Source: Cyanobacteria bacterium SW_9_44_58 (GTDB taxonomy: Bacteria > Cyanobacteriota > Cyanobacteriia > Cyanobacteriales > Rubidibacteraceae). Taken from it: a stretch of 32,980 bases of DNA. Where the stretch lies: contig PXPI01000109.1 in the NCBI GenBank assembly GCA_003021905.1, positions 1 through 32,980 of the forward strand, in the 5' to 3' direction. Position numbers and translations under genes: made by a program. Of this stretch, positions 1 through 32,980 are shown in pieces; the stretch's first letter is position 1, and each line of letters begins with the position of its first letter. Below the pieces are notes generated by a model. That model was not told the origin of the DNA and did not search any database. It saw only the letters and a program-made list of their open reading frames with translations.

Positions 1-1
1 G

Positions 2-361
2 GGAATGTTTGTCAACTTCTTGGACTACAAACTTAAAGAAAAAGGTGGAGTCTTAGTTGAGATTGACAGATGGTTTCCCAGTTCAAAACTCTGCTCTCAC
101 TGTCATTATGAGTTGGAAAGTCTGACTTTGGATGTCAGAGAATGGAGTTGTCCGAAATGTGGCACTCGCCACGATCGTGATGAAAACGCAAGTGCCAACA
201 TTAGAGCAGAAGTAATCAGAATGCTTACCGTCTCTGGAACGGGGACGGCTGCGGTAGCCGGAGCGAAGGTGAGGAGAGATAGAAGTCCCAAACTTGACCT
301 TACGACCAAGTTTGGGACTTCTCCTGAGAGTACCGAAGCCCCGACTACAGCGTTAGCTTAG
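2..361 (+). CDS. tnpB: TnpB (IS200/IS605 family RNA-guided nuclease), C-terminal part
   Basis: The reading frame is open at the left window edge, so only the last ~119 residues are seen. They hold the TnpB zinc ribbon, with CSHC at about residues 30-33 (counting from the ATG at 5) and CPKC about 20 residues later. This is followed by HDRDENASANI, which carries the last RuvC catalytic aspartate. TnpB proteins are RNA-guided DNA nucleases that help IS200/IS605 elements persist. The tail after residue ~75 is low in conserved features because the DNA there also encodes the omega RNA hairpins. No tnpA is visible, and the upstream part lies outside the window. Confidence 0.93.
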   Translation, partial: GMFVNFLDYKLKEKGGVLVEIDRWFPSSKLCSHCHYELESLTLDVREWSCPKCGTRHDRDENASANIRAEVIRMLTVSGTGTAAVAGAKVRRDRSPKLDLTTKFGTSPESTEAPTTALA

Positions 362-376
362 TCGCGGGTAGTTCAC
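241..376 (+). ncRNA. Probable omega RNA (reRNA) 3' scaffold and IS right end
   Basis: A perfect 16-bp inverted repeat (281-296 with 307-322, 10-nt loop) lies inside the tnpB tail. It is followed by a second hairpin at the stop codon: CGACTA at 342-347 pairs with TAGTCG at 359-364, with inner AGC/GCT and a GTTA loop. The segment then runs CGGGTAGTTCAC to 376. In this family the guide RNA scaffold overlaps the 3' end of tnpB and runs to the element's right end, with the guide just beyond it. The hairpins are seen; their RNA role is inferred from the family. The 5' limit is a guess. Confidence 0.6.
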
Positions 377-405
377 TAAAGCATGTACCGCTAATTGAGT
401 CAAAT

Positions 406-433
406 ATTGAAAAATTGGGTGGAACAACCCAAT
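406..433 (-). terminator. Terminator of htpG
   Basis: On the minus strand ATTGGGT (427-433) pairs with ACCCAAT (414-420) across a 6-nt loop. A short T run follows on that strand (complement of the A run at 410-414). It lies about 70-95 bp beyond the htpG stop. The stem is 7 bp. Confidence 0.5.
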
Positions 434-454
434 CTCCCAATTCCAATGGGTAAA

Positions 455-484
455 AGTAGGGGCGAAAAGTTGTTCGCCCTTACT
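455..484. repeat. Intergenic palindromic repeat
   Basis: A 12-bp stem with one G-T wobble (455-466 with 473-484) and a 6-nt loop carries a GGGGCGAA/TTCGCCC core. Similar GTAGGGGCGAA...TTCGCCC palindromes are common between genes in cyanobacterial genomes. It sits between the IS end and htpG and could also form at the end of the htpG mRNA. Confidence 0.45.
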
Positions 485-502
485 AGAGGTGGAGATTATT
501 GT

Positions 503-2470
503 TTACTTGGTTAGGCGGGTTAGAACTTGGTTGGACCGTTCGATAAATTGCTGTATTCCCTCGGCATCAAAGGCTTTTTGGGCCATTAAAGCTAAGTCGT
601 AAACATGACGGCACATCATTTTCGCTAATTCACCGGAAGAGGATTCGCCGCCGCTTTGAATAATGCCTCCTTGATTCAATTTGACAATATTTTGAATCAG
701 CGGATGAGCGGTATTAACCACTAACACATGCTCTTCTGGGAACTGCATAGACTGTTGTTGCATCAATGCCGTCATTTCCTGCATGCGGCGCATGGCTTCC
801 GGCAATAAGACCATCGCTGGCGGCGCATTTTGGGGATCTTCCGATTTAATCGCTTGGGTTTTGACATTAACTTTGGCGTTATCGATCGCGCTTTCAAATA
901 ATTCTTTAATTAAATCGTTGCGGGTTTTATTGGTTTGGGGGTCAACAATTTCCCCCGATTGATCATTGTCAACGAGACTGTCATCAAGTTCCGCATCCAC
1001 CCGTGTAAATTGAAGGTTGGAGTACTCTTTTTCCAGGAAAGGAATGAAGTAATTGTTGTCAATAAAGGAGTCCATGTAGAGGACTTCAATGCCTTGACTT
1101 TTGTAGAGATCGACATACGTGCCTTGGGTGGAGGGATCGGTACAGTAGAAAACTCGGTTTTCGTGTTTCTCTTTGTTGCGTTCTAGGTAATCTTTAAGGG
1201 TGGTATAGTAATAGCCGTTATTGTCTGTCACTTTCTGGGTGGGAGTGGCTTCTTTCCAAGCATCGCCCTCCTCGCTTTGCACTTCCACTTGCGGCGTATT
1301 GTCGCCTAAATCAGCGGTAGTACGGAAAATGATTAAGTCTTCCACTTGTTTCTTGAACTTCTCATCGCGCAGGGCGCCATACTTCACAAACGTGCCTAAA
1401 TCTTCCCAGCTATTGATATAAGTTTTGGGGTCATCTTCATAAAGAGATTTGAGGCGATCGCCGATTTTTTTGGCAATATAATCCGAAATCCGGCGTACTG
1501 TTTTGTTTGCCGTTAAAGCGCTCCGCGAAACGTTGAGAGGAATATCGGGACTGTCAATTACCCCCCGCAAAGGCATTAGAAATTCCGGGATAATTTCTTC
1601 GCAATTGTCACTAACAAAAACTTGGTTGCAATAAAGTTTAATATGGCCCCGACTAACATCAACATCGGGTTTTAATTTGGGAAAATAGAGAATGCCATTT
1701 AGTAGAAAGGGATAATCGGTGTTGAGATGAACCCATAATAACGGTTCGTCTTGATAAGGATAAAGATAGCGATAAAAGTCTAGATAATCTTCGTCCGTTA
1801 AATCGCGAGGGGATTCTTTCCAAATTGCCCGTTGACGATTGATTTGTTCTCCTTCTAATTTGATGGGAACGGGCATGAAATCGCAGTAGGTTTTGACTAA
1901 TTGCCGCACGCGTTGTTGTTCTGCGTATTCTTTTTCTTCATCGAGAAGGGTAACGGTAACGGTGGTCCCTCGGGTTTGGCGATGGGATTCTTCTAAAGTG
2001 AATTCAGGGGAACCGTCGCAACTCCAATGAACCGGTGTTGCCCCTTCTTGATAGGATAAAGTATCGATTTCCACTTTTTCCGCAACCATGAAACAGGAAT
2101 AAAACCCAAGTCCAAAATGACCAATTAATTGATTGGCACTGTCTTGATATTTTTTGATAAAGTCTTCGGCACTGGAAAAAGCAACTTGGTTAATATATTT
2201 TTTAATTTCTTCTGCGGTCATCCCGGTTCCATTATCGGAAACCGAGATTTGCTTGTTCTCTTGGTCAAGATGAATATTGATTTCGGGTTCTCCTAAGTCT
2301 TCTTTTAATTCTCCCGAAAGGGATGCCATTTTAACTTTGCTAATGGCATCTACGGCGTTCGAAATCAGTTCCCGTAAGAAGATTTCATGATTGGTGTAGA
2401 GAGATTTTTTGATAATCGGGAAAATATTTTCACTATGAATTGTAATTTTTCCCTGTTCTAAAACAGTCAT
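503..2470 (-). CDS. htpG: Chaperone HtpG (bacterial Hsp90)
   Basis: A 655-residue cytosolic ATP-dependent chaperone of normal cyanobacterial length. The N-terminal GHKL ATPase domain is clear: FLRELISNAVDA at 31-42 with the catalytic Glu34 and Asn38, DNGTGM at 79-84, and GHFGLGFYS at 117-125. The middle and C-terminal dimerisation domains follow without interruption. In cyanobacteria HtpG helps heat, light and phycobilisome-linker protection. The start is ATG with GAGGA 5 nt upstream on the minus strand. It is transcribed alone; a hairpin at 414-433 probably ends the message. Confidence 0.97.
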   Translation of the reverse strand: MTVLEQGKITIHSENIFPIIKKSLYTNHEIFLRELISNAVDAISKVKMASLSGELKEDLGEPEINIHLDQENKQISVSDNGTGMTAEEIKKYINQVAFSSAEDFIKKYQDSANQLIGHFGLGFYSCFMVAEKVEIDTLSYQEGATPVHWSCDGSPEFTLEESHRQTRGTTVTVTLLDEEKEYAEQQRVRQLVKTYCDFMPVPIKLEGEQINRQRAIWKESPRDLTDEDYLDFYRYLYPYQDEPLLWVHLNTDYPFLLNGILYFPKLKPDVDVSRGHIKLYCNQVFVSDNCEEIIPEFLMPLRGVIDSPDIPLNVSRSALTANKTVRRISDYIAKKIGDRLKSLYEDDPKTYINSWEDLGTFVKYGALRDEKFKKQVEDLIIFRTTADLGDNTPQVEVQSEEGDAWKEATPTQKVTDNNGYYYTTLKDYLERNKEKHENRVFYCTDPSTQGTYVDLYKSQGIEVLYMDSFIDNNYFIPFLEKEYSNLQFTRVDAELDDSLVDNDQSGEIVDPQTNKTRNDLIKELFESAIDNAKVNVKTQAIKSEDPQNAPPAMVLLPEAMRRMQEMTALMQQQSMQFPEEHVLVVNTAHPLIQNIVKLNQGGIIQSGGESSSGELAKMMCRHVYDLALMAQKAFDAEGIQQFIERSNQVLTRLTK

Positions 2471-2568
2471 AGGCGTCCTCTTATTTTATCCGCGTCTTTT
2501 AAAAATTGTGCGCGATCGCGCTCTGATGCGAAATCCGAAATTTCCGTGCTTTTTCCATTCGGGTTTCC

Positions 2569-4206
2569 CTACTGGTAACTCATAGCGTCTGATAAATGTT
2601 TTTCCAAGGTGGCTTGGGGAAGCGACCCTTGCAGGTGCGACCAAGGTAAAACTTGGTTAGTGTCCCAGTCTTGATGGACATAAAACGCCAGCGGCGGCAG
2701 TTGTCCTTTCAATTCTTTGAAGGCGCGTTTATAACTGCCCACCGAGTCGCCATAATGGCGGGTTAGTTCCAGCAGCGGCGTTAAGCGTCTATCGCCTCGG
2801 GAAATGAGGGCTTGAATAACCGACCAATTGTAACTTTCCGGTCGAAAATCAATCCCGCGCGATCGCAGTTTTTTCTGTAGATAATTCAACCGTTTTTTCC
2901 CCGCTTTATTGACGCCAAACCACTGGAAGGGCGTATGCGCTTTTGGAACAAAGGTGGAACATCCCAAGGTTAATTTTAAGCGCGGCGCGGCTTTTTTAAC
3001 GGCCAACATCATGTCAACTGTGGCATCAATATCGCTTTCTTCTTCCCCAGGAACACCGACCATGCCATATAGTTTCAGACCTTTTAAGCCGCCGGCTTGG
3101 GCATTCACAGCCGCTTGAACAATTTCTTCATTATCCAATTTTTTATTAATAATTTGCCGGATTTTTTCCGACCCGCTTTCGACAGCAATAGTCAGCGATC
3201 GCGTATCCCGTTGCGATAAAATTTTGGCAAACTTTTCGGTAACAGTATTGGTGCGCACCGAGGCCACACTCAACCGCACATCCTCATATTCGGGACGGGC
3301 TAAATGATTGAGCAACTCATCAAATTCAGGATGCTGGGTAACCGAGGCCCCTAATAAACCAATGCGATTGGTGACGCTTAGTCCCGCTTCAATGGCAGGA
3401 ATGAGCGACCCTTCCAAACTGGCCTTGCGAAAGGGCAAGGTGAGATAACTGGCCAAACAGAAGCGGCACATTTCCGGGCAGCTGCGTACCACTTCCACCA
3501 TGAAAATATTTTCCCAAGCGGCATTTTCTGTCACCACGGTAGAAGCCGACAGGGTGTTCCCGCGATAGGTTTGTTTTTCCACTTGCGAGGGAATCGTGCT
3601 ATCCACGGGCGCAATATCGGCAATTGCCCCTTCGGGATCTTCATAGGCGACTTCATAGAAACTGGGAACATAAATGCCGGGAACTTGGGCGAGCGTTTTC
3701 AATTTCGCCGCGCGATCGCGCTCTCTCACCTCTTTTGCGGTTTCAATCAAATTGGGGAGCAAATTTTCCCCATCGCCCAATAAAATCACGTCAAAAAAGG
3801 CGGCAAAGGGTTCCGGATTAGCGGTTAAGACCGGGCCGCCCCCAAAAATCAAGGGATGTTCTTCCCCTCTTTGGTCGCTGTGAAGCGGAATATCAAACCG
3901 TTCTAAAAGACTGAGGATATTAATGTAATCCAATTCCCAAGAAACGGAAAAGCCAAAAAGTTCCGGATGGCGCGGCAATGACTCTTGGATATCGGTAAAA
4001 ACCCGACTCACTGCCACGTCTTCTCGTCCTGCCAACGTTGCCCAAATGACTTGGTACCCTAAACTGGTAATGCCAATGTTGTAGGTATTGGGAAATGCGA
4101 AAATAACGGGAACGGCATTAGGTTCGGGACAAGCCGGGGTAAATAAAAGACGTTCTTGAGAAAAAACACTCACAGCTAAGACCAGTATGATTGTTGCGAC
4201 AGCCAT
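2569..4206 (-). CDS. B12-binding/radical SAM domain protein
   Basis: The 545-residue protein has the radical SAM cluster motif CxxxCxxC at Cys243, Cys247 and Cys250 (SCPEMCRFC). An N-terminal region (about 20-180) includes FGGGPVLTANPEP and LLGDGE, typical of the B12-binding-like domain in TIGR03960-type proteins. A [4Fe-4S] cluster reducing SAM is expected; the substrate is not known. The ATG at 4206 gives an odd hydrophobic lead of 11 residues. A GTG at 4173 would start the protein just before SVFSQERLLF, where I think homologues begin, so the true start may be 4173. It is divergent from the hydrolase at 4374. Confidence 0.85.
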   Translation of the reverse strand: MAVATIILVLAVSVFSQERLLFTPACPEPNAVPVIFAFPNTYNIGITSLGYQVIWATLAGREDVAVSRVFTDIQESLPRHPELFGFSVSWELDYINILSLLERFDIPLHSDQRGEEHPLIFGGGPVLTANPEPFAAFFDVILLGDGENLLPNLIETAKEVRERDRAAKLKTLAQVPGIYVPSFYEVAYEDPEGAIADIAPVDSTIPSQVEKQTYRGNTLSASTVVTENAAWENIFMVEVVRSCPEMCRFCLASYLTLPFRKASLEGSLIPAIEAGLSVTNRIGLLGASVTQHPEFDELLNHLARPEYEDVRLSVASVRTNTVTEKFAKILSQRDTRSLTIAVESGSEKIRQIINKKLDNEEIVQAAVNAQAGGLKGLKLYGMVGVPGEEESDIDATVDMMLAVKKAAPRLKLTLGCSTFVPKAHTPFQWFGVNKAGKKRLNYLQKKLRSRGIDFRPESYNWSVIQALISRGDRRLTPLLELTRHYGDSVGSYKRAFKELKGQLPPLAFYVHQDWDTNQVLPWSHLQGSLPQATLEKHLSDAMSYQ

Positions 4207-4373
4207 TTTCGATCATAACGACTCTTTTCGGAACGCTTTTCTCTGGGAACAATTTCACTCGGGAATCATTCTTTGATGAATTAGAAGCCAATTCAACGAA
4301 AAACCGCCAAGGCCTCATTTTGGCAAGGCGTTTTGGTCTAGAATGAGGGAAATAGCGGGCAAGGGAGTTAGCA

Positions 4374-6164
4374 GTGAAGGGAATTCAAGGGCAAAGGGGT
4401 ATTGCAAAGGGCATTATTTCATCAATCATGGGCATTTTTTCAGCATTGGCAATGGGAAATGCCCAAGCGGCAGAACGAGTGAACCTTCGCATGGGACCGT
4501 TTCAACAAGAAATTCCTGTCCAAGCGTTGGCCCACTATGCCGAAACCGGAGACGTTCCTCCCTCCCTGGACTTACTCAAACCCTTGCTAACTCCAAAGGT
4601 ACAAGCACTATTAACCCGTCGCCTAGCCTTGGACGAAGAAGTGGTGAATCGCTTGATTAGGGGAAGCCTAGGAACGCGCGAACTGGAACCTTTGATGGAA
4701 CAACTGCAAACGGCTTTGCCGGAAGCGGATTCAGTGGCGTTGATGGCAGCCTTATATTTGGCATTTCAGGATGGGGATGGGTTGAGTGCGATTGATTTTA
4801 TCCAAGCGTATCCAGAAGAGACGTTAACTATCGATGCCACCGCCACGATGGCGCTGGGAGTCCAATTAAATTTATCTTACTTGCACAGTCAACTCTTAGC
4901 GCCGATTCTTGAACAAACCCTGAAACCGGAATTTCCGAACTCCTTTCGTCCTCCCTTTGATCCCACCGCCTCCGGCAATAATTCCTTTCAGGAACGAACG
5001 CTGATTTTTCGCGATCACCAGCGCGATCGCTCGATTATGGCCGATTTTTATCTCCCCAATACCAGCAGCGGCCCGTTAGTAGTCTTATCTCACGGCTATG
5101 CTTCCAATCGTCAGTTTCTGACGTATTTAGCCCGGCATTTAGCCTCTCATGGGTTAACTGTGGTCGCTTTAGAACATCCCGGCAGCAACCTGGAAATTCT
5201 ATCCGACACGGAATTTCCCCTCAATCCAGGCAAATTATTGTCCCCCCAAGAATTAGTCCATCGACCGCAAGATATTCGTTTCCTGTTAGATGAACTCAGC
5301 CAATTCAATAATAATTCGCAATTTTTCCAGCCATTGAATACTGAAAACGTTACGGTTATTGGCCATTCTCTGGGAGGCTATACTGCCTTAGCCCTAGCTG
5401 GCGGGGAATTAGATTTAAAAGCGGTGCGTCGGTTTTGCCGCCAAGTGAAACCGCTGGGACGATCCCCTGCTGATTGGCTGCAATGTGCCGCGGCGAAATT
5501 GTCCCATAGTACCCTCAGTTTACGCGATTCCAGAATTACCCGCGCGATCGCGCTTAACCCGATGACTAGCCAATTGTTTGGGGAAGATGGGTTAAAGCAG
5601 GTCAAAATTCCGACCCTGATCTTTAGCAGCAGCAAAGATGCCGTTACCCCGGCCCTAACCAATCAACTGCAACCGTTTACCGAACTTTCGGGAGAAAAAT
5701 ATCTCCTCGCCGCCATTGGGGCGACTCACTTGAGTGTCACTGATATTCGCAATGTCAACAGTCCCATGGGAAAAAACAGTTTAATTCCGGAACTAATGGG
5801 GCAAAAGGCGAAACCGGTTCGCGATTGGATTCGGGCGGCGACTTTAGCATTTATTAAACAGGAACCCCCCCAAGCGAGACAATATGAACCCTTTCTCACC
5901 CCCGAATATGCCCAATTGATTTCTACGCCTAAGTTGTCATTTCGTCTCACTCAAGAAATGCCCCGGCGATTAATGCCTTGGCTGCAAGGGATCAATTGGA
6001 GTCGAAAACAGTTATTAGCCAGAGAAAATCCAGGGCGCGATCGTTCCTCTCAAGCCCAGATTGAGTTCAATTTTCCCAACTTGTGGACTAAACCGGCGAC
6101 CCATCAATATTGCCAAGGCCAGTTGCAGGAGATTTTTACCGATCTTTCCCGTCGATTGGGATAG
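4374..6164 (+). CDS. Secreted alpha/beta hydrolase with DUF1400 domain
   Basis: A 596-residue protein with a GTG start, supported by AAGGGAG about 7 nt upstream. A signal peptide is likely (hydrophobic stretch around 14-31 ending in AQA). Residues ~33-160 resemble the cyanobacterial DUF1400 domain. An alpha/beta hydrolase domain follows: SHGYASNRQF, then the nucleophile elbow GHSLGGY with Ser332, then Asp422 (SSKDAVTP) and His452 (GATHLS) as likely catalytic partners. It probably acts as a lipase, esterase or dienelactone-hydrolase-like enzyme outside the cytoplasm; the substrate is unknown. cobI starts 36 bp downstream and may share its transcript. Confidence 0.88.
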   Translation: MKGIQGQRGIAKGIISSIMGIFSALAMGNAQAAERVNLRMGPFQQEIPVQALAHYAETGDVPPSLDLLKPLLTPKVQALLTRRLALDEEVVNRLIRGSLGTRELEPLMEQLQTALPEADSVALMAALYLAFQDGDGLSAIDFIQAYPEETLTIDATATMALGVQLNLSYLHSQLLAPILEQTLKPEFPNSFRPPFDPTASGNNSFQERTLIFRDHQRDRSIMADFYLPNTSSGPLVVLSHGYASNRQFLTYLARHLASHGLTVVALEHPGSNLEILSDTEFPLNPGKLLSPQELVHRPQDIRFLLDELSQFNNNSQFFQPLNTENVTVIGHSLGGYTALALAGGELDLKAVRRFCRQVKPLGRSPADWLQCAAAKLSHSTLSLRDSRITRAIALNPMTSQLFGEDGLKQVKIPTLIFSSSKDAVTPALTNQLQPFTELSGEKYLLAAIGATHLSVTDIRNVNSPMGKNSLIPELMGQKAKPVRDWIRAATLAFIKQEPPQARQYEPFLTPEYAQLISTPKLSFRLTQEMPRRLMPWLQGINWSRKQLLARENPGRDRSSQAQIEFNFPNLWTKPATHQYCQGQLQEIFTDLSRRLG

Positions 6165-6200
6165 ACTAGGTATGGTTGGGAATTAAGGTAGAAATGGCCC

Positions 6201-6929
6201 GTGGGTAAACTGTACGGCGTTAGCGTTGGCACCGGCGATCCGGAATTAATTACGGTTAAGGGATTGAAGTTGTTGCAGCAAGCAACGATTGTGGCATTTC
6301 CCGAGGGAATACAGGGAAAACCCGGCATTGCCGAAAGGATTATTCAGCCTTGGCTGCAATCCCATCAAATGTTATTGCCGCTGAAATTTCCCTATGTGCA
6401 GGATGATCAACAACTCACCCAAGCCTGGCAAGCGGCGGCGCAAACGGTTTTATCCTATTTGCAAAACGGCGAAGAAATTGCCTTTGCTTGTGAGGGAGAC
6501 ATTCGTTTTTACAGTACTTTTACTTATTTGGCACAAACCTTGCAAGAACTGGATTCCCATGTCGAAATAGAAACTGTGCCCGGGGTTTGTTCCCCCATGG
6601 CTGCCGCCTCGGAATTAGGCATTCCCCTGAGTGCGCGATCGCAACGTTTAATGATTTTACCCGCCCTTTATCATGTGGAAGAACTGGAAACGGCGTTACA
6701 GGCAGCAGAAGTAGTGGTGTTGATGAAATTTAGCGCTTTTTATTCTCAAGTGTGGGAATTATTGCAACAAAAAGGGTTATTGGACAGCGCTTGGATTGTG
6801 GAAAAAGCGACCATGCCTGACCAAGCGATTTATGAGAATCTGCGCGATCGCGATTCTCTCCAATTATCTTACTTTTCTATAATGATTGTGCAAACCGCCA
6901 CTTCCAACCAGCTTCGGGCTAACTGTTGA
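6201..6929 (+). CDS. cobI: Precorrin-2 C20-methyltransferase
   Basis: The 242-residue SAM-dependent methyltransferase adds the C20 methyl group in corrin-ring synthesis for cobalamin. The tetrapyrrole methylase signature is present: YGVSVGTGDPELITVKG near the N-terminus, then FACEGDIRFYSTF, and VPGVCSPMAAASELGIPL mid-protein. The start is GTG. The gene follows the hydrolase by 36 bp, so it may be co-transcribed. A cobaltochelatase (cbiX) and a B12-dependent ribonucleotide reductase elsewhere in the window fit a cell that makes and uses cobalamin. No cobalamin riboswitch is recognisable upstream. Confidence 0.93.
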   Translation: MGKLYGVSVGTGDPELITVKGLKLLQQATIVAFPEGIQGKPGIAERIIQPWLQSHQMLLPLKFPYVQDDQQLTQAWQAAAQTVLSYLQNGEEIAFACEGDIRFYSTFTYLAQTLQELDSHVEIETVPGVCSPMAAASELGIPLSARSQRLMILPALYHVEELETALQAAEVVVLMKFSAFYSQVWELLQQKGLLDSAWIVEKATMPDQAIYENLRDRDSLQLSYFSIMIVQTATSNQLRANC

Positions 6930-6977
6930 AAATAACTGGCAAAATGATTGTCGTTTACCCATGGGGAAAGGACAGAG

Positions 6978-7007
6978 TTCGGCGTTTTTTAGATTTGCCG
7001 AATTTTT
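6978..7007 (+). terminator. Terminator after cobI
   Basis: TTCGGC (6978-6983) pairs with GCCGAA (6997-7002) and is followed directly by TTTTT. It lies 49 bp beyond the cobI stop. The 13-nt loop is itself T-rich. The stem is short (6 bp). Confidence 0.5.
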
Positions 7008-7065
7008 GGCTATGAGGGGAATTTTGCCTTGTTGCCCCAGTGTAAAAAAAACATTAACCTTATAG

Positions 7066-7094
7066 TTGCAAATAATTATCTTTAAGGCTAAACT
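7066..7094 (+). promoter_or_regulatory. Candidate promoter of the small gene/FeoA-like pair
   Basis: TTGCAA (7066-7071) and TAAACT (7089-7094) are spaced by 17 bp, each matching 4 of 6 consensus positions. The spacer is AT-rich (AAATAATTATC), loosely like a Fur site, which would suit iron genes; that is only a guess. The 311-bp stretch 6930-7240 holds this, the cobI terminator and no convincing gene. Confidence 0.3.
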
Positions 7095-7240
7095 AGCAAC
7101 TAGCAATCTTCCTCATTTTTCAAAGAAATTGCACGACATCTTAAGATGCTTGTTTGCAATCGCTCTAAGCAGGTTGCGCAGTTGAGGAAAGAACGCTCTT
7201 TTTCGATTTAATTGCAAGCAGTTCTTCTTTATTGACAGCT

Positions 7241-7504
7241 ATGACTCCTAACATTTCTAAAGAATCAACCATCAAAACCCAAATCAACGTCCAGCAGCTG
7301 GAACGCTGGCAAGTTTATCAACGCTTGCTGGAATTGCAAGTTCCCTGTCAATGTCGCTGCCATCAGCCTTTGGAAGTGGAGTTAGCGACACCGCTAAAGC
7401 TGTGGCAATTTTGGAGTGTGGTCCAGCGCGTTTCTGCTTCCCGTAAAACCCTCAGCGCTTATCTTGATCATTGCTGGCAGCTTCCTGAGTATAAAAAACC
7501 TTAA
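7241..7504 (+). CDS. Small conserved-looking protein of unknown function
   Basis: An 87-residue protein from the ATG at 7241; a TTG at 7232 would add three residues. I do not recognise a named family. It is soluble, with a short polar N-terminus, an amphipathic stretch (QLERWQVYQRLLEL), three cysteines in CQCRC at about 36-40, and a Trp-rich end. It looks like a small cyanobacterial lineage protein. The FeoA-like gene follows 24 bp later on the same strand, so the two probably form one transcript, and an iron-related role is possible by context only. Confidence 0.7.
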   Translation: MTPNISKESTIKTQINVQQLERWQVYQRLLELQVPCQCRCHQPLEVELATPLKLWQFWSVVQRVSASRKTLSAYLDHCWQLPEYKKP

Positions 7505-7528
7505 TGAAATGATAGGCAATTGATAGCA

Positions 7529-7891
7529 ATGGATTTAAACTTTTTTCAACCATCGCAAAGCAATGGCAAAAATCATAACAGTCAACCTCATCAGCAAGAA
7601 AAATCTTGGCATTTTACTTACTTAGGCGGTAATTGCAAGGACAGTATTCAATCGCCTCCTGCTAATCGTTTCTCGCTAATAGAAACCAAAAAAGGCAGTT
7701 GGGTACAAATTGTTGCCCTTCCCCGTAATTGTGATTTTCCGATTGTCGGGGTAGCTGTGGGAACGTATATGTTGGTTTTGGGAACCACCGATCGAGGGAG
7801 CATTCGATTGCAAGTAATTGGCAAACAAGTAACCCTTTCTCGCGCGATCGCGCAACAAGTTTATGTGCGACCTCTTTATTTTTCGAATTAA
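7529..7891 (+). CDS. FeoA-like (SH3-fold) domain protein
   Basis: A 120-residue protein from ATG 7529 (a TTG at 7520 is possible). The first ~45 residues are polar and probably disordered. Residues ~48-118 read like a FeoA domain: KKGSWVQIVALP, then GVAVGTYMLVLG, then SIRLQVIGKQVTLSRAIAQQVYV, the last part matching the FeoA pattern of a strand, then a x-L-x-R-x-x-A helix, then I-x-V. FeoA domains modulate the FeoB ferrous iron transporter or occur in metal regulators. No feoB lies in the window. dpsA, an iron-storage gene, follows 157 bp downstream. The assignment rests on pattern, not a search. Confidence 0.6.
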   Translation: MDLNFFQPSQSNGKNHNSQPHQQEKSWHFTYLGGNCKDSIQSPPANRFSLIETKKGSWVQIVALPRNCDFPIVGVAVGTYMLVLGTTDRGSIRLQVIGKQVTLSRAIAQQVYVRPLYFSN

Positions 7892-7978
7892 AAAATGAAT
7901 TCATTTTACTAGCATTTTGTTAATAAAAAATATTTTAATTAGTAATTAATTGCAATAATAAAAGCGATGACTTCTTAA

Positions 7979-8008
7979 TTGTCAATAACTAAAAATTTTT
8001 GCTAGTAT
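7979..8008 (+). promoter_or_regulatory. Promoter of dpsA
   Basis: TTGTCA (7979-7984, 5 of 6 to the -35 consensus) and TAGTAT (8003-8008) are spaced by 18 bp. TGC just before the -10 box makes it an extended -10. The expected start is near 8014-8015, which begins the inverted repeat at 8012-8037. Confidence 0.5.
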
Positions 8009-8011
8009 TAA

Positions 8012-8037
8012 CTCAATAGACTAAAAGCACTATTGAG
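8012..8037 (+). promoter_or_regulatory. Inverted repeat in the dpsA leader
   Basis: CTCAATAG (8012-8019) and CTATTGAG (8030-8037) form a perfect 8-bp inverted repeat with a 10-nt loop. It lies between the -10 box and the ATG at 8049. Its right arm includes most of GAGG (8035-8038), the only Shine-Dalgarno-like sequence. It could be an operator, or an RNA hairpin that hides the ribosome site. Confidence 0.5.
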
Positions 8038-8048
8038 GTTAAATTATT

Positions 8049-8603
8049 ATGGCCACTCCGCAAGGATTACTCCAATCTCTGGGTGAAGTAAAAGATAATC
8101 CGGTTTTATTAGAAAAAAACGTTACAGAACCGATTTGTGAAGGCTTAAACATCGCTGTTGCGAGTTTTCAAGCCCTTTATTTACAGTATCAAAAGCATCA
8201 TTTTGTTGTGGAAGGCTCAGAATTTTATTCGGTCCACCAGTTCTTCCAAGAATCCTATGGGGAAGCCAAAGATCATGCTCATGATTTAGCAGAACGCTTA
8301 AACGGACTTGGCGGCGTTCCTGTGGCCAGTTTCGGCAAATTAGCGGAACTATGTCAGTTTGAACCGGAAGAAGACGGCATGTATGACATGCGGACCATGA
8401 TCGAGCATGATTTGCAAGCAGAACAAGCATTAATTCAACTATTGCGCCAACAAGCAGCACAAGCCGAAAGCCTCGGCGATCGCGCAACCCGCTACTTATA
8501 CGAGCAAATTTTACTGAAAACAGAAGAAAGAGCCTATCATCTAGATCACTTTCTGGCTCACGACAGCCTTACTGCTACTTTTGTCGGTAACGGCAGCAAC
8601 TAG
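8049..8603 (+). CDS. dpsA: DpsA, ferritin-like iron-storage and DNA-protection protein
   Basis: A 184-residue Dps-family protein that stores iron in a 12-subunit shell and protects DNA against oxidants. The ferroxidase region is [17 protein letters not shown], with His51 and His63, followed by His78 and Glu82 (HAHDLAERL). His78 stands where most Dps proteins have Asp. The same three-histidine centre is known from Thermosynechococcus elongatus DpsA, where it binds zinc and uses oxygen well. It sits behind its own promoter and a leader hairpin, next to the FeoA-like gene, and ends at a hairpin terminator. Confidence 0.93.
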
Positions 8604-8624
8604 GCATCACTTCCTTTAAAGTCT

Positions 8625-8659
8625 CCCCTCGGTTATTCATCGATAAGAGCGAGGGGTTT
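8625..8659 (+). terminator. Terminator of dpsA
   Basis: CCCCTCG (8625-8631) pairs with CGAGGGG (8650-8656) and is followed by TTTC. It is 22 bp after the dpsA stop and faces the end of phoH. Confidence 0.65.
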
Positions 8660-8665
8660 CTTAGT

Positions 8666-9622
8666 TTAAATTTCGTATTGTTCATAAGCAGAGACAATGC
8701 GTTGCACAATGGGATGACGCACCACATCTCCTTGGGATAATTCACAGATGGCAATCCCTTCCACAGAGTGAAGAATATTCAGGGCGGTTACCAACCCTGA
8801 TTGTTGATTGCGCGGTAAGTCAGTTTGGGTAATATCTCCCGTAACGACCATGCGGGAAGAAAACCCTAAGCGGGTTAGCACCATTTTCATTTGCGCAGCA
8901 GTGGTGTTTTGCGCCTCATCAACAATGACAAAGGCATTGTTCAGGGTACGCCCCCGCATATAAGCTAGAGGGGCAATTTCAATGGTTCCTTTTGCCATTA
9001 AATCTGGAATTTTTTCCGGATCAATCAATTCGTAAAGCGCATCATAAAGGGGGCGCAAGAAGGGATTCACTTTTTCTTGTAAATCCCCGGGCAAAAAGCC
9101 TAGTTTTTCCCCAGCCTCCACTGCCGGACGCGTTAGAATAAGCCGTTGATACTCGTCTTTAAGTAACGCTTGAACGGCAAGAATGGTTGCCAAGAAAGTT
9201 TTTCCCGTTCCGGCAGGACCAGTACAAAACGTCACATCGTAAGATTGAATGGCTTTAATGTATTGCCGTTGCCGAAAGGTTTTGGCGCGGACTTGTTCCC
9301 CCCGGCGAGTACGGGCGAGAACATGTTGCTGCAAGTCTTGATAATCTTCTAAGCGTCCTGTGTCTTGGGCTTGAAAGGCGGTCATGATCTCAGCTTCGGA
9401 GATCGCCTTTCCTTGTTCCCAGTAGGGTTTAAGGGAACGCACCACCGCTAGACATCGTTCCACTGGCTTTTCTTTGCCAGTAATTAAGAGTTCTTGTCCC
9501 CGCATCACTAATTTCGCCCCAGTTTGACGGGAAAGGAGTTTTAAATTAGCTTCTTGAGGACCCGATAGCGCGATCGCGCTTTCACTACTGGGAAGTTCAA
9601 TGGTTTTGACCGCCTCTGTCAT
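8666..9622 (-). CDS. phoH: PhoH-family ATPase (PhoH/YbeZ-like)
   Basis: A 318-residue cytosolic ATPase. An N-terminal KH-like/oligomerisation region precedes the P-loop: Walker A GPAGTGKT at 135-142, Walker B FVIVDE at 231-236, and TGDITQTDLP afterwards. The family is linked to RNA metabolism and ribosome maturation (YbeZ with YbeY). Here it sits 10 bp after a KH-domain RNA-binding gene and rpsP on the same strand, which supports an RNA or ribosome role rather than a phosphate role. It is convergent with dpsA. Confidence 0.93.
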   Translation of the reverse strand: MTEAVKTIELPSSESAIALSGPQEANLKLLSRQTGAKLVMRGQELLITGKEKPVERCLAVVRSLKPYWEQGKAISEAEIMTAFQAQDTGRLEDYQDLQQHVLARTRRGEQVRAKTFRQRQYIKAIQSYDVTFCTGPAGTGKTFLATILAVQALLKDEYQRLILTRPAVEAGEKLGFLPGDLQEKVNPFLRPLYDALYELIDPEKIPDLMAKGTIEIAPLAYMRGRTLNNAFVIVDEAQNTTAAQMKMVLTRLGFSSRMVVTGDITQTDLPRNQQSGLVTALNILHSVEGIAICELSQGDVVRHPIVQRIVSAYEQYEI

Positions 9623-9632
9623 TGCAATTCAA

Positions 9633-10094
9633 TTAGGAATTTTTTGGCGTTAATTGACCGGAAGAACGCTTCGGAGTAGGTTTTGGGCGCTTCTGCGGTT
9701 TCTTTTTATTTCTCCCTTCTTTGCCCGTTGGTTTTGAGGAGTGCTCAGAACGTTCCTTGGAACGTTGATTGGGTTTGCCGCGCTTCCCAACTTCGCTTGT
9801 TGTTTCTGTTGCCCCATAAATATCCAAATAAACCGATTGCTCTGCTGCTAGAGCAGCGGCCTTGAGAACTGTACGAATCGCACTAAGATTGCGTCCGCCT
9901 CGCCCAAACACTTTTCCCTGATCGGTTTGTTCTAACGCCAAACGAATCCAAACCCGTTGATTTTGGTTTGTGGATTCGCAATCAATTCGTAAGTTCTCAG
10001 GAGAATCTAACAAAGGCGTTAATAAAAATCGGACTAACTCCGTATAATGAGGCTGAGGGGAAGCTGGGGATGAAGAATTGACAAAATTAGGCAT
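9633..10094 (-). CDS. khpA: KH-domain RNA-binding protein KhpA with basic tail
   Basis: A 153-residue protein. Residues ~15-95 form the KhpA/YlqC KH domain, with the loop GRGGRN at about 64-69 and [12 protein letters not shown] after it. The remaining ~55 residues are a Lys/Arg/Pro-rich tail ([16 protein letters not shown]) that is probably disordered and could bind RNA; basic Firmicute KhpA proteins usually end near 80 residues. Its first codons overlap the end of rpsP by 8 bp, so translation is likely coupled. KhpA proteins bind small RNAs and mRNAs, often with KhpB, which is not seen here. Confidence 0.9.
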
Positions 10095-10335
10095 TCACTT
10101 GTTGATACACCTGAGCTCTTTTCAAAATATGATCGACGGTTTGGGTGGGTTTAGCGCCTTTTTGCAATCGTTTGACAATAGCAGGAACATTCAGGCGTGT
10201 CTCCCCAGTTCTCGGGTTATAAAACCCTAACTCCTCTAGGGGACGACCATCGCGACGATCGCTGTTGTTCATGGCAACAATGCGATAACTTGCTTCTCGT
10301 TTTTTTCCGAATCGTTTTAAGCGCAGTTTGACCAT
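10087..10335 (-). CDS. rpsP: 30S ribosomal protein S16
   Basis: An 82-residue protein of standard S16 length. It begins [20 protein letters not shown] and carries the conserved [15 protein letters not shown] segment at about 27-41. It is a structural protein of the small ribosomal subunit. It heads the rpsP-khpA-phoH cluster on the minus strand; the first two overlap by 8 bp and phoH follows 10 bp later. Confidence 0.98.
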
Positions 10336-10394
10336 TTTCTCTCAACTCAATAATAATCTCCCCACAATTGTACAGAATTTCTAGGGGATTTATC

Positions 10395-10500
10395 TATAAT
10401 AAACCAGTCACAGAGCCATCGGTTTGAAACTGATGGACGGGACTTTCAAGGGACGGAGGAAATCTTCACTCTCCTCTAAAATCCGCCTCGATTATCGCGC
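10395..10500 (+). promoter_or_regulatory. Candidate promoter and structured leader before the LCP gene
   Basis: TATAAT at 10395-10400 is a full -10 match, though no good -35 is seen. About 10 nt after the expected start comes a strong hairpin: CCATCGGTT (10416-10424) with AACTGATGG (10428-10436), 9 bp with a 3-nt loop. A second one is GGAGGA (10455-10460) with TCCTCT (10472-10477). It could be a leader of the downstream gene or a separate small RNA. No known riboswitch is recognised. Confidence 0.35.
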
Positions 10501-10593
10501 GGAATGTCAACAGGTTTAGCCAATTGTCACTTTATGTTACTTTTTGAGCAAGTTTGCCCGGAAAACAAACTGAGCTATCATCAAATGAAGTAA

Positions 10594-12015
10594 GTGAGTG
10601 TGAGGAAGCCCGTGCAACTTCAGAGAACCCAACCATCCGGAAAATCAAAAAAAATCGTAACGCCTAAAAAAAGGCGTCAATCTCCCCATTGGTTTTTAAT
10701 GGGATTGGGATTATCAGGCGTTGCCATGCTCTCGGCAACTGCAGGGGCGTTGCTAGCGGTTACCCTATCTTCAAAACCCTTGCAAGTGAGTCCTAAAACA
10801 GCTGAGCAAGATGCCGCTTTTAATGAAGAAGAAACCATTTCCAAGCAAGCTCCTTTGCAACTGCCAAAATTAACGCGACCCATTAACATTTTGGTTTTAG
10901 GAACAAAAGTATTAAGTTCTGACCTAGGAAAATCGGCTAAAGAAACCGGCGGTTATTATGCACGGGTTAATTCTTTTAAAGGGTTAGCCGATACCATGCT
11001 GCTGATGCGGTTTAACCCCGAAACTGATGACCTTTCTATTTTGTCTATTCCGCGAGATACACCCGTTTATTTACCCGGTTACGGACGAATGAAAATCAAT
11101 ACTGCCAATAAACGCGGGGGAAGTGCCCTCAGTGCTAAAGCGGTTCAGAAATTATTAAATGATGTGTCCATTGACCGGTATGTGCGAGTAAACATTCAAG
11201 GGGCGGAAAAGTTGATTGATGCCCTAGGAGGGGTGGAATTATATGTTCCCCAGGATATGCAATATCAAGATCGCAGTCAGCATCTCAACATTGATATTGA
11301 GAAAGGACGGCAACGACTCGATGGGGAAACTGCCGTTGATTTTATGCTATATCGTCATGATGAATATGGCGATATTGGACGGGTACAACGTCAACAAATG
11401 TTGATTCGAGCCATGATTGAACAGGCTTTGAATCCAGCTACTTTAGCCAGAATTCCCGAGATTTATTCAGTGGTTAGATCCAATGTGGATACCAATTTAA
11501 GTATTGAGGAAATTTTAGCGTTAGCCGGATTTACGGCCAAACGAGATCAGAAAAATATTGAAATGTTCATGTTGCCCGGAGAATTTGGAAAAATGCAAAA
11601 ACAAGGGCAATCCATTAGTTATTGGCTGCCAAATGAACGCAAAATTGATCAAATGATGGCTCGTCATTTTAATGTCGGGAATACGAGAAATGTTAATGAT
11701 AATGATAGTGATGTTTCTCCGTATATTCGCATTGCCATCCAAGATAGTACTGATAATTCGCAAGCGGTACGCTCAGCTGTTAGAACGTTAGAAGAAGCTG
11801 GATATCGCAATGTTTATGTTGCTTCCGAGTGGAGTCAACCGTTATCGAAAACTCGGATTATTGCTCAAAACGGGAACTTAGAAGCAGCGGAAGCCATTGC
11901 TGATGCCCTGGGAATTGGAGAAATCCGAGTGGAAAGTACAGGAGCTTTAAACTCTGCAGTAAGCGTTCAATTAGGAAAAGATTGGGTCTCTCGTCAGAAG
12001 TCGAAATTGGAATAA
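10594..12015 (+). CDS. LytR-CpsA-Psr (LCP) family ligase with LytR_C domain
   Basis: A 473-residue single-pass membrane protein. A basic N-terminus is followed by a membrane segment at ~33-58, then the LCP domain with ADTMLLMRFNPE (132-142), IPRDTPV (152-158, with Arg154 and Asp155) and RHDEYGDIGRVQRQ (254-267). The C-terminal ~100 residues (from IRIAIQDST) match the LytR_C domain. LCP enzymes attach polymers from lipid carriers to cell-wall peptidoglycan. The GTG at 10594 is one of three close GTG codons; GTG at 10612 has GAGGA 5-6 nt upstream and may be the real start. It is convergent with the AI-2E gene. Confidence 0.92.
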   Translation: MSVRKPVQLQRTQPSGKSKKIVTPKKRRQSPHWFLMGLGLSGVAMLSATAGALLAVTLSSKPLQVSPKTAEQDAAFNEEETISKQAPLQLPKLTRPINILVLGTKVLSSDLGKSAKETGGYYARVNSFKGLADTMLLMRFNPETDDLSILSIPRDTPVYLPGYGRMKINTANKRGGSALSAKAVQKLLNDVSIDRYVRVNIQGAEKLIDALGGVELYVPQDMQYQDRSQHLNIDIEKGRQRLDGETAVDFMLYRHDEYGDIGRVQRQQMLIRAMIEQALNPATLARIPEIYSVVRSNVDTNLSIEEILALAGFTAKRDQKNIEMFMLPGEFGKMQKQGQSISYWLPNERKIDQMMARHFNVGNTRNVNDNDSDVSPYIRIAIQDSTDNSQAVRSAVRTLEEAGYRNVYVASEWSQPLSKTRIIAQNGNLEAAEAIADALGIGEIRVESTGALNSAVSVQLGKDWVSRQKSKLE

Positions 12016-12023
12016 GTCTCTAA

Positions 12024-13133
12024 TTAAGAAATACCAGTTTCAGAAACCGTTGTTTCATGGTCGAAATTATTGTTGGTAATTGCAGTTGAAGTATTGTTTT
12101 TTTGAGATGCCATTCTCAACGTGCTTTTAATCGTGGCAGCAATGGGAACAGCAATTAAAACGCCTAAATATCCTGATATTCTTGCTTTTACCATTAAAGA
12201 AAATAAAACGACAATGGGATTGAGTCCAGTGAGCGTTCCTAATAGTCGAGGGGTAATGGTATTTTCAATAATTTGATCAATAATTAAGGCAACTACTAAA
12301 ACTTTTAAGCCCAGCCAAATACTTTTTAGAGTAAGAATCAAGCCGATAATAAAAATTGTTAAAATTGCGCCAAACGGAATTAATCCCATAATGCCGATTC
12401 CAACGGCAAATAATAAATAAAATGGAACATTTAATAGCCAAAATGTGGGAATCATCACGACGGTTAGCGAAGTCGCTAAAGCAAATTGATTAACGATATA
12501 GCTATTAAAATTGCGTCGTAGGGAGCGCAACACTTGATTGCCGGTTTCTGGAAACCAAACTTCCACCGTACTTTCTAGGAATCCTTTATAAAAAATTGCA
12601 AGGAAGACGGTTAAAATTAAAATAAAAAATATTTGCAAAAAGTTGCTAATTGTCCCTAGCACGAAATTAGGCAACTCTACGATAAATGACTGAAGTTGAT
12701 CTTGGAGAGTAATTTCTATTTGCTCGCTCCAGTCAGTCAAATCAAGGCTAATTAAGGCTCCTAGCTGCTGTAGTTGAAGTTCAGCAGATTCTGTCCAATT
12801 CGGAATTCTATTTTGTAAGGTGTATAATTGTTCCAACAAAAATGGAATGCTAAAAAGAGCAACTAAAGTTGCGATAATAATTGTACTAAAAAAGACGATG
12901 AGAACTGCATAGCCATGTTTTACATTGAAATTCTCTAAAAAACTGGCGGGATAACTTAATAGAAATGCTAGCAAAGAAGCCGCGATAAATATCATAATCA
13001 ATTGCTTGAAATAATCGATAAATCCTAGAAATAGCCACCCGTCAAGGAGAATTAAAGGAAATATTAATAAAACAACTAACCATCGGGGAAGTGTTTCGCT
13101 TAAACGGTTAACCCACTGTGCGATCGCGTTCAT
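12024..13133 (-). CDS. AI-2E family (PerM/UPF0118) membrane protein
   Basis: About 369 residues from ATG 13133; a TTG at 13145 would add four. There are about seven or eight hydrophobic membrane segments, starting with LVVLLIFPLILLDGWLFLGF. The family-typical LIPFGAILTIF and ENTITPRLLGTLTGLNPIVV stretches occur in the last third. Family members export small molecules or ions (AI-2 exporter TqsA, Na+/H+ antiporters); the substrate here is unknown. The stop is 8 bp from the LCP gene's stop on the other strand. Confidence 0.88.
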   Translation of the reverse strand: MNAIAQWVNRLSETLPRWLVVLLIFPLILLDGWLFLGFIDYFKQLIMIFIAASLLAFLLSYPASFLENFNVKHGYAVLIVFFSTIIIATLVALFSIPFLLEQLYTLQNRIPNWTESAELQLQQLGALISLDLTDWSEQIEITLQDQLQSFIVELPNFVLGTISNFLQIFFILILTVFLAIFYKGFLESTVEVWFPETGNQVLRSLRRNFNSYIVNQFALATSLTVVMIPTFWLLNVPFYLLFAVGIGIMGLIPFGAILTIFIIGLILTLKSIWLGLKVLVVALIIDQIIENTITPRLLGTLTGLNPIVVLFSLMVKARISGYLGVLIAVPIAATIKSTLRMASQKNNTSTAITNNNFDHETTVSETGIS

Positions 13134-13213
13134 TTTTTTAAGCAATTTTCAAGACACTTCTGAAAATGATAGATCAATTTGGGTGAAATTCAACCAAGTT
13201 TCTATCTATAGAT

Positions 13214-13981
13214 CTAGTTTTTAATAATCTTCCATCCTAAGCGAGTGGGTTGTTGATAAATTTTCTTTAAAGTATTAATATCGCGATCGGAAATTTCCGG
13301 CGACTCTCTAACTTGTGAAAAATAAAGCGCATCATTCGGATTTTGACTATGCCCCCAAATTCCTAAAGCGTGACCGATTTCATGGCGGGCGCTGGGAAGG
13401 ATATGAATCCTTGCTTGATCGGGACTGATTTCAATGATCATGCGATGGATCAACCGTGAATTGTTTACATCAAACTCATAACGGGTACGGGCGCTACGGG
13501 CGCGGGAAAATTCCAGCTTGTTTGTTTTGGGATCCCGTGTTGTATTGAGAGGCGGGCGCGATCGCGCAATAATAATATCGGCTTGAGCGCGATTAGAGAT
13601 GCGTTGTAAAGGAATATAGGCGTCCCATTCCCGAATTGCAGTCATTACTGCTTCAACCCATTCCTGTTGTTCTCCCTCAGATAAATCCAGATAAATCTTG
13701 ACTGGAAATTGCGACCAGATTAAATAACCAAGGGGACTCGGTTCCACTTGCGAAAAATAATCTCCTGCCTCAGCATTAACGTTCCATTCTGCCAAGGAAG
13801 GGGGTAAAGGATGCCGTTGAGGCGCAGGAAGTTTTGCTTCAGTTTGGGAAGACGCAATATTAGTAGTGATAAAAATCACTAAAAAAGAGAAAATAGTGAT
13901 TAATATCACTCTTGAAGCTTTGTTTCCCAATCTCCCAATTATGGGAAACTGGTACTGAGTCATTGGCAACAATCGCTTCAT
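13214..13981 (-). CDS. Exported metzincin-like zinc metalloprotease
   Basis: A 255-residue protein from ATG 13981; the frame can be extended by a TTG at 13990. A hydrophobic segment at ~25-43 is a signal peptide or anchor. The zinc site is HEIGHALGIWGHS at 200-212, with His200, Glu201 and His204. The third His is at 211, one residue later than in the classic HExxHxxGxxH. Matrixin-like bacterial proteins often have this HExGHxLGxxGHS form. The C-terminal SDRDINTLKKIYQ fits the matrixin fold. It probably acts in the periplasm or outside. Confidence 0.8.
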   Translation of the reverse strand: MKRLLPMTQYQFPIIGRLGNKASRVILITIFSFLVIFITTNIASSQTEAKLPAPQRHPLPPSLAEWNVNAEAGDYFSQVEPSPLGYLIWSQFPVKIYLDLSEGEQQEWVEAVMTAIREWDAYIPLQRISNRAQADIIIARSRPPLNTTRDPKTNKLEFSRARSARTRYEFDVNNSRLIHRMIIEISPDQARIHILPSARHEIGHALGIWGHSQNPNDALYFSQVRESPEISDRDINTLKKIYQQPTRLGWKIIKN

Positions 13982-14011
13982 GTTAGGCAAAATGACTCAA
14001 TTGAAACGAAC

Positions 14012-17000
14012 TTAGCCTTCATAAGGAAATGATTCCGGGAACATACACTTGTCGCTATCACAGCCGCTAGGCCCTGCTTCTTCTCCTTCTCCTTGATCAT
14101 ACTTGAGCAAGGCAGCATGAAAATCGTCCATAGTCCGTCGTTCCTCTACTTCTTGCATTAGGCGATTGTACGTTGCTTCATCAATGGGTTCAAAGGGCAA
14201 ACGCGGGAAAGTCTGATAGGCATCAAAACGGGCCAATAAGGCAAAGGAAATGTATCCTTCATTGTTCTCAATTCCTTGATAAATCGCTTTGCCCAACTCC
14301 TCGATTTCATGTTCCCGAAGTTCCAGGGTGGCAGAAGTATTGTGGGTAACGTAATGTTTTTGCACCTGCATGGCAAAATCAAACTGCGCCAACACTGGAA
14401 ACTGCGCAATATCAATATCATCTGCCCCTGGTAAATCCGCCCAAGAAACCGCAACGGGAATTTCCACTAACCATTCTGTACAGCGGGAATCAAAGGGATC
14501 GTTGAGCAAGTTTCCGTCTTCATCTTTATCCGACTGGGAAGGAATGACATTATAGCCATAATCAATGCAAGCTAGCGCCACTGGATCGTTTTTGCCAAAG
14601 GTGACGCGACGAATAAACCGCACTGCTTTCGGCGGATGCCAACCGGGAGACGCGCCGGTTAATAAGGATTTGGTACCGCTGGGTTGGACAGTGGTGCATC
14701 GATTGGGACGTTTAATGCCATGCCTGTCGCAGTAATCCCAAACCGTTTCATGAACAATCTCCCGCCATTTCTCTAAATAGGCTTTTTCACGCTGTTTGAA
14801 CCGCTTTCCTTGTTCGGTATTGGGACGGCCTGCTTCCCACCAGCGCAACCATTCGACACCGAAGGCATGGACAAAGAAATCAAATAATCCGGTAAAGGAA
14901 ACACCAACAATCGGATCCAGTTCTCGACTGTACTGATAACGGGGTTCAACAAATTCATGATTGAGAAGGGCTGCCACCGATAATGCCCCTGCTTGGAACG
15001 CCTCTTTTTGTTCTTGTTCATTGTCAGGATCAATCTGATTTAAGTGGATTTCCGAAAGGTTGCAATGGAAGTTACTCCCAATAATTTCCCCGCAGTTATG
15101 AGCCACCAAGCCATTGGCATCAAAGCGATGAACTCCCGGAACCGTACAATCATAAACCGCTTCCACCCCATTGGGTTCAATATTGGCAACAGTTGCCGTA
15201 AATCGTTCTTGGAGTAAGTGGCACGCTTGTTCTGCTAAGGCATTGGCAAGTAAGGTACTGGTTTCTGGGGTACTCAAGCCGATGAGGTGTTGAAAAACAT
15301 GAAGATTGTCATCAGCAATTACCAGTTCATTTCGCAAGCAGGTTGATGCAATGCCTAACCGTAACAGCATCTGTTGCAGGGCTTGCAACTCTTCCCCGCT
15401 TTCTCGGACTAAAGTGAGACTAATCCCTTGATTGGGACGATTCTGCAGTATGGCCTCCGCAGAAAACAATCCTTGCAAGAATCCCAGATAAAAGTCATAG
15501 CTTCCTTGTTGTACCTGTTTGGTAATTGCGCAACGTCTTTCAGGGCGCGTTAACAACTGGGTTGTTCCCTGTTCTCTCTCTGCTTCTAGAACAGTAGAAG
15601 AAGGCGCTTCCGCTGCAATGTCGCCATAAAAACCAATTTCCCAACCTTGTTCAAAGTTGCCATGACCTTCCCAGGGACGAATATTGCGGTGATTGTGAAG
15701 CATCACGCGATCGCGCGGTTTGAGATTCTCCACTGCTACCCATTCCGTATATTGCTGTTTCTGGGTTTGCGCTGTTACTTTTAAGACTTGATGATTATTG
15801 GTTAACCGTAGGGTGTATCCTTCTTCTGTTGTTAACTTAACAAGGGGTTTGTTGCCGGTATAGAAGAACCCCTCCGGCGTTGTACTAAATAATTCCCCAT
15901 TGACATAGACACTGTGCTGAATGCCAATTAAATCTTTAACCTGTTTCGCCCCATATTCTGTGTGCACCCAAGTATCTGCAGTGACACAAGGATTTAGCCC
16001 GTAACGTTGCAGGCGGTGTTCCATCTCCTCATCAGAGATTTCTCCCTGACATTGATTCCTTAACCAAGTTTTCGCCTTCTCACTCCCTTCTGTGGTGTAG
16101 AGGCGCAGGAACTCCCGTTTCTTTTCTGCTGTATCTAAAAGATCCACATTAGCACGGGCAATTGCCTCGGGTGCATACTGAATTGCCCCTTCACCGGAAT
16201 AAAACTGACTGCGGACTGCTTCCACACATTCGGCTAAACTGGGTGAGGCGTGATAAACGCGCGTGTGATTAGCCATTCGCAGGGCGTCTCGTTCGGGATC
16301 AATGCGCCAGTTGCCATTTTCATCCGGTTGCCAGAGATTTTGCTTCAATAAGGGCGAATTAGCATCAAACTGTCTAATCCCTGCGCTCCTGCGAATATTG
16401 CCTGCTACAACAGTGGCAGCCGCTTCGTCAATTAATAAACAGCATTCCTCAGCATTGAGTTTTCGCCCTTGGGCACGGTTTAGAATCTTCGCTAAACGCG
16501 GATATAAGTCGGGAATTTTAATGGGATTGGCAACCCCGCCAAACCCTTTGAGGCGCTCTCCTGCCGGACGAACATGGCTGGGATCAATTTCAACATTGAT
16601 TTCTGTTGCTAATTCCTCATTGCTGGAAAGTTCCAACAGTGCCTGATACGACTGTACCCATCCCTCACGGGAATCGCCAATACAGATACTAACCTGTTGC
16701 GAGTTATTGATTTTAACTGTTGTTTCTTCTTGACGGGCTTCCGGCAAGACAGTACCAATTTCCCCGACAATTGAAACATTGAGGCGATTGCAAATTGCAG
16801 GGAGTTGGCTAATATGTTTTTCTTCTAAGACAGCACCCGTTCCACAGCCCATCATGGCTAAGTCCATCATCAAGCCAAAGGCGCGCCAATCCACCACATT
16901 AGTTGAAGTGCAATTATAAGCGCCGGAATAGTTGTTGGGCTGTTCTAGCCACTGAGTTCCCCCAACCCACAGCCAACGCCCTGCAGGAAGGCTTTTGAGG

Positions 17001-17209
17001 TTAGTCATCATTTTATTGAGAAGTTCGGCTTCTTCGTTTGTGAGTTGACCCAGTTTGACTAACCCGAAAAGGCAACGATCGCGCACTTGTTCCCATGTTT
17101 CTCGCCCGCCATCGCTCCGGCGGCTATAAGTCCGAAAGAAAACAGGATTCGCCACTGGTGCATTTTTCGGGAAATTTGTGGATTGTTGACGCTCAAGCTC
17201 TCTGACCAT
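14012..17209 (-). CDS. nrdJ: Adenosylcobalamin-dependent (class II) ribonucleotide reductase containing an intein
   Basis: The open frame is 1065 residues; without the intein (408-705) the enzyme is 767 residues. It converts ribonucleotides to deoxyribonucleotides using a thiyl radical made by adenosylcobalamin. Visible parts are NCTSTN (Cys100) and GCGTGAVLEE, NIRRSAGIRQF, the active-site NP/CGEI split by the intein (Cys706, Glu708), HCNLSEI, PSGTKSLLTGASPG, and the C-terminal redox pair Cys1050/Cys1055 (CDSDKC). These match the Cys layout of Lactobacillus RTPR. The reductase is useful without oxygen-dependent diiron. It is divergent from the PNPOx-like gene. Confidence 0.95.
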   Translation of the reverse strand: MVRELERQQSTNFPKNAPVANPVFFRTYSRRSDGGRETWEQVRDRCLFGLVKLGQLTNEEAELLNKMMTNLKSLPAGRWLWVGGTQWLEQPNNYSGAYNCTSTNVVDWRAFGLMMDLAMMGCGTGAVLEEKHISQLPAICNRLNVSIVGEIGTVLPEARQEETTVKINNSQQVSICIGDSREGWVQSYQALLELSSNEELATEINVEIDPSHVRPAGERLKGFGGVANPIKIPDLYPRLAKILNRAQGRKLNAEECCLLIDEAAATVVAGNIRRSAGIRQFDANSPLLKQNLWQPDENGNWRIDPERDALRMANHTRVYHASPSLAECVEAVRSQFYSGEGAIQYAPEAIARANVDLLDTAEKKREFLRLYTTEGSEKAKTWLRNQCQGEISDEEMEHRLQRYGLNPCVTADTWVHTEYGAKQVKDLIGIQHSVYVNGELFSTTPEGFFYTGNKPLVKLTTEEGYTLRLTNNHQVLKVTAQTQKQQYTEWVAVENLKPRDRVMLHNHRNIRPWEGHGNFEQGWEIGFYGDIAAEAPSSTVLEAEREQGTTQLLTRPERRCAITKQVQQGSYDFYLGFLQGLFSAEAILQNRPNQGISLTLVRESGEELQALQQMLLRLGIASTCLRNELVIADDNLHVFQHLIGLSTPETSTLLANALAEQACHLLQERFTATVANIEPNGVEAVYDCTVPGVHRFDANGLVAHNCGEIIGSNFHCNLSEIHLNQIDPDNEQEQKEAFQAGALSVAALLNHEFVEPRYQYSRELDPIVGVSFTGLFDFFVHAFGVEWLRWWEAGRPNTEQGKRFKQREKAYLEKWREIVHETVWDYCDRHGIKRPNRCTTVQPSGTKSLLTGASPGWHPPKAVRFIRRVTFGKNDPVALACIDYGYNVIPSQSDKDEDGNLLNDPFDSRCTEWLVEIPVAVSWADLPGADDIDIAQFPVLAQFDFAMQVQKHYVTHNTSATLELREHEIEELGKAIYQGIENNEGYISFALLARFDAYQTFPRLPFEPIDEATYNRLMQEVEERRTMDDFHAALLKYDQGEGEEAGPSGCDSDKCMFPESFPYEG
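15095..15988 (-). other. Intein in the ribonucleotide reductase, with degraded homing endonuclease
   Basis: Residues 408-705 of the precursor (298 aa) form an in-frame intein. Block A begins CVTADTWVHTEYG; block B has TNNH at 470-473; the C-terminal block runs VYDCTVPGVHRFDANGLVAHN, with the penultimate His704, terminal Asn705 and +1 Cys706. All residues needed for splicing are present. The middle has one LAGLIDADG-like segment, GFLQGLFSAEA (576-586), whose acidic pattern is altered, so the endonuclease is probably inactive and shortened. The insertion is directly before the catalytic cysteine in NPCGE. Confidence 0.93.
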
Positions 17210-17287
17210 AACAGGGTGAATTTAATTGATCTCGATAAGGAGTGAGATTCTCATCTTAATTAATTCTCGCGGTAGGGTAAAGGTGGT

Positions 17288-17327
17288 GGCAAAAAGTTTT
17301 GCCATTTGCAAAAAACTGCGCTATAAC
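17288..17327 (+). promoter_or_regulatory. Promoter of the PNPOx-like gene with overlapping palindrome
   Basis: TTGCCA (17299-17304) and TATAAC (17322-17327), each matching 5 of 6 positions, are spaced by 17 bp. The palindrome GGCAAAA-AG-TTTTGCC (17288-17303) overlaps the -35 box and may be an operator. The predicted start near 17334 gives a leader of about 20 nt to the ATG at 17353. Confidence 0.5.
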
Positions 17328-17352
17328 TAACAAGGAGATTGCCCTTACCTTC

Positions 17353-17931
17353 ATGTCTTTAGCTCCTTGGCGATCGCGCCTCACTCGCGCCTTGCACCGC
17401 AATCGCTCTCTTCGTGAATCTCGTTATTTCCAACTGGCAACGGTCACTCCAGAAGGAACCCCGGCCAACCGAACGGTAGTCTTTCGAGGCTTTCGCGACA
17501 ATACCAACCAGTTGCAAATTGTCACTGATGCCCGCAGTGAAAAAATCTCCGATTTGCAACAACATCCCCAAGCAGAAATTTGTTGGTATTTTACAAAATC
17601 TCGGGAACAGTTTCGCCTTCGGGGAAATGTCTGCTTAATCACCGCCCAATCCGCTAGCTTCTCCTCCCTACGGCAAACGCTTTGGCAACAACTCTCTGAC
17701 AATGCCCGTTTACAATTTGTTTGGCCCCATCCCAAAGCAGAACGGACTCAAGGAGAAGACGCTTTTACCAATTCCTTTCCCTCTCAGGAAATACCGCCAG
17801 ACACATTTGTCGTCCTACTGTTTTTTCCCCAACAAGTGGATTACCTGCTACTGAAAGGCAATCCCCAAAACCGTTACCTGTACTGGTTAGATGAAGCAGA
17901 AAACTGGTCAGTTAAGGAAGTTAATCCCTAA
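17353..17931 (+). CDS. Pyridoxamine 5'-phosphate oxidase-like flavin-binding protein
   Basis: A 192-residue protein from ATG 17353 (MSLAPWRSRL); the frame extends to a TTG at 17299, which lies in the promoter. The N-terminal FMN-binding split-barrel pattern is clear: YFQLATVTPEGTPANRTVVFRGF, then VTDARSEKISDL and AEICWYF. This is the cyanobacterial/plant-type PNPOx-like family (Npun_F5749-like), which uses FMN; it may oxidise pyridoxamine phosphate or a related substrate. The true PdxH role is not certain. Confidence 0.82.
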   Translation: MSLAPWRSRLTRALHRNRSLRESRYFQLATVTPEGTPANRTVVFRGFRDNTNQLQIVTDARSEKISDLQQHPQAEICWYFTKSREQFRLRGNVCLITAQSASFSSLRQTLWQQLSDNARLQFVWPHPKAERTQGEDAFTNSFPSQEIPPDTFVVLLFFPQQVDYLLLKGNPQNRYLYWLDEAENWSVKEVNP

Positions 17932-17960
17932 TCAGTTTCCAGGAAAATCAAAATTTGAGC

Positions 17961-18194
17961 TATAATGAAGGGGGATATCATCATCAGCATCAGCTCTGAG
18001 GTTTGTTTAAACCTTTTTGAGCAAACATTTAGCCTGCCTAATTATAAAAACTATCCCCAAATAACATTTCTAACTCAAGATAGCTGATCAATAGCAACTG
18101 ATAGGGAGAAGATAGAGAGTAACGCAGAAAGGGATTAGTGGATGCTGAAAGCAATCCTTTTCAGGTGTTAAATCATTGATTTCATATAGAAAGC
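17961..18194 (+). promoter_or_regulatory. Promoter -10 box and long leader of ftsH
   Basis: TATAAT at 17961-17966 matches the -10 consensus fully; a -35 box is not clear. If used, the leader of ftsH would be over 200 nt. I see no known riboswitch in it and no gene. Confidence 0.35.
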
Positions 18195-20207
18195 ATGGCT
18201 ACAGAAATCTCCAAAAATAATCGTAATTCTCAAAATAACAATAAAAAAGATAAATCAGGTTTTAATGTCAGTTGGTTATTTCCCATTCTTGCCCTAGGGC
18301 TTCTAGTTGCAAGTCTTTTTCCCAATACCGAAGGCCAGGAAGTATCCTACAGCCAATTCCTAGAGCAAGTCAAAAGCGGTGAAGTTCAACAAGTGACAAT
18401 TGGCTCGGAACGCATTGAATACAAGCTCAAACCCGAGGCCGTAGAAGAACCCAATGCTCCCTTAGTTCGAGAAACTTTTGCTGTCCCCAGCGATCGCGAT
18501 CTCACCGAAACCCTGGAAAAATATGATGTAGAATATAGCGGTGCCCCGGCTAGCGGCGAAGCTGGCTGGCTAATTGGCGCTTTAAGCTGGATCTTGCCCC
18601 CATTGCTCTTTTTCGGCCTTGCCTACTTTCTCTTCAATCGTGCCCAAGGGGGGGCCAGCAACCCTGTTATGTCAGTGGGACGGAGTAAAGCTCGCATCTA
18701 TTCGGAAGGAGATACCGGCTTTACGTTTCGTGACATTGCCGGCGTCGATGAAGCTAAAGAAGAATTAAAAGAAGTGGTGGACTACCTAAAAAATGCCAGC
18801 AAATACAGCCGACTTGGGGCAAAAATTCCCAAAGGCGTTTTGCTAGTGGGTCCCCCGGGAACCGGAAAAACGCTCCTTGCCAAAGCCGTTGCCGGAGAAG
18901 CCAATGTTCCCTTCTTTAGCATTTCCGGTTCCGAATTTATTGAAATGTTTGTCGGGGTAGGCGCTTCCCGTGTTCGCGACTTATTCCAACAAGCGCAACA
19001 ACAAGCCCCCTGTATTATCTTTATCGACGAACTGGATGCCTTAGGCAAATCCCGCGGCGGCAGCGGCGCTATGACAGGCAGCGGCGGCAACGATGAACAA
19101 GAACAAACCCTCAATCAGTTGCTCAATGAAATGGATGGCTTTGATGCCAACCAAGGAGTAATTGTCTTAGCTGCGACAAACCGTCCGGAAGTTCTGGATC
19201 CTGCCCTCCAACGCCCTGGACGCTTTGATCGGCAAGTAGGGGTAGATCGTCCTGATAAAAAAGGACGCAAAGACATTTTAGAAGTCCATGTTCCCGACAT
19301 TAAACTAGCTGAAGATGTGGACTTATCGGTCATTGCCGCGCGGACACCTGGGTTTGCCGGGGCTGATTTGGCTAACTTAGTGAACGAAGCCGCCTTGTTG
19401 GCTGCCCGCAATAATCACGAATACGTCGCCATGGATGACTTTGACGAGGCCCTGGAGCGCGTTATTGCCGGGCTGGAGAAAAAGTCTCGCGTCCTGCAGG
19501 ATGAGGAAAAAACCACCGTTGCCTACCATGAAGTCGGTCATGCTATGGTGGGCGCATTAATGCCCGGCGCCGGTCGCGTGGAAAAAATTTCCATTGTTCC
19601 CCGCGGCGCTGGTGCCTTGGGTTATACCCTACAATTGCCGGAAGAAGACCGCTTCCTCGTTGCCGAAGACGAAGTCCGCGGCCGCATTGCTATTATGTTA
19701 GCTGGACGCTCTGCCGAAGAAGTGGTCTTTGGCAAAGTTTCTACCGGCGCTAGCGACGATATTCAAAAAGCCACAGATATCGCGGAACGGTGTGTGACGC
19801 TCTACGGCATGAGCGATCGTCTCGGTCCCATTGCTTTTGAAAAACCCCAACAGCAATATATTCCTGGCTTAAGCAGTCCCCGCCGTTCTGTTGGTCCCCA
19901 AGTCACAGAAGCCATTGATGAAGAAGTGAAAAATATCGTGGAAGGAGCCCATGCCATAGCGCAATATATCCTTCGCGAAAATCGGGATGTTCTGGAAGCA
20001 ACGGCTCAAAGCCTCCTAGAAGAAGAAGTGTTGGACGGGGAAAACCTAACCGAAAAATTATCTCAGGTCAAAGCCCCAGAGCAGTTAGACAATTGGCTGA
20101 ACACTGGCAAACTTCCTGAGAAGGCACAGCAGTATTTTGTCAAGGATAATCCATCAACTGCCGCAGAAAGCTCTGCCGCCCCGGTCAATAATTCTAAGCT
20201 GAATTAG
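18195..20207 (+). CDS. ftsH: ATP-dependent zinc metalloprotease FtsH
   Basis: A 670-residue membrane-bound AAA protease. A membrane segment lies at ~26-42, a lumen/periplasm-facing region follows, and a second segment is at ~124-147. The AAA domain has Walker A GPPGTGKT at 219-226, Walker B FIDELDA at 276-282, and the second-region-of-homology RPGRFDRQV. The protease zinc site is HEVGH at 445-449. In cyanobacteria FtsH hexamers remove damaged photosystem and other membrane proteins. The text around EEDRF and [16 protein letters not shown] looks most like the Slr1604 (FtsH3) type; that subtype call is from memory. The end overlaps the thioredoxin gene by 14 bp. Confidence 0.95.
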
Positions 20208-20535
20208 GGAGAGATTGACTCATTAGTGTTTCGAGGGTGCGATATAGTTGATCGCGCCCTTCTAATTTTTCTAAACGAGAAACCACCTTGCCTTGATGAA
20301 ATAAAATTAGCGTTGGTAAATTTTTGAGACGATAAGTATTTGCTAGCATAAAATTTTCATCGGCATTAACACTTACCAATTTGATTTTTTGGCCCCAACT
20401 ATTTTGAAACGTCGTTAGGGTAGGCATAATTAAATGGCATAAACCGCACCAAGGAGCCCAGAAATGAACTAAAGCGGGTTGGGGGGAATGAAGGACTTGT
20501 TGGGAAAAATTTTGTTCGTTAACGGCTTCTACCAT
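20194..20535 (-). CDS. Thioredoxin family protein with WCGLC active site
   Basis: A 113-residue single-domain thioredoxin. The active site is WAPWCGLC, with Cys30 and Cys33, where classic thioredoxins have WCGPC; Leu replaces the Pro that tunes the redox potential. The cis-Pro loop (LKNLPTLILF) and the GQ-like end are present. It may be a thioredoxin variant with a narrower role. It is convergent with ftsH, overlapping by 14 bp. The leader on the minus strand is AT-rich. Confidence 0.88.
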   Translation of the reverse strand: MVEAVNEQNFSQQVLHSPQPALVHFWAPWCGLCHLIMPTLTTFQNSWGQKIKLVSVNADENFMLANTYRLKNLPTLILFHQGKVVSRLEKLEGRDQLYRTLETLMSQSLPNSA

Positions 20536-20820
20536 AACGTTAATCAGGGTTATTAACTTTGATTATTTTGCTTTTGAATTATACTACATCGAATGGGGAT
20601 CAAAGTGCCAGAGGAGATCCCCGATTTTTTTCTTTGAGGAATTCCCCAATCTATAGCAAGCAAGGGAGTTCGGGCCACAGTCAAGAAAAATCCGGACCCC
20701 AAGGCGATGAAGTTCTGAAATAGCCATTCTTAAACGACTCATGATCAATTGTTGAAAAAGTTTAAGAATTCTATAGAGCTTGTTTAAAAATGTTCATGCC
20801 ATTAGATCAAGCCCAGAAAA

Positions 20821-20908
20821 ATAAAGAAATTCCAACAGGAAAAACAGAGACGCCTTCAGCTAAAGCCGGAGCGAAGGTGAGGATGGGATTCCTGAGCCTA
20901 ACGCTTTA
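20821..20908 (+). pseudogene. Remnant of a tnpB 3' end
   Basis: Bases 20865-20883 are identical to 257-275 inside the tnpB at the left edge. They are read in the same frame: AKAGAKVRMG here, AVAGAKVRRD there. The frame before it (TGKTETPSAK) resembles SGTGTAAV, and TCCTGAG follows in both. The 16-bp hairpin and the right-end hairpin are missing. It lies in the 488-bp stretch 20536-21023, where I see no intact gene. Confidence 0.65.
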
Positions 20909-21023
20909 GAATAACTGCTGAAAATCAACGATCAAAAGTACAATTTGTTACGAGTTAGTTCTCTTAATCCGATACAATCAGAACAAATTTTCAAATATTT
21001 TTTTCCGGAAGTGGTGTGTTGTT

Positions 21024-22370
21024 TTGGAGGATAGACCTATTAATTTATCAACGAATACCCAAGTTCCTTCTGTCCTGAAAGTATGGGGAGAAACCCAATT
21101 GCAGGGACATGTGACCGTTAGCGGCGCCAAAAATTCTGCTCTTGCCATCATGGCAGGAACGCTTCTTTGTGGGGATGAATGTCGGTTGCGAAATATCCCA
21201 GCCTTAGTTGATATTAATCACATGGGAGATGTCTTATCTAGTCTGGGCTTAAAACTAAACCGCCAGGGAGATATTCTAGATATTAACGCTCAAGATATAA
21301 CAACCTCGAAACCGCCTTATGAGTTAGTTTCCCGTTTGCGAGCCAGTTTTTTTGTCATTGGCCCCTTGTTAACTCGTTTAGGGGTAGCGCGAATTCCTTT
21401 ACCTGGGGGATGTGCCATTGGCGAGCGCCCTGTTGATCTCCATGTGCAAGGATTAAAAGCAATGGGGGCACAAGTCCGTATTGAACACGGGATTGTTTAT
21501 GCCGATATTCCAGGTAGCAACAATCGACTGCAGGGAAGCAATATTTATCTTGATTATCCAAGTGTTGGTGCCACAGAAACCATTTTGATGGCAGCAACCT
21601 TAGCCGAAGGAGAAACCCGCATTGAAAATGCTGCCCGTGAACCAGAAGTCGTGGATCTCGCCAATTTCTGCGTTGCCATGGGAGCAAAAATTCAAGGGGC
21701 GGGAACCAATACAATTACCATTTCTGGCGTCAAATCCCTACATGGCGTTGATTATTCCATTATCCCCGATCGCATTGAAGCGGGAACTTTTTTAGTGGCA
21801 GGGGCAATTACCCGCTCAGAAATTTCGTTATCGCCAGTGATTCCCGAGCATTTAACCCCTGTTATTGCCAAATTGCGGGCGATGGAATTAAACCTGGTTA
21901 CAGATGCTCCCAACTGCTTGCGGGTAATTCCGAATTCTCTTCGAGGAATGGATATTGAAACCCTTCCCTATCCTGGATTTCCCACGGATATGCAGGCACA
22001 ATTCATGGCATTGCTCGCGCTTAGTGAAGGCGATAGCGTCATTACAGAAACTGTTTTTGAAAATCGACTGCGTCACGTTGCTGAATTGAAACGGATGGGT
22101 GCCAATATTCGTCTAAAAGGTCAACAAGCAATTATTCGCGGGGTTTCTATGCTGACGGGGGCGCCGGTAGCAGCAACAGACTTGCGGGCTTCGGCGGCCT
22201 TAGTATTGGCAGGTTTAGCCGCTAAGGGCGTCACGACAATTCAAGGCTTGCGTCATCTCGATCGCGGCTACGACAATTTGGAAGATAAATTGCGGCAGCT
22301 TGGGGCAAGATTGGAGCGAGTCCCCCAAGAAGAACAGGATCTTCCTAGAGATGAAACCATTAATGTCTAA
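21024..22370 (+). CDS. murA: UDP-N-acetylglucosamine 1-carboxyvinyltransferase (MurA)
   Basis: A 448-residue enzyme of the first committed step of peptidoglycan synthesis, moving enolpyruvate from PEP to UDP-GlcNAc in the cytosol. The [13 protein letters not shown] motif (33-45), the active-site loop [14 protein letters not shown] with Cys130 (the fosfomycin-target cysteine), and [13 protein letters not shown] near the end are all present. The start is unclear: TTG at 21024 overlaps GGAGG (21026-21030), a perfect Shine-Dalgarno. The next in-frame start-like codon, ATT at 21039, sits 8 nt after it. No ATG is possible before residue 43. Confidence 0.96.
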
Positions 22371-22388
22371 TTACCAAAAATCACGGGT

Positions 22389-22414
22389 CTAAAGCCCATC
22401 CCTTTAGGGGTTTT
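22389..22414 (+). terminator. Weak terminator of murA
   Basis: CTAAAG (22389-22394) pairs with CTTTAG (22402-22407), followed by GGG and TTTT at 22411-22414. It is 19 bp after the stop. The rest of 22371-22637 has small hairpins (for example GGGAC/GTCCC at 22437-22451) and a weak minus-strand frame that I do not believe. Confidence 0.35.
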
Positions 22415-22637
22415 GTTATACGATGAGACTCAAGTAGGGACGGGCAGTCCCGAATAAGGCTCGCTGAGGGTAAAGAATCGGGGAAAGTGTCTGGATTCAG
22501 AACCGAAACTTTCTAGGTTCTCCCGTTGAAGCGAGAATCTCTTTCCTTCTAGAGAAGGGAGTGTCAAAATTAGGCAAATAGGGGGCTTTCTAGAGAGGAA
22601 ACAAACTCGATAGCGCCTTATCTTTATTTCGGGTAGC

Positions 22638-23237
22638 CTAAATAGAAACAACAGATTTTCCTAGAAGCAACCGTTTTGGTTGATTAAAGAACCAAGTCAT
22701 TAAATTGGGTTCCACTCGACACAAGCGATACCCCGATTGTTCATATAATTTTTTTGCTTGCTGATTATTATCTAAGACATGAAGATAGATATTGGAGAAT
22801 CCCCACTGGAGAGTCAGTTGTTCACAGCTTTTTAAGAGACGCTGCGCAATGCCGCGTCGGCGATAACGATGACTAACCGCTAAATTAGAAATATAGGTGG
22901 CTTGATATTGTTGGGGAACCCAACCTTCGGGGGAACTTAAACCCAACTCCACTGTCCCAATAATTTTGCCGTCTGATGCCGTTGCCACAAAACAAGCATA
23001 ATATGCGCGATCGTTGCAGAGACGACTCCGAATATCTTCATAAATTCCAAGCTTGAGGAGGGGATACATTAACATTCCCCAACCCTGACAAGAATGAAAA
23101 CTGCGAGTTAAAATTTCTGCAACTTCCCCGAGATCTCTGGTTTGGGCTTGGCGCACGATAACGTTTTCAAGTTGAGAGTGAGTTGAGGTGTGGCTCAACG
23201 GAGCCCGACAAGAAGATATGTGAACATTCACAGCCAT
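22638..23237 (-). CDS. GNAT family N-acetyltransferase
   Basis: A 199-residue protein whose first ~25 residues may be disordered. The GNAT fold covers ~26-180: IVRQAQTRDLGEVAEILTRSF opens it, the acetyl-CoA site is LAVSHRYRRRGIAQRLL (motif A, RRRGIA), and LHVLDNNQQAKKLYEQSGY is motif B. It moves an acetyl group from acetyl-CoA to an amine; the target is unknown. It resembles RimI-type and other small cyanobacterial GNATs. It is alone on the minus strand between murA and the DUF3120 gene. Confidence 0.88.
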   Translation of the reverse strand: MAVNVHISSCRAPLSHTSTHSQLENVIVRQAQTRDLGEVAEILTRSFHSCQGWGMLMYPLLKLGIYEDIRSRLCNDRAYYACFVATASDGKIIGTVELGLSSPEGWVPQQYQATYISNLAVSHRYRRRGIAQRLLKSCEQLTLQWGFSNIYLHVLDNNQQAKKLYEQSGYRLCRVEPNLMTWFFNQPKRLLLGKSVVSI

Positions 23238-23350
23238 TTAGCGAAAAAATTGAGTTGGCGGTAAGACAGAGTGCTAGAACTCCGTTCAATCCAAAATTTA
23301 ATCGAGGTTTTCTAGCTAAGGATAGCCTAGCTTCCGGCAGGTCAAGCAAT

Positions 23351-23461
23351 ATGGAAAAGAAATTTATTCAACTTAACTCGTTTAATTATACCATGACCAG
23401 CATTTACCGCAGCTTCAGTCGCATGCTCCAGCACGAAAGCAAAATCTATCTGACTGATTAA
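23351..23461 (+). CDS. Possible small protein
   Basis: A 36-codon frame from ATG 23351, ending TAA. The second half, from an internal ATG at 23393 (MTSIYRSFSRMLQHESKIYL...), has protein-like composition. AGG lies 10 nt upstream of the first ATG. I do not recognise it. It may be chance; it lies in the gap between two minus-strand genes. Confidence 0.25.
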   Translation: MEKKFIQLNSFNYTMTSIYRSFSRMLQHESKIYLTD

Positions 23462-23469
23462 CTGTAATT

Positions 23470-24186
23470 TTAAGCCATGGTTGCTGCTACCCAAAATAAC
23501 CCATCAACCAAAAGGGTACTGAGAACAGCGCCGCTAAACGCCCACCAAGGAAGTGTATTGCGCTTAATTGCGAAAATTCCCATTCCGGAAAGGAGTATAA
23601 CAATAATCGTAGCACAAAATGCACTCCAAGGGCTTTGCATTTGTACTAATGCGTCTTGGAAAATCGGTTTATACAACGCCGGGTCAACTCGCATCAGTTC
23701 TCGCCAGTGGGGCATTAAACCTGTTAGATAAAAATACACATCGGTTAATGCTGTTCCCAATAATGATCCTAAATAGAATAAGTTTCCGACTTGCCCCCAT
23801 CCTCTGGCTAAAGCAAAAAAGGCAAAAGGTAAACCAATTGCTTCGATGGGAAGATGGACAATGGGTTCCCAACGAAACCACCCCCAATAAATTGATCCGG
23901 CGAGCCAACTCCAACTAAAGCCCAAAAGTAAATCTCCCCAAAGTGCTGTTTTAGGGCGTTGGAACCAAACCCAACCCCACATTGCCCAACCGATCGTTAA
24001 AATTAAGCTAACCCAAGGTAGTTTCCGAACTAGGGGGGCTTGGGCAAAAACGGGAATAGAAACAAGAAAACCGGAAGCGCCAAAAACTAGCCAATGCTTT
24101 TGCTTGAGAAGAAGCGCTCTGACGTAGATGGGAAAACGTTCGCCAATTTCTGAAATTGAGGGGGGTGACCAGGAACTTTTAAACAA
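23470..24186 (-). CDS. DUF3120-like cyanobacterial membrane protein
   Basis: A 238-residue membrane protein with about six hydrophobic segments and a TTG start (no nearer ATG). Stretches such as GDLLLGFSWSWLAGSIYWGW, WEPIVHLPIEAIGLP and LGTALTDVYFYLTGL match my memory of DUF3120, a family kept in cyanobacteria without known function. It likely lies in the plasma or thylakoid membrane. The nearest neighbours are the GNAT and EVE genes, with no evident shared role. A start further in is possible because no Shine-Dalgarno is seen. Confidence 0.72.
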   Translation of the reverse strand: MFKSSWSPPSISEIGERFPIYVRALLLKQKHWLVFGASGFLVSIPVFAQAPLVRKLPWVSLILTIGWAMWGWVWFQRPKTALWGDLLLGFSWSWLAGSIYWGWFRWEPIVHLPIEAIGLPFAFFALARGWGQVGNLFYLGSLLGTALTDVYFYLTGLMPHWRELMRVDPALYKPIFQDALVQMQSPWSAFCATIIVILLSGMGIFAIKRNTLPWWAFSGAVLSTLLVDGLFWVAATMA

Positions 24187-24312
24187 GGCTTTAATCTTCT
24201 TAACTTATCTTTACTATTTTTAATATATCATAGAGTCAGATACTCCGGGGGGGGATATAGATTATCTTAACATCGACAATAGCAATGGAGAGAGCAGGAA
24301 ATTGGGCATTAC

Positions 24313-24765
24313 TCATTTGGGAAGCGTCAGCAGACGTTGGGCGACTTCTGGAGGAACCGACATCACTGAGAGACGATTTCCTTTTTTTACGACAGCAAGT
24401 TCCTGTGCAGTGAACATTTGCTTTAATTGAGGTAAGGAAATAGGCTGGGCAAATTTTTCTACAAATTCCACTTTGACAGTTTGCCAACGCGGCTTTTCTG
24501 GAGTTACTTTCGGGTCATAATATGGACTTTGGGAATCAAATTGAGTCGGATCAGCAATTTGGGTTTCGATAATCCGGGCTAAGCCAACAATTCCGGGAGG
24601 TTTCACATTAGAGTGATAGAAAAATGCGATATCTTCTGGCTGCATCTGACGGAGAAAGTTACGGGCTTGATAATTGCGCACTCCATCCCAAATTGCCGTT
24701 TTCTCTTGTTTTAAATCATCAATACTATAATCGCTGGGTTCCGATTTGATTAGCCAGTAGCTCAT
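24313..24765 (-). CDS. EVE-domain protein (Thy28/THYN1-like)
   Basis: A 150-residue single EVE domain: YWLIKSEPSDYSIDDL opens it, WDGVRNYQARNFLRQM follows, then AFFYHSNVKPPGIVGLARI and VKVEFVEKF. EVE is a PUA-like fold that binds modified bases in DNA or RNA. Stand-alone EVE proteins are common in bacteria with no set pathway. It is divergent from recQ, 86 bp apart, so they may share a regulatory region. The short stretch after its stop contains an 8-G run (24247-24254). Confidence 0.93.
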   Translation of the reverse strand: MSYWLIKSEPSDYSIDDLKQEKTAIWDGVRNYQARNFLRQMQPEDIAFFYHSNVKPPGIVGLARIIETQIADPTQFDSQSPYYDPKVTPEKPRWQTVKVEFVEKFAQPISLPQLKQMFTAQELAVVKKGNRLSVMSVPPEVAQRLLTLPK

Positions 24766-24851
24766 TAAACCTCATGAATTTTATGGTTAATTATGTTTCA
24801 GCTTCGATCAGATTCCCACTTAATGCAACTGTCTGAGGGAAAAATTGCTTT

Positions 24852-26984
24852 ATGTCTGATTTAGAAACTGCCTTAAAACAATCCTTTGGCTATGAAAGCT
24901 TTCGCCCGGGTCAAAAAGAGATTATCAGCGCTGTTTTAGCCCAACAAGATGTTCTGGCGGTAATGCCCACAGGGGGCGGAAAATCGTTATGTTATCAACT
25001 GCCGGCTTTACTCAAACCCGGGTTAGCCGTGGTAGTATCGCCGTTAATTGCATTGATGCAGGATCAGGTGGAAAGTTTGCAAAATAATGGCATTGCCGCC
25101 ACCTTCCTCAATAGCAGTTTAACAGCCCAGGAAGCGCGATCGCGCCGCCTTTCCATCCTGCAAGGCCATATTTCTCTCCTTTACCTTGCCCCGGAAAAAT
25201 TAGTTAGCTCATCCTGTAAAAATTTTCTGCACTCGATTCAAGATAAATACGGGTTATCCCTTTTTGCCATTGATGAAGCCCATTGCATTTCAGAATGGGG
25301 ACACGACTTTCGCCCCGAATACCGGCAGTTAAAAACCTTGCGGTCTCATTTTCCCCGAGTGCCGATGATCGCGCTAACGGCAACCGCCACAGAACGGGTC
25401 CGAGATGATATCATTCATCAGCTTACTCTAAAACAGCCAAAAATACAAATTACCAGTTTTAATCGCCCGAATTTATATTACGAAGTCCAGCCTAAAAAGC
25501 GACAACATTACAATCAATTATTTAAATTTATTCGTCATCAAAATGGGTCGGGAATTGTTTATTGTTTAAGCCGCCGTCGCGTGGAAGAAGTGGCATTTCG
25601 TCTCAGAAAAGATGGCATTTCTGCCCTGCCTTATCATGCGGGAATGAGTGATGGCAATCGCAGCGATTATCAAACTCGTTTCTTAAGAGATGATGTCCAA
25701 GTTATTGTCGCCACCATTGCCTTTGGCATGGGGATTGATAAACCCGATATCCGCTTTGTGGTGCATTATGACTTGCCGCGCAACTTAGAAAATTATTACC
25801 AAGAAGCGGGACGGGCAGGCAGAGATAATGAACCGGCGCAATGTTTGCTTTTATTTGGTTCGAAAGATATTCGCACCATTGAGTATTTAATTGCCCAAAA
25901 AGAAGATGAAAAATCGCAACGATTAGCTCGACAACAACTGCGGAAAATGATTGATTATGCCGAAGGAACAGACTGTCGGCGCACCATTCAACTGAATTAT
26001 TTTGGTGAACATTTTTCTGGCAATTGCGGCAACTGCGATAACTGTTTAACTCCCAAACCCATTGAGGATTGGACCATTGAAGCGCAAAAATTTTTATCCT
26101 GTGTTGCCCGTTGCCGAGAACGGTTTGGCATGACCCATATTATTAGTATTTTGCGCGGATCTAAAAACAAAAAAATTGAACAAAACGGACATCATTTATT
26201 ATCAACTTATGGAATTGGCAAAGAGCAAAGTTTTGATGCATGGCGAAACTTAGCGCGATCTTTACTCCATCAAGGCTTAATGACAGAAACCACAGACGGC
26301 TATCGGATTCTTAAATTAAATCAACGCAGCTGGGAAATTTTACGTCAAAAACGAACCGTTTATATTGCCGTTCCCAAATCTTCCTCTCAGAAAACTGGAA
26401 GCAATAAAGATCTAGATCTCGATAGCCAACAGTTGCTCATTCGGTTGCGAAAAAAACGGAAGCGGTTAGCAGATGCTCAACATTTAGCACCCTACATGAT
26501 TTTTGCCGATACCACACTCAAACAAATGGCGAAAGCAAAACCCACTAGCCTGAACTTGCTAGCCGATTTATCCGGCGTTACGGAACATAAATTAAATGAG
26601 TATGGCGAGGCCTTTATTTCGGAAATCCAAGCTTTTTTACATGAAACGCGATTGCCGATTCCTGTTCCCTCGCAAACCAAAATGAAAACCCTGCGTCTTG
26701 CCCAACAAGGATATAGTATTGAAGAAATTGCCGCCACCCGAGGGGTAAAACCGGAGACGATTGCCAATCATGTTTCTGAGTTAATTGAAATGAATCAACC
26801 GCTAAAATTAGAGCAATTTGTTCCTAAATATGAGCAAACCATAATTTGGGAAACTATCACAGTTGTGGGAGATCAATCCTTAAAAACGATTCGAGAAGCG
26901 TTAGGAGAAGCGTATAGCTATCAACAGATTAAATTAGTCCGTGCTTGGTGGCGAAGAAAACAAAATCAATTGTCTTCCACATGA
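24852..26984 (+). CDS. recQ: ATP-dependent DNA helicase RecQ
   Basis: A 710-residue 3'-5' helicase for recombination repair and stalled forks. The core has Walker A MPTGGGKS at 38-45, DEAH at 141-144, and FGMGIDKPDIRFVVHYDLP with QEAGRAGRD (motifs V-VI). The zinc-binding RecQ-C region has CGNCDNC. A winged helix, an HRDC-like segment (LLIRLRKKRKRLADAQHLAPYMIF...), and a C-terminal helix-turn-helix unit (YSIEEIAATRGVKPETI) follow; that last part is typical of long RecQs. The 3' end overlaps sipA by 19 bp, tail to tail. Confidence 0.96.
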   Translation: MSDLETALKQSFGYESFRPGQKEIISAVLAQQDVLAVMPTGGGKSLCYQLPALLKPGLAVVVSPLIALMQDQVESLQNNGIAATFLNSSLTAQEARSRRLSILQGHISLLYLAPEKLVSSSCKNFLHSIQDKYGLSLFAIDEAHCISEWGHDFRPEYRQLKTLRSHFPRVPMIALTATATERVRDDIIHQLTLKQPKIQITSFNRPNLYYEVQPKKRQHYNQLFKFIRHQNGSGIVYCLSRRRVEEVAFRLRKDGISALPYHAGMSDGNRSDYQTRFLRDDVQVIVATIAFGMGIDKPDIRFVVHYDLPRNLENYYQEAGRAGRDNEPAQCLLLFGSKDIRTIEYLIAQKEDEKSQRLARQQLRKMIDYAEGTDCRRTIQLNYFGEHFSGNCGNCDNCLTPKPIEDWTIEAQKFLSCVARCRERFGMTHIISILRGSKNKKIEQNGHHLLSTYGIGKEQSFDAWRNLARSLLHQGLMTETTDGYRILKLNQRSWEILRQKRTVYIAVPKSSSQKTGSNKDLDLDSQQLLIRLRKKRKRLADAQHLAPYMIFADTTLKQMAKAKPTSLNLLADLSGVTEHKLNEYGEAFISEIQAFLHETRLPIPVPSQTKMKTLRLAQQGYSIEEIAATRGVKPETIANHVSELIEMNQPLKLEQFVPKYEQTIIWETITVVGDQSLKTIREALGEAYSYQQIKLVRAWWRRKQNQLSST

Positions 26985-27244
26985 GACGAACTGTTTTGAT
27001 TGGCATCAATTTCCGAGGCATTTTCTTCACTGGAAACTGCTTCTAAATAACGGCTTTCTAATAAAAAGGCGCCATTTTGAAATCGAACAGCCCAATAATT
27101 CCCCGGACGGCGGTCTAAAATGGTTCCTTGTTCACCCACTTTTACCACATTGGGCGGACGCAGCATGGGCATGGGTTCTGCTGTTTTAATATAGGGAGGA
27201 GATTCCACTAGTTTCACTTTGTCACCAACAGAAAATTCTTCCAT
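26966..27244 (-). CDS. sipA: SipA, partner of the NblS/Hik33 sensor kinase (DUF3148)
   Basis: A 92-residue protein with the SH3-like DUF3148 domain: FSVGDKVKLVESPPYIKTAEPMPMLRPP, VGEQGTILDRRPGNYWAVRF, and GAFLLESRYLE. In Synechococcus SipA binds the kinase NblS (Hik33), which controls light-stress and nutrient responses. The last ~25 residues are acidic, polar and likely disordered. It lies 100 bp after cbiX on the same strand. It overlaps the recQ end by 19 bp. Confidence 0.9.
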   Translation of the reverse strand: MEEFSVGDKVKLVESPPYIKTAEPMPMLRPPNVVKVGEQGTILDRRPGNYWAVRFQNGAFLLESRYLEAVSSEENASEIDANQNSSSHVEDN

Positions 27245-27310
27245 TTTTTATGATTTGTGATTGGTTACGGGTAATTTCCAATTTGTTTTCTGTTTCCCTA
27301 TTTTTTAAGT

Positions 27311-27332
27311 GAGACGTTCCAGGGAACGCCTC
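27311..27332. repeat. Palindromic intergenic repeat
   Basis: GAGACGTTCC-AG-GGAACGCCTC is a near-perfect palindrome with one A/C mismatch. Very similar GAGACGTTCC..GGAACGTCTC palindromes recur between genes in cyanobacteria. No T run follows on either strand, so it is not a usual terminator. Confidence 0.45.
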
Positions 27333-27344
27333 TAGAGAATGCGA

Positions 27345-28343
27345 TTACGGCGTTTGCCAAATTTTCTGATGATATTGTTCCACATCGGCATAGGGGTCGC
27401 CCGCATCATGGTGATGGTCATGATGATGGTGGTGATGATCATGTCCATGATCATGGCCCATATTGCCTGAAACTGCCGCTAAGCGAAACTTACAGGTTTC
27501 ACAATTCATTTTAACTTCTCCGGTTTGGGTTTCAATTTCCCGTTCTCTTAGTACTTGTAAAAGATTGGGATGAATCCCCATCTCCGGTAAACAAGTCATG
27601 GAAATGTCTGGATATTGTTCTTGCTGTTGTGCAGTGATATTGAAAATTTTCTTCACTAACACCCCAGTAAACAAGAAGTAAGGGAGGACAATAATTCGTT
27701 TCGGTTGATAAAAACGAGCGCGCTGGAAACCTTCTTCGAGACGGGGATGGGTAATGCCAATAAAACAAGTTTCGATGGTTTTATAACCGCTTCCTTCCCA
27801 CAGCATTCTTGCTAATTTGCAAACATCGCCATTGGCGTCGGGATCGCTGGAACCCCGTCCCACAAATAACACCACAGTTTCCGAGCGAGAAATATTATGG
27901 GGATTGTTTTCAGGAGAATCCAGTTCTGCCAACCGATCGCGCCACAAGTCTAGGATACTGGGAGTAATGCCGAAATGTCTGCCATAATCAATGGTAATGG
28001 AAGGAAACCGCTCCCGAGCGCGATCCAGCTCATTGGTGACATCAAATTTATTATGTCTCGCGGCAAATAATAAAATCGGCAGTGCGGAAAAATCGGTATA
28101 GCCTTGTTGAACCGCTTGTTCGATTCCTTCTTGAATGGTGGGCTTGCTTAATTCTAAAAAGCAGGGAATGACCGGACGAGATTGATCCAATTTCTGATAC
28201 GCTTCGGCAAAATCAATAAAGGTTTGCCGTCCTTGTTCATCTTTGCTGCCATGACCGATTAATAACAGCGGACGCTGTTTCGGCAACGGCGGTAGATCCA
28301 TGTTGGTTTCTTTCGTTGAGGGTGAATGAACGATTTGGGTCAA
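27345..28343 (-). CDS. cbiX: Sirohydrochlorin cobaltochelatase CbiX (long form)
   Basis: A long CbiX enzyme of about 330 residues that inserts cobalt into sirohydrochlorin early in cobalamin synthesis. Two CbiX-type halves are seen: [17 protein letters not shown] near the N-terminus, and [18 protein letters not shown] later. The C-terminal region has MNCETC (an MxCxxC motif known to hold a 4Fe-4S cluster in Bacillus CbiX) and a tail of alternating His and Asp that may store metal. The start is best placed at TTG 28343, because AAGGAG lies 8 nt upstream; a GTG at 28352 overlaps that site, and ATG 28301 is also possible. Confidence 0.92.
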
Positions 28344-28494
28344 TGTGAACACTCCTTGCTCGCTAATTTGATTCTATGCCAGTTGTTTGGTGCGTTGCTA
28401 TCTTAACGGATTTTGCGATGAGTATAAATGCTGGGGAGGGGGTTGCGGAGAACTAGGGAAGCTTGCGCCCCCAGCGCCGGTAGGTCACTTGCAA

Positions 28495-29379
28495 TTAACC
28501 AATCTTGGGCTTACTAACACTGGCTAAAATCTCTAAAGGATTATGATCTTTGACTAATTGCAGTTCCTCTTGATTTTTGACTAATAAAGCCCCAGCAAAG
28601 CCTAAGGAATTAATTCCAATTGATTGAAATGTTTCTTGTTTACGAAGAACCACTAACATCCAGTTGCGCGTCATGAGAAAATTATAGGGAGTGCCGGGTT
28701 CATAATTGATTCTAGCTAGCAATGTTTGATAATAGTCTAAAACTGATTGGGCAATGGTTTCTGGATGAGCTGTCCAATCTAGATTGAACCAACAAAACCC
28801 ATGAATAAAGGAAAATAGGGGCACTTCACAGAAATCCCCTGAACCTTCTGCCATTTTAAGAGCAGGGGTAATAGGAATTTCGTTGAGATTGCTAGCCAGA
28901 GAACCTGGCACCAGTTGTAAATGTTTGTGGCGAACTGAGGCACCGGCATCTTTTCCGGAATTATAAAACCCTAACCCATCTACTTTTTGTAAACAAGCAC
29001 AAAGAGCGGTAAAGTCGTTATGATTAATTAAATTTTCTTGTTCCTCAAATTCCCGAGTAACAATTAATAAATGATTTTCGACGACATTATATTTATTAAG
29101 TAAACAAATGTGAGTATCGGAAACATCACTGACAAACAAATCCTCTTCGTAGGGCAAAAAAGGATCGAAATCTTCACCGGTTTTTTCTTTATGTTGGGCT
29201 TGTTTTTCTTTGGCTTCTTCTTTTCTGATTAAATTGCTCAGAATTCTTACTAAAAAAGGAATCCCCTGAGCTTTAACAGTTTCGTAATCAGTGGGAATCG
29301 GTTGCAGCGCTTGAGACTGAGTTGCCTTTTTGGTGGTGGTTTCAACCGTTTGCCAAAATTGATCGGGTACTAGGATCAT
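28495..29379 (-). CDS. ATP adenylyltransferase (Ap4A phosphorylase)
   Basis: About 294 residues from ATG 29379 (MILVPDQFWQTVE); the frame can reach TTG 29448 but without a ribosome site. The GalT/HIT-type catalytic motif is RHKHLQLVPG (HxHxQ), followed by WFNLDW and FLMTRNWMLVVLRK, as in Ap4A phosphorylases. It splits diadenosine tetraphosphate with phosphate into ATP and ADP in the cytosol, clearing a stress nucleotide. It is transcribed toward cbiX, with 151 bp between. Confidence 0.9.
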   Translation of the reverse strand: MILVPDQFWQTVETTTKKATQSQALQPIPTDYETVKAQGIPFLVRILSNLIRKEEAKEKQAQHKEKTGEDFDPFLPYEEDLFVSDVSDTHICLLNKYNVVENHLLIVTREFEEQENLINHNDFTALCACLQKVDGLGFYNSGKDAGASVRHKHLQLVPGSLASNLNEIPITPALKMAEGSGDFCEVPLFSFIHGFCWFNLDWTAHPETIAQSVLDYYQTLLARINYEPGTPYNFLMTRNWMLVVLRKQETFQSIGINSLGFAGALLVKNQEELQLVKDHNPLEILASVSKPKIG

Positions 29380-29577
29380 GGGGTTTGCTTCAATTAACGA
29401 TTCGGGATCACCATCGCTGAATCGTTGCTCAGGTGATACAATAAGCAACGTTTAGAAACTTAACATTTTTTAATGTCGAGCGGAATTGCCCCTTTCACTG
29501 AACCTTCAGTTCAGTTAAACAATCACCAAGCCCGTCAATGCTTATGATTGAGGCATTTTCCGCTGCTCAAATCAAGT

Positions 29578-29691
29578 ATGTCCTTGCTTTCTAAACTTTT
29601 TCAGAAACTCCTATGGCAAGATCAGGTTGACTCCCTCTTGATTGCTAAAGGAGAAATTCTGGGTTGGAAGGAGATTCTAACAAACTTCTGA
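29578..29691 (+). CDS. Possible small protein
   Basis: A 37-codon frame (MSLLSKLFQKLLWQDQVD..., ending TGA) in the gap before the SDR gene, 31 bp upstream of it. It could form one or two amphipathic helices. No Shine-Dalgarno is seen and I do not recognise it. It might be chance or a leader peptide. Confidence 0.28.
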   Translation: MSLLSKLFQKLLWQDQVDSLLIAKGEILGWKEILTNF

Positions 29692-29722
29692 AACCTCATC
29701 AAACGAATCATTGGAGGATAAC

Positions 29723-30448
29723 ATGGATGACTCCCAGCATCGTCCAAAAGCTCTAATCACCGGCGCTAGCAGCGGCATTGGCAAAGAAACTGCCCTTGCC
29801 TTTGCCGATGCAGGAGTTGATCTCGCTCTTGTGGGACGATCTCAAGATCGACTCGATCCTGTCGTCAGTAAAATTGGGGACAAGGTTAATGTTAAATGTT
29901 ACCTAATGGATTTAGCAGCCACTCAATCGGTTAAAGATAATATTCAAGGAGCCGTCGCTGATTTTGGCGACGTTGACATTTTAGTAAACAACGCTGGCAT
30001 GGGATATACCAATCCCCTTAACGAAACCCCTCTTGAAGAATGGGAACAAGTGCTCAACCTGAATTTAACGAGTGTTTTTCAGTGTATTCAAGGAGTTTTG
30101 CCAACGATGCGCGATCGCGGGGGTGGCACAATAATAAATGTAGCTTCCATTGCTGCGCATAATCCTTTCCCGAGTTGGGGCGCCTATAGCGTCAGCAAAG
30201 CGGGGATTATCACCCTATCTAAAGCCCTATCTGGAGAAGAAAAAGAAAATGGCATTCGTGTTGTCACCATTACGCCTGGTGCCGTCAATACGCCCCTTTG
30301 GGATAGCGAGACGGTGCAAATGGAGTTAAATCGGGATGCCATGCTTGACCCGAAAGTAGTAGCGCAAACAATTGTGCAAGCTGCTTTACTACCTGACAAA
30401 GCCGTTATTGAAGAAATGACGGTGATGCCTAGTGCTGGTGCCCTCTAA
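29723..30448 (+). CDS. Short-chain dehydrogenase/reductase (SDR, FabG-like)
   Basis: A 241-residue NAD(P)-dependent oxidoreductase from ATG 29723, with GGAGG 6 nt upstream; the extra TTG codon upstream is part of that site. The Rossmann motif TGASSGIGKE is at about 13-22, NNAG follows at about 89-92, and the catalytic Ser/Tyr/Lys appear in INVASIAAH and YSVSKAG. It reduces or oxidises a carbonyl or hydroxyl group; the exact substrate is unknown. folE starts 59 bp later, and the two could be one transcript. Confidence 0.92.
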   Translation: MDDSQHRPKALITGASSGIGKETALAFADAGVDLALVGRSQDRLDPVVSKIGDKVNVKCYLMDLAATQSVKDNIQGAVADFGDVDILVNNAGMGYTNPLNETPLEEWEQVLNLNLTSVFQCIQGVLPTMRDRGGGTIINVASIAAHNPFPSWGAYSVSKAGIITLSKALSGEEKENGIRVVTITPGAVNTPLWDSETVQMELNRDAMLDPKVVAQTIVQAALLPDKAVIEEMTVMPSAGAL

Positions 30449-30507
30449 GCGCATGGCTAGGTTTTAATAAAACGCAGACGAGGTAATAAGGAATTTAATT
30501 CTTAGTT

Positions 30508-31212
30508 ATGACAACTGGTTCATTCAACAGTTCAATGTCCAACGGTTCAGCCAAAGCAACCAAAAATGTGTCTCTCAATAGTGCATCTTCTATCGAAGCT
30601 GCGGTGACTAACCAAGACAGCACTCAAGATTATCCTCAACCGGAAACGGAAAAAATGATGGAAGCGGTGAAAACCCTTCTAGAGGGGATGGGCGAAGATC
30701 CCGAACGGGAAGGGTTGCGCAAAACCCCGCAGCGAGTGGCAGAAGCCATGCAGTTTCTGACGCAAGGGTATCAACAATCCCTTGAGGAACTGGTCAATGG
30801 CGCGATCTTTGATGAGGGGCACAATGAGATGGTGCTGGTGAGAGATATTGATGTGTTTAGTCTTTGCGAGCATCACATGCTGCCGTTTATGGGCAAAGCA
30901 CATGTGGCATATATTCCTAATCAAAAGGTTGTGGGGTTAAGCAAATTAGCCCGCATTGTGGAAATGTATGCTCGTCGGTTGCAAGTACAAGAACGTCTCA
31001 CCAGACAAATTGCTGAGGCAATTCAAACTATCCTGGAACCGCAGGGCGTTGCTGTTGTTTTAGAAGCAACCCATATGTGTATGGTAATGCGCGGCGTGCA
31101 AAAACCAAGTTCTTGGACGGTCACAAGTGCGATGTTAGGCGTTTTTCAAGAAGAACAGAAAACTCGCGAGGAGTTCCTAAACTTGATTCGCCATCAACCT
31201 AGTTTTCATTAA
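30508..31212 (+). CDS. folE: GTP cyclohydrolase I (FolE)
   Basis: A 234-residue enzyme that opens GTP to 7,8-dihydroneopterin triphosphate, the first step toward folate and pterins. Zinc ligands are Cys120 and His123 (CEHHMLPF) and Cys191 ([11 protein letters not shown]). The catalytic part is ~45-225; the first ~40 residues are Ser/Asn-rich and probably disordered. It follows the SDR gene closely. Its stop is followed within 9 bp by a strong hairpin. Confidence 0.97.
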
Positions 31213-31220
31213 CAAGTTTT

Positions 31221-31255
31221 CCCTGGTTTAATCGCTGAGACGGTTTAAACCAGGG
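31221..31255 (+). terminator. Hairpin after folE
   Basis: CCCTGGTTTAA (31221-31231) pairs perfectly with TTAAACCAGGG (31245-31255). It is 8 bp after the folE stop. The T run after it is weak, so it may end or stabilise the message. Confidence 0.5.
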
Positions 31256-31330
31256 ATGTATTTAGAACTTATTCCCTGTTTTCAAGAAAAGTTTAATAAT
31301 ATGATTGTCTTTTCAAAGTAAGACTTGGAA

Positions 31331-31500
31331 GTGAATGGTACTAGCGACTAACCTGCGGTGTAGTCGTAGCTTCCGCCCAGTCCCAAGAAGAGACCAGACC
31401 CGCCATTCTCGGTTGAATCCAGGGACTTTAACACACTACTGGTCTCGCTAAAAGCGCGACTAAGCCTAGCGGCTGTAGTCGTAGGATGCGCGAGACCCTT
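31331..31500 (-). mobile_element. Small IS200/IS605-derived element (PATE-like)
   Basis: On the minus strand this stretch ends with TAGTCGC...TTCAC at 31331, like the tnpB right end at 342-376. It has two related hairpins: CGACTAACC/GGT-G-TAGTCG (31345-31366) and CGACTAAGCC/GGCT-G-TAGTCG (31457-31481). GGGACT and GGAAGC near the first also match the tnpB 3' region. Further stems exist: GAGACCAG (31390-31397) with CTGGTCTC (31439-31446), and GGTCTCGC (31441-31448) with GCGAGACC (31490-31497). It has no gene, so it would depend on a transposase elsewhere. The exact left boundary is uncertain. Confidence 0.55.
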
Positions 31501-31553
31501 GCTCAATTGGAAAAGCTCATCTTAATACGCTTGTTACAGTTAACTAAAATAGG

Positions 31554-31582
31554 TTGTGATATTAAAAGTTATATTTTATGAT
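31554..31582 (+). promoter_or_regulatory. Promoter of the retron
   Basis: TTGTGA (31554-31559) and TATGAT (31577-31582, 5 of 6) are spaced by exactly 17 bp. The expected start is about 31589-31591, at the outer edge of the a1 repeat. That agreement supports both calls. Confidence 0.5.
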
Positions 31583-31591
31583 TGGCAATAG

Positions 31592-31741
31592 TCACTTGCG
31601 GGATAAGTATTGATTTCCGTTGTTGATCCTGCGACGGTGTATTTTACTGTTAGCTTTACCCGAGTCGCGATCGTGTCGTTCCTTTATATCATGCGTTCTA
31701 TGGCTCTCTATGGGAAGAAGTTGGAATGCTCCCGCAAGTGA
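31592..31741 (+). ncRNA. Retron msr-msd RNA (predicted)
   Basis: TCACTTGCGGGA (31592-31603) and TCCCGCAAGTGA (31730-31741) are perfect 12-bp complements and fit the a1/a2 arms that close retron RNAs. Wobble pairing extends them outward by about one to two bases. Inside, CCGTTG (31617-31622) pairs with CGACGG (31632-31637) as an msr-like stem. The msd stem is not obvious by eye; TCTATGG occurs twice (31697-31703 and 31707-31713). The length (150 nt), the place 43 bp before the RT gene, and the promoter upstream fit known retrons. The branching G cannot be fixed from sequence alone. Confidence 0.72.
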
Positions 31742-31784
31742 TTTTATTTTTATTATCTTTATCACTGGTTAAGTTTCAATCTAG

Positions 31785-32888
31785 ATGGTAATCAATTTCC
31801 CAAAAGGACAACTAATACCAGAAAACTCAAATATAAAAAGCAAAAGCTATGCTCATTTATTGCTGAAAGATAATCCAGAAACTTTACGAGAAAAATTTTT
31901 TTCACTCAGTACGGCACGAGACCTGGCAAAGCTTCTTAATGTTGAATACCGTCGTTTAGTGTATCACATTTATATAGTTCCACCTTCAAAACGCTACAAA
32001 ACATTTGAACTACCGAAAAACTCTGGAGGAACTCGACAAATATCAACGCCACAAACCGCTTTAAAGATTATTCAATGGAAGCTCAATCAAGTATTACAAA
32101 CTATATATGAACCAAAACCATCAGTCCATGGTTTTGTTTCTGGTAAAAGCATTGTTACCAATGCCCAAGCCCATGCCAAAAAACGTTATATCCTAAATCT
32201 TGATCTCAAAGACTTTTTCCCATCAATTAATTTTGGTCGAGTGAGAGGGATGTTTATTGCAGCCCCTTATGGGTTAACACCGGAAGTAGCAACTGTTTTA
32301 GCTCAAATTTGTTGTCATAATAATCAACTTCCTCAAGGCGCACCTACTTCTCCTATTATTACGAATATGATTTGCGCCAAAATGGATAGCCAGTTACAAC
32401 AGTTAGCCAAAGCGTGTAAAGCAACTTATACCCGATATGGTGACGATATTACGTTCTCAACAACTTTAAAGGAATTTCCTGAATCCCTAGCAAAAGTAGT
32501 TACAGAAGAAGGCAAAGAAAAAGTCGCTTTAGGTGAACCATTACTCGGAATTATTGCTGAAAATGGTTTCCAGGTGAATGAAAACAAGATTCACTTGCAA
32601 GCTAAGGGAAATCACCAAGAAGTAACAGGGTTAACAGCCAATAAGTTTCCTAATGTGAACCGTAAGTTTGTACGTCAAGTGCGGGCGATGCTTCATGCTT
32701 GGGCTAAATTTGGTTTAGAAGCTGCCGAAAAGGAGTTTCAAGAAAAGTATGCTAGTAAATCTAGATTGCCAAGCAAAAGTACTGCAAGTTTTAAGGAGGT
32801 ATTGCGGGGGAAAATTGAGTTTATTGGTATGGTTAAAGGAAAAGAAGATAAAATTTACTCTAAATTTATAGATAAATTTAATATATAG
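31785..32888 (+). CDS. Retron-type reverse transcriptase
   Basis: A 367-residue RNA-directed DNA polymerase. The RT domain has NLDLKDFF (138-145, Asp140), LPQGAPTSP (182-190), and the active-site YGDD (218-221) with Asp220 and Asp221. Retron marks are the region-X NAQAH (NAxxH, 126-130) and the region-Y VTG (280-282). The C-terminal part (FVRQVRAMLHAW, then RGKIEFIGMVKG) binds the msr RNA in known retrons. It copies part of the msr-msd into branched msDNA. No Shine-Dalgarno is seen at the ATG. It is more AT-rich than its neighbours by eye, suggesting transfer. No maturase domain is seen. Confidence 0.93.
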   Translation: MVINFPKGQLIPENSNIKSKSYAHLLLKDNPETLREKFFSLSTARDLAKLLNVEYRRLVYHIYIVPPSKRYKTFELPKNSGGTRQISTPQTALKIIQWKLNQVLQTIYEPKPSVHGFVSGKSIVTNAQAHAKKRYILNLDLKDFFPSINFGRVRGMFIAAPYGLTPEVATVLAQICCHNNQLPQGAPTSPIITNMICAKMDSQLQQLAKACKATYTRYGDDITFSTTLKEFPESLAKVVTEEGKEKVALGEPLLGIIAENGFQVNENKIHLQAKGNHQEVTGLTANKFPNVNRKFVRQVRAMLHAWAKFGLEAAEKEFQEKYASKSRLPSKSTASFKEVLRGKIEFIGMVKGKEDKIYSKFIDKFNI

Positions 32889-32938
32889 CAGTTATTGGAA
32901 TCACGAGGTACAGTAACAACATTGACTGAGTAAGGTTC

Positions 32939-32980
32939 ATGACAAAATTTAATGACTTAATTGGTTCGGTGTCTAGCGTA
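32939..32980 (+). CDS. Start of the gene after the retron RT (possible effector), cut by the window end
   Basis: ATG at 32939 with AAGG 5 nt upstream opens a frame of 14 codons (MTKFNDLIGSVSSV) that is still open at the window end. It lies 50 bp after the RT stop on the same strand, where retrons usually carry their toxin or effector gene. The fragment is too short to recognise a family. Confidence 0.5.
   Translation, partial: MTKFNDLIGSVSSV

Follow-up and report, generated by a model that had tools for sequence, protein, structure and literature searches.

RIR inteins have previously been described from Trichodesmium. In ribonucleoside-triphosphate reductases of the RTPR type, C408 is the radical cysteine and C419 a redox cysteine. 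The alleles rir1-b and rir1-g both occur in bacteria, with rir1-g present in Halothece sp. PCC 7418 according to PMC4071816. Inteins in general lie near active sites (mean 8.3 Å, versus 21.1 Å for other C/S/T sites; PMC3359363), and their use of active-site residues is already published. Here we describe a cyanobacterial intein whose +1 residue is the radical cysteine of a ribonucleotide reductase (RNR), apparently the only one in its genome.

The stretch that we analyzed (hereafter the window) comprises 32,980 nucleotides of contig PXPI01000109.1 from Cyanobacteria bacterium SW_9_44_58. Its reverse strand contains an open frame of 1065 residues (14012–17209) that combines an RTPR-type reductase with an intein. 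The host protein scored 765.7 bits against the NCBIfam RTPR profile (TIGR02505; cut-off 340.05), and its sequence confirms the assignment to the monomeric, adenosylcobalamin (B12)-dependent class II ribonucleoside-triphosphate reductases. Removing 298 residues from the precursor yields a predicted spliced enzyme of 767 residues in which Cys706 becomes Cys408. This residue aligns with C408 of Lactobacillus leichmannii RTPR (PDB 1L1L) and mature Cys418 with its C419, while Cys100 was assigned as the C119 equivalent by motif only. The alignment bears out the original prediction that Cys706 is both the +1 residue of the intein and the thiyl-radical cysteine of the enzyme.

Several profiles matched within the insert: Pfam Intein_splicing (PF14890; E 6.5e-9, 36.2 bits, cut-off 35.8), Pfam LAGLIDADG_3 (E 1.6e-8), and the NCBIfam models intein_Nterm (TIGR01445; E 3.7e-6) and intein_Cterm (TIGR01443; E 1.8e-4). 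The class 1 residue set is complete and entirely standard (C1, T63-N-N-H66, D280, H297-N298, C+1), and an insert at the identical junction in 39 homologous genes is far beyond chance. Sequence evidence thus confirms a predicted ordinary class 1 intein between Pro407 and Cys408 of the mature reductase. The boundaries and length given in the original prediction were exact, with the profile matches falling inside them and the Cys+1 codon immediately adjacent (Table 1).

Table 1. Features of the intein-bearing reductase gene (positions in the window).
Feature	Position	Strand	Details and basis
N-extein	15989..17209	(-)	Residues 1-407, ends ...GLNP; translation and TIGR02505
Intein, 298 residues, C1...HN298	15095..15988	(-)	Precursor residues 408-705; profiles and 38-homologue alignment
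Intein Cys1 codon, putative first splicing nucleophile	15986..15988	(-)	Invariant in alignment
N-terminal splicing segment	15629..15988	(-)	Intein residues 1-120, block B TNNH (63-66); boundary approximate
Degenerate homing-endonuclease segment	15203..15628	(-)	Intein residues 121-262; LAGLIDADG_3 match; boundary approximate
Second LAGLIDADG motif, damaged	15452..15481	(-)	FLQGLFSAEA (relatives FLRGLFDADG); alignment
C-terminal splicing segment	15095..15202	(-)	Intein residues 263-298, Asp280 (block F), His297, Asn298; boundary approximate
Cys+1 codon	15092..15094	(-)	Precursor Cys706 = mature Cys408; putative splicing nucleophile and thiyl-radical cysteine
C-extein and stop codon	14012..15094	(-)	CGEI... 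to reductase C-terminus

Loss of the endonuclease appears to distinguish the window intein from most of its relatives. We extracted and aligned 39 homologous inteins at this one junction, including the window copy; most are 357–386 residues long and carry motifs such as WLLGSLVGDGSL and FLRGLFDADGSVQG. A simple pattern test found both motifs kept in 29 of the 39 and both lost in six, the latter spread over four genera. An active homing endonuclease has two LAGLIDADG motifs with catalytic Asp. In the window intein the first is deleted and the second lacks the catalytic Asp, as is also the case in two congeneric genomes (G002 and G005). The original prediction had noted an altered LAGLIDADG-like motif, which our alignment corroborates, but it had not recorded that another motif, kept in relatives, is wholly missing. 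Judged from these motifs, the homing endonuclease looks dead, and the intein is very probably unable to cut DNA or copy itself any more, as the earlier suggestion of lost homing anticipated. Repeats of SPLTPLATAVESR and PPYFPPNRGDKGG in the degenerate G002 intein (L033:2445-3392) resemble inserted short repeats.

The genus of the window genome contains empty, degenerate, and intact-motif alleles of this intein. Our sample consisted of six genomes, two of them drafts of 210 and 420 contigs. The degenerate intein is present in three, namely the window genome (G000), G002, and G005, the last placed in this genus by whole-genome search and having an intein 70% identical to that of the window. G004 has an intein with both motifs intact, while G001 and G003 encode the enzyme with nothing at the NP^C site. 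The damage shared by the degenerate copies points to one origin. However, the extein tree joins G002 to G001 and G004 to G003 and rejects any grouping of the three degenerate carriers into one clade (AU p 0.0025), and with it a single endonuclease loss passed on vertically within the genus. This conflict between shared damage and extein phylogeny suggests that alleles moved or were replaced within the genus; with six genomes to draw on, homing into an empty site is one possible route. The coexistence of the three allele types fits the known homing cycle (PMC8966425). In G001, the RNR frame has a frameshift upstream of the empty site (L032, ~2600-2650), reflecting either sequencing error or real damage.

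Across the order, 41 of 391 genomes sampled had this intein allele (matches with E below 1e-40) and 218 had the RNR C-extein; most RNR genes in the order therefore lack this intein. Related inteins interrupt many phage RNRs at the same NP^C junction, which makes phages plausible carriers of this family. Among viral contigs, a scan with the single protein returned no relative, whereas an alignment-based scan returned 38; no copy of the intein was found in the plasmids searched. The window intein is thus a member of a large, widespread, and already known family at one site, NP^CGEI.

This site also hosts other insertions. In G299 (L160), the junction is occupied by an intein that looks distinct, NP^CHAGDTLVSTNQG...ITHN^CGEI. 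In ~59 genomes among the matches listed, the C-extein match starts later by two codons, and its frame spans no more than ~355–370 residues. We read 12 of these genes as DNA, all from other cyanobacteria (L145, L148-L151, L153, L154, L156-L158, L161, and L164), and found 269–896 bases between NPCG and EIIG, inserted at a position 6 bases downstream from the point of intein insertion, with U before and G last. Rfam gave no match to these insertions, even at a loose threshold. Their ends (5' exon U, terminal G) nevertheless fit group I introns, as does the precedent of such an intron in the RIR gene of Nostoc punctiforme (Meng et al. 2007, as cited in PMC12702839). Together, the distinct-looking intein and the intron-like insertions 6 bases away point to the site as a shared target, and a shared conserved target accounts for the clustered insertions better than separate regulatory needs would. 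Close to one RNR gene split by intron-like sequence lie five tandem copies of the NsiR1 sRNA (L149:40-696).

In relatives, further inteins interrupt the enzyme elsewhere, at FH^CNLSE, which precedes the C419 equivalent, and at GNIRR^SAG. Those before the C419 equivalent in G002 and G005 (L033, L036; FH^CVAGDT...TGQ^CNLSE) end in Gln, not Asn. A Thermobifida phage P318 intein at FN^CWH (L089:2240-5197) also ends in Gln; judged by motif, its insertion point probably immediately precedes the redox cysteine that corresponds to RTPR C119. Insertion before C408, C419, and probably C119 would fit inteins settling in conserved motifs that supply the +1 cysteine. In viral contigs L125 and L126 and in a Microcoleus phage (L087:1989-4874), inteins seem to be shifted by one residue, to a point after the catalytic cysteine, with junctions NPC^...HN^SEI and NPC^...NN^CEI. 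Further inteins of the window genome itself are a mini-intein in DnaX (L083; VIDE^CLTGD...HN^CHML) and, in a nucleotide-sugar epimerase/decarboxylase-like protein (L085), a large intein.

We consider it highly probable that the window intein is a class 1 homing intein of the LAGLIDADG type whose homing cycle has reached its decay phase but which still splices, and that it occupies its site because that site is a conserved target in an essential motif. We infer the splicing chemistry and the reason for the location as follows. After translation, Cys1 would start an N-S shift, and the enzyme's own Cys408 would serve as the +1 nucleophile in transthioesterification. Asn298 would then cyclize, and an S-N shift would release the Cys408 thiol, leaving the NPCGEI loop intact; until then the precursor is likely inactive as an enzyme. 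The location would reflect conservation of the DNA target within an essential motif, one that also provides the +1 cysteine and from which inexact deletion of the intein would be lethal.

The requirement for splicing follows from gene content. A search of the genome (2.94 Mb, 99.7% complete) with the full protein gave one match, and neither the class I small subunit (PF00268) nor NrdD (PF13597) was found in it. PF02867 likewise had no match, but this model misses the RTPR there too, and the lack of a match is therefore not enough by itself to rule out a divergent second enzyme of class II. The RTPR-type enzyme thus appears to be the only RNR of the genome. Since no second RNR was found, all deoxynucleotide synthesis appears to require maturation of the intein-bearing RTPR, and with no other reductase available the intein must keep splicing.

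This dependence could be taken to suggest that the intein has been retained as a post-translational switch, in which splicing, and with it deoxynucleotide supply, is paused when Cys1 or Cys+1 is oxidized or binds a metal. One cysteine would serve both splicing and radical chemistry in the sole RNR found, so that a single oxidation event would halt maturation and catalysis together, and in three genomes of the genus the intein survived loss of its endonuclease. There is also a precedent in mycobacterial DnaBi1, where H2O2 induces a disulfide that blocks splicing (PMC6195587). Moreover, Cys281, adjoining the block F Asp280, is invariant in the cyanobacterial alignment, but many phage homologues have another residue there, and the splicing residues of the window intein are all canonical. 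The absence of the intein from most relatives, including two congeners, further weakens the regulatory idea, and persistence of the intein needs no benefit because its exact loss is a rare event. Retention for such a role is therefore very unlikely, and so is the fuller proposal, in which a dead-endonuclease intein with a dual-use cysteine is kept to gate the only RNR by redox state or metals. The suggestion in the original prediction that splicing controls deoxynucleotide supply is unsupported; the position and the history of the intein are both in keeping with a homing element whose target is conserved.

Alternatively, the degenerate endonuclease may still nick DNA, bind DNA, or aid splicing, thereby keeping part of its mobility or function. 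The recognizable LAGLIDADG_3 match and the structure prediction are compatible with this idea. An AlphaFold2 model of the intein, built with 19 relatives alongside the window sequence (mean pLDDT 84), best matched solved inteins with a LAGLIDADG domain (7qsu, 7qss, and 7qst) and covered mini-inteins such as NpuDnaB (TM 0.80 by target length); in this model the intein has both a Hint splicing fold and an endonuclease fold. However, model residues 135-159, the former place of the first motif, are of very low confidence (almost all with pLDDT <50), and the deleted motif and the missing catalytic Asp speak against residual activity. A remnant dN/dS of 0.32, obtained where computable for the window, speaks for retained function; dS was saturated in most pairs, so we used relative dN alone to judge selection. 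Pairing the window with the degenerate carriers G005 and G002 gave a dN of 0.388–0.494 in the remnant, as compared with 0.105–0.135 in the N-terminal splicing segment, 0.055–0.062 in the C-terminal splicing segment, and 0.076–0.182 in the exteins. The remnant/C-extein dN ratio was ~5 in the degenerate pairs versus 2.0–3.4 among G004, G006, and G007, whose motifs are intact. The splicing segments are under selection and conserved like the enzyme, while the endonuclease remnant is relaxed, and residual function of the remnant is very unlikely. That the gene is a pseudogene, or that the insert fails to splice, is scarcely credible given a frame open over its entire length, every splicing residue in place, splicing segments and exteins conserved between genomes, and no other RNR found in a nearly complete genome.

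If the window intein is indeed a homing intein in decay, it offers a clean case, seen during that phase of the cycle, of an element placed at the residue on which an essential enzyme most depends. The empty, degenerate, and intact-motif alleles within one genus also form a natural set in which to test the host cost or gain of a worn-out intein.

Described systems resemble this locus in different respects. Like the window intein, Mycobacterium smegmatis DnaBi1 (PMC6195587) lacks a functional endonuclease (HEN-less/HEN-dead), lies in an active-site motif, and has a +1 residue that functions in the mature protein. However, DnaBi1 belongs to class 3, interrupts DnaB, and has a +1 Ser and a proven redox response, whereas the window intein is by sequence a class 1 intein with a +1 Cys. 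The Aquifex aeolicus RNR R2 intein (PMC8772380) likewise splits an RNR active site and has a +1 Cys, but it is a large intein with a LAGLIDADG endonuclease, located between iron ligands of a class I small subunit. PhoVMA (PMC8966425; PDB 7qst), our third-ranked structural match, also keeps a LAGLIDADG fold without catalytic residues, although it resides in another host protein and shares 14% sequence identity with the window intein. The N. punctiforme RIR intron (Meng et al. 2007, cited in PMC12702839) is a self-splicing element of the same cyanobacterial gene, but it splices as RNA and is unrelated. Also close are the RIR1/NrdJ inteins found in cyanobacteria, phages, and other bacteria, which interrupt the same enzyme family and include related inteins at the same NP^C junction; relative to these, the window copy has lost its endonuclease.
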